From: Fidelibacterota bacterium
GTDB taxonomy: Bacteria; Pseudomonadota; Alphaproteobacteria; Rhodospirillales; Rhodospirillaceae
Direction of reading: 5' to 3'
DNA length: 64,000 nucleotides
Assembly (NCBI GenBank): GCA_947475895.1
Contig: CANJMF010000001.1
Location: 186,001-250,000 of the forward strand
The notes below the pieces were generated by a model. The model had not been told where the DNA came from, ran no database searches, and was given only the letters and a program-made list of their open reading frames with translations. Positions 1 to 64,000 of the stretch are shown piece by piece (within the stretch, counting starts at the first letter, position 1; each line of letters opens with the position of its first letter). Made by a program: the position numbers and the translations under genes.

Positions 1-58
1 CGAAAAAGAAGACGATATTTATAGGCTTAATATAGGCGCTTAAGGGCCGTTTCGCACC
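1..58. other. Window edge downstream of recF
   Basis: Short AT-richer stretch after the recF stop codon. I see no start of a further gene in it. In many alphaproteobacteria gyrB lies downstream of recF, but nothing here shows that. Confidence 0.4.
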
Positions 59-1294
59 TTACGTTGGGCGCATGTGGGAACGAATTTGCGCGTCGCCGGC
101 GGCAAGAAATTGGGCGTTTTCCCCCAAATCTTCGAACATGATCGCGTCCGTTCCCGTCATCCAGGCTTGGGCGTGCAAACTCACGATTTCAGCAAACAAG
201 GCGGCACGGCGCTGCTTGTCCAAATGGGCGACGATTTCGTCGAGCAGCAAAATGGGTGCATGGCCCCGCTTGGCGCGCTGCAACCGCGCCTGGGCCAAAA
301 GAATTGAAATCAGAAGGGCTTTTTGCTCGCCGGTCGAGCACACGGCGGCAGGTTGCCCGTGCGAAGGATGGCCAGGCGCAATCATGGCCACGCCCAAATC
401 CGAGCGGTGAGGCCCGGCGCCGCATCCGACAATGCCGCGGCGCTCGTCCCACAAGCTGCGGCGAACGGCATCTTCCACATCCACGGCCGGCATTTCCATG
501 AGCCAGGAATCAACTGCACCTACAAGTGCCAATGCAGCGGCCGGGAATGCGCCTTGCGAGACGCTCGTGCGCGCGGAAAGTTCGCGGTTCAAACGCGCCA
601 CCAAATCGCAGCGCGCGGCAGCAAGCGCCACACCGTGACGCGCCATGGTGTCCTCAAGGGCTGCAAACCACGCGGCATCACCACCGCCTTCGCGAATGAG
701 GCGCAGACGTTGGCGATAGGCATAGTCATACGCTGCCGTGCGGCCCGCATGGTCGGCGTCGAATGCCGTGACGAGGCGATCGAGAAATTTACGGCGCGAA
801 CCGGGACCATCGAGAAACAAACGGTCCATGGCGGGCGTCAGCCACACCACGCCAAAATGCTGCGCGAGCGACACCGCGCCTTTGGCGGCTTGGCCATCAA
901 TTTGAATCGTGCGCCGCTCAACCGCGCCGGCAGCAAGACCTGTCCCCACGTCGAGCCGACCCGCGGGCGTGGCAATGCTGGTCGCAACCGCCCATGGCGT
1001 TGTGTTGGCGTCACCGTCGCGCGCATGACTGCGGCCCACGTGCGCGAGGCGTGCGCCGCGAAGACCGCGACCGGGCGCAAGGAACGAAAGCGCTTCCAAC
1101 AAATTGGTTTTGCCGGCGCCATTGGGACCCGTGAGCACCACCGGGCGCGCATCCACATCGAGGCGCAAATGATGATAGGAGCGAAAGTCGGTGAGCGTCA
1201 GGCGCGTGATGCCGACACGCTTAACTTCGCCCGATGCGGTTCTTTCCGCTGCGGGGTTTTCAGATATTAGGGTGTTGGGGCGGAGCGCGTTCAC
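59..1294 (-). CDS. recF: DNA replication and repair protein RecF
   Basis: SMC-like ATPase that loads RecA at single-stranded gaps together with RecO and RecR in the cytoplasm. The protein is 411 aa. Walker A (GPNGAGKTN) lies near residues 56-64, a signature-like CSTGEQKALLISILLAQ segment near the C-terminus, and a Walker B ILLLDEIVAHLD follows. The GTG start overlaps the dnaN stop (GTGA), which implies translational coupling and supports this start, although it gives about 25 more N-terminal residues than the usual RecF start. It is third in the dnaA-dnaN-recF order. Identification is secure; only the start is open. Confidence 0.95.
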   Translation of the reverse strand: MNALRPNTLISENPAAERTASGEVKRVGITRLTLTDFRSYHHLRLDVDARPVVLTGPNGAGKTNLLEALSFLAPGRGLRGARLAHVGRSHARDGDANTTPWAVATSIATPAGRLDVGTGLAAGAVERRTIQIDGQAAKGAVSLAQHFGVVWLTPAMDRLFLDGPGSRRKFLDRLVTAFDADHAGRTAAYDYAYRQRLRLIREGGGDAAWFAALEDTMARHGVALAAARCDLVARLNRELSARTSVSQGAFPAAALALVGAVDSWLMEMPAVDVEDAVRRSLWDERRGIVGCGAGPHRSDLGVAMIAPGHPSHGQPAAVCSTGEQKALLISILLAQARLQRAKRGHAPILLLDEIVAHLDKQRRAALFAEIVSLHAQAWMTGTDAIMFEDLGENAQFLAAGDAQIRSHMRPT

Positions 1295-2409
1295 ACACGC
1301 ATCGGCATGAGAACGTACATGGCGGACCCGTCCGCCACGTCACGGATCAGCGTCGGTGAGGCTGCGTCAGCCATCGTGAAACGGGCAGCGTCGCCTTCGA
1401 TTTGCCCAAGAATTTCAAGCAAATAGCGTGAATTGAACCCAATCTCGAGCGTGCCCGAACTGTACTTGGCTTCCACTTCCTCACTGGCGCTTCCGGCTTC
1501 GGGGCTGGAGGCGGACAAGGTCACAGTGCCTTTTTCGCAGTTCATTTTGATCGAACGCGACTTCTCCGAACTGATGGCCGAAACGCGATCGACTGCATCG
1601 AACAGCGGCTTACGCTCGGCTTCGAGCACTTTGTCGTTGCCAGTCGGAATCACGCGCTCGTAATCGGGGAACGTTCCGTCGATGAGCTTCGACGTCAGCG
1701 CGACGTTGTCGAAACCGAAGCGGATTTTCGCGTCCGATACAGAAATCGTGATGTCGCTTTCGGTTTCGTCGATGAGCTTGCGCACTTCCACGACGGCTTT
1801 GCGCGGCACGATAATGCCGGGCATGGAGGCAGCCCCTTGCGGCAGCGGCAGTTCGACGCGCGCGAGGCGATGACCATCGGTGGCAACAGCGCGCAAGACC
1901 GCAACGCCGTCGCTCTTGGTGGCGTGAAGATAAATGCCGTTCAAATAATAACGCGTCTCTTCGGTGGAGATCGCAAAGCGCGTGCGGTCGATGAGTGCCC
2001 GCAAATCAGCCGCGCTGAGCTTGAAGGTGTGGCTGAAATCCGAACCCGTCATGGCCGGGAAGTCTTCGACCGGCAGACAAGCGAGATTGAAGTGCGAGCG
2101 TCCCGCCGACAGCTTGATCTGTCCGCCGTCGCCGCTTGAGGACAGTTCCACCTGCGCGCCTTCGGGCAGTTTGCGCACGATGTCATACAGCGTGTGAGCG
2201 GGCGCGGTCGTGGCGCCACCTTTGCCCACTTCGGCCGAGGTCGATTCGACGATCTCGATATCCATGTCGGTGGCATTCAGCGCGAGCTGGCCTTTGGCCG
2301 CATCGATGCGCACGTTTGAAAGGATGGGAATGGTATTACGCCGTTCCACCACGCTTTGTACGTGCCCGAGTGATTTGAGGAGCGCCGCGCGCTCAATGAT
2401 CAGTTTCAT
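1291..2409 (-). CDS. dnaN: DNA polymerase III sliding clamp, beta subunit
   Basis: Ring-shaped processivity clamp for DNA polymerase III. At 372 aa it has the normal family length. It starts MKLIIERAALLKSLGHVQSV and ends in the typical VLMPMRV tail that forms the protein-binding pocket. The three clamp domains are contiguous without gaps. It starts at ATG and overlaps recF by 4 nt. The 265-nt gap to dnaA suggests its own promoter besides read-through from dnaA. Confidence 0.97.
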   Translation of the reverse strand: MKLIIERAALLKSLGHVQSVVERRNTIPILSNVRIDAAKGQLALNATDMDIEIVESTSAEVGKGGATTAPAHTLYDIVRKLPEGAQVELSSSGDGGQIKLSAGRSHFNLACLPVEDFPAMTGSDFSHTFKLSAADLRALIDRTRFAISTEETRYYLNGIYLHATKSDGVAVLRAVATDGHRLARVELPLPQGAASMPGIIVPRKAVVEVRKLIDETESDITISVSDAKIRFGFDNVALTSKLIDGTFPDYERVIPTGNDKVLEAERKPLFDAVDRVSAISSEKSRSIKMNCEKGTVTLSASSPEAGSASEEVEAKYSSGTLEIGFNSRYLLEILGQIEGDAARFTMADAASPTLIRDVADGSAMYVLMPMRV

Positions 2410-2674
2410 GTGCCCAGAATCGGTTCTTTTGCCTAGTTGAACGCGGTCCGGAACGACGGAAAGAGTGACGGACGCACCCCTTTTTTCGACGTTTTTCCCG
2501 AGGGCAAAACGCCGCGGCCGTTACGGTTTTTGAGTATAACCAGACGGTGCTAGGCCACCTAGCAAAAAAGCCTGCGGACGGGCGCTCTAACGCCTTGGGA
2601 ATCGTTGACGATTCCAAGGTGCCATGAGGGGTCAAAAACGTCTGAAAAAAGCTTCGCGAAAAGCGCCGGTTTTT
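2410..2674. other. dnaA-dnaN intergenic region with hairpins
   Basis: 265 nt without a gene. It contains a strong imperfect inverted repeat at 2593-2619 (stem CCTTGGGAATCG / CGATTCCAAGG, one bulged G, loop TTGA). A second short hairpin, GCTAGG-CCA-CCTAGC, lies further left in dnaN-proximal sequence. On the transcribed minus strand neither stem is followed by a T-run, so I do not call an intrinsic terminator. The region probably carries the dnaN promoter and leader. Confidence 0.4.
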
Positions 2675-4102
2675 TTAGCTCTCAAGCATCCGGGTCAAAA
2701 GCTCGACGTCCTCGGCGAACGCCGTATCCGCTTTCACCAGTTCCTCGACCTTGCGCACCGCATGCATCACGGTGGTGTGGTCGCGGCCACCAAAAGCCCG
2801 GCCGATTTCCGGCAAAGAACGAGACGTCAGCTGCTTCGACAGGAACATCGCCACCTGGCGGGGCCGGGCGACGGCCCGCGAACGGCGCGCCGAGCTCATG
2901 TCGGAAACGCGGATTTTGAAGTGCTCGGCTACCCGCTTTTGGATCTCTTCCATCGTCAGGCGGCGGTCATGGGCGCGCAGAAGGTCCTGAAGCAGGTCTT
3001 GAGCCGTTTCCAGGGTCAGCGATCCGCCGACCAATTGGGCGTGAGCGACGAGACGGGTCAAAGCGCCCTCCAGCTCGCGCACGTTGGACGAAATTTTGTG
3101 GGCCAGAAATTCCTTCACCCGCTGGGGTACGACGACTCCCAGCTGCTCGGCCTTGGCGTCCAGAATGCCCAGGCGCAGCTCGAACGTCGTTGGGTGCAGA
3201 TCGGCGACGAGGCCCGAAGACAGGCGCGACCGCAGCCGGTCGCCGATTTCCTCGAGGCTTGAGGGCGATTTGTCGGCCGAAAGAACGATCTGCCGGCCCT
3301 GGTCCACCAGGGCATTGAAAGTATGGAAAAATTCCTCTTGGGTGGCATCCTTGCCGGCGATGAATTGAACATCGTCGATCATCAGGACATCGACTGAGCG
3401 AAACTGCTCTTTGAACGAAACCGTGTCTTGGTTTCGGAGCGCGCGCACAAAGCTATACATGAATTTCTCAGCCGACAAATACACGACCTTACGCGATGGC
3501 GTGCGCTGACGGATTTCCCAAGCGATCGCGTGCATCAGGTGGGTCTTGCCGAGACCGACGCCGCCATAGAGGAACAGCGGATTAAAACTCACGTCATCGG
3601 ATTCGGCGACGCGTTTAGCCGCCGCGTAAGCAAATTCGTTGGGCTTGCCGACGACGAAATTTTCGAACACGTATCGCGTATCGAGGGGCGCCGAAAGTTC
3701 GCTCCCCAAACCTTGCGACGACGCTGCCGAAGTTTGTGTTGTCGTGCGCATGGCACTTGCGGGCTTCAATGGCTGCAAGAACGCCGCACGCGCAGTCGTG
3801 ACCTGACCATCGCGGGCAGGAGCCGGCGCGGGACGGCCCGCATCTACTTTTAACGTGATTTTACGCACGGTCGGATTTTCGCCGTTCCACAGCGCGCGAA
3901 TCCGTTCGGCATAATGCGTGGTGATCCAATCGCGCATGAAGCGCGTGGGAACCGACAGCTCGACTTCGCCATCGCGCAAACCTGTTGCGACGATTGGGGT
4001 CAGCCAACTCTTAAAAGCCGACTCGCCGAATTCCTGCTTGAGACGCGTTTTAACGCGATCCCATTCAGCCTGATCGACGGCCGCTCCATCCCCTCTTTTC
4101 AA
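2675..4102 (-). CDS. dnaA: Chromosomal replication initiator DnaA
   Basis: AAA+ initiator that binds DnaA boxes and melts the origin. The protein is 475 aa. Domain I lies in residues 1-80, followed by a variable linker (about 85-140). Walker A GGVGLGKTH is at about 180-188 and Walker B VLMIDDVQF follows. The C-terminal DNA-binding domain has the signature RDHTTVMHAVRKVEEL. The likely start is TTG, with GAGGGG placed 6 nt upstream; the nearby ATG is out of frame. A rare TTG start fits a gene kept at low expression. The long leader towards rpsT carries clustered GANTC sites. Confidence 0.97.
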   Translation of the reverse strand: MKRGDGAAVDQAEWDRVKTRLKQEFGESAFKSWLTPIVATGLRDGEVELSVPTRFMRDWITTHYAERIRALWNGENPTVRKITLKVDAGRPAPAPARDGQVTTARAAFLQPLKPASAMRTTTQTSAASSQGLGSELSAPLDTRYVFENFVVGKPNEFAYAAAKRVAESDDVSFNPLFLYGGVGLGKTHLMHAIAWEIRQRTPSRKVVYLSAEKFMYSFVRALRNQDTVSFKEQFRSVDVLMIDDVQFIAGKDATQEEFFHTFNALVDQGRQIVLSADKSPSSLEEIGDRLRSRLSSGLVADLHPTTFELRLGILDAKAEQLGVVVPQRVKEFLAHKISSNVRELEGALTRLVAHAQLVGGSLTLETAQDLLQDLLRAHDRRLTMEEIQKRVAEHFKIRVSDMSSARRSRAVARPRQVAMFLSKQLTSRSLPEIGRAFGGRDHTTVMHAVRKVEELVKADTAFAEDVELLTRMLES

Positions 4103-4704
4103 CGCAATCCCCTCGAAAGCAAAAACACCAACGTCACGAAACGCAAAATTAGATCAGCCGCCGCACCCTTGCAGGTTCACCGGCAAAACGTAGACGCTGA
4201 TATTGAAAACACCCACAACCCCTGAAGCTCACTCTAACAACGTTCCGCGACAAATATCGTTGCCGCGTTCATCCCCAGTCTCATCACTTTTGCGTACGAT
4301 GTTCGCCTTCCTCAAAACGGGGGGCGAGAGCTGAGAAGAACACACCAGCCCTTTTTTTCGTCGTAGCAATCCTGATTGGTGTGCGCGCGGTTGCCACTTG
4401 AATGTGAGACGAAACGTCGCCGCGTCGATGTCGATCACTGTAGCGAGTGACACGTCTCAGACAAGGGGAAAGAGGCGATGCGTTGGAAATTATTCTCGTC
4501 GTTTTGCGCTGATTTGTTCTTGAAAAAAATCCTCGTGGCGCGGTGGTGATTCGCGGCGAAATATTCTCATACAGGCGCGTGAAGGAAACCAACGATACTG
4601 GATTCAAGGGTTTGCGCGATGCATTGAGATTGCGCATCAAATCCTTTTCATGGAGTCGTATGGGAGCCGTACCGGAGTCGCGATAAAAAAATCGAAACTG
4701 GAAA
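4103..4704. promoter_or_regulatory. Gene-free dnaA upstream region with four GANTC sites
   Basis: 602 nt between the rpsT stop and the dnaA start. Open frames here lack protein-like composition. Four GANTC sequences lie at 4548, 4601, 4653 and 4675 (two GATTC, two GAGTC), within 132 nt. This is the CcrM methylation motif of alphaproteobacteria, and about one per 256 nt is expected by chance. In Caulobacter, methylation of such a site affects dnaA transcription. I see no canonical DnaA box here, so an origin is not supported by this stretch alone. Confidence 0.5.
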
Positions 4705-4971
4705 TTAGGCCGCCAGGACTTTGATGCGCGCGGAGAGGCGCGAGATTTTGCGCGACGCGGTCTTTTTGTGAACGACGCCGCGATTGGCACCGCGCGTCAA
4801 TTCCGGCATGACTTTTTTCAACGCTTCCTGAGCCGCTTTCTTGTCGCCAGCGGCGATCGCCGTTTCGACGGCCTTCACGTAGCTGCGAATCCGATTCAAA
4901 CGCGAGTGATTGATTTCGGCCGCGCGTGCGTTACGGCGGATGCGGGTCTTGGCGGATTTATGCTGAGCCAT
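4705..4971 (-). CDS. rpsT: 30S ribosomal protein S20
   Basis: Primary 16S-rRNA-binding protein of the small subunit. The protein is 88 aa, very basic, begins [20 protein letters not shown] and contains the conserved [16 protein letters not shown] segment. Length and sequence fit S20 exactly. It sits upstream of dnaA, a common arrangement in alphaproteobacteria. A good sigma-70 promoter precedes it. Confidence 0.97.
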
Positions 4972-5006
4972 ATGGGCGGTACTCGAAGTCGTTCAAATGG
5001 TTGGGA

Positions 5007-5015
5007 TGTGGATAA
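5007..5015 (-). promoter_or_regulatory. Consensus DnaA box in the rpsT leader
   Basis: TTATCCACA on the minus strand (TGTGGATAA on plus) is a perfect match to the DnaA box. It lies between the predicted rpsT transcription start (about 5021) and its start codon. It may let DnaA act on rpsT and the downstream dnaA read-through. A single box is not an origin, and chance occurrence cannot be excluded. Confidence 0.5.
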
Positions 5016-5027
5016 ATTGAAGCGCGG

Positions 5028-5056
5028 CTTATAAGAGATGGCGGAAACGCCGTCAA
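5028..5056 (-). promoter_or_regulatory. Sigma-70 promoter of rpsT
   Basis: Read on the minus strand: TTGACG, exactly 17 nt, then TATAAG. These are close matches to -35 and -10 with ideal spacing, about 57 nt upstream of the rpsT start codon. It is the cleanest housekeeping promoter I see in this part of the window. Confidence 0.75.
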
Positions 5057-5126
5057 CGCTGGAAAACCCCTTCTTGTGGCCCCTGCGGCCACCAGCCCTA
5101 ATTGTGCGCCCCCGCTCGCCTTGGCG

Positions 5127-5951
5127 CTAAGTCTGGCAGCGCGGGCAGAAAAAGGTCGAACGCCCGCCCTGCACAATGCGCTTAATCGCTGTATCGGGGT
5201 GGCGTTTACAGGGTTTTCCGGGGCGCCCGTAGACCTGCCAGCTATGTTGGAATGCGCCCAATTCCCCGGACGGCTGCTTATGGTCGCGCAGCGACGACCC
5301 ACCGGAAGCAATCGCTTCCTTTAAAACCGCTCTGATCGCCGGCACGAGTCGTTCGGCGCGCTCGCCGGGGATGGTACTGGCCTTGCGTTTGGGCGATATG
5401 CCTGCGCGATACAGACTTTCGCACGCATAAATATTGCCGACGCCCACGACGATCCGTTGGTCCAGCAGCGCGGTTTTGATGGATGTCTTCCGGCCTTTAA
5501 GCGCGGCCGAGAGCACCTCGGGGTTAAAGCGGTTGCCAAGCGGATCAGGCCCCAGGTGACGAAAGAGTTTATGGCCGTCTAGTTCGGAGACCGGCGTAAA
5601 GGTCAAAAGACCGAATCGCCGGGGGTCGTTAAAGCGCACTTCCGTTTCGTCGTCGGTCACGAAAATAACGTGGTCATGCTTTTCAAGCGGTGCGCCCTTC
5701 TTGGCAACGACCATGCGCCCCGACATCCCCAAGTGCGCGATCAGGACCAGGTCATTGTCCAAATCCATCAACACATATTTTGCGCGGCGGTGAATTTTAA
5801 GGATTCGAGCCCCGGTAACGGCAGCAACGAGACCTTTCGGAAAAGGAATCCTCAGGTCGCGTCGACGCAGGTCCAACCGCGCAATACGGCGGCCTTCCAA
5901 GACCACGGCCAGGCCGCGGCAAACTGTTTCGACTTCGGGTAGCTCCGGCAT
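5127..5951 (-). CDS. mutM: Formamidopyrimidine-DNA glycosylase MutM (Fpg)
   Basis: Removes 8-oxoguanine and FaPy lesions and nicks the abasic site. The protein is 274 aa. The catalytic N-terminus PELPEVETVCRGL is intact (P after Met, then E), and the lysine of RRAKYVLMDLD is present. The C-terminal zinc finger reads GKPCKRHPD ... GGRSTFFCPRCQ. The first ligand pair is therefore Cys-x2-His instead of the usual Cys-x2-Cys; the second pair CPRC is normal. Histidine can bind zinc, so activity is likely. It is divergent from ubiE across 59 nt. Confidence 0.96.
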   Translation of the reverse strand: MPELPEVETVCRGLAVVLEGRRIARLDLRRRDLRIPFPKGLVAAVTGARILKIHRRAKYVLMDLDNDLVLIAHLGMSGRMVVAKKGAPLEKHDHVIFVTDDETEVRFNDPRRFGLLTFTPVSELDGHKLFRHLGPDPLGNRFNPEVLSAALKGRKTSIKTALLDQRIVVGVGNIYACESLYRAGISPKRKASTIPGERAERLVPAIRAVLKEAIASGGSSLRDHKQPSGELGAFQHSWQVYGRPGKPCKRHPDTAIKRIVQGGRSTFFCPRCQT

Positions 5952-6010
5952 ATGCGCATAGAGCCATGAATGGGCTGCCGTAAGCGAGTGGTTTCGATTA
6001 TCGTCCGCTC

Positions 6011-6781
6011 ATGACGCAAGGCTCGACCTCACCCGACTCCGGCACCACGCATTTCGGCTTTCGCACTGTGGCGGAAGACGAGAAGGCCGGCATGGTGCGC
6101 GCGGTCTTCGACGCCGTCGCGCCGAAGTACGACCTCATGAACGATCTCATGAGCGCAGGCGTTCACCGTCTGTGGAAAGCCGCCATGGTTGATATGCTCG
6201 CGCCGCGGCCCGGCGAGGCCATTCTCGATATGGCCGGCGGCACCGGTGACATCGCCTTTCGCCTTTTAGATCGGATCGGGACCTCAGGGGCGCCAATCAC
6301 AGTGTGCGATATCAACGCTGCCATGCTGGGTGTTGGCCGCGACCGCGCCATCGACCGCGGCAAACTCGAGGGCCTCTCGTGGGCCTGTGCCAATGCCGAG
6401 ACGCTTCCTTATCCAGACATGACGTTCGACGCTTATACGATTGCATTCGGGTTGCGGAACGTAACGCACATCGATGTGGCGCTGGCGGAAGCCCGCCGTG
6501 TGCTGAAGCCCGGCGGACGGTTTTTATGCCTGGAATTCAGCAAGGTTGTCGTTCCCATCCTCGACAAGCTTTACGACACCTACTCGTTCAGTGTGTTGCC
6601 GTGGCTAGGACAGTTGGTGGCGGGCGACCGCGAGGCCTATAAATATCTGGCGGAAAGCATCCGCCGCTTTCCCGACCAAAATGCTTTGGCGGAACGCATG
6701 AAGGCCGTGGGCCTCACGCACGTCAAAGTGCGTAATTTGAGCGGCGGCATTGCCGCGCTTCACCTTGGCTGGCGAATCTAG
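6011..6781 (+). CDS. ubiE: Ubiquinone/menaquinone C-methyltransferase UbiE
   Basis: SAM-dependent methyltransferase that methylates the benzoquinol ring in ubiquinone synthesis. The protein is 256 aa. It carries the family motif FDAVAPKYDLMNDLMS, the SAM loop ILDMAGGTGDIAFRL and the later motif RVLKPGGRFLCLEFSK. It is first in a tight ubiE-ubiB run, with only 2 nt to the next gene, so the two are one transcription unit. Confidence 0.97.
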   Translation: MTQGSTSPDSGTTHFGFRTVAEDEKAGMVRAVFDAVAPKYDLMNDLMSAGVHRLWKAAMVDMLAPRPGEAILDMAGGTGDIAFRLLDRIGTSGAPITVCDINAAMLGVGRDRAIDRGKLEGLSWACANAETLPYPDMTFDAYTIAFGLRNVTHIDVALAEARRVLKPGGRFLCLEFSKVVVPILDKLYDTYSFSVLPWLGQLVAGDREAYKYLAESIRRFPDQNALAERMKAVGLTHVKVRNLSGGIAALHLGWRI

Positions 6782-6783
6782 CT

Positions 6784-8337
6784 TTGCGCACTTTTCGTAA
6801 TTTCTTTCGTCTTTGGGCCATTGCGCACGTTCTCGCGAAACACGACGCGTTGTTTTTGTTGGAACTGCATCCGGCCGGCGTCTCACTGTCGCGCGCCGCG
6901 CGGCGGTTTTGGTGGCCGCACAAGGACGTTGCGGCCTTGCGTCCCGGACAACGGCTGGCGTTAGCGCTTGCGGCGTTAGGGCCCACGTTCATCAAGTTCG
7001 GCCAGGCTTTATCGACGCGTGCGGATTTGCTGGGCGAAAACGTCGCGGCTGACCTCTCCGAGTTGCAAGACCGCCTACCGCCATTCCCCGCTGCCCAGGC
7101 CCGCGCGGCAATTGAAAATGATTTCGGCGCGCCGCTGAACACCCTCTATTCGTCCTTCAACGATGTGCCCGTAGCAGCAGCCTCCATCGCTCAGGTGCAC
7201 TTCGCTACCACGACCGAGGGTCGCGAAGTCGCTGTCAAAGTTCTGCGCCCTGACATTCGTGCGGCTTTTGCGCGCGACGTTGAGTTCTTGTTCTGGATCG
7301 CGGGCCTGGCCGAGCGCTATGCACCGAAACTACGGCGTCTGCGGCCGCTTGAGGGCGTCGAAGCCTTCGCCGCCACGACCCGTATGGAAATGGATCTGCG
7401 GTTCGAAGCCGCTGCCGCGCAGGAAATGGCGGAGAACTTCGCGGGCGATCCGATGTTCAAGGTGCCGACGGTCGATTGGCAACGCACGGCCGAGCATGTG
7501 CTGACGCTGGAACGCGTCTCCGGTACGCGTGTCGACGATCCCGCCGCCGTTGTGGCCGCCGGACTGGATCCTGTCGCCGTCGTGAAAACCGCCGGCGAAG
7601 CGTTCTTCAAAATGGTGTTTCGTCACGGCTTCTTTCACGCCGACATGCATCCGGGAAACCTCTTCGTCACCAACACGGGCGTGATCATCGCCATGGACTT
7701 CGGCATCATGGGGCGCGTCGACCCCGCCACGCAAAAAACCCTGGGCGAGATGCTGCTGGGGTTCCTGACGCGCGATTATATACGCGTCGCCAGAGTGCAT
7801 ATCGAAGCGGGCTTTGTGCCCGCACGTCACGCGGTCGAGGATTTCGCGCAAGCCTGCCGCAGCATTGCCGAGCCGATTCTCGGCAAAGCGATTTCCGAAA
7901 TCTCCATCGCTCGCTTGCTCGGACAGCTTTTTCAAATCACCGAAACCTTTGAAATGCAGGCACAGCCGCAATTATTGCTGCTGCAAAAAAGCATGCTGTT
8001 GGCCGAGGGCGTGGGGCGCAAGCTGGCGCCCGGCGTGAACATGTGGGAGCTCACGCGTCCTCTCATTGAGCAATGGATGCGCGAACGTTTTGGGCCGGAA
8101 GGGAAAATCGCCGACGTCGTCAGCGGCACCATCAACAGCCTTGAGAAACTTCCGCGCATTATTGATCGCGTCGACGCCGTAACCGCCGACCTCGCGCGCG
8201 ACGGATTGAAACTGCATCCCGAAACCGCACGGGCTTTGCGCGGCGAAGCTCTTGACGGACGCACCCGGTATCGGTGGTTATTATGGGCGCCGTGGCTGGC
8301 CGCGGCACTGCTTTTGGCCGCATTGGTGTTGCGATGA
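6784..8337 (+). CDS. ubiB: UbiB-family ubiquinone biosynthesis kinase-like protein
   Basis: Atypical ABC1/ADCK kinase-fold ATPase needed for ubiquinone synthesis at the inner membrane. The protein is 517 aa. The KxGQ motif is seen in PTFIKFGQALSTRADLL, a conserved lysine in REVAVKVLRP, the catalytic-loop-like GFFHADMHPGNLF and the metal motif IAMDFGIMGR. The C-terminus has one hydrophobic segment (LLWAPWLAAALLLAALVL) as membrane anchor. The start is TTG, 2 nt after the ubiE stop. The last bases overlap the next gene as ATGA. Confidence 0.95.
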   Translation: MRTFRNFFRLWAIAHVLAKHDALFLLELHPAGVSLSRAARRFWWPHKDVAALRPGQRLALALAALGPTFIKFGQALSTRADLLGENVAADLSELQDRLPPFPAAQARAAIENDFGAPLNTLYSSFNDVPVAAASIAQVHFATTTEGREVAVKVLRPDIRAAFARDVEFLFWIAGLAERYAPKLRRLRPLEGVEAFAATTRMEMDLRFEAAAAQEMAENFAGDPMFKVPTVDWQRTAEHVLTLERVSGTRVDDPAAVVAAGLDPVAVVKTAGEAFFKMVFRHGFFHADMHPGNLFVTNTGVIIAMDFGIMGRVDPATQKTLGEMLLGFLTRDYIRVARVHIEAGFVPARHAVEDFAQACRSIAEPILGKAISEISIARLLGQLFQITETFEMQAQPQLLLLQKSMLLAEGVGRKLAPGVNMWELTRPLIEQWMRERFGPEGKIADVVSGTINSLEKLPRIIDRVDAVTADLARDGLKLHPETARALRGEALDGRTRYRWLLWAPWLAAALLLAALVLR

Positions 8338-8945
8338 CAGAAACACTCACGGTGTATGGCGATTCCATTTCCGGCAATTGCCTGAAGGTAAAATACGTTG
8401 CCGATCGCTTAGGCGTTCCGTACCGCTGGATCGAAACCAGCGTCCTCAAGAAAGAAACTCGCACGCCGGAATTCCTGGCGCTGAATCCCGCCGGTCAAGT
8501 GCCCTTGGCGGTTTTGCCAGATGGGCGGCCGCTGGCGCAATCCAATGCCATCATGCTGTATCTGGCCGAAAGCAGCGATCTGATCCCGGCGGACCCCGTC
8601 GATCGCGCGCACGTGTTTCAGTGGCTGTTCTGGGAACAGTACAGTCACGAGACCGCCGTGGCCGTCCTGCGGTTTCACCGGTTTTATCTCAACAAGGCCG
8701 ACGCCGACTTGGACCCCACCTTGGTGCCCCGATCCGAGCGCGTGCTGACCATCATGAATGACCACCTTGCGCCGCGGGCCTACTTCGTCGCTGAGCGCCT
8801 GAGCCTGGCCGACATCGCTTTGGTGGCTTACACGCGCTTTGGCCACCAAGCGGGGCTGGATCTGGGCCGTTGGCCCCATGTCCGGGCCTGGGTGGTAAGG
8901 ATCGAGCAAGATTTAGGGCTTAAAACGGCCCTTCCGGCTGCCTAG
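8334..8945 (+). CDS. Glutathione S-transferase family protein
   Basis: Cytosolic GST-fold protein of 203 aa starting MTETLTVYGDSISGNC. The N-terminal thioredoxin-like domain includes the glutathione-contact motif QVPLAVLPDGRPLAQSNAI (cis-Pro and SNAI). An all-helical C-terminal domain holds the N-capping LSLADIALVAYTRF. The start was chosen at the ATG that overlaps the ubiB stop (ATGA); the in-frame upstream ATG lies inside ubiB. The substrate is unknown. Operon position suggests co-expression with quinone genes, not necessarily a shared pathway. Confidence 0.9.
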   Translation: MTETLTVYGDSISGNCLKVKYVADRLGVPYRWIETSVLKKETRTPEFLALNPAGQVPLAVLPDGRPLAQSNAIMLYLAESSDLIPADPVDRAHVFQWLFWEQYSHETAVAVLRFHRFYLNKADADLDPTLVPRSERVLTIMNDHLAPRAYFVAERLSLADIALVAYTRFGHQAGLDLGRWPHVRAWVVRIEQDLGLKTALPAA

Positions 8946-9004
8946 CGACCCTATTGGCGGCTCCTTACATAAGCTAAAGTCCCGGCGTCTTAAGGACGGA
9001 CCGC

Positions 9005-10219
9005 ATGCTCGAGAAAAAGCGCATTCTGTTGATCGTTTCTGGCGGCATTGCCGCTGTGAAAGTGCCCGATCTGATTCGCCGTCTGCGTGAGCGCGGCGCC
9101 TCGGTGCGCTGTATCGTGACCAAGGGCGGCGCACAGTTCGTGACGCCGCTCTCATTGGCCGCCCTTTCGGGTGAGCCGGTTTATCAAGACTTGTTCTCGC
9201 TCAAAGACGAAAGTGAGATGGGTCACATCCGCCTGTCGCGGGAAGCCGACATCATTCTAGTAGCGCCCGCTACGGCCGACATCATGGCGAAGATGGTGGC
9301 CGGCATGGCCGACGATCTTGCCACCACGGCGCTGTTGGCCACCGACAAGCCGGTGATGATCGCGCCCAGCATGAACGTGATGATGTGGACCCATCCAGCC
9401 ACGCAATCCAATTTGCAAATTCTTAAAGACCGCCGCGTCGAAGTGGTGGGACCCGGCGCAGGCGACCTTGCCTGCGGCGAAGTGGGCGATGGCCGCATGG
9501 CTGAAGTGCTCGATATCGTCGGCGCTCTGACACAGTTCTTTCAAAAGCGGGAACACAAAGGCGGGCTGGTCGGTGTGCGTGCGCTGGTCACCAGCGGGCC
9601 GACTCATGAGCCCATTGATCCCGTGCGCTACATCTCCAACCGATCGTCGGGCAAACAAGGCCACGCCATTGCCGCGTCCTTGGCGGAACTGGGCGCTCAT
9701 GTGACGTTGGTCACAGGCCCGACACACGAGCCCGTTCCCAATGGCGTCCAGGTCGTGCATATCGAAACCGCTGCGCAAATGATGAATGCGTGTCGCACAG
9801 CGTTGCCGACGGACGTCGTTGTCTGCGCCGCCGCCGTGGCCGATTGGGCCGTGGACGGCGCGAATGGAAGCAAGATCAAAAAGAGCGGCGGCAAAATGCC
9901 CGCCCTTAAACTCACGGAGAACCCCGACATTCTGGCGTCACTCTCACAGCCGGGGCCGCAACGCCCGGGCCTCGTGATCGGCTTCGCGGCTGAGACCGAC
10001 AACCTGCTCGAAAACGCGCGTGCAAAACGTGCCGCGAAAAAATGCGATTGGATCGTGGCAAACGACGTTTCCATCGGCACGGGCACATTCGGCGGCGACA
10101 GCAACACCGTGCATCTGGTCACCGCCGAAGGTGTCGAAGAGTGGCCCACCTTAAGCAAACGCGCCGTCGCCGAACGTTTGGCGGCGCGCATCTCCGCGCA
10201 CATTCAGCGTCATAGATAG
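9005..10219 (+). CDS. coaBC: Bifunctional CoaBC: PPC decarboxylase / phosphopantothenate-cysteine ligase
   Basis: Catalyses two consecutive steps of coenzyme A synthesis. The protein is 404 aa. The N-terminal CoaC flavoprotein domain (about 1-190) begins ILLIVSGGIAAVKVPDLIRR and has the PSMNVMMWTHPATQSN substrate motif. The C-terminal CoaB domain starts near ALVTSGPTHEPIDPVRYISN and includes the NRSSGKQGHAIA loop and the KIKK segment. Length is normal for the fused enzyme. It is followed 9 nt later by dut, the classic coaBC-dut pairing. Confidence 0.97.
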   Translation: MLEKKRILLIVSGGIAAVKVPDLIRRLRERGASVRCIVTKGGAQFVTPLSLAALSGEPVYQDLFSLKDESEMGHIRLSREADIILVAPATADIMAKMVAGMADDLATTALLATDKPVMIAPSMNVMMWTHPATQSNLQILKDRRVEVVGPGAGDLACGEVGDGRMAEVLDIVGALTQFFQKREHKGGLVGVRALVTSGPTHEPIDPVRYISNRSSGKQGHAIAASLAELGAHVTLVTGPTHEPVPNGVQVVHIETAAQMMNACRTALPTDVVVCAAAVADWAVDGANGSKIKKSGGKMPALKLTENPDILASLSQPGPQRPGLVIGFAAETDNLLENARAKRAAKKCDWIVANDVSIGTGTFGGDSNTVHLVTAEGVEEWPTLSKRAVAERLAARISAHIQRHR

Positions 10220-10228
10220 GAATCTCTC

Positions 10229-10690
10229 GTGGGTATTGTCGTTTCCGTTGCCATTAAGCGGTTGCCGCATGCGGCCGATTTGCCGTTGCCGAGCTACCAG
10301 ACCAAAGACTCCGCAGGCATGGATTTGTGCGCTGCTATCAGCGCCGACATCGTGATCGCACCCGGCGCGCATACGATCGTTCCCACAGGATATTCCATCG
10401 CGCTGCCCTCTGGCTTCGAAGCGCAGGTGCGCCCACGATCGGGTCTTGCCGCGAAGAACGCCGTGACCGTGCTCAACAGCCCCGGCACCATCGATGCGGA
10501 TTACCGCGGCGAAGTGGGCGTGATCTTGATCAATCACGGCAAAGATTCCTTCACCGTCACACGCGGTATGCGAATCGCGCAGATCGTCGTGGCCCCGGTG
10601 CGCACCGTCATGTGGGAAGAGAAAGAAGAACTCCTCGACACCGATCGCGGCGCGGGCGGTTTCGGTTCCACCGGCACGCATCGCGTCTAA
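10229..10690 (+). CDS. dut: dUTP pyrophosphatase
   Basis: Hydrolyses dUTP to dUMP and keeps uracil out of DNA. The protein is 153 aa with all five trimeric dUTPase motifs. Visible are the motif 1 region [11 protein letters not shown], motif 2 RSGLAAKN, motif 3 [16 protein letters not shown], motif 4 GMRIAQIVV and the C-terminal P-loop-like [11 protein letters not shown]. It starts at GTG with a weak AGG upstream. It is transcribed with coaBC. Confidence 0.97.
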
Positions 10691-10706
10691 CGCCGCTTTT
10701 AAATCA

Positions 10707-11699
10707 TTAGGCGCGCGTGACGGACACGCTTGCAAGCGTGTCGCGTTCATTTTGGTTGAGGGCCAAATCTTCGGGCAGTCCGTTGCACGCCATGTGCACG
10801 GCCAGCGCCACATCGCTTCCGGCACTCCGGCTGAGGAAGACCGTCCGAATGAATTCGTAAAAATTGCCGTCGTCTGCAATGGCCGCATCGAGACGATTGG
10901 CCAGCGGCTGAACGATGCCTATGGCCGCCATAAGGCCGACGACGAGGCCTACCGCAGAGGCACCGAACATACCGCCAATGACCTCAAGCGGCTCAGTGAA
11001 GAAGCCGAGCGTATGCACAGCACCGAGCAAAAAAGCGACGCCTCCGAACCAGAGCAGGCTGCGGCCAAAGTTTCGCAAGACCTGCACGGCACGCCGATGG
11101 CCAGCCAAAATTCCTGCGATTCGCGCATGCAGCAGCGATCCTATTTGGTCGGGAGCGATTTGTTGTTCCAGCATGGCTGTTCCATCATCGATTAGCCGAA
11201 CCGCGGCAGTGTCGCGAAACGCGACAGGCGCCGATGCGTTTGAAGCATTTATAAGAACGAATGCCAGATCTCGGTAATCTGCGTTTTGAAAACGACGGCC
11301 GCGCAATGCGAGCGTAACCGCCTGCCAAATTCCGGGACCGCCAACAGATGTGAGAATGCTGGTAGCAGCGAGCGCCGCGAGCACAATGATTGTCAACTCA
11401 TGCGGCAGCGCTTCGACGATGACGTCGATATGCCCGCCGATGATCCAGTAGCCCCCAAACACGAACACCAACAACGCTACCAAACCTATGACGGGTGAAA
11501 GAGATGCAAGTCTCATGGTCGTGATCCTTTCCGAATAGGTCGCAACAAGGCAGCCCGCCGCCCAACGCAGCGCAGCCAGATCGTCTTCGATAGAATCCAC
11601 TTCTTGGCGCATCGGCTCGGCCCACGCCGTGCGAGCCCAAGGCAATCCACGGGCCGCGTGATGTACCAGGCCGTGAGCCATATGACGCGCGAGGTTCAT
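10707..11699 (-). CDS. MotA-like membrane protein with PadR-associated N-terminal domain
   Basis: 330 aa. Residues 1-62 form a soluble domain with WAEPMRQEVDSIEDDLAALRW and AAGC, a pattern I recall from membrane proteins encoded beside PadR regulators. Residues 65-330 resemble the flagellar stator MotA. Evidence is a TM pair (68-92 and 101-119) with an ALPHEL motif between, a cytoplasmic stretch with NADYRDLAFVL, then TM 214-233 and TM 241-263. After that come PLANRLDAAIADDG and NFYEFIRTVFL, as in the MotA tail. The conserved proline of the third MotA helix appears replaced (RSLLWFGG), and the cytoplasmic loop is short. No MotB partner lies nearby. Function is unknown; it may be a stator-derived channel. 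It starts on the PadR stop (ATGA). Confidence 0.65.
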   Translation of the reverse strand: MNLARHMAHGLVHHAARGLPWARTAWAEPMRQEVDSIEDDLAALRWAAGCLVATYSERITTMRLASLSPVIGLVALLVFVFGGYWIIGGHIDVIVEALPHELTIIVLAALAATSILTSVGGPGIWQAVTLALRGRRFQNADYRDLAFVLINASNASAPVAFRDTAAVRLIDDGTAMLEQQIAPDQIGSLLHARIAGILAGHRRAVQVLRNFGRSLLWFGGVAFLLGAVHTLGFFTEPLEVIGGMFGASAVGLVVGLMAAIGIVQPLANRLDAAIADDGNFYEFIRTVFLSRSAGSDVALAVHMACNGLPEDLALNQNERDTLASVSVTRA

Positions 11700-11992
11700 G
11701 ACGGCACCAATGCGTACTTACCGCCGGTGGGCACCTTCGCGTTTTCCTGCGCGACCTCGCGAGCAAGCTCGATCCCGTTTCCCGTGAGTCGGTAGACATG
11801 GCGTGGCGGCCGGCCCGGCTGGTCGGGCTGCTTCCACTTGGAAGCTAGGTAGCCGAGGTCGGCAAGGCGCATCAGCAGCGGATAAAGGGTGCCGGCCTTT
11901 AAACCAGTACCCTTGGAAATCTCATAGCCGTGACGCCACGTCAGCGGCTCTTCAAGCATCGTCTCCAACAGGAGACGGGTTTGTTTGGACAT
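11696..11992 (-). CDS. PadR-family transcriptional regulator
   Basis: Small winged-helix regulator of 98 aa, starting MSKQTRLLLETMLEEP. The PadR N-terminal fold shows as WRHGYEISKGTGLKAGTLYP LLMRLADLGYL, with the wing in PGRPPRHVYRLT. PadR proteins usually repress an adjacent membrane-protein gene and themselves, and the ATGA overlap with the following gene fits that. It is divergent from the MoeB/ThiF gene across 125 nt containing repeated TATCGACAT elements. Confidence 0.88.
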   Translation of the reverse strand: MSKQTRLLLETMLEEPLTWRHGYEISKGTGLKAGTLYPLLMRLADLGYLASKWKQPDQPGRPPRHVYRLTGNGIELAREVAQENAKVPTGGKYALVPS

Positions 11993-12017
11993 ATTCGGGC
12001 GACGCGGCATTTCCGTA

Positions 12018-12026
12018 TATCGACAT
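12018..12026. promoter_or_regulatory. Putative PadR operator element 1 (TATCGACAT)
   Basis: TATCGACAT lies within TATATCGACATATATCGA just upstream of padR. The same 9-mer recurs at 12089-12097 in the same divergent region. Two copies near a regulator gene suggest an operator. Which protein binds is inferred only from position. Confidence 0.35.
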
Positions 12027-12081
12027 ATATCGAGTTTTTAGTCAACGGGATTTAGGTATTGCCGAATGGGTCCTTTTATTA

Positions 12082-12099
12082 CGATGTCTATCGACATCG
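12082..12099. promoter_or_regulatory. Putative operator: perfect 7-bp inverted repeat
   Basis: CGATGTC-TATC-GACATCG is a perfect inverted repeat with 7-bp arms and a 4-nt centre. It includes the second TATCGACAT copy and lies 19 nt upstream of the ThiF-like start codon. It is a likely binding site for the divergent PadR protein, which would then also affect the plus-strand gene. Confidence 0.45.
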
Positions 12100-12117
12100 A
12101 ATTTACGGATATGCGTC

Positions 12118-12903
12118 ATGGATTTTACCGAAAGCCAGATTCACCGTTACGCGCGCCATATTCTTTTGCGCGAAGTGGGTGGAGTTGGGCAGGAAAAGCT
12201 TCTCAAATCTAAGGTGCTTGTGATTGGCGCGGGCGGGCTCGGCTCGCCGCTCATTTTGTATCTCGCTGCGGCGGGCGTCGGCACCATCGGTGTGATTGAC
12301 GACGACAAAGTCGATCTCTCGAATCTTCAACGCCAGATCGCTCACACCACGGCGCGCATCGGCATGGCGAAGGTCGCGAGCGCCGCGCAGGCTGTGGCCG
12401 ACATCAATCCCGACGTGGAAGTGATCGAGCATCGAGAACGCCTCGGCCTCGACAACATCATGGCCTTGATTGCGGACTACGATGTCATCGCCGACGGCAG
12501 TGACAATTTCCCCACGCGCTTTCTCGTCAACGACGCCTGCTACTTCGCCAAAAAGACTTTGGTGTCCGCCGCCGTCTTGCGGTTCGATGGCCAGTTGGCC
12601 ACCTTCAAACCTCACGCGGGCGGACCTTGCTATCGCTGCCTGTACCCCGAACCGCCACCGCCGGGCCAAATCCCCAGCTGCGACGAGGCGGGGGTTATGG
12701 GTGCCGTGGCCGGGGTTATGGGCACGCTGCAGGCCACGGAGGTGCTCAAAGAGCTGTTGGGCATCGGAGAGAGCATGGCGGGCCGCCTGATGGTCTATGA
12801 CGCCTTAGCGGCCACCACGCGGCACGTGAAGGTGAACCCCGATCCGGAATGCCCGCTCTGCAGCCCTAAGGCGACGATCAAAAAGCTGCAACTTTCGCGG
12901 TAA
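12118..12903 (+). CDS. moeB: MoeB/ThiF-family E1-like adenylyltransferase
   Basis: Adenylates the C-terminal glycine of a ubiquitin-like sulfur carrier (MoaD or ThiS). The protein is 261 aa starting [17 protein letters not shown]. The nucleotide loop is [17 protein letters not shown], with the acceptor motif [13 protein letters not shown]. Zinc pairs CYRC and CPLC are both present. The C-terminal part [19 protein letters not shown] is typical of MoeB. There is no rhodanese domain. Without a neighbouring moaD or thiS I cannot separate MoeB from ThiF or MoeZ-like roles. Confidence 0.88.
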
Positions 12904-12923
12904 CGCCTTGCCCGGCGGAGCCA

Positions 12924-14087
12924 ATGGGCTTAGATGCGGCCATGGATTCGACCTTTTCCACCTCAGACACCCGCACCAATCTCGTTGGCTTGTCCCGCGA
13001 GGCACTGACGGCTGCGTTGGTGGAATTCGGCGAGAAGCCGTTCCGTGCGAAGCAGCTGTGGCATTGGATCTATCATCGCGGGGCGAAAGACTTCGCCGAC
13101 ATGACGGATCTGTCGAAGGAGCTGCGCGCAAAACTTCCCGAACATTTTGTCGTGGCACGGCCAACGATTGCACGCGAGCAAACATCCACCGACAAGACGC
13201 GCAAATGGCTGGTGGAATTTAACGACGGCCAAAAAGCCGAAGCCGTGTTCATCCCGGAAGAAGACCGAGGTGCTGTGTGCGTCTCGTCGCAAGTGGGCTG
13301 CACGCTGACCTGCCGTTTCTGCCACACAGGCACGCAGCGCTTGGTGCGCAACCTGACGCCGGCAGAAATCGTCGGGCAGTTTATGTTGGCGCGCGACAGT
13401 TATGGCGAATGGCCCACACCCACCGATGAGCGGCGCATGTTGTCTAATATCGTGCTCATGGGCATGGGCGAGCCGCTGTACAATTTCGATAACGTCGCCA
13501 CGGCGTTGAAAATCATCATGGCCGACGACGGCATCGCGGTTGGAAAACGCCGCATCACCTTATCGACCTCAGGCGTCGTTCCGGAAATTCATCGCTGCGG
13601 TGCGGAGCTTGGCGTCAATCTTGCCATCTCATTGCATGCGCCCGACGACGATACGCGCTCGATGATCATGCCCATCAACAAGAAATATCCGCTGAAAGAA
13701 TTGATGCAGGCGTGCCGCGATTATCCGGGCGCTTCCAATGCGCGGCGGATCACGTTCGAATACGTAATGCTGAAAGGCATCAACGATACGCCGGCACACG
13801 CGCGCGCCCTCATCAAGCTGGTGAAGGACGTGCCGTGCAAATTCAACCTGATCCCGTTCAATCCTTGGCCGGGCACATCGTATGAATGCTCAGACGCGGC
13901 CACCATCGATGCCTTCGCACAAACACTGTGGGAAGCGGGCTTTACAGCCCCTGTGCGCACGCCACGCGGACGCGACATCCTGGCCGCCTGCGGCCAACTA
14001 AAGAGCGACAGTGAAAAGCTTTCGGTAAAAGAGAAGCGTCTGCGTGAAGCCGAAGAAGCCTGGTCGGAAAAAGAAGCGGCGCTGTAG
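12924..14087 (+). CDS. rlmN: Dual-specificity RNA methyltransferase RlmN
   Basis: Radical-SAM enzyme making 2-methyladenosine in 23S rRNA (A2503) and some tRNAs. The protein is 387 aa. The radical-SAM cluster motif is [15 protein letters not shown] (CxxxCxxC). The substrate lysine region and the C-terminal methyl-carrying cysteine in [14 protein letters not shown] are both present. An alternative start six codons in (MDSTFSTSD) is possible. It lies 20 nt behind the E1-like gene and converges on fliG. Confidence 0.96.
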
Positions 14088-14105
14088 TCCGCAACGTTTC
14101 GAAGG

Positions 14106-15125
14106 TTAGTAAACCATCTCGCCTTCGTCGGAGCCTTCGGCCAGCGTGATCTGGCCGGAGTTTGAGAGTTCCTTGGCCAGTGTGACGATGATGCCTTGGG
14201 CCTCTTCCACGTCTTTGAGACGCACGGGGCCGAGGGCGTCCATGTCTTCCTTCATCATCTTCGAAGCACGGCCCGACATATTGGCGAAGAAAAGCTCCTT
14301 CACCGCTTCGGAGCCGCCCTTCAGCGCCAGAGCCAGCTTTTCCTTCTCGGCGTGACGCAGCAAAGTCTGCGCGCCATTGGCATCGAGGCGGATCAAATCT
14401 TCGAAGGTGAACATCAACGCGCGGATCTTCTCGGCCGATTCGCGATTGCGTTCTTCGAGGGCCGTCATGAAACGGCTTTCGGTATTGCGGTCGAGGCTGT
14501 TGAAGATTTCGGCCATCAACTCGTGCGAATCGACACGTGCCGTCTTGGCCAGGTTCGACATAAATTCGACGCGCATAGTCTTCTCGAGGCTTTCGAGCAC
14601 ATCCTTTTGCACCGATTCCATGTGCAGCATGCGCATGACGACTTCCATCGCGAAGCCTTCGGGCAACAGCGCGAGCACGCGGCTGGTGTGGTCGGGGGTG
14701 ATTTTCGACAGCACGACCCCGACGGTCTGCGGATATTCGTTTTTGAGATAGTTGGCGAGCACCTGTTCGTGCACGTTCGCCAACTTGTCCCACATGGTGC
14801 GACCCGCCGGGCCGCGAATTTCTTCCATGATGAGGGCTGCGCGTTCTTTGCTCAGGCCCCTCAGGAGGAGGCGCTCGGTCGTGGCGTATGAGCCGACCAG
14901 CGAGCCGGTATTGGAAATGGCATCGGCGAAATCGACGAACAGACGCTCGACGATATTGGAACCGACGCTACCCAAATTGGCCATGCACTGGGACAACTCG
15001 CGGATTTCGTCGTCTTCCATCATGGCGAGCATCTTGGCGGCCTGCTCAGGCGCCAAAGACATCATGAGGATGGCCGCTTTTTGAGGCCCCGTCAGAGATC
15101 TGTAATCTTCTTTGGCGCGGGCCAT
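14106..15125 (-). CDS. fliG: Flagellar motor switch protein FliG (orphan locus)
   Basis: C-ring component that contacts the MotA stator and transmits torque. The protein is 339 aa starting MARAKEDYRSLTGPQKAAIL. The middle-domain motif reads EYPQTVGVVLSKI (usually EHPQ). The C-terminal torque domain has MFTFEDLIRLDANGAQTLLR, then LALALKGGSEAVKELFFANM and GPVRLKDVEEAQ, as in other alphaproteobacterial FliG. The start was chosen at the ATG with GGCAGGG just upstream, dropping 14 codons of the longest frame. No other flagellar gene lies in the window, so it is isolated from any fli cluster. Confidence 0.94.
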   Translation of the reverse strand: MARAKEDYRSLTGPQKAAILMMSLAPEQAAKMLAMMEDDEIRELSQCMANLGSVGSNIVERLFVDFADAISNTGSLVGSYATTERLLLRGLSKERAALIMEEIRGPAGRTMWDKLANVHEQVLANYLKNEYPQTVGVVLSKITPDHTSRVLALLPEGFAMEVVMRMLHMESVQKDVLESLEKTMRVEFMSNLAKTARVDSHELMAEIFNSLDRNTESRFMTALEERNRESAEKIRALMFTFEDLIRLDANGAQTLLRHAEKEKLALALKGGSEAVKELFFANMSGRASKMMKEDMDALGPVRLKDVEEAQGIIVTLAKELSNSGQITLAEGSDEGEMVY

Positions 15126-15267
15126 AGCCCTGCCTTTCAGTTGGTCACGACAGCCGTTGGCAGGCACTTTATGCCGGGTGGTATGAAGAAGGCCTTAATT
15201 TCCAAAAACCGCCCGGCACGACCCATTTTTCGCGGTTTTCGGCCATTTTGTGCCGCCAAAGCTTCCC

Positions 15268-15295
15268 TTGCCCCCGGGGTCGCGGTTCCTATACT
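15268..15295 (+). promoter_or_regulatory. Putative sigma-70 promoter of argG
   Basis: TTGCCC, 16 nt, then TATACT, about 42 nt upstream of the argG ATG and inside the fliG/argG divergent gap. The -10 is strong and the -35 partial. Confidence 0.5.
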
Positions 15296-15336
15296 GCCCG
15301 CGAAATCAGCAGCCTTTTTGGGGAACTTCCGAAGCT

Positions 15337-16548
15337 ATGGCGAAACAAAGAAAAGTGGTTCTGGCGTATTCCGGCGGCCTCGACACCTCGATCATTTTGC
15401 GGTGGCTTCAGGTCGAGAAAAACTGCGAAGTCGTGACGTTCACGGCCGACCTGGGTCAGGGCGGCGAACTGGAGCCGGCGCGCAAGAAAGCCGAGCTCAT
15501 GGGCATCAAGCAGATCTTCATTGAAGACCTGCGCGAAGAATTCGTCCGCGACTTTGTGTTCCCCATGTTCCGCGCTAACGCTTTGTATGAAGGCGTGTAC
15601 TTGCTCGGCACCTCCATTGCCCGTCCGTTGATCGCCAAACGTTTGGTCGAGATCGCTGCCGAAACCGGCGCCGACACCATTTCTCATGGCGCCACCGGCA
15701 AGGGTAACGATCAAGTGCGCTTCGAGCTGACGGCTTATGCTTTGAAGCCGGACATCAAAGTCATCGCGCCGTGGCGCGAATGGGATTTGAGCTCGCGCAC
15801 GAAATTGATCGAGTACGCCGAGCAGCACCAGATTCCGATCCCCACCGATAAGCGCGGTGAATCACCCTATTCCATGGACGCTAACCTTCTGCACATTTCG
15901 TACGAAGGTAAGGCGCTGGAAGATCCGTGGGTGGAAGCCGACGAAGATATGTTCCGCCTGACCGTGTCGCCGGAAAAGGCGCCGGACAAAGCGGAGTACG
16001 TGGAAATCGAATTCGCCAGCGGCGATCCGATTGCCGTGAACGGCCAGAAGCTTTCGCCGGCCGCGTTGCTGACCAAGCTGAACGAACTGGGCGGACGCAA
16101 CGGCGTTGGTCGCCTGGACCTCGTTGAAAACCGTTACGTCGGCATGAAGAGCCGCGGCGTTTACGAAACGCCCGGCGGTACGGTGCTGCACGTGGCGCAC
16201 CGCGCCATGGAAAGCATCACGCTGGACCGCGAAGCCATGCATCTGAAAGACGAGTTGATGCCGCGCTACGCCAAGCTGGTTTACACCGGCTATTGGTTCG
16301 CGCCGGAACGCGAAATGCTGCAAGTCGCCATCGACAAAACGCAAGAGCGCGTTAACGGTGTCGTACGCTTGAAGTTGTACAAAGGCAATTGCAGCGTCGT
16401 GGGCCGCAAATCGCCCAACAGCCTTTATCGTATGGACTACGTCACCTTCGAAGAAGACTCGGTCTACAATCAGTACGACGCCGAGGGCTTCATCAAACTC
16501 AACGCTTTGCGCCTGCGCTTGGGCACCATGGCACGGCAGAAGAAGTAA
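15337..16548 (+). CDS. argG: Argininosuccinate synthase
   Basis: ATP-dependent ligation of citrulline and aspartate, the penultimate arginine step. The protein is 403 aa. The N-terminal PP-loop [15 protein letters not shown] binds ATP. Further signature segments are [15 protein letters not shown] and [20 protein letters not shown]. The start [14 protein letters not shown] was chosen over an upstream in-frame ATG because family members begin here. It is followed 14 nt later by a HAD phosphatase. Confidence 0.98.
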
Positions 16549-16562
16549 GCTGGAGACGCACG

Positions 16563-17234
16563 ATGACTGCCGCCGTGATCTTTGATTGCGACGGAGTCAT
16601 CGTGAATAGTGAGGCTATCTGCCAGAAAGTCGAGATGGCCTGCCTGGCCGAAATCGGCCTCGTTTTCGAGCAACAAGAATACTCGGATCGCTTTCTGGGA
16701 TCGGGACGCCACGAGTATTACGCGGCGCTTGATGTGGAACATCAAAAACGCTTAGGGCGACCATTGCCCACGTCCGTTCTTACGACGATGCACGAGCGTT
16801 CATGGCCCGAAATTGAGACCAAACTGATGGCTGTTGCGGGCATTGAAACGGCCCTTCGGTCTATCACGCTGCCTGTAGCCGTGGCTTCGGGCTCCAGCGA
16901 AGAGAGCCTCGCCAAAAAGCTCCGCAAGGTCGGCTTGCATGATATTTTTGCGCCGCATATTTATTCGGCTGATCTGGTTGAACGAGGGAAACCTTCGCCG
17001 GATATCTTCCTCTATGCTGCCGAACAACTGAGCGTAGCACCCGAAAAGTGCGTTGCCATTGAAGACAGTATTAACGGTATCCTCTCAGCGCGCCGCGCCG
17101 GTATGATAGCCGTCGGATTTGTCGGGGGCGGACATTGCGGCCCGGGTCATCGTGATCGCTTAGGCCAGGCAGGAGCCGCGTACGTGATCGACCACATGGA
17201 TCAGCTTTTGCCACTGTTATCGGAGATCGCATGA
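16563..17234 (+). CDS. HAD-superfamily phosphatase (beta-phosphoglucomutase-like)
   Basis: 223 aa. HAD motif I is FDCDGVIVNSE (nucleophile Asp plus second Asp). Motif II is in LPVAVASGSSEESLAKKL, the motif III lysine lies in VERGKPSPDIFLYAAEQL, and motif IV is AIEDSINGILSARRAGM. The helical cap between motifs I and II marks subclass I, as in small sugar-phosphate and phosphoglycolate phosphatases. The substrate cannot be told from sequence. Its TGA overlaps the next start (ATGA). Confidence 0.9.
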   Translation: MTAAVIFDCDGVIVNSEAICQKVEMACLAEIGLVFEQQEYSDRFLGSGRHEYYAALDVEHQKRLGRPLPTSVLTTMHERSWPEIETKLMAVAGIETALRSITLPVAVASGSSEESLAKKLRKVGLHDIFAPHIYSADLVERGKPSPDIFLYAAEQLSVAPEKCVAIEDSINGILSARRAGMIAVGFVGGGHCGPGHRDRLGQAGAAYVIDHMDQLLPLLSEIA

Positions 17235-17995
17235 GCGAACACATCGTCTCGGAATTTGCGGAAGGCGTTTTGACGTTGCGGTTTAACCGCGCGGACAAGA
17301 AGAACGCACTGACGACGGCGATGTATTCTGCGGCAGCGGAGGTGCTGCGCGGTGCGAGTTCCAACGACGCGGTGCGCGTTGTTGTTATTACCGGCAGCGG
17401 CGACAGCTTCAGTTCAGGCAACGACGTGAAGGATTTTATCGCAAATCCTTTGTCGATCGAATCGCCGGCCATTCAGTTCATGTACGCTTTGCTCGATTGC
17501 CCAAAGCCGGTGATCGCGGCCGTGAACGGCATGGCCATCGGCATCGGCACGACACTGTTGCTTCACTGCGACTTTGCCATCGCTGTGCCGGAAGCGCGGT
17601 TTCAACTGCCCTTCGTCAACCTCGCCCTCGTGCCTGAATTCGCATCGAGCTTGCTGCTGCCGCGCTTCTTAGGGCCGCGCAAAGCGACCGAGCTTCTGAT
17701 GCTCGCGGGGCCATTCTCGGCGGAGGCCGCCGCTGAATTTGGATTGATCAATGCCGTGGTGCCGGCGGATCAGCTGGCGATCACGGTGGCCGCGGGCGCC
17801 GCGGCGTTAGCCTCCAAACCGCCGGCAGCGGTGCGCGCGACCAAGGCATTGCTGTGCGCAAACCGCGACGAGATCAAAGCGTGCATCGCGGCCGAGGTGG
17901 CTGTGCTGACCGAGCGGTTGAAATCGGCCGAGCTGCGCGAAGCCGTGCAAGCCTTTCTGGAAAAACGCGCGCCGGATTTTTCCAAGTTCGCTTAG
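17231..17995 (+). CDS. Enoyl-CoA hydratase/isomerase family protein
   Basis: Crotonase-fold enzyme of 254 aa acting on acyl-CoA. The oxyanion-hole segments are ITGSGDSFSSGNDVKDF and AVNGMAIGIGTTLLLHCDF. The second catalytic-glutamate region is LALVPEFASSLLLPRFLG, where E of PEF suits isomerase-type members. It lies behind the HAD gene with an ATGA overlap and 1 nt ahead of the FkbM gene, so all three probably form one unit with argG. The substrate is unknown. Confidence 0.9.
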   Translation: MSEHIVSEFAEGVLTLRFNRADKKNALTTAMYSAAAEVLRGASSNDAVRVVVITGSGDSFSSGNDVKDFIANPLSIESPAIQFMYALLDCPKPVIAAVNGMAIGIGTTLLLHCDFAIAVPEARFQLPFVNLALVPEFASSLLLPRFLGPRKATELLMLAGPFSAEAAAEFGLINAVVPADQLAITVAAGAAALASKPPAAVRATKALLCANRDEIKACIAAEVAVLTERLKSAELREAVQAFLEKRAPDFSKFA

Positions 17996-17996
17996 C

Positions 17997-18848
17997 ATGG
18001 CCAAGACTAACTTTAGTTTTCTCGAAATCGTTCCCGATTTGGCTTCTATGGTGTTTGTCGATGTGGGCGCAGCGCCTACGTCGAAGCCAGCTTTTTTCCA
18101 AAACTTGGCAGACCGCAACCGGGCAACCGTCATTGGTTTCGAACCGGACACCGCCGCCTGCGAGAAAATGAATGCTCGGGCGCGCTTCGGAAGTATTTTC
18201 CATCCCGTCTTCATTGGCCGCGGAGGGCCAGCCAAGTTCTACGAAACCACATTTGGTTATACGAGCTCGCTCTATCCGCCGAACATCAAGCTCGCCGAAC
18301 GTTTCAGCAATCTAGCGGATTATGTGGCTGTAAAACAAATTTTCGACGTGCAAACGCATCGGCTCGACGACGTCGTCGGCGGCGCCAACATCGACTTTTT
18401 GAAGATCGACGTTCAGGGCGGAGAGCTGGACGTATTGCTGGGCGCAGAGCGTCTCTTGGCACGAACCTTGCTTGTGCAGACGGAAGTGGAGTTCCTGCCC
18501 ATGTACGAAAACCAACCGTTATTTGCTGACGTTGATGCACACATGCGCGCGCGCGGATTTCAGTTTCACACTTTCACGAATTTCGGAAAACTGTTCTACG
18601 CCCCGGTCGTCGATCCAAAAACGCCACTCGCGGGTCATAATCAAATTCTATGGAGCGACGCGGTCTACATCCCCGACCCTGCACGCTTCGATACCCTGTC
18701 GCACGAAGACCTTCTAAAGCTCGTGACGCTTCTGCACGACCTCTACCAGTCTTTCGACCTTTGCCTTTACATCCTTGGAAAGATGCAATCGCGGGGACTG
18801 GCGGCGCCAATCGAAGCCTATATGAAGGCGTTAGGCGCCAGCGCTTAA
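17997..18848 (+). CDS. FkbM-family SAM-dependent methyltransferase
   Basis: 283 aa. The SAM-binding start reads [20 protein letters not shown], followed by [15 protein letters not shown]. The family-typical [20 protein letters not shown], with acidic and aromatic residues after it, is clear. FkbM enzymes O-methylate sugars or small molecules, often for surface polysaccharides. The stop interlocks with the folD stop on the other strand as the palindrome TTAA. Confidence 0.85.
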
Positions 18849-19750
18849 GCCGGCGGCAACGACGTTGGGATTGCCACGTCGGTAATGCCGTTTTGGGCGC
18901 AGCAGGCCTTCAGCGTGTTCACCATCAGGCACGCGATGGTCATGGGGCCGACGCCGCCCGGCACCGGGGTGATGGCGCCCGCGACGTTCACCGCTTCGGG
19001 ATAGTTCACATCGCCCACGAGTTTGCGTTTGCCCTCGGCGTTCGGCACCGGGTTGATGCCCACGTCGATCACCGTGGCGCCCGGCTTGATCCAATCGCCG
19101 CGCACCATCTGCGCCTTGCCGACGGCAGCGACGATGATATCCGCTGTGCGGCAAATGGCCGGCAAGTCTTGCGTGCGCGAGTGCGCCATGGTCACGGTGC
19201 AGTTTTCATTGAGCAGCAAAAGCGCCACCGGCTTGCCCACAAGCTTGGAGCGGCCAATGACGACGGCATGCTTGCCGGAAAGATCGCCCAGCACATCCTT
19301 CGCCAACATGACGCATCCCATGGGCGTGCACGCCACCAGCGGATCGCCGCCGGCGACGAGACGCCCAGCGCTTTCGGGATGCAGGCCATCAACATCTTTC
19401 GCGGACGACGTGGTGGTGACGACCGTGGTTTCGTCGATATGTTTCGGCAAAGGCATCTGCACCAAGATGCCGTGCACGGACGGATCGGCGTTCAGCTTCT
19501 TCAGGAGTGCCAAAAGATCGGCTTGCGATGTGGTGGCGGGCAGATCGTGCTGAAACGAATTCATGCCCGCTTCGGTCGCGGTCTTTTGTTTGTTGGCGAC
19601 GTAAACGTGACTGGCCGGATCGTCGCCCACCAGAACCGTGGCCAGCCCCGGCGTAATGCCGTGTTTGCTTTTGAGTTGCGCGACCGCCGCCGTAACGCCC
19701 GCTTTCAAACGCGCTGCCGCTGCTTTGCCGTCGATGACTTTCGCGCTCAT
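18845..19750 (-). CDS. folD: Methylenetetrahydrofolate dehydrogenase/cyclohydrolase FolD
   Basis: Bifunctional one-carbon enzyme interconverting 5,10-methylene- and 10-formyl-THF using NADP. The protein is 301 aa. Catalytic-lysine motif [14 protein letters not shown], substrate motif [13 protein letters not shown]-binding [17 protein letters not shown] and C-terminal [16 protein letters not shown] are all intact. It lies 15 nt downstream of the yggT gene on the same strand. Confidence 0.97.
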
Positions 19751-19765
19751 GTTTCAATCCGGCTT

Positions 19766-20065
19766 TTAAGCGAGCTGACCGATCACGCGACCCAGGATCA
19801 ACTGCAGCAACAAGATGATCAGCATCAAAACCAGGGACGAAAGATCGAGCCCCCCGGCCGAGGGCACGACACGACGGATTCGGCGCAAAAACGGCTCGGT
19901 CAATTGATGCAAGATATTGCCGACCGTACGCACGAACTGGCTGTGGGTATTGATGATGTTGAACGCCACCAGCCAGCTTAGGACCACCGTGGCGATGACC
20001 ACCCACATGTAGAGCTCGAGAACGACGCCGATGACCTGAAGGATGGGGATAAGGATGGTGGACAT
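19766..20065 (-). CDS. YggT-family integral membrane protein
   Basis: 99 aa with two hydrophobic segments (about 5-33 and 75-95). They flank the family motif LTEPFLRRIRRVVPSAGGLD. YggT proteins sit in the inner membrane and are linked to cell division or osmotic tolerance in some bacteria; the molecular role is unclear. It shares the transcript with folD. Confidence 0.88.
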   Translation of the reverse strand: MSTILIPILQVIGVVLELYMWVVIATVVLSWLVAFNIINTHSQFVRTVGNILHQLTEPFLRRIRRVVPSAGGLDLSSLVLMLIILLLQLILGRVIGQLA

Positions 20066-20295
20066 GAGGCTTTTGCCGAATCGGAAAAATGGGTGCGGGA
20101 ACGCTGTTGGGTTACCCTAAAGAGGGTTATTTAGCCGCGCAAGTGAGCGTGGACGTTGCATTTCCTCAAGTTTCCGCGACCCTTAAAAACCTGCGGAAGT
20201 TCAGCGCGTTGCCTTGACTTCCCAGGGCTTTCTGATCATTCTCCCGCCGCTTTCGCAGGGACTTATTGGTCCTTCGCGATCTTTCTTGTTGGTGC

Positions 20296-20377
<82 letters not shown>

Positions 20378-20689
20378 CAATGGCTTAGCGTTACTCACGT
20401 TCGGCCATTTCTGTTTGCGGAAGCGCGGCGGAAGCAGATGGCGCCGTGTTCACGATCATAAATAATTTTTTCGGGCCGGACTAAAAATCTCTCGGTCCTG
20501 TATCCGTAACCCCCCGTGTTACTACGACGGGGGCGAGAGCTATACGTAAACGACGAAGCCCGCAACGCCGCCCGTAATTTATATCGCGGCCGGCATCCGC
20601 TGAAAGAGCTTGGCGGTTAATGGCGGCCAGCAAAAGGGTCGTTCGACTTCGCTACGGCTCGTCGATACGTTTTTTAAGGCCCCACGCGC
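20378..20689. other. Gene-free left end of the element
   Basis: 312 nt between attL and the sulfotransferase stop. It holds one copy of a 25-bp repeat (20418-20442) shared with the right end. A stem CCCCCGT...ACGGGGG lies at 20511-20533 with no T-run after it. A short open frame ends at a TAA near 20463. No gene is supported. Confidence 0.5.
20418..20442 (+). repeat. Left copy of a 25-bp subterminal repeat
   Basis: The segment runs from CGGAAGCGC to GCAGATGGC and matches 24719-24743 in 23 of 25 positions, same orientation. It lies 41 nt inside attL. The position suggests a recombinase arm-type or accessory binding site, or duplicated relics of an integrase end. Confidence 0.5.
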
Positions 20690-22105
20690 TTATTTTTGGT
20701 AATCGAAATAGTGAAGCACATCGGCGTCCCAATGCGCATCGATCACTGTGCGAATATTGTCGTTCATCATTTCCCGCCAACTACCGGCCTGCCCTTTTTT
20801 GAAATGATACGATCCCAAATTTTTTGCATCATTCTTCATTATGTTTACGACCTTCTCGACCCTATGCCCGAACGCGGACCCACCGCAGAAAGATAACAAG
20901 CTGCGCACCGCCTGATGGTTATCTTTCGCGAAGTCCGTGTATCGCCATAACAGTACGGGATGATCGGGGTGGGCTTCCAGAAAGGCTTTCCATTCCCTTA
21001 GCCACCGCACTAAATAAGGAAAATATCGTTCGAACATCACACGAACGCGCTCTTCGTATGATAAATCACAATAGTCCGGCGGAAGATACGCAAGCGCCAT
21101 TTTTTCTAAGCGAGGCCTTTCCTCCATGAAGCGAAACCAAGACCGTGTCGCATCTCGTGGCTCCCTGACAGACAGAAAAACGAGCAATCTGCGACGCAAG
21201 ATTTCTTCACTGTTATGTGTGGACATCGAACAATGGCCACGTGGGATTACGCCGGCGGCAAGCGCATCGTCTAGCCAGCGCGAAATAATAAACTCATCGG
21301 TGCCCACTGCCTGGGTTACAGCAATATTCGGTACGCCGGTGATATGTCGAAACGCTCCGCCAAGGAACCCAGTTCCAGATTTCTGCATTGTGCAGAAAAA
21401 AAAGGGCTTGATCGTTGTCCAGGGAATATCTGTCGGTTTAACTTTGCCTGCCGCGTCGATAGTGTCGAGGAAAGAGAAAACTTCATGCGTCCTGCCGCGC
21501 GACTGTAACGCGTTAGCCCAAATCGTTAACAAATGACGGGAATGAACGTCCTTGACGTAGTGTCGAATTTCAATGGGCTTGCCATCGGTTAGATAATCAA
21601 TGACCGAAAGGTCAAATGCCGCATATTGCTTTTCCGGTGCCGTTAAAAAGAGCTGTCGCGCCTTTTCTATTTGACCTGCGAGCAGATATATTCTCCCGCA
21701 CTTGTAGTTGTCGCTGCAATCGCCAAAGCCGGGATCGTAGTGTTCGATGTTCCGTGCGAAGAAATTGGTCGCCAGCTGGCGACGCTCCTCTATGAATTGG
21801 GCTGCCGTCTCTATTAGTCCAGATAGGCCTCTCCGTTGGAGAATTAGCTTACAGCGCTGGTACCAGACTCGTTTCTCGTCCGGCGCTGCTACGCAAAGTC
21901 TTTCATTGATATTTTCGGCCTCATCAAGGCGGCCGGTCCGACGCAGGGTTTCGGCGCTGAGCCACTGAACTTCAAAATGACCGGGATAACCTCTGTCCAG
22001 TTCGCTCAAGACATTGAGCGCTTCCGCGTATCGTCTTCTCAGAAGATGAGTCGAAGCTTGAGCGAGTAAAGATTCAAGCATGGTATCAAGTCTTTTACCC
22101 AGCAT
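20690..22105 (-). CDS. TPR-domain sulfotransferase
   Basis: 471 aa. Residues 1-220 contain helical TPR-like repeats (YAEALNVLSELDRGYP, GRLDEAENINERL, GQIEKARQLFL). The C-terminal half is a PAPS-dependent sulfotransferase. It shows the 5'-phosphosulfate loop CTMQKSGTGFLGGAF near 250, the 3'-phosphate motif VREPRDATRSWFRFM near 330 and the KKGQAGSWREMM motif near the end. It would transfer sulfate to an unknown carbohydrate or peptide acceptor. Base composition is clearly AT-richer than the core genes. It occupies the tRNA-proximal site where an integrase is usually found. Confidence 0.85.
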   Translation of the reverse strand: MLGKRLDTMLESLLAQASTHLLRRRYAEALNVLSELDRGYPGHFEVQWLSAETLRRTGRLDEAENINERLCVAAPDEKRVWYQRCKLILQRRGLSGLIETAAQFIEERRQLATNFFARNIEHYDPGFGDCSDNYKCGRIYLLAGQIEKARQLFLTAPEKQYAAFDLSVIDYLTDGKPIEIRHYVKDVHSRHLLTIWANALQSRGRTHEVFSFLDTIDAAGKVKPTDIPWTTIKPFFFCTMQKSGTGFLGGAFRHITGVPNIAVTQAVGTDEFIISRWLDDALAAGVIPRGHCSMSTHNSEEILRRRLLVFLSVREPRDATRSWFRFMEERPRLEKMALAYLPPDYCDLSYEERVRVMFERYFPYLVRWLREWKAFLEAHPDHPVLLWRYTDFAKDNHQAVRSLLSFCGGSAFGHRVEKVVNIMKNDAKNLGSYHFKKGQAGSWREMMNDNIRTVIDAHWDADVLHYFDYQK

Positions 22106-22273
22106 TCACTATTTAAGGTATATTGAAAGACGAATTTCTACTAAATCAAGAATGGATAGCTGTCGCTAGTTCACTTCTGCGTGATCAGCAGCACCCAAAA
22201 TTTTCAATAACTTAGTGAGAAGCCAAACGCTGTTTCGCGCACGAAATGCCCCGACTAACAGCTAGTCAAAAGA
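22106..22273. other. Spacer between sulfotransferase and Rep genes
   Basis: AT-rich 168 nt. It presumably contains the sulfotransferase promoter on the minus strand. No gene seen. Confidence 0.4.
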
Positions 22274-22290
22274 TTAGGTGCCAGTGCCCA

Positions 22291-22316
22291 CCTTCGTCAC
22301 CCATGGCACGCCAAAC
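22291..22316. repeat. Copy A of TTCRTCAC-N4-GGCACGCCAA motif
   Basis: The sequence TTCGTCAC-CCAT-GGCACGCCAA matches copies at 26301 and 27021. On the minus strand it lies in a 14-codon frame (22274-22318, MFGVPWVTKVGTGT) whose ATG overlaps the Rep stop as TAATG. It may be a relic of a shared coding 3' end. Confidence 0.5.
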
Positions 22317-22317
22317 A

Positions 22318-23196
22318 TTACCACGAACACGCCCATAGCCATTTTGCGCCATCGTGGCTGAGGTTGTTCCTGTGAAATTTCACCTTCGCCCCGCGCGCCT
22401 CGAAGTGCGCGATTAGCTCTGCGTCAAGGGCCGCATCGTAAGGCAACAAGATGACTTCCTCGGGGACCTTGATCCCTCGGGAACGTTTGTACCGGTGGAA
22501 TCCTCGTCCACCCTCTTCCAGATCTTTGCTGAGATACTTGGCGAGGTATTTTGCAAGCCGCGAACGTTGGCCTCGAAAATACTGGACGTCGATATTTCCC
22601 CTATCAGCTCCACCAATCACCTCATGCCAGATCGCCCTCAAGAGCGGAATGTTCTGGCGGCCCCGCAAAGCAGCGTGAATGTGATAGGCACCACGGTCCT
22701 GCAGCTCCAACACCGCGACGAACGGAAACGTCCCCTTCGGTAAAGCCCTCTTCACAAGGCGGACAAATTTTCCATAATCCTTCCACGCACGATTGCGATC
22801 TTGCATGTTTTCGCGATAGGTCGCCGTGAACAGGTGATCGAGGTTTGCGGACATGATCGTGCGACGAATTGTCGTTTTTGCCCGCGCGATGGCGCGCTTC
22901 CTGTTTTCAGCGAGTTCATCTGCCGTAGCCGCTTCCTTCGCTTCGGTTCTATGACTACCCGCTCTCTTCCGCTGCGGCCTCGCAATGGTCACGGTTTCTT
23001 CGACGTCACCTTGGCCGTAATCCCGAATCACAGCGCGGTATGCTGGCCGTTTCTTCCCCCAATGCGGCTGGACGTAATTCGTCCACTTATCAAGTCTAGA
23101 AGAAAGAGCGGCTGCGCCGCCGCCCGGCGTGGTGGGGCGCGCCTTCGGCGCGCTCCCACCGACGCCGCGCGAATGTTTCAGCGGTCCCTTACTCAT
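22318..23196 (-). CDS. HUH-endonuclease rolling-circle replication initiator (Rep)
   Basis: 292 aa. The basic N-terminus is disordered-looking. The catalytic core has LDHLFTATYRENMQD, followed by VAVLELQDRGAYHIHAALRG, whose HIH (about 172-174) is the metal-binding HUH motif. The two-tyrosine motif AKYLAKYLSKDL lies at about 215-226. This arrangement is that of phage and plasmid rolling-circle initiators, resembling the gene-II-type Rep of inoviruses. It would nick one strand at an origin of the element. The start was placed at the ATG overlapping the upstream gene stop by 8 nt, which couples translation. Confidence 0.82.
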   Translation of the reverse strand: MSKGPLKHSRGVGGSAPKARPTTPGGGAAALSSRLDKWTNYVQPHWGKKRPAYRAVIRDYGQGDVEETVTIARPQRKRAGSHRTEAKEAATADELAENRKRAIARAKTTIRRTIMSANLDHLFTATYRENMQDRNRAWKDYGKFVRLVKRALPKGTFPFVAVLELQDRGAYHIHAALRGRQNIPLLRAIWHEVIGGADRGNIDVQYFRGQRSRLAKYLAKYLSKDLEEGGRGFHRYKRSRGIKVPEEVILLPYDAALDAELIAHFEARGAKVKFHRNNLSHDGAKWLWACSW

Positions 23197-23440
23197 CGCG
23201 ATCACTGGACGCATTGCGCCCCAGTCCTGCCTTGCACTCCAATTGCTCGCTTACGTCCGTGTGGAAATGGAGCCACGAGGTCGCGCAGCTCTTTTCCAAC
23301 GTTCCGCCCATCGAAATAAACGGCGCGTTTGGCTTGCGCTGAAGATTGCTCTCCAATGAATGAACGAGGTGGCGAAGCCCCTGCAACATAACCGCCGGCG
23401 GGATCGGCACATCGTCTTGAAAATTTACATCAATGATCAC
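23189..23440 (-). CDS. Small hypothetical protein of the Rep operon
   Basis: 83 aa, starting at a GTG that overlaps the HTH-gene stop (GTGA) and ending 8 nt inside rep. The strict coupling on both sides argues that it is real. The sequence starts MIIDVNFQDDVPIPPAVMLQ and carries no motif I recognise. It has three cysteines and two histidines but no ordered zinc pattern. Possible roles are a Rep accessory or single-strand-binding factor; this is a guess from position. Confidence 0.6.
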   Translation of the reverse strand: MIIDVNFQDDVPIPPAVMLQGLRHLVHSLESNLQRKPNAPFISMGGTLEKSCATSWLHFHTDVSEQLECKAGLGRNASSDRDE

Positions 23441-23661
23441 GACCGCACCGCCTGGCCGAGATCCGACGTGGAGCGGCGTTTGCGCTGGATTAGCCACGCA
23501 TCCAGATCGCGCGTGTCATAAACGACGACGCGCGGCCCTGCTTTGGCATAGGGAGGGCCATCACCACGCAGGCGCATCTTTGCCAGGGTGGAAGGGGACA
23601 AGCCGATGTAGCGCGCGGCTTGTGGCGCTCGCAGTTTAGGTAGCGATACTGGGGATTCCAT
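23437..23661 (-). CDS. AlpA/excisionase-like helix-turn-helix protein
   Basis: 74 aa MerR-like DNA-binding protein of the HTH_17 type. It shows PQAARYIGLSPSTLAKMRL RGDGPPYAKAGPRVVVYDTRDLDAWL, with the usual final DLDAWL. Such proteins act as excisionases or as activators of integrase and replication genes in islands. It is the first gene of the HTH/small protein/Rep operon. Confidence 0.82.
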   Translation of the reverse strand: MESPVSLPKLRAPQAARYIGLSPSTLAKMRLRGDGPPYAKAGPRVVVYDTRDLDAWLIQRKRRSTSDLGQAVRS

Positions 23662-23782
23662 AACGATTCTCCGTTGGCTGCGAGCGGTATTGCTCGCTAC
23701 GGAGAAGGCTATGGGGTGTCGCGCTTTCGCGTTATTCGTCTAAATCGATATTGGACAGGTACCTATCCAACGAAGCATTAGA

Positions 23783-24613
23783 TTAGTTGCGTTTTTCGAT
23801 AATGTTTATTTCTGCGTTGGAAAGTGGCGGCCCGAGATTGAGTTTAATGTCAGGTAGCTTGAACGATTTCGGTACGGTCCACGTTTTTTGTCGATCGAGA
23901 AGAGAATGCTTTTGGATCTTTTGCCCATGCGAATAGTGCCGGTGTCCAAGTTTGCGTAATTCTTCAGCGATGGCAAAAAATTTTGGGATCGCGGACTCCT
24001 GAAGATCGGTAAACGGTTTCGCATCGTTCTCAAATTCTGCAAGAAAGGCCGCCTTTTGCTCCTCGGTAAACTTTTCTTTGGGTGGTATTTCCTCGTCGCT
24101 ATTACTTTCGTCATTTGCAGCCAACGCTTGCAGTGCGCTCGAAAATAGCGGCATTGCAAATGTCCAAGCCGCAGCAAAATGACTCACTGGTTGATATTTC
24201 TTCCAAAGCTTCCAAAGCTTCCAAAGCATTGCCGCTTTTAAGGGTTGGGAAGTTTGAGCGAGGTCTTCGATTAATAGATTGATCGCCTTCTTAACGCTTG
24301 CTCGCTCTTCAATATGAACCGCTAATCGCAGAGCCTTCGCGAGAATCAACCCAGCAAGCATAAAGCCTCGAATGTCTTGCGGGTTTACGGTCACTGGTGA
24401 GTTTCGCTGTGCTTGAACCATGAGCATAACGTCCTCATCCGTCAGCGCCATATTTGCGAAACCGAGACTTTGAAAAACAATCCCAGTCCACACGCCCTTT
24501 AGAGTACTTGCCAGAGTCTCCGTCGCCGCAAGCGATTCGGAGTTTATGCAAAGCCGAGCGGTGTTGAAAACCAACTCATCCCAATCAGACGTATTAACCG
24601 GAATTACTGGCAT
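23783..24613 (-). CDS. Hypothetical protein of the tRNA-Ala element
   Basis: 276 aa starting MPVIPVNTSDWDELV. It is mostly helical and soluble. A stretch LAGLILAKALRLAVHIEERA may form an amphipathic helix. A tandem 9-bp repeat (TTCCAAAGC three times, 24201-24227) encodes LWKLWKLWKK. The C-terminal part is acidic, then basic. I recognise no family and no recombinase catalytic residues. AT-rich codon use marks it as acquired. Confidence 0.6.
   Translation of the reverse strand: MPVIPVNTSDWDELVFNTARLCINSESLAATETLASTLKGVWTGIVFQSLGFANMALTDEDVMLMVQAQRNSPVTVNPQDIRGFMLAGLILAKALRLAVHIEERASVKKAINLLIEDLAQTSQPLKAAMLWKLWKLWKKYQPVSHFAAAWTFAMPLFSSALQALAANDESNSDEEIPPKEKFTEEQKAAFLAEFENDAKPFTDLQESAIPKFFAIAEELRKLGHRHYSHGQKIQKHSLLDRQKTWTVPKSFKLPDIKLNLGPPLSNAEINIIEKRN
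24201..24227. repeat. Three tandem copies of a 9-bp unit inside the hypothetical gene
   Basis: TTCCAAAGC repeated three times without mismatch, keeping frame and giving an LWK repeat in the protein. It is a potential site of slippage-based length variation in steps of three residues. Confidence 0.8.
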
Positions 24614-24617
24614 AAGG

Positions 24618-24719
24618 CTATTCCGCCGCCTGTAAGACCGGCTTGGGCTTCGCTTTGAGCAATTCCGCAATAGCTAATGCAGTCTGATTAGCGACTACCT
24701 TCAATGGGTCGGTATGCAC
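24618..24719 (-). CDS. Possible 33-aa peptide gene
   Basis: GTG-started frame of 33 codons, MHTDPLKVVANQTALAIAEL then LKAKPKPVLQAAE, ending 4 nt before the start of the 276-aa gene. The amphipathic composition and close spacing are suggestive of a leader peptide. The GTG sits inside the right copy of the 25-bp repeat, so it could also be incidental. Confidence 0.3.
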   Translation of the reverse strand: MHTDPLKVVANQTALAIAELLKAKPKPVLQAAE

Positions 24720-24743
24720 GGAAGCGCTGCGGAAGCAGACGGC
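24719..24743 (+). repeat. Right copy of the 25-bp subterminal repeat
   Basis: CGGAAGCGC-T-GCGGAAGCAGA-C-GGC, with two mismatches to 20418-20442 and the same orientation, 111 nt inside attR. Confidence 0.5.
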
Positions 24744-24854
24744 AGCAACTCAGCGGAATCTAAATCACCCGCGCGGCGACGAGGTCAAGCTAAATCATTG
24801 ATTCATAACCGCTAAAGAACGTAGGGGAATTTTGCGGAAACTCGCCTGGAGCCC

Positions 24855-24905
24855 TTCGCAATGACGAGGTCAGCGGTTCGATCCCGCTCAGCTCCACCAT
24901 CAAGA
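24855..24905 (+). repeat. attR: 51-bp copy of the tRNA-Ala 3' half
   Basis: Identical to 20327-20377 over all 51 bases. It lacks the 5' half of the tRNA, so it is the distal attachment site and not a gene. Confidence 0.9.
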
Positions 24906-25040
24906 TTAAATCGGTCGCGTAAGGCGGGATCGATTTTTTTTATTGCGGCGCGTTCGCGCCGCGTGGCCCGCTCAGCTCCATCAGCAAGATGACTTCGATC
25001 TCATAGGCGGATCGATTCTTTTAATTGCGGCGCGTTCGCG
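24883..25040. repeat. Degenerate tandem duplication downstream of attR
   Basis: 24883-24958 and 24967-25040 are diverged copies 84 nt apart. Both start CCCGCTCAGCTCCA, contain GGCGG(G)ATCGATT and end TTGCGGCGCGTTCGCG. The second is a decayed tRNA-end plus flank, as left by an older integration at the same site. Confidence 0.6.
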
Positions 25041-25133
25041 TCCTTGCGGACATCAAGCGTCGGTGGTCATGATTGCCCACGGCACACCCAAGGGGCGAGG
25101 TTCGAATCCCCTGCGGCACCGCCCGCAGAGCGT

Positions 25134-26081
25134 TTATGGAAACTCTGACCAGATCCCTGTCAGCTTGTGATCCGGTGTGAGAGGTCCGACTTCGTAAATG
25201 AGTTTCCCATTCTCGAAGACGGCATTGTAGGCGTCCCAACCTCTATCCCAACCACTGCTCTTCACGTGCAGGAATTCCAGGCTCGTCAGTTTTCCGAGCC
25301 GAAGAGCCGTCTGATGGGTTGTCGGCCATGTTCTCTTGGTAAGTTCAACGAGCCAAGGCGCCATGTCCTCGAGATTGGGGGCACCGGAATAATTGGCCGC
25401 TATAACACGCCGCAAAAGAACCTCGCGCTGGGGTGAGGGCTTGTTGCCGGCAATATATTTTTGCAGAGTTTCTTCAAAGGCAATAACGATGGAATCTGCG
25501 ACGCGTTTCGCAAGGTGCTCGCGCCCATGCTGGTGCAACACTATGCTTTCGGCGTAGCCCTGCGCATTCATGTTAAAAGTGAGTTGCGCGGGAGAGTGCG
25601 TTAACGTGAAGAACTTGGTCTCGCTTTCCGGATAAATCTCGACGTGCTCTTGGCCTGTTAGCTGCGTCAGAAGTTGATCTTCCTTGCGCATGACAATGAA
25701 AAATTCATCTTGACTGATAGTCGGATCGAACTGGTAACAGCCGACGAACTTGTCGAATTTCTTGGGATCAAATGGAATGGCAATGCGTGGGGCGGCCTGT
25801 TCCGCGAGTCGCTCAGGGGTACAGACTCGTCCGCGCGCATCAACCAGGTGAGGTGTGTGATTGTCGCCGGAGCCCTTCGCGACGGCGTCCTCCGTGATTC
25901 CAGACGACGCCGTAGTGTTCAGCAACGCCTGCAGGGTGTTCCAGTTCGCATATCCGAGCGCCTGGGCAAGAGCTTCGTAGGCGTGAGTCTGTTTCAGGTT
26001 AATGCCGTCAGCGGCCAGAAATTCACGCAAGCGTCCCGCCGCGTTTTTCGCCCCCACTGCAGACAAAGTGATAGTGACCAT
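25134..26081 (-). CDS. Glyoxalase-superfamily N-domain protein with DUF3471-like C-domain
   Basis: 315 aa. Residues 1-55 (LREFLAADGINLKQTHAYEA, then ALAQALGYANWNTLQALL) match the small domain annotated as glyoxalase superfamily, often encoded in islands. Residues about 105-190 (FVGCYQFDPTISQDEFFIVM ... FFTLTHSPAQLTFNMNAQGY) resemble the beta-rich DUF3471 found after serine hydrolases. The rest, including LTSLEFLHVKSSGWDRGWDA, is unassigned. There is no catalytic serine-hydrolase domain. Function is unknown. Confidence 0.65.
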   Translation of the reverse strand: MVTITLSAVGAKNAAGRLREFLAADGINLKQTHAYEALAQALGYANWNTLQALLNTTASSGITEDAVAKGSGDNHTPHLVDARGRVCTPERLAEQAAPRIAIPFDPKKFDKFVGCYQFDPTISQDEFFIVMRKEDQLLTQLTGQEHVEIYPESETKFFTLTHSPAQLTFNMNAQGYAESIVLHQHGREHLAKRVADSIVIAFEETLQKYIAGNKPSPQREVLLRRVIAANYSGAPNLEDMAPWLVELTKRTWPTTHQTALRLGKLTSLEFLHVKSSGWDRGWDAYNAVFENGKLIYEVGPLTPDHKLTGIWSEFP

Positions 26082-26453
26082 CTCCCAATCCTCCTTCGGA
26101 CGGTGTCATAGAGAGAAGGCTCCGTTATCTCGCCTGACCGTCCCTGGATTTGGGGATGTACAGGATGCACGCTCTTGCAGCTTTGCCTTGCCCTGTCGGG
26201 CGGAGCCGGACCGGCGCTGCAGGCCAGCCGGAATTCTAGCTTGGGTCGGCGTCAGTAGCTATTATTTCTTCAGCGAAGTCTCAGCGTTCAAAGTTCATTC
26301 TTTTCATCACCTACGGCACGCCAACTTCCTAAGTCCTTCCGGACAAAAGATTTGCGAGGATGGCGTGCAGACAGGAGCGTGAACCCGCTCGCTCAGCTAT
26401 AGTTATTGTTCTGTAGCGTTGCCGCTAGGACGACGCATCACCTGGGGCCGGTC
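26082..26453. other. Spacer with a copy of the GGCACGCCAA motif
   Basis: 372 nt. Contains copy B of the repeated motif at 26301-26326 and GC-rich imperfect stems around 26200-26235. The start-proximal part should carry the osmC-like promoter. No gene supported. Confidence 0.4.
26301..26326. repeat. Copy B of TTCRTCAC-N4-GGCACGCCAA motif
   Basis: TTCATCAC-CTAC-GGCACGCCAA. The two constant blocks are the same as in copies at 22291 and 27021, with a different 4-nt centre. Confidence 0.5.
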
Positions 26454-26927
26454 ATGAGTAAATACACTGCGATTGTTTCATGGGACCGAAACGGCGCGGC
26501 GTTTTCCGACAACAAGTACAGCCGTGGCCATCGTTGGAGTTTCGACGGAGGAATTGAGGTGCCTGCCTCCTCATCTCCCCATGTGGTTCCGCTTCCATTG
26601 TCCATGGAAGCGGCTGTTGATCCTGAAGAGGCATTTGTTGCGAGTTTAGCCAGTTGTCACATGTTGTGGTTCCTATCCATCGCGGCGAAGCAAGGATTTG
26701 TCGTGGATGTCTACCGTGACGCCGCCATAGGAACTATGGGGAAGAACGGCCAAGGAAAGTTGGCGATTACAACCATCACCCTCTATCCGGAAATTCGTTT
26801 CGGAGGCGTGAACCAACCTGGCGACGGACAGATCATTGCCATGCATCACGAAGCGCACGAGGAGTGCTTTATCGCTTCATCGGTCAAGACTGATGTTCGG
26901 TGCGAGCCACTACTCGGCAAGCGCTAA
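26454..26927 (+). CDS. OsmC-family peroxiredoxin
   Basis: 157 aa starting MSKYTAIVSWDRNG. OsmC/Ohr proteins reduce organic hydroperoxides with two cysteines. The first is in FVASLASCHMLWFLSIA; the second is in HEECFIASSVKTDV, the position usually CP.S..L.T. The arginine-bearing strand is seen as YSRGHRWSFDGG. The start follows a GGGGCC stretch; an in-frame upstream ATG at 26406 is less likely. Confidence 0.88.
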   Translation: MSKYTAIVSWDRNGAAFSDNKYSRGHRWSFDGGIEVPASSSPHVVPLPLSMEAAVDPEEAFVASLASCHMLWFLSIAAKQGFVVDVYRDAAIGTMGKNGQGKLAITTITLYPEIRFGGVNQPGDGQIIAMHHEAHEECFIASSVKTDVRCEPLLGKR

Positions 26928-27020
26928 CCCCGTTCTTAAGAGTCTTAACAAGCACTCGGGGGCGAGACGGTGCGTTAGGGACGTTTCTCTAGCACAATTC
27001 GCAGTGTCCACGAGTTCACG

Positions 27021-27046
27021 CTTTCGTCACGCGGGGCACGCCAAAA
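27021..27046. repeat. Copy C of TTCRTCAC-N4-GGCACGCCAA motif
   Basis: TTCGTCAC-GCGG-GGCACGCCAA. Read on the minus strand it encodes FGVPRVTK, like FGVPWVTK of copy A. It lies between the osmC-like gene and the MFS gene. Confidence 0.5.
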
Positions 27047-27082
27047 CCACCGCGGTTTCAGTCACGAAGATCGAGACAAAAT

Positions 27083-28288
27083 CTAAGCCACCGCTTCACG
27101 CACAACGCGTGGTTCGCGGATCGGGAGATTGACGATTGCTGCTGCGATGGCAAGTGCCGCGTCCGCGTACCACATGACGTTGTAGTTCCCGAGGTGGGTC
27201 ATGGCGAGGCCGCCGAGCCATGCGCCGAAGAAGGCGCCGGTTTGGTGCGATAGCAACGTGAGGCCGAACAACGTCGAGAGATAACGCGGCCCAAATAATT
27301 TTCCGACGATGCCGGCGGTCGGCGGCACGGTGGCAAGCCACGTGAGCCCGAGGCCCGCCGCGAAAATATAAAACGTGGCTGTTGTTTTGGGTGCCAGCAG
27401 ATAGAGCCCGATGAGCACGGCGCGCGAGATGTACATGCCGGCCAAAATGTATTTGCTGCGATAACGCCCCACGCCCCAACCGGCAAGGAGACTGCCGATA
27501 ATATTGGCGAGGCCGATGATGGCGAGCGACCAACTGGCCACCTCGGCCGGTAAACCACACAGGCTGATTTCGCCCGGCATGTGTGTGACCAGAAAAGCGA
27601 TGTGAAAACCGCAGGCGAAAAAACCTGCGTGCAGCAACGAATAACTGCGATCACCGAGCGCGGATTTGACGGCGGCGCCGAGCCCGAGGTCAGCGCCTTC
27701 GCCCGTTATGATCCGAGGGCTGGCGCGCAAGATGCGAGCGGCGGGTGTCGTCAACACGGCGACCGCCGCCAAAAACCACATGGCGATGGGCCAGCCGAAC
27801 CCGGCAATGATGCGCTGAAGAATGGGCGCGAAGAGAAACTGCCCGAAGGAACCGCCGGCATTGATGATGCCCGAGGCCATGCCGCGACTGTACACAGGCA
27901 ACTGGCGCATGGTGGCACCCACCAGCACGGAGAAACTGGCGATGCCGGCGCCGGCGGCTTGTAGGATTCCAATGGTGACCGCCAGGCCGAAGCCTGTTCC
28001 CACAAAGGGCGTGAGCGTTTGGCCAGCCGCCAAGAGCAGCAGACCCGCGACGATGACGCGGCCCGAGCCGTATCTGTCGGCGATGGCGCCGGCGATGGGC
28101 TGCACCGCGCCCCACACAAATTGCGCGACGGCCATGGCCAAGCTGATGGTCGCGATGCCAAGGCCGGTGGTTTGATCGATGGGTGCGAGGAAAAGACCCA
28201 GCGACTGACGGGCACCCATGGTCACCACCATGATGCCGGCCGCGGCCACGACGAGCCATTCCCAGGGGAGATAACGCTGTTCGTTCAT
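27083..28288 (-). CDS. MFS transporter
   Basis: 401 aa, about 12 hydrophobic segments, starting MNEQRYLPWEWLVVAAAGIM. The loop 2-3 signature region appears as GAIADRYGSGRVIVAG. Composition resembles the oxalate/formate and monocarboxylate branch of the major facilitator superfamily. The substrate is unknown. The start was chosen at the ATG nearest the first helix, dropping 31 unlikely residues. Confidence 0.88.
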   Translation of the reverse strand: MNEQRYLPWEWLVVAAAGIMVVTMGARQSLGLFLAPIDQTTGLGIATISLAMAVAQFVWGAVQPIAGAIADRYGSGRVIVAGLLLLAAGQTLTPFVGTGFGLAVTIGILQAAGAGIASFSVLVGATMRQLPVYSRGMASGIINAGGSFGQFLFAPILQRIIAGFGWPIAMWFLAAVAVLTTPAARILRASPRIITGEGADLGLGAAVKSALGDRSYSLLHAGFFACGFHIAFLVTHMPGEISLCGLPAEVASWSLAIIGLANIIGSLLAGWGVGRYRSKYILAGMYISRAVLIGLYLLAPKTTATFYIFAAGLGLTWLATVPPTAGIVGKLFGPRYLSTLFGLTLLSHQTGAFFGAWLGGLAMTHLGNYNVMWYADAALAIAAAIVNLPIREPRVVREAVA

Positions 28289-28393
28289 AGGCGCGGAGTT
28301 TGCCCACGGGAAGCGGTGCGAGGAAGTGGGCAAACGCAACCCTGACCAGCGTCGCGCGCAAGGGTTTGCGACGCGTGGCAATCTTACGAAGCG

Positions 28394-28585
28394 TTAGTTT
28401 TTAACGGCGCGGCGTTTGGCGTGAAATTTCAGCGCAACGAGTCCCGCACCGACCACGCCGAAAAGGGCCGCGGCCGTCATATGGCCGGCGTAGTGACAGC
28501 CGAGCGCCAAGACCGTGACAAGTGTTGCCGCGTATGAGAGATCGCCCACCACGAAGGTGCGCATCCAGCGCTGAAAATTCTGCAT
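28394..28585 (-). CDS. Small membrane protein
   Basis: 63 aa, MQNFQRWMRTFVVGDLSYAA with two hydrophobic stretches (about 13-30 and 33-50) and a basic end (KFHAKRRAVKN). GGGGC lies just upstream of the ATG. It could be a helper of the adjacent GT2 gene, but it is transcribed away from it. No family recognised. Confidence 0.5.
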   Translation of the reverse strand: MQNFQRWMRTFVVGDLSYAATLVTVLALGCHYAGHMTAAALFGVVGAGLVALKFHAKRRAVKN

Positions 28586-28737
28586 GTTTAGCCCCAAGAA
28601 GGAATTGCCCCGCCGGCCCCCGCCGACGTCCTTTTTATATCATGGAATGCGGCGGATACGACGGGGCAGCCGCGATTTTTACTTTGTGGCGGCGCAAGTG
28701 CCGCCGTACAACTGCAAGACACATGTGAAGAGACCCT

Positions 28738-29718
28738 ATGACCGAGCGCGACCTTGTATCTGTTGTGATTCCGTTGTTCGACGAAGTGGACAATGTGGAA
28801 CCGTTGGCGGAAGCGCTGCAACCTGCGCTTGAGGGTTTGAATCGGCCTTACGAAGTTATTTTTATCGACGACGGGTCGACGGACGGCACGGCGGAGAAAC
28901 TCGCCATCGTTGCGAAAACGAATCCGCGTTTCAAAGTCATCAGCTTCAAACGCAATGTGGGCCAGACGGCAGCGATGATGGCCGGCATCGATCATGCGCA
29001 AGGGGCTGTGATCGTGCCCATGGACGGCGATCTGCAAAACGATCCCGCCGACATCGGCAAATTGCTCGATAAATTGGACGAGGGTTACGGCGTTGTTTCG
29101 GGCTGGCGGCAAAAACGCAAAGACGCGTTTTGGACGCGCACGTTGCCGAGCCGCATGGCGAATTCGTTGATTAGCTGGGTGTCGGGCGTGCACCTGAAAG
29201 ACTACGGCTGCACGATGAAGGCTTATCGCCGCGACGTGCTGGAAGGTTTCCGCCTTTACGGCGAGATGCACCGCTTCGTGCCCATCTATGCAAAGTGGCA
29301 AGGGGCACGCGTCACGGAACTTCCCGTGCGCCACCATCCGCGCACGCGCGGTCATTCAAAGTATGGCCTGACGCGCGCGTTTAAAGTTTTGCTGGACTTG
29401 CTGGTGGTTAAATTTCTGACCCAGTATGAAACCAAGCCCATCTATATTTTCGGCATGGTGGGGTTGGGCTTCTTCGGCATTTCATTCATCGCCGCCATTT
29501 GGGCGCTGTATCTGAAGGTCGTCGAAGGCATCGCCTTCGTGCAAACGCCGTTGCTGCTTTTGTTTACGCTGGGCTTCATTACCGGCGTGATGTGCATTCT
29601 GATGGGGTTGTTGGCGGAAGTGCTTGTGCGCATTTACTACGAAGCACAGAACAAAACGCCTTACACCGTGAAGGACCGCATCAATATCGCGGCCGACATC
29701 GTTAAGCGCGCGTCTTAG
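28738..29718 (+). CDS. Membrane-anchored family-2 glycosyltransferase (DPM1/ArnC type)
   Basis: 326 aa. The GT-A core (1-230) has VSVVIPLFDEVDNVEPLAEA, then VIFIDDGSTDGTAEKL and MDGDLQNDPADIGKLLD (DxD region). Two C-terminal hydrophobic helices (about 240-265 and 275-300) anchor it. Such enzymes move a sugar from a nucleotide donor to undecaprenyl phosphate at the cytoplasmic face. The stop interlocks with the convergent methyltransferase (TTAG). Confidence 0.92.
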   Translation: MTERDLVSVVIPLFDEVDNVEPLAEALQPALEGLNRPYEVIFIDDGSTDGTAEKLAIVAKTNPRFKVISFKRNVGQTAAMMAGIDHAQGAVIVPMDGDLQNDPADIGKLLDKLDEGYGVVSGWRQKRKDAFWTRTLPSRMANSLISWVSGVHLKDYGCTMKAYRRDVLEGFRLYGEMHRFVPIYAKWQGARVTELPVRHHPRTRGHSKYGLTRAFKVLLDLLVVKFLTQYETKPIYIFGMVGLGFFGISFIAAIWALYLKVVEGIAFVQTPLLLLFTLGFITGVMCILMGLLAEVLVRIYYEAQNKTPYTVKDRINIAADIVKRAS

Positions 29719-30497
29719 GGTTTTGTCCCCGTCACGGTCCACGAGCACTCGTTGACCCAGTGCGCTTCCACGTCGCGCAAGCCTGAGCCATCGAACAACG
29801 CCAACACCTCGGCTTTGGTGAAGTAGTGCACCGTGCGCGGCAGCATTTGACCGAACACGATGTGATGCACATGGCGGAAGGGGAACGTGCTGAGCACGCG
29901 CAAATATTGAAACGGCTTAAACCCGAGCTTCATCATGAGCCACAACATCGCCGTCGGCACGAGCGCCAGCGTGCGCACCAATCCTAAAGGCAGGCGCGAA
30001 AAGAGCGCGTTGCGCAGGGGGCTGATGACGTTGGCGTAAAATTCCAGGTTCTCGTAGCCGTAAACCCAGATCAGCACGCGGCCGCCGGGCTTTGTGGCCT
30101 TCGTCAATTCCGCGACGGCTTTTTTTGGATGTTCCAGATGCTGGAGCACGCCGATGGAAATGGAAATGTCGAATTCGTTTTCGTAAGGCAGGTCGTAGAT
30201 GCTTTCGTGGCGGATCGCGACCGTTGGGAAATCGGCCAGATTGCGGCGCGCGCGCTCGAGCGTGCGGTCGTCGAGATCGGACGCCACGCCGGACGCGGCT
30301 CCATGCTTCATGGCACCGTAAGCGTTGCGCCCCGTGCCGCAGCCGGCATCGAGAAAGTGCTTTCCGCGCCAACCGTCCACGGACGTGATGGACTTGGTCC
30401 AGTATTCGAACTGAAGTTCCTGTTCGGGCGTGAGGGTCGCGAACCGGTCCCAGGTATAGCCAAACCGGTCGGGCGAGCCCTTCGTCGTATCAACCAT
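29715..30497 (-). CDS. Class I SAM-dependent methyltransferase
   Basis: 260 aa. Motif I is FLDAGCGTGRNAYGAMKHG, with acidic motif II ASDLDDRTLERAR and post-I ISIGVLQHLEHPKKAVAEL. A hydrophobic patch (LVRTLALVPTAMLWLMMKLG) suggests membrane association, as in lipid-linked or glycan methyltransferases. It is surrounded by glycosyltransferase genes. The acceptor is unknown. Confidence 0.87.
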   Translation of the reverse strand: MVDTTKGSPDRFGYTWDRFATLTPEQELQFEYWTKSITSVDGWRGKHFLDAGCGTGRNAYGAMKHGAASGVASDLDDRTLERARRNLADFPTVAIRHESIYDLPYENEFDISISIGVLQHLEHPKKAVAELTKATKPGGRVLIWVYGYENLEFYANVISPLRNALFSRLPLGLVRTLALVPTAMLWLMMKLGFKPFQYLRVLSTFPFRHVHHIVFGQMLPRTVHYFTKAEVLALFDGSGLRDVEAHWVNECSWTVTGTKP

Positions 30498-30579
30498 AAT
30501 CGTGCGCCTCGCCCTTTTTCCAAGGGGGGAGATACAACGCGGGTTTTAAAGGCGCAAGGGATCGTCTATTTCTCACGGT

Positions 30580-31479
30580 GTGAACGCAGACCAACTCTCC
30601 ACACCTTTTTGTACGATCACCGAAGATGCGCTGGCCCGCGTGCGCGCGACGCAAGGTGCGTTGTTCCACAAGACCATGGGCATCGACGCGCAAAAGGTGG
30701 CTGAAGATACCCTTGATCCGCGCCGGCCTCAGGAAATGGCCGACGTTTTGCAGGAATATGTGCCGCTGGCCGGCAAAGTGCTGGAGATCGGCTCGGGTTG
30801 CGGGGTCACGCACATTCTGTGGCGGCGCAAATATGGTGTCGACGCCTGGGGCGTAGAACCCGAGGGCGAGGGCTTTGATGAGTCCGCCGCCATTTCACGC
30901 GATTTGATCGCGCTGAACGGGCTTGATCCCGCGCGCATTATGAACGCCACGGGCGAGGCTTTGCCGTTTCCCGACAATACCTTCGATATCGTTTACTCGA
31001 CGAACGTGTTGGAGCATGTGAACGATCCGGCCCAAGTCTTGCGCGAGGCCGTGCGCGTTTTAAAGCCCGGCGGAACGATGCAAATTGTGGTGCCGAATTA
31101 CCTGTCGTACTTCGACGGCCATTACGCCGTGTTTCATCCACCGATTTTTTCCAATGCCTTCTTTTGCTGGTGGGTGAAAAACATTTACGGGAAAGACCCT
31201 AGCTTTGCGGCGACCATTCGTACACAGGTGAACCCGGTGTGGGCGCGCCGCCAGCTGCGGGATATTCAACGCACCACGCCTTTGCGCGTTCACACTTTGG
31301 GCGAGGAAAAATTCTTGGAGCGCATGACGAACGTGGATGTGGGCCGTTGGATGGCGCTGCATCTGGTTGGGCGCGTGGTGGCTTTTGCAAAGGCGCTGAG
31401 ACTCAATCGTTTGGCGGCGAAGCTGGTCATTGTGCTGCAAGGCTGGTCGCCGTTGATCATTACCGCGACGAAGCTTTAG
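30580..31479 (+). CDS. Class I SAM-dependent methyltransferase
   Basis: 299 aa, GTG start. Motif I is VLEIGSGCGVTHILWRRKYG, then NATGEALPFPDNTFDIVYST, NVLEHVNDPAQVLREAVRVL and PGGTMQIVVPN. The C-terminal part carries a hydrophobic tail. It is not a duplicate of the preceding methyltransferase; similarity is confined to the fold motifs. It is convergent with the flippase-like gene, stop codons interlocked. Confidence 0.87.
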   Translation: MNADQLSTPFCTITEDALARVRATQGALFHKTMGIDAQKVAEDTLDPRRPQEMADVLQEYVPLAGKVLEIGSGCGVTHILWRRKYGVDAWGVEPEGEGFDESAAISRDLIALNGLDPARIMNATGEALPFPDNTFDIVYSTNVLEHVNDPAQVLREAVRVLKPGGTMQIVVPNYLSYFDGHYAVFHPPIFSNAFFCWWVKNIYGKDPSFAATIRTQVNPVWARRQLRDIQRTTPLRVHTLGEEKFLERMTNVDVGRWMALHLVGRVVAFAKALRLNRLAAKLVIVLQGWSPLIITATKL

Positions 31480-32372
31480 CGGTCCTTACCCGCCACATCG
31501 ACCACGAAGCCCACCAGAGCGCCGACGATATTCAGCGCCAGCAAACAAAAGGACAGCGCGATCGCCGCACCCGCGTTTTGTCCCAACAGACCCAGCACGC
31601 CGAGAAGTGTTCCGTCGCGCAAGCCGATGCCGGCGACGGTCAAGGGCAGCAGAAGAACGACGCCGATCAAGCCCACGACAACGGCCCACGACGTCAGGGG
31701 AAGATCGATTCCGAGGCCGCTTCCCAGCACCGCGAACAGCGCGATGCAGAAGACTTGAAAAACGAGACCGACGCCGAGTGCTTTTAAAAGCGTCGCGGGC
31801 GTGAGTGTGAGCGAGCGCCAGGCACCAAGCGTTTGGGTCCAGCGCCCAAGGCGCGCGGGCAGCGGAACGACGAGACCGCCGACGATGGCGATGAGAGCCA
31901 AGGCAGTGACGGCCAAGGCGACAGAGGTGATGTCGGAACCGAACTGATCGCGCGAAAATCCCAAACCCAACGCGGTCAATAATAGAAGCGCGAAGAGGCC
32001 GATCACTTTGTCGACCGCGACCGCGCCGACGATGGTTGTGGCGTCCAACTCCGAGGCGCGGGCGAGGCGCAGGGCTTTCACCGCGTCGCCCGCCAGTTGC
32101 CCAGGCAAGGCAGTGCCGTAAAACACCGCGATCATGGTAAAGCGCACACTTTGGCGCAGCGAGAGATGGGGCAGAAAAATTCGCAGTTTGACGGCGTTGA
32201 TAAAGTGCGCGACGAAATACAAAGCAACCGCGCCAACAATGACAGATGGACTTACTTCGGTGGCCGCTGACCAAATGGCGCGGAGATCCACCCGCACCAA
32301 AATGACGGATAAGATCGCGAGCCCAATGATGAGCTTTAAAACAAATAGAATGGGCGCGCGCTGCAAAGCCAC
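31476..32372 (-). CDS. Flippase-like / LPG-synthase TM-domain membrane protein
   Basis: 298 aa with about 7-8 membrane segments. The family motif is seen as VKLRIFLPHLSLRQSVRFTM, followed by GTALPGQLAGDAVKALRLAR and the GDA/K motif, then DKVIGLFALLLLTALGLG. This domain of the lysylphosphatidylglycerol synthase transmembrane (UPF0104) family is linked to lipid or lipid-linked glycan handling. It has no aminoacyl-transferase domain. Confidence 0.85.
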   Translation of the reverse strand: MALQRAPILFVLKLIIGLAILSVILVRVDLRAIWSAATEVSPSVIVGAVALYFVAHFINAVKLRIFLPHLSLRQSVRFTMIAVFYGTALPGQLAGDAVKALRLARASELDATTIVGAVAVDKVIGLFALLLLTALGLGFSRDQFGSDITSVALAVTALALIAIVGGLVVPLPARLGRWTQTLGAWRSLTLTPATLLKALGVGLVFQVFCIALFAVLGSGLGIDLPLTSWAVVVGLIGVVLLLPLTVAGIGLRDGTLLGVLGLLGQNAGAAIALSFCLLALNIVGALVGFVVDVAGKDR

Positions 32373-32404
32373 GGTTCTCCGTCTCGGGATGTTATAGCTT
32401 TATC

Positions 32405-33571
32405 ATGTCGCTCAAGCGCCGCATTCTTTTGATCAACTATGAGTACCCGCCCATTGGCGGAGGCGGGGGCAATAATACGCGCCATGTGGCGCGCGCTTTG
32501 GCGCACATGGGTCATGCGCCCTATGTTCTGACGGCGGCGTGCGGCGATTTGCCGCGCACTGAAGTCGTGGACGGCGTGACGATTGTGCGCATTGCGGCGC
32601 TGCGCCGTCGCCCCGACCGCTGCACGGTGCCGGAAATGGTGGCGTTCATGATCGCCGCCATGTTGGCGGCACCCGGTTATGCCCGCCAGTGGAGGATCGA
32701 TGCGGCGTTGGTTTACTTCGGGCTGCCCGGCGGCCCCGTGGGGTGGATGCTCAAGCGTACGCGCCGCATCCCGTATGTCATTTCGATGCAAGGCGGAGAC
32801 GTTCCGGGGTTCGTCTATCCGGGCCTTGCGATCTATCACACGCTGACGGGCGGGTTGCTGCGTTACCTGTGGCGTGACGCGAGCGCCGTCATCGGTCTGT
32901 GCCGTGATTTGTCGGAACGCGCGGCGCGCCATGCGCCGGGGCAGAAATTCGGCGTCATTCATCCCGGAGCGGACGTGCGCGGCATTGCCGCGAAAACCGA
33001 CTATGCGCCGCATGACGCGGTGGAGCTGGTTTTCGTGGGGCGGCTAGTCGAACAAAAGGGCCTTGATATTTTGTTTGAGTCGCTGGCGACGATTGATCCG
33101 CAGTTGCAGTGGCGCTTGACGTTGGTGGGCGATGGGCCTGAAAAACCCGCTCTCACAGCACAGGCTTCGCGCCTGGGAATTTTGGAGCGCATTTCCTTTC
33201 GGGGATGGGTGAAGAAGGAAGAGATCGGCGCGGTTTATCGCGCGGGAGATGTGTTTGTTCTGCCGTCGCGCGATGAAGGCTTCGCTAACGTGCTGCTAGA
33301 GGCCATGGCCGCGGGCCTGCCGATTATGGGTACTTACGTAACCGGCACCGATGAAGCCGTTATCGATGGTAAGACGGGATTTATCGTTCAGCCGGGAGAT
33401 GTGCCGGCGCTCGCGGCGGCGCTCATAAAACTCATTACCGATGCGCCTTTGCGCGAAAGCATGGGACGTGCTGCGCGCGCGCGCGCTGAGGCGCACTTCG
33501 ATTGGCATATGATCGCCGAGAAATGGATCGCGGTGTTGGAAGAATCGATTTTAGCGCAATCGACTCATTGA
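32405..33571 (+). CDS. Family-4 glycosyltransferase
   Basis: 388 aa, GT-B fold. The N-terminal glycine-rich loop reads YPPIGGGGGNNTRHVARALA. The C-domain starts at LVFVGRLVEQKGLDILFESL, and the EX7E-type motif is in PSRDEGFANVLLEAMAAGLP. It is a retaining transferase using a nucleotide sugar. Divergent from the flippase-like gene by 32 nt, it completes a surface-glycan gene group. Confidence 0.92.
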   Translation: MSLKRRILLINYEYPPIGGGGGNNTRHVARALAHMGHAPYVLTAACGDLPRTEVVDGVTIVRIAALRRRPDRCTVPEMVAFMIAAMLAAPGYARQWRIDAALVYFGLPGGPVGWMLKRTRRIPYVISMQGGDVPGFVYPGLAIYHTLTGGLLRYLWRDASAVIGLCRDLSERAARHAPGQKFGVIHPGADVRGIAAKTDYAPHDAVELVFVGRLVEQKGLDILFESLATIDPQLQWRLTLVGDGPEKPALTAQASRLGILERISFRGWVKKEEIGAVYRAGDVFVLPSRDEGFANVLLEAMAAGLPIMGTYVTGTDEAVIDGKTGFIVQPGDVPALAAALIKLITDAPLRESMGRAARARAEAHFDWHMIAEKWIAVLEESILAQSTH

Positions 33572-33627
33572 CCCGGCATGTATAAGAAGCGACCATTGCG
33601 GCACGGATTTTCAGGAAGGAACGAACG

Positions 33628-34110
33628 ATGAAGGGCGACAAACAGGTCATCGCGTATCTCAATACGGTGCTCAAGAACGAGCTGACCTCCATCAATCAGT
33701 ACTTTCTGCACGCGCGCATGCTTCAGCAATGGGGCCTGACGCGCCTCGGCAAGCATGAGTACGAAGAATCCGTCGACGAAATGAAACATGCCGACAAGCT
33801 GACCAAGCGCATCTTGTTTCTGGAAGGCCTGCCGAATTTCCAAGACCTGGGAAAAATCTCTATCGGCCAGAATGTGGCCGAGATTCTCGACGCCGATCTC
33901 AAATTGGAGACGACTGCGCTTCCGATTTTGCGCGAAGCCATCGCTCACTCTGAAAAGGTGGCCGACTTCGTGAGCCGCGAGCTGTTCGAAGAAATCCTCG
34001 AGTCAGAGGAAGAACATGTGGATTGGATCGAGACGCAGCTCGAGCAAATCCAACGCATGGGCTTGCAGAATTATATCCAGCTGCAGAGCATGCCGAGTGA
34101 AGAAGGCTGA
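33628..34110 (+). CDS. bfr: Bacterioferritin
   Basis: Haem-containing 24-mer iron-storage ferritin. The protein is 160 aa. Ferroxidase ligands are visible in [17 protein letters not shown] (E18-like), [15 protein letters not shown] (E, and the haem-ligand Met) and [17 protein letters not shown] (E..H). Length and sequence are typical. It is convergent with its electron-donor gene bfd 19 nt away. Confidence 0.97.
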
Positions 34111-34129
34111 TTTTTAGAAAGTCGGTTTT

Positions 34130-34327
34130 TTATTCGGCGGCCATGAGCATCGGCTGAGCCGCGCTCTGAGCGTTTTCGTCGATGATGTCTTGCGCCGTGC
34201 AGCGGCATTGGCCGCAGCAAACTTTGCTGCCCAGGGCAGCATAGGCGGCGTCGACCGTACGGGCGCCTTGCTTGGACACCAGGCCGATTTCGTAGTCCGT
34301 CAGGGCATTACAGATGCAAACGTACAT
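34130..34327 (-). CDS. bfd: Bacterioferritin-associated ferredoxin
   Basis: 65 aa starting MYVCICNALTDYEI. The [2Fe-2S] ligands are the CIC pair at the N-terminus and CCGQC further on, the CxC...CxxC pattern of Bfd. It reduces the bacterioferritin haem to release iron. The start was chosen at the ATG before the CxC, not 16 codons upstream. Confidence 0.93.
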   Translation of the reverse strand: MYVCICNALTDYEIGLVSKQGARTVDAAYAALGSKVCCGQCRCTAQDIIDENAQSAAQPMLMAAE

Positions 34328-34438
34328 GGCTGAAGGCCGGTCCTCACCAAGAATGCGAATCAATCGCAGACCCAAAAATTAAGGTATCTGCGAATGATTA
34401 GCAAGCGCCTCGGAGAGCTGCGAAAGCGGCGGAAAGCC

Positions 34439-35740
34439 TTAGGTGCGCTGCAGCAAAGCGCCATAAAACCCGTCCAACCCGCCCCGTTCGGGCCATTGGC
34501 TGGGCAGGGTTCGCAGTTCTCCGGTGGGGGTTACGAACTGGCTTTCGCCTCCGACGGCTTCGGCCGGAATTTTGATCCGCGTTAAACCGGCGTCCTTTTC
34601 GAGGACCGCCGAAACGACGCCTTTGCGCTCTTCGGTTTGCAACGAACAGACGCTGTAGAGGATGTGGCCGCCGGGCTTCACCATGCGTGCCGCAGCTTCC
34701 AACAATTGGGTTTGTAGGCCCGCGAGGCGTGCGGGATCGGTTTCACGTTTGAGGTGGGGCAGGTCGGGATGGCGGCGAATGGTGCCGGTCGCCGAACACG
34801 GCGCGTCGAGCAGAACCGCGTCCGCCAGTTCCGAAGGCTGCCATGTGCGCGCGTCAGCCGTAGCGACGTTCGCCGACAAACCAAGACGCGCGAGATTATC
34901 GCGCAGCAAGGACAAGCGATCCGCCACCAAATCAACGGCCGTGACGTGACAGCCGGCGGCGGCCAACTGCGCCGTCTTACCGCCGGGCGCCGCGCACAGA
35001 TCGATCACCGTTTTCCCAGCACCGCCGCCCAACGCATGCAGCACAATTTTTGCCGGTAGCGCCGCAGCCGCGTCTTGGATCCACCAACCGCCTTCCGCGA
35101 ACCCATCTAAATCTTGAATGCGTCCGCCGCCGGCGCGCCGCAAGCTTCCCGTGGGAAGGGGCGTTGCGTCGAGACGCTTGGCCCAGTCGGCGGCTTCGGC
35201 CGGATTCTTTAAAGAGAAATCCAAGGCCGGTTCTTGCATATGAGCTTCCGCGGTCGCGATGGTCGCCGGCTCACCGTAGGCCGCCAGCCACGACGACCAC
35301 AGCCATGCAGGCGTGTTGAGCTTCGCTGCATTCTGCGCGGCAAGAATGCCCGCGCCTTTTTCGGAGACGCGTCGCAACACGGCATTGACCATGCCCGCTT
35401 GCGGCTCGTTCCCGCGCTTGGTGAGCGCGACCATAATGCCGACAGCAGCGTAGGCGGGTGTTTCTAGGAATAACAGTTGCGCAGCGCCGAGGCGCATCAG
35501 ATCGAGGACGCGATCCGGCGGCGGGCGCGAAACGAATTCTTTGAGAACGGCATCGATCTGACCGAGACGGCGCAGCGTGGTAGCAACCAACAAGCGCACA
35601 AACGCGCGGTCGCGCGGCGCCAGGTCGCTCACGTGCTTATCGAAATCCTCGTCCACACTGCGTTGTGCGCGCAGCGCCCCGTGAAGCAGGGCATAGGCCG
35701 CATTGCGGCTGACGGTGTCGGTATCTTGATGCGAAGACAT
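34439..35740 (-). CDS. rsmB: 16S rRNA m5C967 methyltransferase RsmB
   Basis: 433 aa. The N-terminal NusB-like RNA-binding domain (about 1-140) begins NAAYALLHGALRAQRSVDED. The C-terminal SAM domain has VIDLCAAPGGKTAQLAAAG, the catalytic LDAPCSATGTIRRHPD and the second cysteine in ILYSVCSLQTEERKGV. RsmB/Fmu methylates C967. Normal length and domain order. Confidence 0.94.
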   Translation of the reverse strand: MSSHQDTDTVSRNAAYALLHGALRAQRSVDEDFDKHVSDLAPRDRAFVRLLVATTLRRLGQIDAVLKEFVSRPPPDRVLDLMRLGAAQLLFLETPAYAAVGIMVALTKRGNEPQAGMVNAVLRRVSEKGAGILAAQNAAKLNTPAWLWSSWLAAYGEPATIATAEAHMQEPALDFSLKNPAEAADWAKRLDATPLPTGSLRRAGGGRIQDLDGFAEGGWWIQDAAAALPAKIVLHALGGGAGKTVIDLCAAPGGKTAQLAAAGCHVTAVDLVADRLSLLRDNLARLGLSANVATADARTWQPSELADAVLLDAPCSATGTIRRHPDLPHLKRETDPARLAGLQTQLLEAAARMVKPGGHILYSVCSLQTEERKGVVSAVLEKDAGLTRIKIPAEAVGGESQFVTPTGELRTLPSQWPERGGLDGFYGALLQRT

Positions 35741-35799
35741 GGCGTCAGATGAACCGGAGGGCCCGCAAAGTCAATGCGAACTACACCAATTCGGCAGAG

Positions 35800-36759
35800 T
35801 TATGCCCAAGGTCCGCGACGGCGCGTCGTTCGCTGACCGCCGGTGGGTGTCGAAGCACTGGATGTAGAAACACGGGGTGTCGGCGATGTTGTGCGGCGTG
35901 GGCGAATCGGCAGCTGACCGCTCGCCATGGCTTGCAGCCGCGCGATACGGTCGGATGTGGCCGGGTGCGTGCGGAACAGATTCTGAAAGCCGGCACCCGT
36001 CAGCGGATTCACGATGAACATGTGCGCTGTGGCAGGATTCGCTTCGGCAGCATTGTTGGGAATGGCTTCGGCGCCGCGCTCGATCTTCGCCAAGGCCGAG
36101 GCGAGTGCGAGCGGATCGCCGCTGATCTCGGCACCGCCTTCGTCCGCGCCATATTCACGGCTGCGTGAAATCGCAAGCTGCACCAAGGTCGCTGCGATGG
36201 GTGCCAGGATCATCACGAGGATTGCGCCGAAGGGACCCAACGGATTGTCGCGCCGGTCGCGGTTGCCGCCGAGAAAGAATGCGAAGTGGGCGAGATAACC
36301 AATTGCGCCCGCGAGCGTCGCGGTGACGGTCATGACCAACGTGTCGCGGTTACGCACGTGCGTTAGCTCGTGTGCGACAACACCCGCCACTTCGCGCTCA
36401 TCCAGCATTTGCAAAAGACCGCTGGATGCGGCGACGGCGGCATGCTGCGGATCGCGGCCCGTGGCGAAGGCATTGGGTTGCGGACTGTCGATAATATAAA
36501 CGCGCGGCATGGGAAGCCCCGCACGTTCAGCGAGGGTTGCGACGATTCCATAAAAACCTGGCGCGCTGGCGTGATCGACTTCGCGCGCGCCGTACATCGA
36601 CAACACCATCTTGTCGGAGTTCCAGTAGGCGAACACGTTCATGCCCGCCGCCAGGAGGAAGGCGATGGCCATGCCTTGTTGGCCGCCGACAACATAGCCC
36701 ACGGCCAAGAAAAGACCGGTCATCGCCGCCAATAAAACAGCCGCACGCATCGTGTTCAT
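35800..36759 (-). CDS. htpX: Zinc metalloprotease HtpX
   Basis: Inner-membrane M48 protease of 319 aa that degrades damaged membrane proteins. Four hydrophobic segments (two N-terminal, two after the active site) surround the zinc motif [15 protein letters not shown]. The third ligand is in [15 protein letters not shown]. The C-terminus adds a Thr/Ser/Pro-rich tail ([20 protein letters not shown]), longer than usual and probably disordered. Confidence 0.94.
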
Positions 36760-36858
36760 GGGTTTTGGAACGCTCCTTCTGCCAACCTCACTGAAATAAG
36801 CGCACGATTCACGCCTGCAAGGGTGGCAAAACGCCGCCGCTCGCCATAATTTGATCCT

Positions 36859-37038
36859 ATGACAGACAAGCCTAAAACCCTGCCGTTGCCGCTTTCGCCC
36901 GAGGCCGCCGCCCTAAAGCCGCCGCCGGCGTCATCGGCGCAACCGGCCGCGCCCGTTTCGGAATTTGGCGGCCCGAAAGGCCCCGAACCCACCCGCTACG
37001 GCGATTGGGAACGTAAAGGCCGCTGTTCGGATTTTTAG
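36859..37038 (+). CDS. DUF1674 / succinate dehydrogenase assembly factor 4 family protein
   Basis: 59 aa, starting [17 protein letters not shown] and ending in the family signature [20 protein letters not shown], then RCSDF. DUF1674 proteins are the bacterial relatives of mitochondrial SDHAF4/Sdh8, which protects flavinylated SdhA during complex II assembly. No sdh gene is nearby. It is divergent from htpX across about 100 nt. Confidence 0.9.
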
Positions 37039-37151
37039 GCCCCGGCACCCCCCGAGTCTCGCAACGGAATCTTAAATCGCGCCTGCTAACCAGTTGATTC
37101 AGGCCATTTACGTGTGGGCCGATAGACTGCGCGCAGGGTTTTGGGGTTTCT

Positions 37152-38546
37152 ATGCCATTCGGCGCTTTTGTGGATTTGTTACGGCGCAAGCCGCGCGAGC
37201 AAACGTTTGAAACGTTTGTCGCCGAAGCGCCCGAGGATGCACTTTACGGCGTCGAACCGCTTCGCATTCTGATCGCTCCCCTCGCGGGCGACACCCAAGG
37301 TCTTGCAGCCCGCCATATTCATGACCGCCTGTCTGGCCGCATGGGCGTCAGCATCACGGTTGCCGACCGCCCACTGACCGCGCCCGGCGCCGACAACAAT
37401 CAGGCGCTGTTCATTTCCATGGCCGTCGATCTGGGCCGGCGCTGGCTGAAGCGCGAAGGTGCCGATCTTCTGGTCTGGGGCGAAAGCATTTCAACGCCGA
37501 CGGCCACGGGACGCGGCACGGCATGGCGCTTGCGATTCCTCAGTCGCGCGACACCGCTGCATCCGCAGAGCGCGTCGTTCTCGGCGCTTGAACGTTTGGA
37601 AGTACCGGCACTTTTCGATGACGCAACCGGCGATCTCGCGTTCGGCGTGGCATTGGCCGCCGTGAGCGTGGAATCCGCCGACGGGATTCGCGCACGCGCC
37701 ACTATGTTCCGCCCCGTCTTGAAGGCCGCGACGCGTTTCGCTGAAGGCGATTTCACCGGCACCGTCGCGCAATGCGCAACGGCGCAAGCGAGTTATGCGG
37801 CTCTTCTTCTGCTCGAAGGTTCGCGCACGGGCGACGTGAAAACACTTGAACGTGCCGTCGCCGTTTATCAAGGCGCGTTGATCCTGGGCGAAGATGCCTT
37901 CCCCCTGCACGAGCGCGCCATGATCGGCAGCCATATCGCCGATGCCATGGCGGTCATCAGCGATTTGTCGTCGCGCCCGAAACTTAGCAACCGCACGGTT
38001 GAATACTACCGCGCGGCTCTTGGCATGGTGCGCAAGGAGGTGTTCGCCGACGACTACGCCGCATTGAAAGTACGCCTCGGTCTTGCGCTGCATACGCTGG
38101 CGCAAAGTACTGACGAACCGAGTCATTTAAAGGAAGCAGCTGAGGCGTTTTCAGCCGCGACAGCGATCTGGACCATCAGCGATGCGCCTGATCGCTGGGC
38201 CGATATTCAAAACTCCCTTGGCGGTTTGTTGATCACCATGGGGCGGCTGACACGCGAACCGTCCTTATTCGACAAGGCCGTTGGCATTTTCCTGAAAATT
38301 GCCGAAGCGCGCACGCGCAAAAAATCGCCGCTGATCTGGGCGACAACGCTGGCCAATATCGGCGCGGCTATGAAGGAAAAAGGCGTCGCCGCCCGCAACG
38401 TCGATTATCTGAAGCAGGCGGCGCAGGCTTTTGAATTAGCCGGACAGGTGTTCTCCGAGCTTAACCTCGAAAGCAATGTGAAGATCGTCGAGACGCAACG
38501 CGACCACGTTCTTCTGATGCTGGCCGCGCAAGGCGCGGCGCGTTAA
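37152..38546 (+). CDS. TPR-like hypothetical protein
   Basis: 464 aa. Residues 35-150 form an alpha/beta domain beginning PLRILIAPLAGDTQGLAARH, with ADLLVWGESIST. It recalls TolB-N/FlgO-like beta-alpha units, but I cannot assign it. Residues 195-460 are helical repeats of TPR type (LERAVAVYQGALILGEDAF, HLKEAAEAFSAATAIW, DYLKQAAQAFELAGQVF). No signal peptide and no TM. It is probably a cytoplasmic scaffold of unknown role. The stop interlocks with azoR (TTAA). Confidence 0.7.
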   Translation: MPFGAFVDLLRRKPREQTFETFVAEAPEDALYGVEPLRILIAPLAGDTQGLAARHIHDRLSGRMGVSITVADRPLTAPGADNNQALFISMAVDLGRRWLKREGADLLVWGESISTPTATGRGTAWRLRFLSRATPLHPQSASFSALERLEVPALFDDATGDLAFGVALAAVSVESADGIRARATMFRPVLKAATRFAEGDFTGTVAQCATAQASYAALLLLEGSRTGDVKTLERAVAVYQGALILGEDAFPLHERAMIGSHIADAMAVISDLSSRPKLSNRTVEYYRAALGMVRKEVFADDYAALKVRLGLALHTLAQSTDEPSHLKEAAEAFSAATAIWTISDAPDRWADIQNSLGGLLITMGRLTREPSLFDKAVGIFLKIAEARTRKKSPLIWATTLANIGAAMKEKGVAARNVDYLKQAAQAFELAGQVFSELNLESNVKIVETQRDHVLLMLAAQGAAR

Positions 38547-39166
38547 GCCGCGAGCGCCGGCAATTCGATTTTTTCCACCGCAGTTCGTGCAGCCGCCACA
38601 CCTTTCGCTGCGGCTTCGCCACCGATGGCTTGACCTTCAACGTGAATGAAATTCACGTCGGTGACGCCAAGAAATCCCCAGAAGCCGCGAATGTAAGGTT
38701 CCTGAAAATCCATTCCGCGCGCCGGGCTTTCGCCGGTGTAGTAACCGCCGCGACTGGCGATCACGTAAATCTTTTTGCCTTTGAGTTGCCCTTCAGGACC
38801 ATTGGCCGTGTATTTGAAGGTGCGGCCGGCCCGCGCGATATAGTCGAACCACGCCTTGAGCGTCGAGGGAATCGAGAAGTTGTACATGGGCGCACCTATG
38901 ACGATGACGTCGGCGGCTTCCACCTCTTCAATGATCTGATCCGCAAACTGTACAGCAGCCGATTGAACAGGTGAGCGTTGATCGGCGGCAACGCCAAGGG
39001 CACCCAGCGTTTCAAGTGTGAGATGCGGAATATTGTCGGGCGTCAGATGGCGCTCGACCACGCGCGCATGCGTGCCGCCGACGCGGGCCACGAGCTCGGC
39101 GCCAACCTGCCGCGATTTCGCGTTTTCGCCCAAGAGACTGGAAGTGACAAAAAGGACGTTGCGCAT
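38543..39166 (-). CDS. azoR: FMN-dependent NADH-azoreductase
   Basis: Flavodoxin-fold quinone/azo reductase of 207 aa. The phosphate-binding N-terminus is LFVTSSLLGENAKSRQVG. The FMN loops are IGAPMYNFSIPSTLKAWFDY and VIASRGGYYTG, and the HVEGQAIG segment is typical. A strong GAGGAG lies 7 nt before the chosen ATG, which removes five residues of the longest frame. It is divergent from a LysR regulator across a long palindrome, hence probably induced by quinone-type electrophiles. Confidence 0.94.
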   Translation of the reverse strand: MRNVLFVTSSLLGENAKSRQVGAELVARVGGTHARVVERHLTPDNIPHLTLETLGALGVAADQRSPVQSAAVQFADQIIEEVEAADVIVIGAPMYNFSIPSTLKAWFDYIARAGRTFKYTANGPEGQLKGKKIYVIASRGGYYTGESPARGMDFQEPYIRGFWGFLGVTDVNFIHVEGQAIGGEAAAKGVAAARTAVEKIELPALAA

Positions 39167-39259
39167 GGGGTTTCTCCTCATTTTCTAAATGCCCCCTGAG
39201 GGCGTGATGAAGAGAACATGCGCCCGAACAACCATCTTGAAAATCGGCCAAATTGTGCT

Positions 39260-39288
39260 CATATCCATCATATAAATTGATGGATATG
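39260..39288. promoter_or_regulatory. Operator palindrome between azoR and lysR-type gene
   Basis: CATATCCATCA - TATAAAT - TGATGGATATG is a perfect 11-bp inverted repeat around a 7-nt centre. The centre looks like a -10 element. It lies 94 nt upstream of azoR and directly at the start of the regulator gene, so its binder should control both. The neighbouring LysR protein is the obvious candidate. Confidence 0.7.
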
Positions 39289-39292
39289 TCCC

Positions 39293-40291
39293 CTGCTCGA
39301 CCGCCTCACCCTCGATCAACTGCGCACACTCATAGCGGTGGCCGACACGGGCAGCTTTTCCGCCGCGGGCCGAAGCCTTGGCCGCGTTCAGTCGGCTGTC
39401 AGCCAAACGGTCCAGGCACTCGAAGCCACGCTCAACATTGCTTTGTTTGATCGCAGCGAGAAAACGCCGGTGCTGACCGAAGCGGGAAAATCTTTGCTGA
39501 CCGACGCGCGCCGCTTGATCACCGGCGCTGAAGCGTTGCGCGCACGCGCCGAGACAATCGCCTCCGACATCGAACCCGAGTTGACCCTGGCGGTTGAGGC
39601 GATGTTTCCCAACGGTCCGTTGATGAGCAGTTTGAAAACGCTCAATGCACACTTCCCCCACTTACCGGTGACCGTTTTCACGGAAGCCCTGGGCGGCGCG
39701 GAACAACGGCTGCGCGAAGGATCGGCGCGCATCGGCCTTTATCCGCCGCGCCCCGCATCAGGCGATTTTGTCACGGAGTTCTTGGCGTCGATCACGATGA
39801 TTCCCGTTGTTGCCGCCGCGCATCCTTTGGCCATGGCAGCAGAACCGATTCCGCGTTCTGTTCTAGAGGATCACATACAATTGGTGCTGACCGACCGCAC
39901 CGCCATCACTGCCAATTTTTCCGGCGGCGTAATCAGTCGGCACATCTGGCGCTTCGCCGATCTGGCCACACGTCTCGATTATCTTTTGGCGGGCTTCGGG
40001 TGGTGCAATATGCCGGCGCATATGGTGAATGCACACGTGGCCGCAGGGCGCTTGAAACACTTACAGCTGACGGAAAACACGCAGTGGCAGTTTCCGATCC
40101 ACGTGGTTCATCACCGCAATCGGCCGCTGCAGCGCGCGGGGCAAATGCTGATCGCGGATTTGCGCGAGCGCCTGAAAGGCTGTCCGTCTGAATTCACACA
40201 GGCGGAATTTGCGCGGGCGGAATTTCCAGCAAGCGATAAAGCGCGGACCGCAGAGAAAATTTATCCGACGCGCCGGAAATATCGCCGCTAG
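39293..40291 (+). CDS. LysR-family transcriptional regulator
   Basis: About 332 aa. The helix-turn-helix starts LDQLRTLIAVADTGSFSAAG, continues SLGRVQSAVSQTVQALE and is followed by the co-inducer-binding domain. The frame has no ATG before the helix-turn-helix: it opens after a stop at 39278, and the first candidate is CTG at 39293, which gives a full N-terminus. An ATG at 39286 is one base out of frame. Removing one C from the CCCC at 39290-39293 would give MSLLDRLTLDQL, an ideal LysR start. So this is either a CTG start or an indel. Confidence 0.85.
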   Translation: MLDRLTLDQLRTLIAVADTGSFSAAGRSLGRVQSAVSQTVQALEATLNIALFDRSEKTPVLTEAGKSLLTDARRLITGAEALRARAETIASDIEPELTLAVEAMFPNGPLMSSLKTLNAHFPHLPVTVFTEALGGAEQRLREGSARIGLYPPRPASGDFVTEFLASITMIPVVAAAHPLAMAAEPIPRSVLEDHIQLVLTDRTAITANFSGGVISRHIWRFADLATRLDYLLAGFGWCNMPAHMVNAHVAAGRLKHLQLTENTQWQFPIHVVHHRNRPLQRAGQMLIADLRERLKGCPSEFTQAEFARAEFPASDKARTAEKIYPTRRKYRR

Positions 40292-40971
40292 CTTTTTGCG
40301 CGTGCCTTGTCGGTCAGCGCGCCGCGCAGAAAAAACTGCGCCGTGGTGCGCGCACGTTGCTCGATGGACGTTGTGGTCGGTGTACCGCCGACTCCCAAAG
40401 CGAGATTACGTAAAGGTCCGGCAATAACGCTGCTGCCAAGAATTGCCGCGGCCTCGGAGGGATTTTCGAGCGCGATGATTCCGTCGCGTGCGCGCGCTGC
40501 CAGCCATTTGCCCAGAATATCGATCACGTGCGCCGGGCCTTCTTCGTAATAAGTGCGCGCGAGTTCGGGGAAGCGCGTGGCCTCGGCCGTTACGGCGCGA
40601 TATAGCCGCACCGATACGGGCGACAGAACAAAGCGCGACAGCTCGGTGAAGAACTGCACCAAGGCATCCTCGAGCGCTTGCGCATTTGCGACAGAATCCG
40701 GTAATTCCGAGACCATGCTGTTTTCGATGCGCGTGTGCATCACATCGGCGAAGAGCTTTTCCTTGGTCTCGCTGCAGCCATAAATCGTCTTCTTCGAGAC
40801 TCCAGCACGCTTGGCAATGTCGTCCATGCTGGCGGCGAGGCCTTTTTCGAGGAAAACCTCCTCGGCAGCGGCCAAGAGCGCCTTGCGCCGGCTCTCTTCC
40901 GAGCCTTTGGGCGGCCGCCCACGGCGGGGTCCGCCCTCGCATGCCTCTGATTTATCAGTGTTTTTAGCCAT
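40288..40971 (-). CDS. TetR/AcrR-family transcriptional repressor
   Basis: 227 aa. The N-terminal DNA-binding domain reads KALLAAAEEVFLEKGLAASM DDIAKRAGVSKKTIYGCSETKEKLF; Cys replaces the usual Tyr/Phe after YG. The C-terminal ligand domain resembles the TetR_C type with LVQFFTELSRFVLSPVSVRL. It is divergent from an EmrAB-type pump, with two operator-like palindromes in between. Stop codons interlock with the LysR gene (CTAG). Confidence 0.93.
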   Translation of the reverse strand: MAKNTDKSEACEGGPRRGRPPKGSEESRRKALLAAAEEVFLEKGLAASMDDIAKRAGVSKKTIYGCSETKEKLFADVMHTRIENSMVSELPDSVANAQALEDALVQFFTELSRFVLSPVSVRLYRAVTAEATRFPELARTYYEEGPAHVIDILGKWLAARARDGIIALENPSEAAAILGSSVIAGPLRNLALGVGGTPTTTSIEQRARTTAQFFLRGALTDKARAKS

Positions 40972-40997
40972 GTCCGAATCTCATAGCAGGCATGAAA

Positions 40998-41040
40998 GAA
41001 ACTATATGGTTCCTTTTTAATAAAGAAACTATACAGTTTC
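40998..41040. promoter_or_regulatory. Twin TetR operator palindromes
   Basis: GAAACT-ATAC-AGTTTC at 41025-41040 is a perfect inverted repeat. GAAACTATATGGTTCC at 40998-41013 is an imperfect copy whose centre lies 27 bp away. They lie between the tetR start and the pump genes, the expected place for binding of the TetR-family repressor. Confidence 0.7.
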
Positions 41041-41122
41041 CTATGTGAGGCGATTGGATCGCGGCGTCAAGCCTAGATCGAGCGCCACTCAAAGCAAGTT
41101 CGCGAAAACAAGGAAGACCGCC

Positions 41123-42265
41123 ATGAACGTTTCACCCGTCGTCACGCAAGCCACACCTGACCGTTCGCACGAAACGCCTGCGGGCTGGGCGGCGTCGAAA
41201 GGGAAGCGGAGCCGCAAGGCGCTGATGATTGGCGCGGCGGCGGTCGGGATCACATTCGCCGTTGTCGGCGGTTGGAATCACTGGACCACGGGACGGTTCA
41301 TGGAATCGACCGACGACGCCTACGTTGGTGCGGACTCGACGACCGTTGCGCCGAAAGTGTCGGGCTATATCAAAGATGTTCTGGTGAGCGACAACGAGGC
41401 GGTGAAAGCCGGCCAAGTGTTGGCGTACATTGACAGTGCCGACTATCGCACGGCCATGGCGCAGGCGGTTGCGGGTGTTGCCTCGGCGAAAGCCGACATC
41501 GCGGCCCTGCAGGCCGACATCACGCGCCAAGTGGCGATGATCGAAAGTGCCCGCGCGTCCGTCGCGGTCGATCATGCCAACTCGACCTTCGCCGAACAGG
41601 ATCGCCAACGTTATGCCGACTTGGTGAAGACGGGTTACGGAACCGTGCAACGCGCGCAATCGAGCGACGCGGCTGTACGCGCAGCCAATGCGCAGGTCGC
41701 GCGCGATGAAGCGGGACTGACCGCCGCCGCGCGCCAGAAAGACACACTCGCCGCGCAACTGGACAAAGCCAAAGCGGAACTGGCACGCGACGAAGCGCTC
41801 GCGGATCAGGCCGCACTGAATCTCAGCTATACGGCCATCACCGCTGCCGTTGACGGCACGGTGGGTGCGCGCAGCCTGCGCGTCGGCCAGTACGTGCAAG
41901 CAGGCACGCAGTTGATGCAAGTTGTGCCGCTGCATGCGGTGTATGTGAAAGCGAACTTCAAAGAGACTCAGCTCACGCGCATGTACGAAGGCCAACCGGC
42001 GACCGTGACCGTCGATGCCTTTCCCGGCGTGAAATTCAAAGCGCATATCGACAGCCTTGCCCCGGCAAGCGGCCAGGAGTTCGCGTTATTGCCCCCCGAT
42101 AACGCGACGGGCAACTTTACCAAGGTCGTGCAACGCGTGCCCGTGAAGATTGCCATCGAGGACAACGGAGCCCTCGCCGGCCGCTTGCGCCCGGGCATGT
42201 CGGTGGAAGCTGTCGTGAATACGAAAGACGTTACGACAACCGATACGAAGGTCGCCGCGCGCTAA
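41123..42265 (+). CDS. EmrA/HlyD-family membrane fusion protein
   Basis: Periplasmic adaptor of a tripartite drug pump, 380 aa. One N-terminal TM (about 37-57) is followed by the lipoyl half-motif STDDAYVGADSTTVAPKVSG and a coiled-coil hairpin (about 110-220). The second lipoyl half and beta-barrel follow (LSYTAITAAVDGTVGARSLR). AAGGAAG precedes the chosen ATG at a good distance. It is co-transcribed with the MFS partner. Confidence 0.93.
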   Translation: MNVSPVVTQATPDRSHETPAGWAASKGKRSRKALMIGAAAVGITFAVVGGWNHWTTGRFMESTDDAYVGADSTTVAPKVSGYIKDVLVSDNEAVKAGQVLAYIDSADYRTAMAQAVAGVASAKADIAALQADITRQVAMIESARASVAVDHANSTFAEQDRQRYADLVKTGYGTVQRAQSSDAAVRAANAQVARDEAGLTAAARQKDTLAAQLDKAKAELARDEALADQAALNLSYTAITAAVDGTVGARSLRVGQYVQAGTQLMQVVPLHAVYVKANFKETQLTRMYEGQPATVTVDAFPGVKFKAHIDSLAPASGQEFALLPPDNATGNFTKVVQRVPVKIAIEDNGALAGRLRPGMSVEAVVNTKDVTTTDTKVAAR

Positions 42266-42289
42266 GCGGCCTTCGGGGGAGCCCGTGCC

Positions 42290-43858
42290 ATGTCCGTGCC
42301 GCAAAACAATGAGCGCGCCGATCTCATAACCTGGGTCGGCATTGTCGGCGCCCTGCTGGGTGCCTTCATGGCCATCGTGAATATTCAAATCACCAACGCC
42401 GCGCTTCTCGATATTGAAGGCGGCATTGGTACCGGCGGCGCCAACGGCGCGTGGATCTCGACCTCTTATCTTGTCGGCGAGATCATCATCATTCCGCTGT
42501 GCGATTTCTTGAGCCGCGTGTTTTCGATCCGGCGGTTTTTGTTGGTGAACACCGCGCTGTTTCTTGTGTTCTCGGTGGCGTGCGCGTTCGCCAACAATCT
42601 TGAGCAGATGATTGTCTTGCGCGGCCTTCAAGGTTTCACAGGCGGCGTGTTGATCCCGGTCGCCTTCACCTTGGTCGCGACGACTTTGCCGATGGCGCAG
42701 CGTCCCCTCGGCATGGCGGGCTTTTCGTTGGCAGCCACCTTCGCGCCGGCCATTGGGCCCACCATCGGCGGCTGGCTGTCGGGTAATTACGGCTGGGAAT
42801 TCATTTTCTATGTAAACTTAGTGCCCGGCTTGGTGATGCTTGCGATGTTGTACGTATCGCTGAAGCCCGCACCCATGCAGTTGAAGTTGCTGAAGACCGG
42901 CGACTGGACCGGCATCGCCACGCTGGCCGTTGGATTGGGCGCGCTGCAAACGGTGCTGGAAGAAGGCAACACCCACGACTGGTTTGGATCGGGTTTGATT
43001 GTGAACTTGTCCATCGTCGCGGCGGTGTTTCTGGGAACCTTTTTGTGGATCGAGTTTCACAAAGAAAATCCGGTGGTAAACTTGCGCCTTCTGGGCCGGC
43101 GTAATTTCGGCTTTGGGACTGTTGCGAACTTCGTGCTCGGCTTCGGGCTTTACGGCGCCGGTTTCGTGCTCGCGCAATATCTCGCGCGCACGCAGGGTTA
43201 CAACGCCGAGCAAATCGGTAAGGTCGTGATGTGGACCGGCTTACCGCAGTTGCTGATCGTGCCGTTCGTGCCCATGCTGATTAAACGCGTCGACGTGCGC
43301 ATGTTGGCCTGCGTCGGCCTGACAATCTTTGGGCTCAGCAATTTGGTCAACATTCATCTGTCGGGAAATACCGGGGGCGATCAGCTTCTGATTCCCAACA
43401 TCATGCGCGCCATTGGGCTTGCGCTGGTGATGACGCCGTTGTCGGCGCTGGCTATGGCGGGAATCGCCCGCGAGGAAACCGCAGCTGCATCAGGCTTGTT
43501 CAACATGATGCGCAATCTGGGCGGCGCGTTCGGAACCGCGATTTTGGTTACGTTCCTGACCAAGCGCGAACAGTTTCATTCAAACATCATCAATTCGCAC
43601 GTTTCAGTCGCCGATCCGGAAACGGCCGCGCGCATTGAAAGTTTGAAGCAACACTTCCTGAGCCAAGGCATCAGTGATGCGGCCACCGCTACGCGCGAAG
43701 CCTTGGTGGCCATCGGCAAAACGATTCACCACCAAGCCGAGCTCATGGGCTTTGCCGATACCTTCGGCTTGTTGGGCGCGGTGGTGTTGCTGGGCGCGGT
43801 TTCGATCTTATTCATGCGCAACATCAATGGCGCCACCGGCGGCGGCGCGGCGCACTAG
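42290..43858 (+). CDS. EmrB/QacA-family multidrug MFS transporter (DHA2)
   Basis: 522 aa with about 14 membrane helices. Motif A-like and motif C segments (GFSLAATFAPAIGPTIGGWL) are typical of proton-driven drug exporters of the EmrB type. It works with the adjacent EmrA-like adaptor. An outer-membrane factor gene is absent here. It is probably controlled by the divergent TetR gene. It ends 1 nt before the acsA stop. Confidence 0.94.
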   Translation: MSVPQNNERADLITWVGIVGALLGAFMAIVNIQITNAALLDIEGGIGTGGANGAWISTSYLVGEIIIIPLCDFLSRVFSIRRFLLVNTALFLVFSVACAFANNLEQMIVLRGLQGFTGGVLIPVAFTLVATTLPMAQRPLGMAGFSLAATFAPAIGPTIGGWLSGNYGWEFIFYVNLVPGLVMLAMLYVSLKPAPMQLKLLKTGDWTGIATLAVGLGALQTVLEEGNTHDWFGSGLIVNLSIVAAVFLGTFLWIEFHKENPVVNLRLLGRRNFGFGTVANFVLGFGLYGAGFVLAQYLARTQGYNAEQIGKVVMWTGLPQLLIVPFVPMLIKRVDVRMLACVGLTIFGLSNLVNIHLSGNTGGDQLLIPNIMRAIGLALVMTPLSALAMAGIAREETAAASGLFNMMRNLGGAFGTAILVTFLTKREQFHSNIINSHVSVADPETAARIESLKQHFLSQGISDAATATREALVAIGKTIHHQAELMGFADTFGLLGAVVLLGAVSILFMRNINGATGGGAAH

Positions 43859-43859
43859 G

Positions 43860-45800
43860 CTATTTCACCGCGCGGTTTTTCACTAAGTCATCGACAACGC
43901 TCGGATCGGCGAGAGTCGAGGTGTCGCCCAGGGCGTTCACTTCATTCTCGGCGATTTTGCGCAGGATGCGGCGCATGATTTTGCCGGAGCGGGTTTTCGG
44001 CAAGCCTGGCGCCCACTGCAGAACATCGGGCTTGGCGATGGGACTGATGTCTTTGCCGACCCAATCGATGAGTTCTTTGCGAAGTTCGTCGGACGGCTGC
44101 ACATCGGCCTTCAGGGTGACGTAAGCATAGATGCCCTGACCTTTAACGTCGTGGGGGTAACCGACGACAGCGGCTTCGGCGACCGCTTTGTGGCCGACGA
44201 GGGAGCTTTCAACTTCGGCTGTACCGAGACGATGGCCGGCCACGTTGATGACGTCGTCGACGCGGCCTGTGATCCAATAGTAGCCGTCTTCGTCGCGCCG
44301 ACAGCCGTCGCCGGTGAAATACTTGCCGGGGAAGGTTTTGAAGTAGGTGTCGATGAAACGCTGATGATCGCCGTAGACCGTGCGCATCTGACCGGGCCAG
44401 GAGTCCTTGATGCACAAGTTGCCGGAACAAGCGCCTTCGAGTTCGACGCCTTCTGAATTGACGATGCAGGGCTGCACGCCGAAAAACGGCAGCGTGGCAG
44501 AACCGGGTTTGAGTTTCATGGCGCCCGGCAAGGGTGAGATGAGAATGCCGCCGGTTTCGGTTTGCCACCAGGTATCGACAATGGGGCAACGACCGTCGCC
44601 GACAACGCGGTGATACCAGAGCCAGGCTTCGGGATTGATGGGCTCGCCCACCGATCCCAACAAGCGCAGAGTTTGACGCGATGTGCGTTTCACCGGCGCG
44701 TCACCGTCGCGCATGAGAGCGCGCAAGGCCGTGGGCGCGGTGTAGAAAATATTTACGCCGTGTTTATCGATGACCTGCCAGAAGCGCGAGGTGTCGGGAT
44801 AATTGGGAACGCCTTCGAACATCAACGTGATCGCGCCGTTCGCGAGGGGTCCGTAGACAATGTAAGTGTGGCCCGTGACCCAACCCACATCGGCGGTGCA
44901 CCAGTAAACCTCGCCCTCTTTGTAGTCGAAGACATACTCGTGGGTCATGGAGGCCCACACCATATAGCCGCCGGTGGTGTGCAGCACGCCTTTGGGTTTT
45001 CCCGTCGAGCCTGATGTGTAGAGAATAAACAGCGGATCTTCCGCGTTCATCTCGACCGGATCGCACCAGGCTTTCGCCTTCTCGGTGGCCACGTGATACC
45101 AGACGTCGCGCGGCGGGCTCATGGGCACTTGATTGCCGGTGTTTTTCACAACGATCACGTGACGCACGGACGGCGCGTTTTTTAGCGCTTCGTCGACATT
45201 GGTTTTGAGCGGAATGACTTTGCCGCCGCGCCGGCCTTCGTCGGCCGTGATGACAATCTTTGCTCCACAGTCGTTGACGCGATCCGCCACGGAATGCGGC
45301 GCGAAGCCACCGAACACCACTGAGTGAACGGCGCCGATGCGCGCGCAGGCAAGCATGGCCACTGCGGCTTCAATAATCATCGGCATGTAAATGCAAACGC
45401 GGTCGCCTTTGGCGACGCCGAGATTCTTCAACACATTGGCGAGACGGCACACCTTTTCGTGCAGTTCGTTGTAGGTGACGTCCTTCGATTGCTTGGGATC
45501 GTCGCCTTCCCAAATGATGGCGCGTTGATTGCCGCGGGTTTTCAAATGCCGGTCCAGGCAGCTCATGGACGCATTCAGCGTGCCGTCGGGATACCAGGCG
45601 ATGTGAAGGTCTTTGGCGTCGAAGGAGACGTCCTTCACGCGGGTGTAGGGCGTGATCCAATCGATGCGCTTGCCGTTGACGCGCCAAAAGGTGAGCGGGT
45701 CCTTGGTCGACTCTTCTTGCAACTCTTTATAGCGCTGGGGCGTGATCACCGCGTTTTTCGCAAAGGCGGGCAGGATATCGATGACGGTGTGATCGGTCAC
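43860..45800 (-). CDS. acsA: Acetyl-CoA synthetase
   Basis: Makes acetyl-CoA from acetate, ATP and CoA via acetyl-AMP. The protein is 646 aa, the usual length. The AMP-binding motif is [20 protein letters not shown]. Other motifs are [16 protein letters not shown] and [20 protein letters not shown]. The C-terminal regulatory lysine sits in [14 protein letters not shown], the known acetylation site. The enzyme is complete. It is followed by the Rieske gene upstream on the same strand. Confidence 0.98.
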
Positions 45801-45852
45801 GGCAACGCTCCTTGAAAGACGCGCCGATGATAAACGGCTGCGCGCGTGCGTG

Positions 45853-46197
45853 TCACGCCGTCAGTACGGAATCGCCGTCAACGCGCACCGCGACACGGCG
45901 TAGCGATTGACCTTTGCAGGGCCCGCGCACGCAAGCACCCGTGAGCACATCGAAGAAGGCGCCGTGGTTGATGCAGAGCAAATAGGTGTTGCCGAGATCG
46001 AAGAAGGAATCGGCTTTCCAGTTCAAGGGGAGACGCGCGTGGGGACATGAGTTGACGTAGCCCACCACGCGGCCGTTCCAGCGCACGACAAAGGCCGGCA
46101 GACGCACGCCCGCGTCGTCGAGGGAGATCTCCTTGGCGCCCGTGGCGTCGAGATCGGCGAGGCTGCACAGGAAAATATCGGCGGCTATGTCGTTCAT
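45853..46197 (-). CDS. Rieske [2Fe-2S] domain protein
   Basis: 114 aa single-domain ferredoxin. Rieske ligands are in [12 protein letters not shown] (C-x-H) and [15 protein letters not shown] (C-x2-H), with [18 protein letters not shown] as the closing part. There is no oxygenase domain. It may serve as an electron carrier or as a nitrite-reductase-like small subunit. The partner is not evident from the neighbours. Confidence 0.88.
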
Positions 46198-46213
46198 CGG
46201 GCCTCAGTTACAG

Positions 46214-46242
46214 AAACAACCCCATGCACGCCGAGTCGAGAA
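46214..46242. repeat. 29-bp direct repeat, copy 1
   Basis: Runs from AAACAACCCCATGCACGC to GAGTCGAGAA and matches 46283-46311 in 27 of 29 bases, 69 nt apart. On plus, both copies encode NNPMHAESR in one frame. I recall similar ACAACCCCATGCA strings as dispersed repeats in other alphaproteobacteria, without being able to check. Confidence 0.6.
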
Positions 46243-46282
46243 GCCCGTTTCGCCCGCCATATCAAAGGGATGAGAAAAAGAA

Positions 46283-46311
46283 AAACAACCCCATGCACGC
46301 GGAGTCAAGAA
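46283..46311. repeat. 29-bp direct repeat, copy 2
   Basis: Second copy, differing from the first at two positions (C/G and G/A). It lies just downstream of the guanylyltransferase stop. Confidence 0.6.
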
Positions 46312-46325
46312 CGAAGAAAAACGTG

Positions 46326-48014
46326 TCAGCGCTTCTTTTTACGCGGACGCGCGGGCGGCTTTGGCTTCGTGGGCGGCTTGGCTTTTTTTCGCATGGTGAC
46401 GGGCGCGGTTGGGCGCACCAGCCGGCGTTGCGCACGGCGGCGGCGAACGGCCGCCAGCGGATCGGCCTTGCGGCGACCGGCTTTGCGTACGGATTTTTTG
46501 AGCGCCGGTTTTTTCTTCAAAGCGCCTTTGGGTTTGGCGATGACGCGGCGCGCGGCCGGTTTGTTATCTTCAGGTTTATCGTCCGAGCGGCCGTAGTTGT
46601 CGGCGATGCGCACGATGTCGTCTTCGCCGACATATTCGCCCGACTGCACTTCGATCATATGCAATTCCACATGACCGGGGTTCGACAAGCGGTGAACGGT
46701 TCCGGCGGACAGGAACGTGGACTCGTTCTCGCGCAGCATGAACTCTTCGGTGCCGCGCGTGACCAAGGCGGTTCCGGTCACGACCACCCAATGCTCGCTG
46801 CGGTGCCAGTGTTTTTGCAATGACAACTGCGCGCCCGGCTTCACGCATATGCGCTTCACCCGGAAGCGGTGACCGTCGTCGATATCTTGATACCAACCCC
46901 ACGGACGATAGGTGCGCGCTTGCGCCGTCGCTTCCTTACGGCCTGCGGCCTTTAAGCGTTCGACCACCTGTTTGACTTGTTGGTCGTGAGCTTTGTCGGC
47001 CACGAGCACGGCGTCGGCGGTGACGACGACGATGGCGTCCTTTAGACCGATTACGGCGGTGAGTTGCTTCTCGCTGCGGATATAGGTGTTGCTGGTGTCG
47101 ATGGCGAGCACGTCGCCCAGCACGGTGTTGCCCGACGCGTCATGCGCGGTTTCTTCATGGAGCGCACTCCATGAACCCACATCGGACCAACCCATATCGA
47201 CGGGTACGACGGCGGCTTTGTCGGTGCGCTCCATGACGCCGTAGTCGATGGACTGACTGGGGACCTTGGCAAACTCCGCCTGATCGAGGCGAAAAAAGAA
47301 CAGATCGTTTTTGCCCTGCGCGAGTGCCGCGCGGCACGCCGGGACGATCTCGGGTTCGTTGCGCTGCAATTCGGCGAGATAGAGTTTTACGGGGCACAGG
47401 AAGATGCCGCCGTTCCAGAAATAGTCGCCGCTTTTTAAAAACTCGGCGGCTTTGCCGGCGTCGGGCTTTTCCACAAAGCGTTCGACCTTGAAAGCGCCGT
47501 CGCTGAGCGCGCTGCCGCGCTTGATATAGCCGTAAGCCGTGGCGGGCGTTGTAGGCTGAATGCCGAAGGTGACCAAGTGACCGGCGCGCGCGACCGGAAC
47601 CGCGCGGGCGACGGCGGCGCGAAAGGCCTCGGGATCGCGGACGGAATGATCCGACGGCATGATGAGTATGAGCGCGTCGGGCTCTTTCTCGAGCAACAGC
47701 GCGGCAACGGCCGCGGCAGGCGCGGTGTTGCGGCCCATGGGCTCGATAATCACGGCCTTCGGCTCAAGCCCCGCGAGACGCATTTGTTCGGCGACGATAA
47801 AGCGATGGGCTTCGTTGCACACCACGACCGGCGCTTCGACCGTGAAATTTTCATTGCCCGCCGCGCCCAAACGCAGGGCGGTCTCTTGTAGCAAGCTGCG
47901 CTCGGACGTGAGCGGTTGGAGCTGCTTGGGAAATTCTTCGCGCGAGAGCGGCCACAGACGCGAGCCGCTACCGCCGGACAGAATGACGGGATAAAGATGG
48001 AGCTGCTTCGCCAT
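46326..48014 (-). CDS. Mannose-1-phosphate guanylyltransferase / mannose-6-phosphate isomerase with basic tail
   Basis: 562 aa. The N-terminal nucleotidyltransferase domain (about 1-350) has the signature LSGGSGSRLWPLSREEFPKQ and the FVEKPD active-site motif. The C-terminal cupin isomerase domain (about 355-475) has RPWGWYQDIDDG and the metal motif QKHWHRSEHWVVV. Together they make GDP-mannose for surface polysaccharide. Unusually, about 85 extra residues follow, almost only K, R, P and A (GALKKKPALKKSVRKAGRRK ... KPPARPRKKKR), where the family normally stops. The ATG overlaps the gpsA stop (TAATG). Confidence 0.92.
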   Translation of the reverse strand: MAKQLHLYPVILSGGSGSRLWPLSREEFPKQLQPLTSERSLLQETALRLGAAGNENFTVEAPVVVCNEAHRFIVAEQMRLAGLEPKAVIIEPMGRNTAPAAAVAALLLEKEPDALILIMPSDHSVRDPEAFRAAVARAVPVARAGHLVTFGIQPTTPATAYGYIKRGSALSDGAFKVERFVEKPDAGKAAEFLKSGDYFWNGGIFLCPVKLYLAELQRNEPEIVPACRAALAQGKNDLFFFRLDQAEFAKVPSQSIDYGVMERTDKAAVVPVDMGWSDVGSWSALHEETAHDASGNTVLGDVLAIDTSNTYIRSEKQLTAVIGLKDAIVVVTADAVLVADKAHDQQVKQVVERLKAAGRKEATAQARTYRPWGWYQDIDDGHRFRVKRICVKPGAQLSLQKHWHRSEHWVVVTGTALVTRGTEEFMLRENESTFLSAGTVHRLSNPGHVELHMIEVQSGEYVGEDDIVRIADNYGRSDDKPEDNKPAARRVIAKPKGALKKKPALKKSVRKAGRRKADPLAAVRRRRAQRRLVRPTAPVTMRKKAKPPTKPKPPARPRKKKR

Positions 48015-49018
48015 TACGTTCCCTTGCTATCCACTTCGTCGCGAAGAGGTCTATCTAACAATCCGCGCAGCATGTCGTCGATGGCGGCGCCGTGATTGAG
48101 CACGCGGTCGATGGCTGTGCAGATAGGCATTTCCACCTTCAGCTTGGCGGCCAGCGTGACGACGGCTTCGGCGGTGGTGACCCCTTCGGTGACGGAGCGC
48201 CGGCTGCCCAAGACGTCTTCCAACGTGGCGCCTTGGCCTAACGCCACGCCTAACGAGTAGTTCCGCGATTGTACGGAGGTGGCGGTGAGCACGAGGTCGC
48301 CCAAGCCCGAAAGGCCCATGAGCGTTTCGGCTTTTCCGCCGCGCGCCACAGCAAGGCGCACGATTTCGGCCAGGCCACGCGTGAGTAAGGCCGCGCGTGC
48401 ATTGGCGCCGAGGCCCTTCCCTTCGACAATGCCGCAGCCGATGGCGAGGACGTTTTTCACAGCGCCGCCCACTTCAGCGCCGACGATATCGGCGGTGAGG
48501 TACGGACGGAATGCGGGTGAGCTAATGGCGTGGGCGACCGCGCGGCCCAGGACGGGATCGGCCGCGCCCAAAGTAATGGCGGTCGGCGAACCGACGGCAA
48601 CCTCGGCGGCGAAGGTCGGACCCGACAACAACATCAACGCCGCCTTTGGGAGTGTTTCGGCAACGACGTCGGTCATGAGCGCCGAGGTGCCGCGCTCGAT
48701 GCCCTTGGCGCAAATGACAACGGGTGTATTGGGGGCCAAGCTTTTCGCCAAGGTTTCGCAGGTAGCGCGCACGAACTGCGCGGGCGTGACCAGAAAAACC
48801 GCGTCGGCCTCGGCGGCTTGCATCAGATCGGCTGTGGCGACGATGCCACGGTCGAGCGTGATGTCGGGCAGGTAAACCGGGTTGCGGTTTTGGCCGTTCA
48901 CGGCGGCCACGACCTCGGGCTCGCGTGCCCACAGGGTCACGTCACGGCCCGCGCGACGGGCCACCATGGCCAATGCCGTACCCCAGGCGCCCGCGCCGAT
49001 GATGCCAATTCTTTGCAT
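48014..49018 (-). CDS. gpsA: Glycerol-3-phosphate dehydrogenase [NAD(P)+]
   Basis: Reduces dihydroxyacetone phosphate to sn-glycerol-3-phosphate for phospholipid synthesis. The protein is 334 aa starting MQRIGIIGAGAWGTALAMVA (Rossmann loop). The catalytic-lysine region GGAVKNVLAIGCGIVEGKGL is present, as is GLSGLGDLVLTATSVQSRNY. The start drops 20 residues of the longest frame that precede the family N-terminus. Translationally coupled to the guanylyltransferase. Confidence 0.97.
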   Translation of the reverse strand: MQRIGIIGAGAWGTALAMVARRAGRDVTLWAREPEVVAAVNGQNRNPVYLPDITLDRGIVATADLMQAAEADAVFLVTPAQFVRATCETLAKSLAPNTPVVICAKGIERGTSALMTDVVAETLPKAALMLLSGPTFAAEVAVGSPTAITLGAADPVLGRAVAHAISSPAFRPYLTADIVGAEVGGAVKNVLAIGCGIVEGKGLGANARAALLTRGLAEIVRLAVARGGKAETLMGLSGLGDLVLTATSVQSRNYSLGVALGQGATLEDVLGSRRSVTEGVTTAEAVVTLAAKLKVEMPICTAIDRVLNHGAAIDDMLRGLLDRPLRDEVDSKGT

Positions 49019-49095
49019 GGCAATTTCTTTGCACGGAACTACATCCGAGCCAAGAACGTTGCCAAGCCTCACGTCCAAGGCCTAGACATTTACAT

Positions 49096-50106
49096 ATGAC
49101 AATCCTTCTGACCGGCGCGGCAGGTTTCATCGGCTACCACGTGGCGAACCGCCTGTTGGACATGGGCCGGCGCGTGGTGGGGCTGGATAGCTTCACGGCT
49201 TATTATGATGTGCGCCTGAAGGAGGCCCGGTGGCAGCGGCTGGAAGCCCGCGAGGGTTTCACGGGAAAGCGCCTGGACCTGATCGATAAGAACGGCCTGT
49301 TTGACCTGTGCGACAAAACCGAGCCCACGCACATCGTACATTTGGCGGCGCAAGCGGGCGTGCGCTACAGCCTGGAAAATCCCCAAGCCTATGTGGACTC
49401 GAACCTGACCGGCTTTGTGAACATGCTGGAAGTGGCGCGCGTGGTGAAGCCTGTGCACTTTGTGTATGCGTCGACCAGCTCCGCCTACGGCGCCAACCGC
49501 GCGATGCCGTTTGCCGAGCATCACAGCGCGTCACATCCTGTCAGTTTGTATGCGGCGACCAAGCGCGCCAATGAATTGATGGCGCATTCTTACGCGCACC
49601 TGTTCAACATCCCGTGCACGGGCCTGCGGTTCTTTACCGTGTATGGCCCATGGGGACGACCCGATATGGCGCCGTTCAAATTCACCGCGCGCATTTTCGC
49701 GGGCGATCCCATCGACGTTTATAACGGCGGGCAGATGATGCGCGACTTCACCTATATCGACGACATCGTCGAAGGTGTGGTGCGTGTGACCGATCACCCA
49801 GCTTTCGTCGATGAAAGCTGGGACCCCATGGCGCCAACGCCCGACGGCAGCGGTGTCGCGCCGTTTCGGGTGTTCAACATCGGACGCGGCGCGCCGGTGG
49901 ACTTAATGGATTTCATCGCGACCTTGGAAAAGCACATCGGCAAAAAAGCCGCGCGCAACATGATGCCCATGCAAGCGGGCGACGTAGAGGGCACGTGGTG
50001 CGACGTGAGCGCTTTGCATAAAGCGGTGGGCTATGAGCCGAAAGTGGCGCTGGATGAAGGCCTGGAAAAAACGGTCGCGTGGTTTCGCGAATTCTATCGC
50101 GTGTAG
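49096..50106 (+). CDS. NAD-dependent epimerase, UDP-glucuronate 4-epimerase-like
   Basis: Extended SDR of 336 aa. The NAD loop is LLTGAAGFIGYHVANRLLDM, the catalytic Ser/Thr and YxxxK are in ASTSSAYGAN and SLYAATKRANELMAHSYAHL, and FTVYGPWGRPDMAPFKFT is the signature of CapI/GAE-type UDP-glucuronate 4-epimerases. It provides UDP-galacturonate for surface glycans. It is divergent from gpsA. Confidence 0.92.
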   Translation: MTILLTGAAGFIGYHVANRLLDMGRRVVGLDSFTAYYDVRLKEARWQRLEAREGFTGKRLDLIDKNGLFDLCDKTEPTHIVHLAAQAGVRYSLENPQAYVDSNLTGFVNMLEVARVVKPVHFVYASTSSAYGANRAMPFAEHHSASHPVSLYAATKRANELMAHSYAHLFNIPCTGLRFFTVYGPWGRPDMAPFKFTARIFAGDPIDVYNGGQMMRDFTYIDDIVEGVVRVTDHPAFVDESWDPMAPTPDGSGVAPFRVFNIGRGAPVDLMDFIATLEKHIGKKAARNMMPMQAGDVEGTWCDVSALHKAVGYEPKVALDEGLEKTVAWFREFYRV

Positions 50107-50115
50107 GAGCGATTC

Positions 50116-50532
50116 ATGGTGATCACCGGTGGCTGCATCTGCAAAGCCGTGCGTTACGAAGTTACCTCGGAGCCTGTCGGAACCCGCGTGTGTTGGTGTC
50201 GCGACTGCCAATATTGGGCTTCGGGCAGCGCAACCGTGAACGTGATTTTCAAAAAAGAAGCCGTGAAAATCACGGGCGCATTGACCGATTATGCAAGCCC
50301 TGCCGACAGCGGCAGCCATATGCATCGGCACTTCTGCCCTACGTGCGGCACACCGGTTTTCAGCTCGGCCGAAGAGCGCCCAAACTTAATTATCGCGCGC
50401 GCAGGTACGCTGGATAATCCGGAAGTCGCAAACCCGACGTCGACAATTTGGACGGCAAGTGCGCCGTCGTGGGCGTGCATCAGCGAAACCCTGCCACGCT
50501 TCGACGCACAGCCGCCGCCGATCAAAACCTAA
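50116..50532 (+). CDS. GFA/CENP-V-family zinc protein
   Basis: 138 aa. The conserved cysteines are [12 protein letters not shown] (C-x-C), [10 protein letters not shown] and [12 protein letters not shown], all zinc ligands of the glutathione-dependent formaldehyde-activating (GFA) fold. The function of most members is unknown. Nine nt after the epimerase, it is probably the same transcript. Its stop interlocks with tsaD (CTAA). Confidence 0.88.
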
Positions 50533-51569
50533 GCTTTTACGCCGGCACCGCGTGCGGGTGCGGCAGTTGGATCGAGCGGCCAGCGCGGGCGGGGTTTGAA
50601 ATCCAAAGGATCACTGATTCCTTTTTGCGCGCGAGCGAGACCGGCCCACGCGATCATCACGGCGTTGTCGGTGCAAAGGGCGACGGGTGGCGCGACGAAA
50701 GCAAAGCCCGCTTTCGTGCAAGTATTCGTAAGCCCTTCGCGCAAAGCCGTATTGGCGGCGACACCGCCCGAAGCCACGAGCGTGCGGCCTTCGGGAAAAA
50801 TCTCTACCGCCCGGCGGACGCGATCGCAGATCGCATCGACGATGGCGGCTTGAAACGACGCGGCGACGTCGGCCACGTCGATGTCTGAAAGCGCGCCCAT
50901 ATCTTCAACCGTCATGCGCACGGCGGTCTTCAATCCCGAGAAGGAAAAATCGCAGCCGGGTTTTCCTTTCATGGGGCGCGGAAAGGGGAAGCGCTTTGGA
51001 TCGCCTTTTTCGGCGGCGCGCGCGAGGGCGGGGCCGCCTGGGTATCCAAGCCCGATCATCTTCGCCACTTTATCGAAGGCTTCGCCGGCCGCGTCGTCGA
51101 TGGTGGTGCCGAGGCGGCGATAGCGGCCGACCCCTTCCACCGCCAACAATTGGCAATGACCACCCGAGACCAACAGCAGCAAATAGGGAAACGCGACGCC
51201 GTTGCTGAAGTGGGCGGTGAGTGCGTGACCTTCCAGATGATTGACGGCGATGAAGGGAATCTTGTGCACGACGGCGATGGCCTTGGCGGTCATGACGCCG
51301 ACGATGACGCCGCCAATGAGACCCGGACCGGCCGTGGCCGCGACCGCTGTCAGATCTTTGAAGGCCACGCCCGCGTCGCCCATGACCTGGGCGATCAAGC
51401 TGTCGAGGTGCGCCATATGAGAGCGGGCCGCGATCTCGGGCACGATGCCGCCAAAGGGCCTGTGTTCTGCGACCTGGCTCAAAACCACCTCGGCCAGCAC
51501 CTTGCCGTCACCCTCGACAAGGGCGGCAGCGGTCTCGTCGCAGCTAGTTTCGATACCTAAAACAAGCAC
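50529..51569 (-). CDS. tsaD: tRNA N6-threonylcarbamoyladenosine synthase subunit TsaD
   Basis: Catalytic subunit that transfers threonylcarbamoyl to A37 of ANN-decoding tRNAs. The protein is 346 aa. It starts [20 protein letters not shown], carries the metal motif [12 protein letters not shown] (HxxxH) and the C-terminal ATP-binding part [16 protein letters not shown]. It is complete. It needs TsaB and TsaE; tsaB lies 6 kb away on the plus strand. Confidence 0.97.
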
Positions 51570-51633
51570 TTAGCGGGTTTCCTGGGCGGTTAGGGCTTTC
51601 CCCTGATGGGGCCAGCCACTACAACTCTAATCC

Positions 51634-54600
51634 ATGCGGGTTCTGATCACACAATCGGCCCAAGACGCAACCGCCACGGCAGCCCAATTGGCCGCGCGTG
51701 GGCACCAGGTGCTGTCCGTGCCGCTGGTGACGCTTGAACGTGTCGCCGCGCAGCCGAACTTGGCGAACGCGCAAGGGTTTTTGGTCACGAGCCCCGAAGG
51801 CGCGCGGGCGCTGGCCGATGCGATTGGCGTGCGCACCTTTCCCGTGTTTTCGGAAAGCGAAGTGACGGCGGGTGAATTGCGCCGGCTGGGCTTCAGCAAT
51901 GTGCATGCGGCGAAGGACGATGCCGCCGATTTAGCGCGGCTGGTGGAGCGCACACTGAAGCCCGCCAACGGCGCGCTGGTGTTTGCCTGCAGCACAACAG
52001 CGCCCATTCAGTTGTCGGCGTTATTGGGCAACATGGGTTTTGCGGTGCGGGCGTTGCCGCTGTTCAACATCAAGCGCGTGACGGACTTGCGCGCGGACCT
52101 GAGGCGCGGACTTGAGACGCACGCCATAGACGCCGCGCTATTCCTCACGCCCGACGAGGCGCGCGCCTTCACGGCGCTGATGCTTCAGGAAAAAATGGAA
52201 GCCCATATCGCGGAGCTGCCGACGGTGGCCGCAACACCCATCGTGGCGGCACCCTTGCGCGCGTTGTCATTGGGTGGCGTGAGCGTGCCGCCGGCGGGCG
52301 ATCTCGATACGATCTTGAGTGCGCTCGATGAAAAGCTGGTGGACCGCATCAGCGATGAGCGCCGCGCCCGCGAGCAAAAAGCAAAAGACGACGCCGAGCG
52401 CCAACGCGCGGACGAAGAACGACGCGCGCAAGAACAGATCGCGCGCGAACGTCAGCAGCGCGAGGCCGAAAAACATGCGCGTGCTGAAGCCGCACGAATC
52501 GCGGCGGAAAAAGCAGCGGCAGAAAAAGCGGCGCGCGAGAAAGCTGAGGCCGAGCGCCTTGCGAAGGAAGAAGCGGCGCGCGTCGAGGCAGAACGCAAGC
52601 GGCTGGAGAAAGAACAAGCGGAGCGCGAAAAGGCCGAGAAACAAAGGCGCACTGAAGAACAAGCGGCAGCGGCCCGTGCGGAGAAAGCGCGGCTGGCGGC
52701 CGAAAAAACGGAGCAGGCGCGCGTCGCACGCGAGAAGGCGGCAGCGGAAAAAGCCGCGCGGGACAGGCTTGCACGCGAGGACGCTGACAAAGCCCGCGCT
52801 GAAAAGGCACGGATCGATGCGGAGCGCGTTGAGGCCGAGCGCATTGCGCGCGAGACGGCAGCCGCGGAGAAAGTCGAGCGCGAACGCTTAGCGCACGAGT
52901 CGGCTGAGAAAGCCCGTACAGAGAAGGCGCGCGTTGATGCGGAGCGTGCCGAAGCCGAGCGTATCGCGCGCGAGAAGGCAGCGGCCGAGAAAGCCGAGCG
53001 CGAGCGCCTCGCGCGCGAAGAAGCCGCGCGACAACATGCGGAAAAAGTTAAGCGCGCGGAAGAAAAGGCTGAACAAGATCGCATTGAGCGCGAGCGCTTG
53101 ACGAAGGAGCGCGCCGAACAAGACCGCATCAAGCGCGAACAAGACGAAGCCGCGCGAATCGAACGCGAACGATTGGCAGCAGAGCGCGCAGAACAGGACC
53201 GCATTGAGCGCGAACGTCGCGCAAAAGAGAAGGCAGACTTCGACGCAGCGGACTTTGCGGCGGCGGAAAAAGTCCGCGCGGAGAAGGAGCGCGTCGCCGC
53301 AGAGAAAGCCGAGCAGGATCGGATCGCGCGGGAAAAAGCGGCAGCGGAAAGAATCGAACGCGATCGCATCGAAGCCGAACGCGTCGCCGCCGACCGCGCG
53401 GAGAAGGAACGCCGCGCGTTAGAGTTAGCTGAACAAAAGCGCTTGGAGCAAGAACGCCTCGCCGCCGAAAAGACCGCGCAGGATCATCTACGTGCGGAAG
53501 AAGCGGCGCGCGCGTTAGCCGAGCAAGCGCGTGTCAAACAAGAACGCGAACAAGCTGAGCAAGTCGCCCGCGAAAAAGCGGCGGCGGAAAAAGCCGAGCG
53601 GGACCGCTTAGCCCATGAGGAGAAAGAACGCGCGCGGGCAGAGAAGGAACGTATCGCGGCCGAACGCGCCGCCGCAGCGGCCGAGCGCGACCGTCTTGCG
53701 CAGGAAGAAAAAGAGCGTGTGCGTGCGGAGAAAGCGCGCATCGCGGCGGAACGCGCTGCAGAAGAAAGCGCCGCCAAAGCGCGCGCGGCAGCCGAAAAAG
53801 CCGAACGTGACGCTCAGGCTCAGGCGGAAAAAGAGAAATTCAGACTGGCCCGCGAAGCCGAAAAGCAGGCCGCGCGGGACGCGGCCGCTGCGGCAAAAGC
53901 AGCCCGCAAGGCTGCCGCCGAAGCTGAGGCCGCCAGTCGGCTAAGCTTGGCTGCGCGGTTGCAGACGTGGCTTAAACCACGCGTTGGCGATGAGCCCGCG
54001 CCCGAAACGCCCGCGCCCCGCGCTTGGAATATGCCGCTTGGCAACACCGAGCCGCTTGTAGATGTCGTTTTAGAGACCGCAGCGATGGCAGCCGCCGCGC
54101 CATCGGCTACAATAGCGGCGGTTGCCGCACCGGACGATTCACCACCACCACCACCGTTTATTTCGCCAAAGCCCGACGCCGTCGCGCCGCAGCCAAAGGA
54201 AGATCCTGTGCCGCCTAATTTACCCAACGTGGAAGCCACGCCTGTTTCGCCGCCGACTTCCGAGCCTGAGTCGCAGGACGAACAACGTGAGGACCGTAAA
54301 CGCGAAGCGCCGCCGCTGACCGGTGGACGCGCGGCGCGCTTGCAGGCCGAGGACGCGGCAGATCATGTGGCGGCCAGCCAGCGGTTTCGCCACTTCAACT
54401 TCAGCGACACGCCGCCCGAACCCGCCGCGAGTGCGGCTTACGAAGAGACGCCGCCACCACCGCCGCGTCGCCGCAGTGGCAGCCGCGCGCTGACTTTGTT
54501 TGTCGTGCTGGCGTTGATTGTCGTGGGCGCGCTGTGGGCCATGCCCCGCATCGACCGCGCGTTAACGCCAACGACGCCTGCAACGACGCCACCGCCGCCG

Positions 54601-55491
54601 ATCGTGGCTGCGCCGGCGACTCCTCCGGTCGCGCCGGTCGTTGCGCCGGAACCAAAAACAGCGGCTGCGCCGGCCGCTGAACCCACAGCGCCGAGCAGCC
54701 CGGAAGCGGCCGCATCGTTGAGCGCAACACTTTCAGCGCAAGCCCAACAATTGAGCGCACAAGCCGCGCGCATTGCGACACTCGAAGCGGCCCTCGGCAA
54801 CGCGGCGAAATTGGATGAACTCGCGCGCGAACTGAAAACATTGGAAGCCAGGAGCGCGCAGGCCAACAGCGTGCTCGCCCTTTCGGACCGCGTGACGGCG
54901 CTGGAAACGACTTCGCGCGAAGCCGTCGTCGCGCATACGGCCAGTGTTGCGTTGCTGATGGCGGTGGGACAATGGCGCGACGCCATGAGTGCGGGAAGGC
55001 CGTTCGCGCTGGAACTGGAAACCACGAAGGCCGTCGCGGCGCGCAGCGGCACGAGCGCCATCGACGACAGCGCTTATGCGAGCTTCGCCGCGCGCGGCAT
55101 TCCGACACTTGCCGAGCTGCAACGCCGCTTTGGTGAAACCGCGGCGGCTGCCGTACGCGCCGACGCCCTGCCGAACGGTGCGTCGAACTGGAGCAAGCGG
55201 ATTCTCGAACGCATGTTGGCCATCGTCACCATTCGACGCATCGACGGCGATGTGGCGGGCACCGATACGCACGCGATCCTGGCGCGCGCCGAGCGCCGCG
55301 TGACCGAAGGCAATCTTGCGGCCGCCGCCGCTGAAATGAGTGCACTGACAGCGGCACCTGCGGCAGTCTCCGTCACCTGGCTCGACGCCGCCAAGGCGCG
55401 CGTGGCGGTCGAGCAAAGCATCGCCGACACAACAACGCGCGCTGTGGCCGCTTTGGCCGCGGGCACCGACAAACCGGCGAAGGGCGAATAA
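51634..55491 (+). CDS. hemD: HemD - helical rod - Mic60 (mitofilin) fusion protein
   Basis: 1285 aa. Residues 1-230 are uroporphyrinogen-III synthase (MRVLITQSAQDATATAAQLA; GFLVTSPEGARALADAIG; ALFLTPDEARAFTALM), which closes the tetrapyrrole ring. Residues about 235-770 are almost only A, E, R, K, Q and D, in one uninterrupted helix-forming stretch. From 352 to 671 this is eight exact 40-residue units. A Pro/Ala linker (775-945) precedes one TM (about 952-971), with RRRSGSR on its N-side, so the N-terminus should be cytoplasmic. Beyond it a short coiled coil (1028-1090) and a mitofilin-like domain (about 1110-1270; IPTLAELQRRFGETAAAAVR, NWSKRILERMLAIVTIRRID) face the periplasm. Alphaproteobacteria usually have separate hemD and mic60 genes here. 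hemC, normally just upstream, is missing. Confidence 0.85.
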   Translation: MRVLITQSAQDATATAAQLAARGHQVLSVPLVTLERVAAQPNLANAQGFLVTSPEGARALADAIGVRTFPVFSESEVTAGELRRLGFSNVHAAKDDAADLARLVERTLKPANGALVFACSTTAPIQLSALLGNMGFAVRALPLFNIKRVTDLRADLRRGLETHAIDAALFLTPDEARAFTALMLQEKMEAHIAELPTVAATPIVAAPLRALSLGGVSVPPAGDLDTILSALDEKLVDRISDERRAREQKAKDDAERQRADEERRAQEQIARERQQREAEKHARAEAARIAAEKAAAEKAAREKAEAERLAKEEAARVEAERKRLEKEQAEREKAEKQRRTEEQAAAARAEKARLAAEKTEQARVAREKAAAEKAARDRLAREDADKARAEKARIDAERVEAERIARETAAAEKVERERLAHESAEKARTEKARVDAERAEAERIAREKAAAEKAERERLAREEAARQHAEKVKRAEEKAEQDRIERERLTKERAEQDRIKREQDEAARIERERLAAERAEQDRIERERRAKEKADFDAADFAAAEKVRAEKERVAAEKAEQDRIAREKAAAERIERDRIEAERVAADRAEKERRALELAEQKRLEQERLAAEKTAQDHLRAEEAARALAEQARVKQEREQAEQVAREKAAAEKAERDRLAHEEKERARAEKERIAAERAAAAAERDRLAQEEKERVRAEKARIAAERAAEESAAKARAAAEKAERDAQAQAEKEKFRLAREAEKQAARDAAAAAKAARKAAAEAEAASRLSLAARLQTWLKPRVGDEPAPETPAPRAWNMPLGNTEPLVDVVLETAAMAAAAPSATIAAVAAPDDSPPPPPFISPKPDAVAPQPKEDPVPPNLPNVEATPVSPPTSEPESQDEQREDRKREAPPLTGGRAARLQAEDAADHVAASQRFRHFNFSDTPPEPAASAAYEETPPPPPRRRSGSRALTLFVVLALIVVGALWAMPRIDRALTPTTPATTPPPPIVAAPATPPVAPVVAPEPKTAAAPAAEPTAPSSPEAAASLSATLSAQAQQLSAQAARIATLEAALGNAAKLDELARELKTLEARSAQANSVLALSDRVTALETTSREAVVAHTASVALLMAVGQWRDAMSAGRPFALELETTKAVAARSGTSAIDDSAYASFAARGIPTLAELQRRFGETAAAAVRADALPNGASNWSKRILERMLAIVTIRRIDGDVAGTDTHAILARAERRVTEGNLAAAAAEMSALTAAPAAVSVTWLDAAKARVAVEQSIADTTTRAVAALAAGTDKPAKGE
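52687..53646 (+). repeat. Eight in-register 120-bp tandem repeats (40-residue units)
   Basis: Units start at 52687, 52807, 52927, 53047, 53167, 53287, 53407 and 53527. The consensus begins A/E-R-[ILV]-x-A-E-[KR] and ends A-E-K. Units 1-3 and 8 are most alike, e.g. ARVDAERAEAERIAREKAAA. A shortened unit (29 residues) and one more full-length unit follow up to about 53853. The exact length conservation shows that the rod grew by duplication. Confidence 0.85.
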
Positions 55492-55493
55492 CC

Positions 55494-56738
55494 ATGCGCC
55501 GCCTTTTCTTCTTTGTCGTTGTCGTAGCACTTCTGGTGTCCGCCGCCGTGTGGCTGGCGGACGATCCCGGCAGTATCACGATGGTTTGGCGCGGATGGCG
55601 TGTCGACACGTCGGTGGGTGTTTTGGTCGCGGTGTTTTTGGCGTTGCTTGCGGTCGCGCTGTTATTCTTGCGGATCGTGGCCGTGCTGTCGGGCAGCCTT
55701 CGCGGGTTCCTGGCGCGCCGGCGTGAGCAACGCATCCAGCGGGGCCTCACGAGTTTGGGCGACGGCTTTGCGGCCGTGCAAGCGGGACAGCCCGATCTCG
55801 CGCGCCGCTTGGCCAAAGAAGCGTCCTCGCTTTTGAACAACAATCCGGCGGCGCTGGTGTTGCGCAAAGAGGCCGCTGCGCTGGGTGGGGACGTGCGTGA
55901 AATGCATGAGGCTGCGACGGCGATGCTGTCGCGCCGCGAGACGGAGTTGGCTGGCTTGCGCGCGTTGGCCAACAAAGCGTCTACGGAAGGCGACGTTGTC
56001 GGCGCGCTGAATCACGCACGCAAAGCGTTGAGCCGTAAGGATGCGCCGACCTGGGCGTTGCGCATGGCGCTGGACGCCGAGATTTTCGCCGAGCATTGGG
56101 ACGAGTCCTTGTCTGCGCTTGACAGCCGCCTGGGACGCCAAGCGTTCTCGCGCGTCGAACACGCGCGGCTGATGAGTCAGTTGTTGGTGCGCCAATCCGA
56201 CGCGCTTTTGCGGCAGGGCGACGCGCCGGGTGCTGCGGTGTCGGCAAAGAAAGCCATGGGTATCGCCGGACATTCGCGCGAAGCCGTGGTGGCCTTCGCA
56301 AAATCCATGGCAGCGCAAGGCAAGGGCCGTAAGGCTGCCAATGCCGTGGAGCGCGCGTGGGCCGAAGCGCCTCATCCGGATTTGCTGGCGGCCTATCGTG
56401 TGCTGGTTCCAAACGAGTCGGCGCTGAATTGGGCCAAGCGAATCGAGACCTTGGTCGAGAGTTCGCCTGACGATGTGGAAAGCCGCCTAGCCGTCGCTGA
56501 AGCCTCGTTGCAGGCGGAGCTTTGGGGCCAAGCCCGCAGCCGCTTGTCGGGTCTTACGGCCGAAACCATTGATCCGAACGTGCGGGCGCGCGCCGCACAC
56601 TTGTTGGCCGACCTTGAGACGCGCCAGCGCGGCGACGCGGAAGCGGCCGCCGATTGGTTGAAGCTGGCATTGGAATTTCATCGCGCGGGTGCGCGGCGCG
56701 CGGTTCCGCGTTCGGCTGCTGAATTGCTCGCGTCTTAA
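55494..56738 (+). CDS. hemY: HemY-like TPR membrane protein
   Basis: 414 aa. Two N-terminal membrane helices (about 3-22 and 40-63) precede the HemY_N region GFLARRREQRIQRGLTSLGD. TPR-like helices follow (DLARRLAKEASSLLNNNP, GDVVGALNHARKALSRKD, GDAEAAADWLKLALEFH). This is the tetratricopeptide protein named HemY in hem operons, not protoporphyrinogen oxidase. It lies 2 nt behind the HemD-Mic60 gene, the standard order hemD-mic60-hemY. The stop interlocks with the dipeptidase gene (TTAA). Confidence 0.9.
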   Translation: MRRLFFFVVVVALLVSAAVWLADDPGSITMVWRGWRVDTSVGVLVAVFLALLAVALLFLRIVAVLSGSLRGFLARRREQRIQRGLTSLGDGFAAVQAGQPDLARRLAKEASSLLNNNPAALVLRKEAAALGGDVREMHEAATAMLSRRETELAGLRALANKASTEGDVVGALNHARKALSRKDAPTWALRMALDAEIFAEHWDESLSALDSRLGRQAFSRVEHARLMSQLLVRQSDALLRQGDAPGAAVSAKKAMGIAGHSREAVVAFAKSMAAQGKGRKAANAVERAWAEAPHPDLLAAYRVLVPNESALNWAKRIETLVESSPDDVESRLAVAEASLQAELWGQARSRLSGLTAETIDPNVRARAAHLLADLETRQRGDAEAAADWLKLALEFHRAGARRAVPRSAAELLAS

Positions 56739-57295
56739 GCGGGCATCATGGACGGCTGCACCGCGCCGTTTCCCAGCACGGGATATTTGGCGCGAGCGTT
56801 GAACAGCTGATAGTGCCACCACTCATTGCGATAAAAATCCCAATCGGCCGCCGTCATGATGCCCAGAAGAATGGCGCGGTTGCGCTGCGCGTCGGCCGGA
56901 ATGCCGAGCACGCCATGATGCGACAGGGGCGTGAAGGCATCAAAGGCGGTGCCCATATCCAGCTCGGCGCCGGTTGCGTCGATCAAGGTGAGATCGACCG
57001 CAGCACCCATGGAGTGGGGCGAGCCGCGCTTAGGGTCGGCGAGAAATTCCGGATCAGGCGTGTGATTCCACAAAACCCACTGGGCCTCGGACGGACGGAA
57101 AGCGTCGAAGATTTTAAACCGCAGCCCCAACTGCGCCGCCAACGCGATGGCACGACCCAAGCGCTCGGCACCGTCGGCATGCAGATAGCAGGCGGGGCGG
57201 CTGTAAACGGGCTTGCCCGTAAAGTTGTTCGACGTGGCATAGGCGATGTCGAAGTCGACGTCGAAGGCGGGGGATGTGATCTCAACCAAACTCAT
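56735..57295 (-). CDS. D-alanyl-D-alanine dipeptidase (VanX/DdpX family)
   Basis: Zinc dipeptidase of 186 aa starting MSLVEITSPAFDVDF. The zinc motif GSPHSMGAAVDLTLID (SxHxxGxAxD) and the second site NEWWHYQL (E and H) are present, with the arginine in FDAFRPSEAQ. It lacks a signal peptide, so it acts in the cytoplasm, as DdpX does in D-Ala-D-Ala use. No vancomycin-resistance genes are near. Confidence 0.92.
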   Translation of the reverse strand: MSLVEITSPAFDVDFDIAYATSNNFTGKPVYSRPACYLHADGAERLGRAIALAAQLGLRFKIFDAFRPSEAQWVLWNHTPDPEFLADPKRGSPHSMGAAVDLTLIDATGAELDMGTAFDAFTPLSHHGVLGIPADAQRNRAILLGIMTAADWDFYRNEWWHYQLFNARAKYPVLGNGAVQPSMMPA

Positions 57296-57354
57296 GAACA
57301 ACTCGCGCAATTGCAGACGTGGCGAGCGGCCATGATAGCGAATATTGTGGCGTC

Positions 57355-58002
57355 ATGTTGATCCTTGCTTTCGATACCACCGCCGCTGCCTGTTCCGTCG
57401 CCCTTTGGCGTGACGGCATTGTGCTGCAAAGCGCCAGCGCGGTCATGGAACAGGGCCAGGCGGAAGCCTTGATGCCGATGATTGAGACAGTCATGGCCAC
57501 AGCGAACACGCCCTATACGGCGCTGGACCGGATCGCCGTGACCATCGGCCCAGGCTCATTCACGGGCGTGCGGGTGGGCCTGTCGGCAGCGCGCGGCATC
57601 GCCATGGCGGCCGACAAACCCGTCATCGGCGTGACAAGCCTGGAAGTTCTAGCGTACGCCGTGCCGGATTCGGAACTGCCGAACGGCCCCGGAATTCTGG
57701 TGGCGGTCGATGCGCGGCGCGGTGATTTTTTTCTGCAGAAATTCAAAGCAGATCGCACACCCGCGGGCGAGATCACGTCGCTTTTACCCGAAGCAGTCGC
57801 GGCCTGGGCCGGAGCGGGCCCTTGGATCATTGCCGGCGACGGCGCGGTCACGATCGCACCTGTGATACATGCACGCGTGTCGACCGCAAGCCCGCGACCG
57901 GACACGACGGCCCTTGCCGCGCTGGCTGCCGTTCGCGTCCCGCAGATCGGCGGCCCACTACCGCTGTATATCCATGCGCCGTCTGTGACGATGCCGTCGT
58001 GA
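57355..58002 (+). CDS. tsaB: tRNA threonylcarbamoyladenosine synthesis protein TsaB
   Basis: Inactive ASKHA paralogue that binds and supports TsaD. The protein is 215 aa starting MLILAFDTTAAACSVALWRD, with GPGSFTGVRVGLSAARGIAM. The start drops 12 residues of the longer frame. The TGA overlaps the rimI start (GTGA), the usual tsaB-rimI pairing. Confidence 0.95.
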   Translation: MLILAFDTTAAACSVALWRDGIVLQSASAVMEQGQAEALMPMIETVMATANTPYTALDRIAVTIGPGSFTGVRVGLSAARGIAMAADKPVIGVTSLEVLAYAVPDSELPNGPGILVAVDARRGDFFLQKFKADRTPAGEITSLLPEAVAAWAGAGPWIIAGDGAVTIAPVIHARVSTASPRPDTTALAALAAVRVPQIGGPLPLYIHAPSVTMPS

Positions 58003-58436
58003 GTCTGACGCGCGCCACAGTTCTTCATGCGCCCGTGCTAACCGCACTTCATGCGGAAGGATTTGCGAAAGCGTGGAGCGACGACGATTTTCGCGCACTG
58101 CTGTCGCAGCCTGGCGTTGCCGCGTGGATTTGGCACGATGACGTGCCGCGCGGTTTTATTCTGGTGCGCGCCGTGGTCGATGAGGCGGAAATCATCACCA
58201 TCGCGGTATCGCCAACGCAGCGGCGCATGGGCATTGGAGCGGCACTTTTAAAAGCAGCGTCGGATGAATTAAGCCGCGCCGCGATCCGCAGCCTCTTCCT
58301 GGAGGTGGCATCGGATAATACGGCTGCGCGAGCGCTCTATCAGGCGGCAGGGTTCGCGCCGTTTGGCAAACGAGCGGGCTATTATCAGGACGGCGGCGTC
58401 AACAAGGATGCGGTGATGATGAAACGCGCGCTTTAG
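57999..58436 (+). CDS. rimI: Ribosomal-protein-alanine N-acetyltransferase RimI-like
   Basis: GNAT acetyltransferase of 145 aa with a GTG start inside the tsaB stop. The acetyl-CoA loop is VSPTQRRMGIGAALLKAASD (Q/RxxGxG/A). Before it lies the strand IITIAV, and after it LFLEVASDNTAARALYQAAG. It probably acetylates the N-terminus of S18, as the tsaB linkage suggests. Confidence 0.9.
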   Translation: MSLTRATVLHAPVLTALHAEGFAKAWSDDDFRALLSQPGVAAWIWHDDVPRGFILVRAVVDEAEIITIAVSPTQRRMGIGAALLKAASDELSRAAIRSLFLEVASDNTAARALYQAAGFAPFGKRAGYYQDGGVNKDAVMMKRAL

Positions 58437-58457
58437 GTGCTTTAGATCACGCGCGCT

Positions 58458-58709
58458 TTAAGCGCGACGCACCACAAGCAAATGCGGTTGGCGCGGATCG
58501 GGCTCGCCTGGAACTTCCAGCGCGAGCGACACAACATCGTGGCCATGCGCCTTTACGGAACGCGGCACATTATCGAGCGGCTGCACGCCCTTAAGACGCA
58601 CCGTCGCCATGGCCCCCGCCGGCATTTTCTCAAGCAGGAGCTTGGTCTTCACGAACGTGAGCGGACAAACATCACCGGTGATGTCGATGAAGTATTCAGG
58701 CGTGGACAT
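58458..58709 (-). CDS. TusA-family sulfurtransferase-like protein
   Basis: 83 aa starting MSTPEYFIDITGDVCPLTFV. The family Cys-Pro is in VCPLTFVKTKLLLEKM, with LDNVPRSVKAHGHDV following. TusA-like proteins relay persulfide sulfur. It lacks the usual Gly at one turn but keeps the active cysteine. The partner is unknown. Confidence 0.88.
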   Translation of the reverse strand: MSTPEYFIDITGDVCPLTFVKTKLLLEKMPAGAMATVRLKGVQPLDNVPRSVKAHGHDVVSLALEVPGEPDPRQPHLLVVRRA

Positions 58710-58870
58710 GCGGCATTCTTCCGACAATTGCCGCGATCCGGCAACGAGTGATTGCCCTTTAGAGGGGCCTATGTCAGTGAACGGGCTTAAGCGAGGCCGC
58801 CGCATTCAACGTGACGCGCACGTTGTTTTGTACCCAGCAAATGAGGCGCATTCTTAGTTGCGGGTCGCAC

Positions 58871-58899
58871 TTCAAATCCGGGTCGCGCCCGCCTATGAT
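58871..58899 (+). promoter_or_regulatory. Putative fur promoter
   Basis: TTCAAA, 17 nt, TATGAT, ending 26 nt upstream of the fur start. A good -10 with a moderate -35. Confidence 0.5.
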
Positions 58900-58925
58900 G
58901 CCACGACATTCAAGGATATGAAGTT

Positions 58926-59381
58926 TTGAGCCCGCAACAACGCACCTCTGCCCCGCCATCGAACATCGAACAGCTGTGCGCCGAGAAAGGCATGAAGATG
59001 ACCGACCAGCGTCGGGTCATCGCCCATGTGCTTTCGCAGTCGCACGATCATCCCGATGTGGAAGAGCTGCATCGCAGGGCGGCGGCGGAAGATCCGCGCA
59101 TCTCCATCGCCACGGTGTACCGCACCGTACGCTTGTTTGAAGAGGCCGGAATTGTCGAGCGGCACGAGTTCGGCGACGGCCGCGCCCGTTACGAAGAAAC
59201 GCCCGCCACCCACCACGATCACCTGGTGGACATGCGCTCGGGCAAGGTCATCGAATTCCATAACGACGAAATTGAACGACTTCAGCGGGAAATCGCCCGC
59301 GCCCACGGCTATAAATTGGTGGGTCACCGTCTTGAATTATTCGTCGTACCACTAGATGCAGAAAAAGAAACCGAACGGTAA
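58926..59381 (+). CDS. fur: Fur-family metalloregulator
   Basis: 151 aa with a TTG start. The winged helix has DQRRVIAHVLSQSHDHPDVE and ISIATVYRTVRLFEEAGIVE. The metal region is THHDHLVDMRSGKVIEF, without the CxxC zinc pair of classical Fur. That is the form found in alphaproteobacterial Fur/Mur proteins that sense manganese or iron. It could be Fur or Mur. Confidence 0.92.
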   Translation: MSPQQRTSAPPSNIEQLCAEKGMKMTDQRRVIAHVLSQSHDHPDVEELHRRAAAEDPRISIATVYRTVRLFEEAGIVERHEFGDGRARYEETPATHHDHLVDMRSGKVIEFHNDEIERLQREIARAHGYKLVGHRLELFVVPLDAEKETER

Positions 59382-59567
59382 CACGACATCTAGTGCCCTA
59401 ACTGTTAACGTCTTGAAGTTAGGGAGGGGGGAGCCTAGGCTCCCGACCAAGATGGTTAACGAATGGGTTAACTGGTACCCTGTATAGGGTCGACCCAGCC
59501 GGCCACCGCCCGCACGTAACGTCAGCGCGATTGCAACGCCCGCAACAGATACGGACGTGAAAGAAAT
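59382..59567. promoter_or_regulatory. fur-olsB intergenic region with palindromes
   Basis: 186 nt. GGGAGCC-TA-GGCTCCC at 59429-59444 is a perfect 16-bp palindrome. ACCCT-GTAT-AGGGT lies at 59477-59490, and GTTAAC occurs three times (about 59404, 59455, 59467). These are candidate regulator sites for the ornithine-lipid genes; the first could also form a terminator stem for fur, but no T-run follows. Confidence 0.45.
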
Positions 59568-60596
59568 ATGACCGCTTTATTTCCAGGCCGCCTGCTTCCG
59601 CGCGCAGCCAAGTCTACTTTGAAGTCCACCGTGTCTTTCACGCGTAAGACCGGCGCGCACCTGAAGTCGACGTTTGAATCCACGCTCAAATTCCTCGCAC
59701 GCCGTCACGGCGGTGCTAATGGCCGCCGCCAAGGTTGGGCGGTGCTGGTGCCCATGACCGCAAAAGGCAAGGACTTCTCGCGCCGCCGCAGCTTTGAGCC
59801 GGTGACAGCGGGCAATCAAATCATCCGACTGGCGACCTCGGCGGCCGAACTCGACGCTGCACAGGCGCTACGATATCGCGTGTTCTATGACGAGATGGGC
59901 GCCCGTCCGCTGCCCGAGATGGCCGCGTCGCGTCGTGATTTCGACCGTTACGACAATGCCTGCGATCACTTGATCGTTGTCGACAGCCAACGCACCGACG
60001 GCAACCAAGTTGTCGGAACATACCGCGTCATGCGCCGCGAGCACGCGCGCACTGTCGGCGGTTTTTATTCGGCATCGGAATTCGATCTGAGCGCGCTTGT
60101 CGGATTAAGCGGCAATATTATGGAACTGGGACGCAGTTGCGTCGACGCCGGGTATCGTGACCGCGCGACCATGCAGCTGTTGTGGCGCGGCATCGCCGAG
60201 TATGTGAACAGCCACAGCGTTGATTTGATGTTCGGCTGCGCGAGCCTTCCCGGCACCGATCCCGAGCAGCTGAAAATGCAGCTGTCGTATCTTTATCATT
60301 ACCACCGCGCACCCGAAGCCTTACGCACGCGCGCAGTGTCGAAGCGTTTTGTCGACATGAACTTGTTGCCGAAAGACGCGATCAACCCGAAGCGGGCCTT
60401 GGCCAGTTTACCCCCGTTATTAAAGGGTTACTTGCGTATCGGTGGATTTATCGGCGACGGCGCTGTGATCGATCATCAGTTCAACACGACCGACGTCTGC
60501 ATCATCGTGAAGACCGATTTGATCGCGGAGCGTTATACGCGCCACTACGATCTCGGCGAGCATAATAGGGCCGCGCCATTACAACAGGCGTCGTAA
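59568..60596 (+). CDS. olsB: Ornithine-acyl-ACP N-acyltransferase OlsB
   Basis: First enzyme of ornithine-lipid synthesis; transfers a 3-hydroxyacyl group to ornithine. The protein is 342 aa, about 60 residues longer at the N-terminus (basic, Ser/Thr/Lys-rich) than typical OlsB. The GNAT-like core has AQALRYRVFYDEMGARPLPE, then RRDFDRYDNACDHLIVVD, IMELGRSCVDAGYRDRATMQ and LMFGCASLPGTDPE. It is followed 50 nt later by olsA. Ornithine lipids replace phospholipids under phosphate limitation in many species. Confidence 0.92.
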   Translation: MTALFPGRLLPRAAKSTLKSTVSFTRKTGAHLKSTFESTLKFLARRHGGANGRRQGWAVLVPMTAKGKDFSRRRSFEPVTAGNQIIRLATSAAELDAAQALRYRVFYDEMGARPLPEMAASRRDFDRYDNACDHLIVVDSQRTDGNQVVGTYRVMRREHARTVGGFYSASEFDLSALVGLSGNIMELGRSCVDAGYRDRATMQLLWRGIAEYVNSHSVDLMFGCASLPGTDPEQLKMQLSYLYHYHRAPEALRTRAVSKRFVDMNLLPKDAINPKRALASLPPLLKGYLRIGGFIGDGAVIDHQFNTTDVCIIVKTDLIAERYTRHYDLGEHNRAAPLQQAS

Positions 60597-60646
60597 ATTC
60601 CGAATACACTCTGCCGACCGCGCCGTTCTCGCCGCTTATCTCGGCG

Positions 60647-61420
60647 GTGCGGATATTCTTATTTTTGCTGCTGACCATCATCGTCGCGCTCATGTGCGCG
60701 GTTTGCAACGCGCGAGGTTGGGATTCGCGGCCCTTGAAGCGCCTGCACGGGCGCGTGGTCAATAAAATTGTGGGCTTGCGTGTGGTCACGCGTGGCCAGC
60801 AATCGACCGCCTCGCCGCGCTTAGTGGTCGCCAATCACATTTCGTATTTTGACATCATGGTCATGGGCGAACTGGTTGAAGGCGAGTTCGTGGCGCGCGG
60901 CGACATGGCTACGTGGCCCTTCTTCGGTTTTGTCTCTAGGTGCGCGCGGGTGGTTTTCGTCGACCGTCGCCGCTCGGCTGCCGGCGAGGCACGCGACCAA
61001 CTTCAGGAACGTCTCGATAGCGGCGATACGTTGATCATGTTTCCCGAATCAACCTCGGGCGACGGCAACAGAATGAAACCATTCAAGAGCGCCTTATTCA
61101 ATGTGGCCGAACGCCGCGCAAAGGATAAGGACGGACACGACCACGCCGTTGTCGTGCAGCCCGTGTCGTTGGCCTATACGCGCCTCAATGGATTGCCCTT
61201 GGGCGTCGGTTGGCGGGCCTTCGTGGCGTGGTACGGCGACATGGAACTGCCGTCGCACCTTTGGCAGGCGGCCAAGCTGGGCAAGATCACCTGCGAGGTC
61301 ATATTCCACCCGCCGGTCACCATTGCCGATTTTCCCGACCGCAAAGCCCTGGCTGCCCACTGCGACCACGTGACGCGCACCGGATTCGCCCAATTGCTCG
61401 CGGGCCGCGTACCCGCTTAA
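60647..61420 (+). CDS. olsA: Lyso-ornithine lipid O-acyltransferase OlsA (PlsC family)
   Basis: 257 aa. An N-terminal membrane helix (about 2-20) precedes the acyltransferase motifs NHISYFDIMVMGEL (HX4D), FVDRRRSAAGEARDQL and FPESTSGDGNRMKPF (FPEST in place of FPEGT). It esterifies lyso-ornithine lipid. The GTG start lies 50 nt behind olsB. The open frame continues upstream with protein-like codons but without a standard start, so the N-terminus is uncertain. Confidence 0.9.
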   Translation: MRIFLFLLLTIIVALMCAVCNARGWDSRPLKRLHGRVVNKIVGLRVVTRGQQSTASPRLVVANHISYFDIMVMGELVEGEFVARGDMATWPFFGFVSRCARVVFVDRRRSAAGEARDQLQERLDSGDTLIMFPESTSGDGNRMKPFKSALFNVAERRAKDKDGHDHAVVVQPVSLAYTRLNGLPLGVGWRAFVAWYGDMELPSHLWQAAKLGKITCEVIFHPPVTIADFPDRKALAAHCDHVTRTGFAQLLAGRVPA

Positions 61421-61469
61421 GCCCCTGATCCCTTTGCTTTTGCAGGGCTAAAGCATTATCAAAACCCCA

Positions 61470-62843
61470 ATGACTGCAGACTCTTCCTCGCGCAAACGGC
61501 TGTTCATCAAAACCTACGGGTGCCAGATGAACGTCTACGATTCGGGACGCATGGCCGACGTGTTGGCGCCGCTGGGGTATACCGCGACGGATACGCCCGA
61601 CGACGCGGACATGGTGATTCTCAACACCTGTCACATCCGCGAAAAGGCCGCCGAGAAAGTGTTCTCGGACCTGGGCCGCATGCGCGTGCACAAGACCGCA
61701 CGTGAGAATACCGGCGGCGAATTGATCATCGCCGTAGCCGGGTGCGTGGCGCAGGCCGAAGGCGCCGAGATCATACGCCGGGCGCCCTTCGTCGATATCG
61801 TACTGGGACCGCAGACTTATCACCGGCTGCCGGAAATGGTCGCGCGCGCGCAACGCACCAAAGGTGCGGGCGTACTCGACACCGATTTCCCTGTGGAACC
61901 CAAGTTCGATCATTTGCCCCCGCCGCGCGCCGATGGCCCGACGGCGTTTTTGTCGGTTCAGGAAGGGTGCGACAAATTCTGCACCTTCTGTGTCGTGCCC
62001 TACACACGCGGCGCGGAATATTCGCGCCCTGTAGCCGCCATCTTGCGCGAAGCGCGCGGCCTCGTTGCCGGCGGCACCAAGGAGATCACGCTTCTCGGGC
62101 AGAATGTGAACGCCTATCACGGCGGGAGCGCCGATGGCGCGACGTGGAATTTGGGCAGGTTGATTCGCGAACTTGCCGAGATCGATGGCCTCGCGCGCAT
62201 TCGCTACACCACGTCGCACCCGCGCGACATGGACGAGTCACTCATGACGGCGCACCGCGACGTGCCGCAGCTGATGCCCTTCTTGCATCTGCCGGTGCAA
62301 TCGGGTTCGGACAAGATTCTCACCGCCATGAATCGCGGCCACACGCGCGACGATTACCGGCGCGTAATCGATACTTTGCGCGGCTATCGTCCCGATCTGG
62401 CTTTGTCGTCGGACTTCATTGCCGGCATGCCGGGCGAGACCGACAAAGATTTCGCCGAGACGATGGCGTTGGTGGAAGAAATCGGTTTCGCGCAGTCGTT
62501 CTCGTTCAAGTACAGCCCGCGCCCGGGAACGCCCGCCGCGGGAATGAAAAACCAAATTCCCGAAGACGTGAAGAACGAGCGGCTTTATGCGGTGCAGGCT
62601 TTGCTCGATGCGCAGCTCACGGCTTTCAACGCCGCGTGCGTGGGCAAAACTTTGGACGTGCTGCTGACGCATCCGGGCCGCAATCCCGGGCAGATCATCG
62701 GACGCAGCCCCTACTTACAGGCCGTGCATGTGACGGCCGACAAGCGCAACATCGGCACAATCGTGCCGTTAAAAGTCGTGACCCTTGAATCCTACAGCCT
62801 CGGCGCTCTATGGCCCGAAGGCGAACAAACGATGTCCGCCTAA
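61470..62843 (+). CDS. miaB: tRNA-2-methylthio-N6-dimethylallyladenosine synthase MiaB
   Basis: Radical-SAM methylthiotransferase of 457 aa acting on A37 of tRNA. The N-terminal MTTase domain starts [20 protein letters not shown]. The radical-SAM motif is [17 protein letters not shown] (CxxxCxxC), and the C-terminal TRAM domain follows. All six cluster cysteines appear present (C in GCQMN, NTCHIR, GCVAQ). It is ahead of phoH and ybeY in the usual order. Confidence 0.97.
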
Positions 62844-62845
62844 TC

Positions 62846-63814
62846 GTGGCAACCGATCCTGTTCTCATCACCTGTACGTTTGCAGATAACGGGCTGGTGC
62901 AGGGCCTTGTTGGGCCGCAGAACGTCAACATGACGCGGCTCGAGCAGCGTTTGGACGTGGTGCTGCATAGTCGCGGCAACACCATCACCATTGAAGGCGA
63001 CGCCGATAAGGCGGTCATTGCGGAGAATGTTTTGCAACAACTTTACGAACGCTTGAGCAACGGATTGCCGCTTGAGTCCGGCGATATCGACGGCGCTGCG
63101 CGGTTGGCGACGAGCGACACGGTCGCACAGGCGGATTTGACCATTCGCACGCGCAAACGTCACATCGCACCGCGCTCGCCGGGACAGGCAGAATATCTGC
63201 AGGCGCTGAACGACCACGAACTGGTGTTCGGGCTTGGGCCGGCCGGTACCGGAAAAACGTACATTGCAGTCGCCAAAGCCGTGTCGCTGAAGCTGGCGGG
63301 CGCGATCGATCGCATCATTCTGTCGCGCCCAGCTGTTGAAGCCGGAGAGCGCCTCGGATTTTTGCCGGGCGATTTGCGCGACAAGGTCGATCCTTATTTG
63401 CGCCCGCTTTACGACGCGCTGTACGAAATGATGCCGGGCGATCAAGTCGCCAAGCAAATGGAATCGGGCGAGATCGAAGTGGCGCCGCTGGCGTTCATGC
63501 GCGGGCGCACGTTGACCAACGCCTTCATCATTCTCGACGAAGCGCAAAACACGACGCCCATGCAAATGAAGATGGCGTTGACGCGCATGGGCGAAAATTC
63601 ACGCATGGTGGTGACGGGCGATTTGAGTCAGATCGATCTGCCCACCGGTATGAAGTCGGGATTGAAGGACGCCTTGGAAACACTCGAAGGCGTCAAAGGC
63701 GTGGGCCGCGTTTCATTCACGCAGCGCGATGTCGTTCGCCACGATTTGGTGGCGCGCATCGTTGGCGCTTACGACCGCCGTGACGCCCAACGGAAAGCCG
63801 CGTCGCAAGAATGA
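62846..63814 (+). CDS. phoH: PhoH-family ATPase
   Basis: 322 aa from the GTG that lies 2 nt after the miaB stop (VATDPVLITCTFADNG). A longer frame from an ATG inside miaB also exists. Walker A is FGLGPAGTGKTYIAVAKAVS. Walker B and the sensor region are TNAFIILDEAQNTTPMQMKM and TGDLSQIDLPTGMKSG. PhoL-type proteins are linked to RNA metabolism with YbeY. The stop overlaps the ybeY start (ATGA). Confidence 0.94.
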   Translation: MATDPVLITCTFADNGLVQGLVGPQNVNMTRLEQRLDVVLHSRGNTITIEGDADKAVIAENVLQQLYERLSNGLPLESGDIDGAARLATSDTVAQADLTIRTRKRHIAPRSPGQAEYLQALNDHELVFGLGPAGTGKTYIAVAKAVSLKLAGAIDRIILSRPAVEAGERLGFLPGDLRDKVDPYLRPLYDALYEMMPGDQVAKQMESGEIEVAPLAFMRGRTLTNAFIILDEAQNTTPMQMKMALTRMGENSRMVVTGDLSQIDLPTGMKSGLKDALETLEGVKGVGRVSFTQRDVVRHDLVARIVGAYDRRDAQRKAASQE

Positions 63815-64000
63815 GCACGGCGCCCGCGGCAACCATCGACATTCTGGTGAAAGCGAAAGCGTGGAAAACCGCGCTGCCGACTCTGTCGGCGGCTGTTCGG
63901 CGCGCGGCGTTAGCGGCCCTCAGCGCCGAGCGCGTACGAAAGGGTGTTGAGCTTTCGGTGCTGCTGACCACCGATGCGACTGTGCGCAAATTGAATGCGA
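63811..64000 (+). CDS. ybeY: Endoribonuclease YbeY (5' part, cut by window end)
   Basis: The first 63 codons are present, MSTAPAATIDILVKAKAWKT then ALPTLSAAVRRAALAALSAE and a part reading VELSVLLTTDATVRKLNA. The latter is the typical strand before the metal-binding histidine motif, which lies beyond the window. YbeY processes rRNA 3' ends and works with PhoH-type proteins. Confidence 0.85.
   Translation, partial: MSTAPAATIDILVKAKAWKTALPTLSAAVRRAALAALSAERVRKGVELSVLLTTDATVRKLNA

Follow-up and report, generated by a model that had tools for sequence, protein, structure and literature searches.

A Mic60 homologue carrying a diverged uroporphyrinogen-III synthase domain on a predicted single alpha-helix in a clade of Alphaproteobacteria

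In this study we analysed a stretch of 64,000 nucleotides of alphaproteobacterial DNA (in the following referred to as the window), in which a single open reading frame on the + strand (positions 51634-55491, 1285 codons) encodes both a HemD domain (uroporphyrinogen-III synthase, UROS; Pfam HEM4, PF02602) and a Mic60 domain (Pfam Mitofilin, PF09731). The fusion of HemD to Mic60 is common in itself; what is special is a clade of uncultured bacteria with 7 genera and 33 genomes, here termed state B, to which the window protein belongs. The reading which we favour and consider rather probable is that of a pseudo-UROS head at the end of a long, flexible tether in the cytoplasm, with Mic60 as its anchor. 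The fused HemD of the state-B genomes (HemD1) seems to have lost UROS activity, and a separate protein (HemD2) appears to do the enzyme's job.

Results

The encoded protein of 1285 residues starts with the HemD1 domain of UROS fold (residues 1-235, positions 51634-52338, on the + strand as are all parts of the fusion), followed by a rod free of proline and glycine with the pentad [A/I/L/V]-E-[R/K]-[E/D]-[R/K], which is predicted to form a single alpha-helix (residues 236-781, positions 52339-53976), and a proline-rich, putatively cytoplasmic linker (residues 782-951, positions 53977-54486) that harbours the clade-specific motif GGRAARLQAEDAADHVAASQRF (residues 897-918, positions 54322-54387). 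A single transmembrane segment, ALTLFVVLALIVVGALWAMP, with an arginine-rich N side (residues 952-971, positions 54487-54546) leads into the predicted periplasmic part of Mic60, consisting of a helical region and the mitofilin domain (positions 54547-55488; Pfam match at 54799-55416). Both Pfam matches, HEM4 at residues 15-223 (E 2e-19; 70.1 bits at a cut-off of 27.5) and Mitofilin at residues 1056-1261 (E 1.3e-14), reside in this one frame, in agreement with the uninterrupted HemD-Mic60 frame of 1285 codons described in the first-pass annotation. The divergent neighbour of the fusion is tsaD (positions 50529-51569, - strand), and the neighbour expected to be 'hemY', which starts 2 nt past the stop codon of the fusion (positions 55494-56738, + strand), turned out to encode a membrane protein with HemY_N (PF07219) and TPR domains.

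A fusion unique to the window genome was ruled out by its wide occurrence in relatives and in the class sample. With the window included, the two domains share one frame in 14 of the 19 genomes of the genus and in 49 of the 99 genomes of the relatives search, and 14 further one-frame fusions occur in a class sample of 114 genomes, all of these counts being drawn from equal frame lengths on one contig and comprising some Mitofilin matches under the Pfam cut-off (G022, G039 and G052; in the class sample G126 and G206) and a partial HEM4 match (G043). The fusion is found in 9 of 39 sampled genomes of the order's other families and, within the class sample, in 14 families of other orders. The search of relatives proposed in the first-pass annotation thus recovered the same architecture, while the assumption made there, that hemD and mic60 are normally separate genes, did not hold. 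In the remaining five genomes of the genus the domains are located on different contigs (G010, G013, G018) or on the same contig with a broken frame (G009, G017), and in one of the 14 one-frame fusions (G011) a frameshift removes the N-terminal part of HemD. Chance or the collapse of two separate reading frames during assembly, the latter already considered in the first-pass annotation, can be dismissed as the origin of the fusion, since 14 of the 19 members of the genus have both Pfam domains in a single frame; in addition, the DNA repeats of the rod are imperfect (four arrays with 76-88% matches, spaced mostly by multiples of 15 nt). Genera with a HemD2 or a diverged HemD1 were assigned to state B and all others to state A, so that a single HemD in state A follows in part from the definition; for genera with unopened loci the label is supported by the HEM4 count alone, and the genome behind one state-A row (G074) has two HEM4 proteins. 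The fusions of other Alphaproteobacteria resemble that of the window in domain order and in sharing one frame, but their linkers comprise 28-169 residues with a longest proline-free stretch of 49 (20 of 27 state-A fusions measured), and hemC adjoins in 8/8 opened loci.

The AF2 model of the HemD1 head (pLDDT 88.3 from 16 rows) displays the two-lobed UROS fold, and its first 13 Foldseek matches are all solved UROS chains (best TM 0.83), in line with the HemD fold originally assigned to this domain. The NCBIfam UROS equivalog model gave the window protein 18.2 against a cut-off of 275, a score obtained without a control HemD on that model. A phmmer search of PDB sequences with the HemD1 head as sole query returned 0 matches; a profile of state-B HemD yielded weak partial UROS matches alone (best 0.0019), and a profile of state-A HemD matched UROS at 5.4e-9. 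As a signature we used 18 columns conserved in both working lineages of this data set, which are not mapped catalytic residues; the papers listed in a literature search for structure-mapped UROS active-site residues made no mention of UROS. State-A HemDs keep 17-18 of these residues (31 rows), HemD2 proteins 15-18 (28 rows) and state-B HemD1s 4-12 (27 rows), without overlap, and when the columns were selected from one half of the genera (50 splits) the held-out values were 0.96 for state A, 0.86 for HemD2 and 0.49 for state B. The HemD1 of the window keeps 6 of 18, its losses including R7 to Q, V75 to E, G76 to S, Y145 to F, R175 to D and P223 to G (reference numbering). It thus differs from known HemD proteins in its signature, in the presence of a second HemD that keeps these residues, and in being fused to a membrane protein. 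V75, D127 and R175 are kept in none of the 27 state-B HemD1s and R7 is lost in 25; of the 28 HemD2 rows, 27, 27, 24 and 28, respectively, retain these residues. Aspartate or glutamate replaces V75 and R175 in 27/27 and N56 in 24/27 state-B HemD1s. The V75-G76 pair is kept in all five aligned solved UROS chains and G76 in 3 of the 27 state-B HemD1s; solved chains in the alignment, too, fail to keep R175 and D127, and human UROS is not known to have the N-terminal arginine. Tyr145, which is common to all aligned solved chains reaching that position, is kept in 25/27 state-B HemD1s and is phenylalanine in the window. UROS being a poorly conserved enzyme, loss of the signature is no proof of inactivity. 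The state-B set covers 27 of the 33 genomes, with HemD1 fragments (G011, G043), genomes without a full HemD1 on the fetched contig (G019, G035) and two under the custom HMM threshold in which Pfam finds HEM4 (G003, G042) left out, along with a wrong-frame row (G097), an extra HemD (G055) and antisense ORFs; omission of G003 and G042 may let the set look more canonical, not less.

In the tree, the 27 rows of state-B HemD1 cluster together (100/100), their common stem measuring 1.19 changes per site, and the 27 rows of HemD2 likewise make up a single group (99/88). State-B HemD1s share new near-invariant residues, and dN/dS of HemD1 is 0.06-0.26 in 12 pairs from genus g1, which share genomes and many of which have dS >1. 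HemD1 dN is lower than that of the Mic60 C-domain in 11 of these 12 pairs and lower than that of HemD2 in all 12, likewise with HemD2 trimmed to its last 222 residues.

The window genome encodes two HEM4 proteins, one of them adjoining hemB, one mitofilin, and one hemC that is located elsewhere. A hemD2 adjoining hemB was recovered in 28 of the 33 state-B genomes and in part in G035; none was found in G017, G018, G024 and G055. G017 is 76% complete and no hemB was found in it, the hemB match of G018 is a fragment, and G055, which was searched by the Pfam model alone, has other HEM4 proteins. G024 is rated 99% complete, yet neither HemD2 nor hemB was found; because hemB is missing as well, the absence of HemD2 is perhaps an assembly gap, and were it real, the fused HemD would be the only HemD of this genome. 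No HemC is encoded between TsaD and HemD1 in 31/31 state-B loci with both in view, while hemC precedes and adjoins hemD in 8/8 state-A loci fetched with context. Within the family, the 18 genomes with a state-A one-frame fusion have no HEM4 match besides the fused HemD, so that fusion and activity are compatible. A tethered haem enzyme, as proposed in the first-pass annotation, therefore probably fits the relatives but not the window protein, in which the fused copy has lost most of the signature and the HemD encoded next to hemB keeps it. A third HEM4 family is present in some members of the genus.

One study (PMC7641849) places alphaproteobacterial mic60 in a hemC-hemD-mitofilin-hemY row next to tsaD-gpsA. 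The fusion shares with these Mic60 proteins the gene row and orientation, a single transmembrane segment, a helical periplasmic region and the mitofilin domain, and differs from them by its cytoplasmic extension of about 950 residues, the lack of hemC in the row and an EDAAD motif ahead of the transmembrane segment, which in strict form is present in 27/29 state-B Mic60 frames and 0/31 of state A. Four Arg/Lys within 15 residues on the N side of the segment compared to two on the C side favour a cytoplasmic N side; rod and linker thus probably reside in the cytoplasm, as assumed previously. The assignment of the C-domain to Mic60 was confirmed by Pfam and by a profile match to the solved Mic60-Mic19 structure 7pv1 (E 4e-12). 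It rests on sequence profiles, as Foldseek with the predicted Mic60 half gave no match at E <= 0.001.

The rod comprises 546 residues rather than the approximately 535 estimated at first, and its helical nature was upheld: it contains neither proline nor glycine, while the next 170 residues hold 36 prolines. It is a repeat of the pentad A-E-R-E-R with 53% charged residues and a net charge close to zero (+3; between -11 and +5 among 8 rods). At i/i+4, opposite charges are enriched (z = +8.6) and like charges depleted (z = -8.8), and this pattern recurs in all 8 rods scored (z 8.6-11.9). Hydrophobic power, determined for all 14 long rods, is 0.4, 1.0 and 0.8 at periods 3.5, 3.67 and 3.75 in the window compared to 16 at period 5; heptad power is <=1.6 in the 14 rods, and 8 of them have a power above 3.5 at period 5, so a clean pentad is not universal. 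The rods of G002, G005 and G007 have weak power (3.0-3.6) at the hendecad period of 3.67, about that of the coiled-coil control at 3.5, which is Mic60's own helical segment (3.1; a single weak control of 60 residues). A coiled coil, with heptad power absent and hendecad power weak, is therefore judged unlikely, and of the two forms weighed in the first-pass annotation the sequence pattern comes out for a single alpha-helix. The rod shares with single-alpha-helix (SAH, ER/K) domains the richness in E, R, K and A, the lack of proline and glycine, the i/i+4 salt bridges and the absence of a heptad, and stands apart by its 546 residues and its place in a bacterial membrane protein; SAHs typically span 40 to about 200 residues, with a persistence length of about 15 nm (PMC5347031). 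With this value, the rod's contour length of 82 nm, close to the 80 nm span first calculated, corresponds to a root-mean-square reach of only about 45 nm, thus suggesting a flexible tether instead of a stiff spacer. Among one-frame fusions with >90 bits in both domains, proline-free stretches of 354-667 residues occur in 14 of 18 state-B fusions, and none of the 20 measured from state A (of 27; 7 not fetched) exceeds 49. Genera g2 and g5 are without the rod and g7 has a long proline-rich linker in its place, indicating that the rod is not needed for the job of HemD1 there. An origin from another protein of the same genome such as TolA, which the rod resembles, was rejected, as a search of that genome in which 150 of 185 candidates were scored gave no match to the rod at E <= 0.001 other than the rod itself.

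Discussion

We propose that the window encodes an inner-membrane Mic60 homologue whose cytoplasmic arm would be a long single alpha-helix, tipped by a UROS fold that is no longer the UROS of the cell. In ancestors, HemD and Mic60 would have been encoded side by side in a hemC-hemD-mic60-hemY operon and have become one protein, and such fusions are widely spread. A HemD2 encoded next to hemB, in some genera also next to hemC, would then have taken over uroporphyrinogen III synthesis in one clade, and hemC would have left the Mic60 locus; the gene content is as observed, and its direction is our reading. Freed from catalysis, HemD1 may have lost conserved residues in a burst before coming under strong purifying selection with a new near-invariant set, an order that would account for the pattern seen, and in a subset of genera, those in which the rod is present, the short linker would have been extended into the helical rod. 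Mic60 might hold the foot of this arm where the membrane is curved or specialised, and the rod would allow the head to explore, or to span, tens of nanometres of cytoplasm. By its new conserved surface the head may bind a partner, candidates being a haem-pathway protein or the HemD1 head of another rod. More tentatively, it might be speculated that the protein works as a 'fishing rod' of Mic60, on which a discarded haem enzyme serves as docking head to capture haem-pathway enzymes or another membrane.

It is unlikely, if deserving of serious attention, that the fused HemD has kept its UROS activity and is held at the membrane, HemD2 being a second enzyme, for example one providing sirohaem for adjoining sulphate-reduction genes. 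Retention of the fold under purifying selection, of Tyr145 in 25/27 state-B HemD1s, and the fused HemD as sole HEM4 match in state A are consistent with such activity, and a sirohaem-dedicated HemD2 would also fit the position of hemD2 next to cysH, which is seen in 13/17 genomes of g1, in one of g3 and in g9. However, hemD2 adjoins hemB without cysH in four g1 genomes (G002, G004, G005, G012), nine genomes have a hemC-hemD2-hemB row (g2, g5, g7, g18 and one of g3), and the fused locus is without hemC. The UROS substrate bears eight carboxylates, which makes acidic side chains at conserved neutral or basic positions of HemD1 odd for an active enzyme. HemD1 has, moreover, lost V75, D127, R175 and mostly R7, which HemD2 largely keeps.

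That the HemD1 head and the rod are leftovers, the former merely in frame upstream of Mic60 and the latter a neutral low-complexity expansion, appears quite improbable to us. Repeats spaced mostly in multiples of 15 nt are a usual product of slippage or unequal exchange, the proline-free length varies between 354 and 667 residues, and the frame is broken on a single contig in two members of the genus and shifted inside HemD1 in a third; but neither the low dN/dS and new near-invariant residues of HemD1 nor the i/i+4 charge pattern in 8/8 rods agree with neutrality, and 546 residues free of proline and glycine beside 36 prolines in 170, as well as long proline-free rods in 14/18 fusions, are unexpected without selection for a helix. 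A rod that acts not as a tether but as a binding surface for nucleic acid, ribosomes or polyphosphate would suit a charge-dense helix, and the charged single helices of CAF-1 and INCENP are reported to bind DNA and microtubules (PMC10335832, PMC4571873); its net charge near zero is, however, unlike that of a basic nucleic-acid binder, and we regard this as very improbable.

Within the machinery that shapes mitochondrial cristae, Mic60 is considered the most ancient component (PMC7050145). The literature searched yielded no comparable cytoplasmic arm for any Mic60. In the tethered pseudo-UROS that we favour, a HemD whose enzymatic task has apparently passed to a second gene stays on Mic60 and is conserved. 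To our knowledge, there is no explanation for the place of Mic60 in alphaproteobacterial haem operons; the present case separates a structural from a catalytic reason for this link, and a single protein suffices to test it. In the 'fishing rod' reading, few natural single alpha-helices would be longer than the rod, which as an SAH would extend the size range described for such domains and offer a natural example of 546 residues to express.

The HemD-Mic60 fusion and its occurrence

The fusion occupies an uninterrupted frame of 1285 codons (51634-55491), with tsaD upstream in divergent orientation and a HemY_N/TPR gene beginning 2 nt past its stop codon. HEM4 (residues 15-223) and Mitofilin (residues 1056-1261) are both matched above the Pfam cut-offs. 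In between lie a rod (residues 236-781) containing neither proline nor glycine, directly followed by a linker of 170 residues with 36 prolines, and a transmembrane segment (TM; residues 952-971) with an arginine-rich N side; the N-terminal arm, consisting of HemD head and rod, is predicted to be cytoplasmic.

The first-pass annotation had taken hemD and mic60 to be normally separate genes, which is half right, as the fusion is common. With one-frame fusions called by equal frame length on one contig and HEM4 and Mitofilin Pfam searches read jointly, the two domains share a frame in 14/19 members of the genus, counting the window's own, in 26 of 41 further family members and in 9 of 39 genomes from other families of the order, 49/99 overall. 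A class sample of 114 genomes, the window among them, yielded 14 additional fusions, each from a different family of another order. In a few fusions of the two sets (G022, G039, G052 among the relatives; G126, G206 in the class sample) the Mitofilin match is below the Pfam cut-off. In two genomes (G009, locus L073; G017, L081) HemD and Mic60 are two frames on the same contig, with differing break sites between the domains, and G011 (L075) has a frameshift within HemD; these may be either real splits or assembly errors. The row hemC-hemD-mitofilin-hemY adjoining tsaD-gpsA appears in passages of PMC7641849 that mention no fusion; among the papers covered by the searches, this was the only one found to link Mic60/mitofilin with HemD/uroporphyrinogen, and the fusion may already have been published elsewhere.

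Two states of gene content

Relatives with no second HemD (state A) have divergent tsaD followed by hemC-hemD~mic60-hemY, with hemC ahead of hemD in all eight loci fetched with context and a single HEM4 match in 18/18 fusion genomes of the family, a count on which the state-A label is partly based. The clade of the window (state B; genera g1, g2, g3, g5, g7, g9 and g18, 33 genomes) lacks hemC between tsaD and hemD at all 31 loci showing both, and a second, separate HemD (HemD2) adjoins hemB in 28 of the 33 genomes. The order is hemC-hemD2-hemB in nine genomes (g2, g5, g7, g18 and one g3 genome); cysH lies immediately upstream of HemD2 in g9, in 13 of the 17 g1 genomes and in a different g3 genome. 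In the other four g1 genomes HemD2 is next to hemB without cysH. The single hemC of the window genome is on a different contig. HemD2 is partial in G035 and was not found in G017 (hemB not found either), G018 (hemB match a 180-codon fragment only), G024 (hemB also not found with a query from its own genus) or G055 (Pfam search only). G055 (L005/L131), whose fusion is cut by contig ends, also contains a different type of hemC-hemD pair (166 bits), representing either contamination or a further replacement. Some genus members have a third HEM4 protein of about 117-128 bits (L125:5350-6162; also L127, L128, L129).

Divergence and conservation of the fused HemD

In a tree of 87 HemD rows, HemD2 forms one group (support 99/88), as does the fused HemD of state B (HemD1; 100/100), whose stem is long (1.19 changes per site). 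Among 18 signature columns conserved in both lineages taken as working, state-A HemD1 and HemD2, 17-18 are kept in state A (31 rows), 15-18 in HemD2 (28 rows) and 4-12 in state-B HemD1 (27 rows; six in the window). In held-out genera, with columns chosen on the other half, retention was 0.96, 0.86 and 0.49, respectively. V75, D127 and R175 (reference numbering) are kept in none of the 27 state-B proteins, V75 and R175 being replaced by Asp or Glu in all of them; R7 is kept in two and G76 in three. The V75-G76 pair is present in all five aligned solved chains of uroporphyrinogen-III synthase (UROS), human included; R175 is not kept in these chains. Fold columns are retained, the head is predicted to adopt the UROS structure, and the Tyr145 equivalent persists in 25/27 (Phe in the window). 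Since UROS is a variable family, which limits what signature loss can prove, the loss argues strongly, but not finally, that state-B HemD1 has lost catalysis.

Decay would be one explanation of this divergence. For 12 pairs of g1 genomes, dN/dS of HemD1 is 0.06-0.26; as the pairs have genomes in common and dS exceeds 1 in many, dN is the safer comparison. HemD1 dN is below that of the Mic60 C-domain in 11/12 pairs and below that of HemD2 in 12/12, also with HemD2 trimmed to its last 222 residues to remove doubtful starts. Moreover, state-B HemD1 has gained near-invariant residues (V66, C119, N133, M134, R148, E175, P207) absent at those places in state A. A pseudoenzyme retained for a binding job fits this conservation better than decay.

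The rod and the motif before the membrane

The window's rod, aligned as pentads, gives the consensus [A/I/L/V]-E-[R/K]-[E/D]-[R/K]; DNA repeat spacings are mostly multiples of 15 nt, and residue identity in this rod peaks at lags of 15, 25, 30, 10 and 5. Compared with shuffles, opposite charges at i/i+4 are in excess there (z = 8.6; 8.6-11.9 across the eight rods scored) and like charges in deficit (z = -8.8). With hydrophobic residues spaced five positions apart, each is rotated by 140 degrees from the last, so that no seam forms. Heptad power is at most 1.6 in all 14 long rods; three (G002, G005, G007) have hendecad power of 3.0-3.6 and only eight give a clear hydrophobic signal at period 5, so a partial seam may exist in some relatives. 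Of the one-frame state-B fusions, 14/18 (g1, g3, g9) contain a long stretch of 354-667 residues without proline, and a g18 fragment also carries one; linkers are short in g2 and g5, and long and Pro-rich in g7. State-A linkers span 28-169 residues (longest Pro-free stretch 49; 20 of 27 fusions measured). Since g2 and g5 show signature loss without a rod, the rod was either a later step or lost in both. At its end (about 53940-53985) the window's rod carries LSLAARLQTWLKP, which looks amphipathic. Short segments resembling it, SLLGSLFSWLSRP among them, are found at the g18 rod end and, several times over, in the g7 linker.

For single alpha-helices, PMC5347031 gives typical lengths of 40 to about 200 residues and a persistence length of about 15 nm. 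The span of about 80 nm proposed at first holds as contour (82 nm at 0.15 nm per residue) but not as reach, computed as about 45 nm root-mean-square. Alphaproteobacterial Mic60 is described as deforming membranes in vitro, its deletion lowering growth where ICMs are needed (PMC12136173). It might be hypothesized that a binding head is held at the Mic60 membrane site by a flexible arm reaching roughly 45 nm, where it could collect partners around the site or, alternatively, join it to a second membrane.

A second mark of the state-B clade is a motif on the putatively cytoplasmic side, GGRAARLQAEDAADHVAASQRF (54322-54387), 33 residues before the TM in the window, with a consensus close to GRAARLxAEDAADxRxxxQRF. 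Strict EDAAD occurs in 27/29 state-B Mic60 frames, not being found in G022 (g5) and G041 (g2), compared with 0/31 state-A frames. Two g2 members without a rod have it; the motif is thus independent of the rod.

Nearly all titled state-B members (32 loci) are MAGs or 'uncultured' isolates, labelled Rhodospirillaceae (15), Candidatus Marinimicrobia (10), Alphaproteobacteria (3), uncultured bacterium (2), Proteobacteria (1) and Caenispirillum (1); the Marinimicrobia label is probably wrong. Four isolate names include a lake, Baikal in three and Erken in one.
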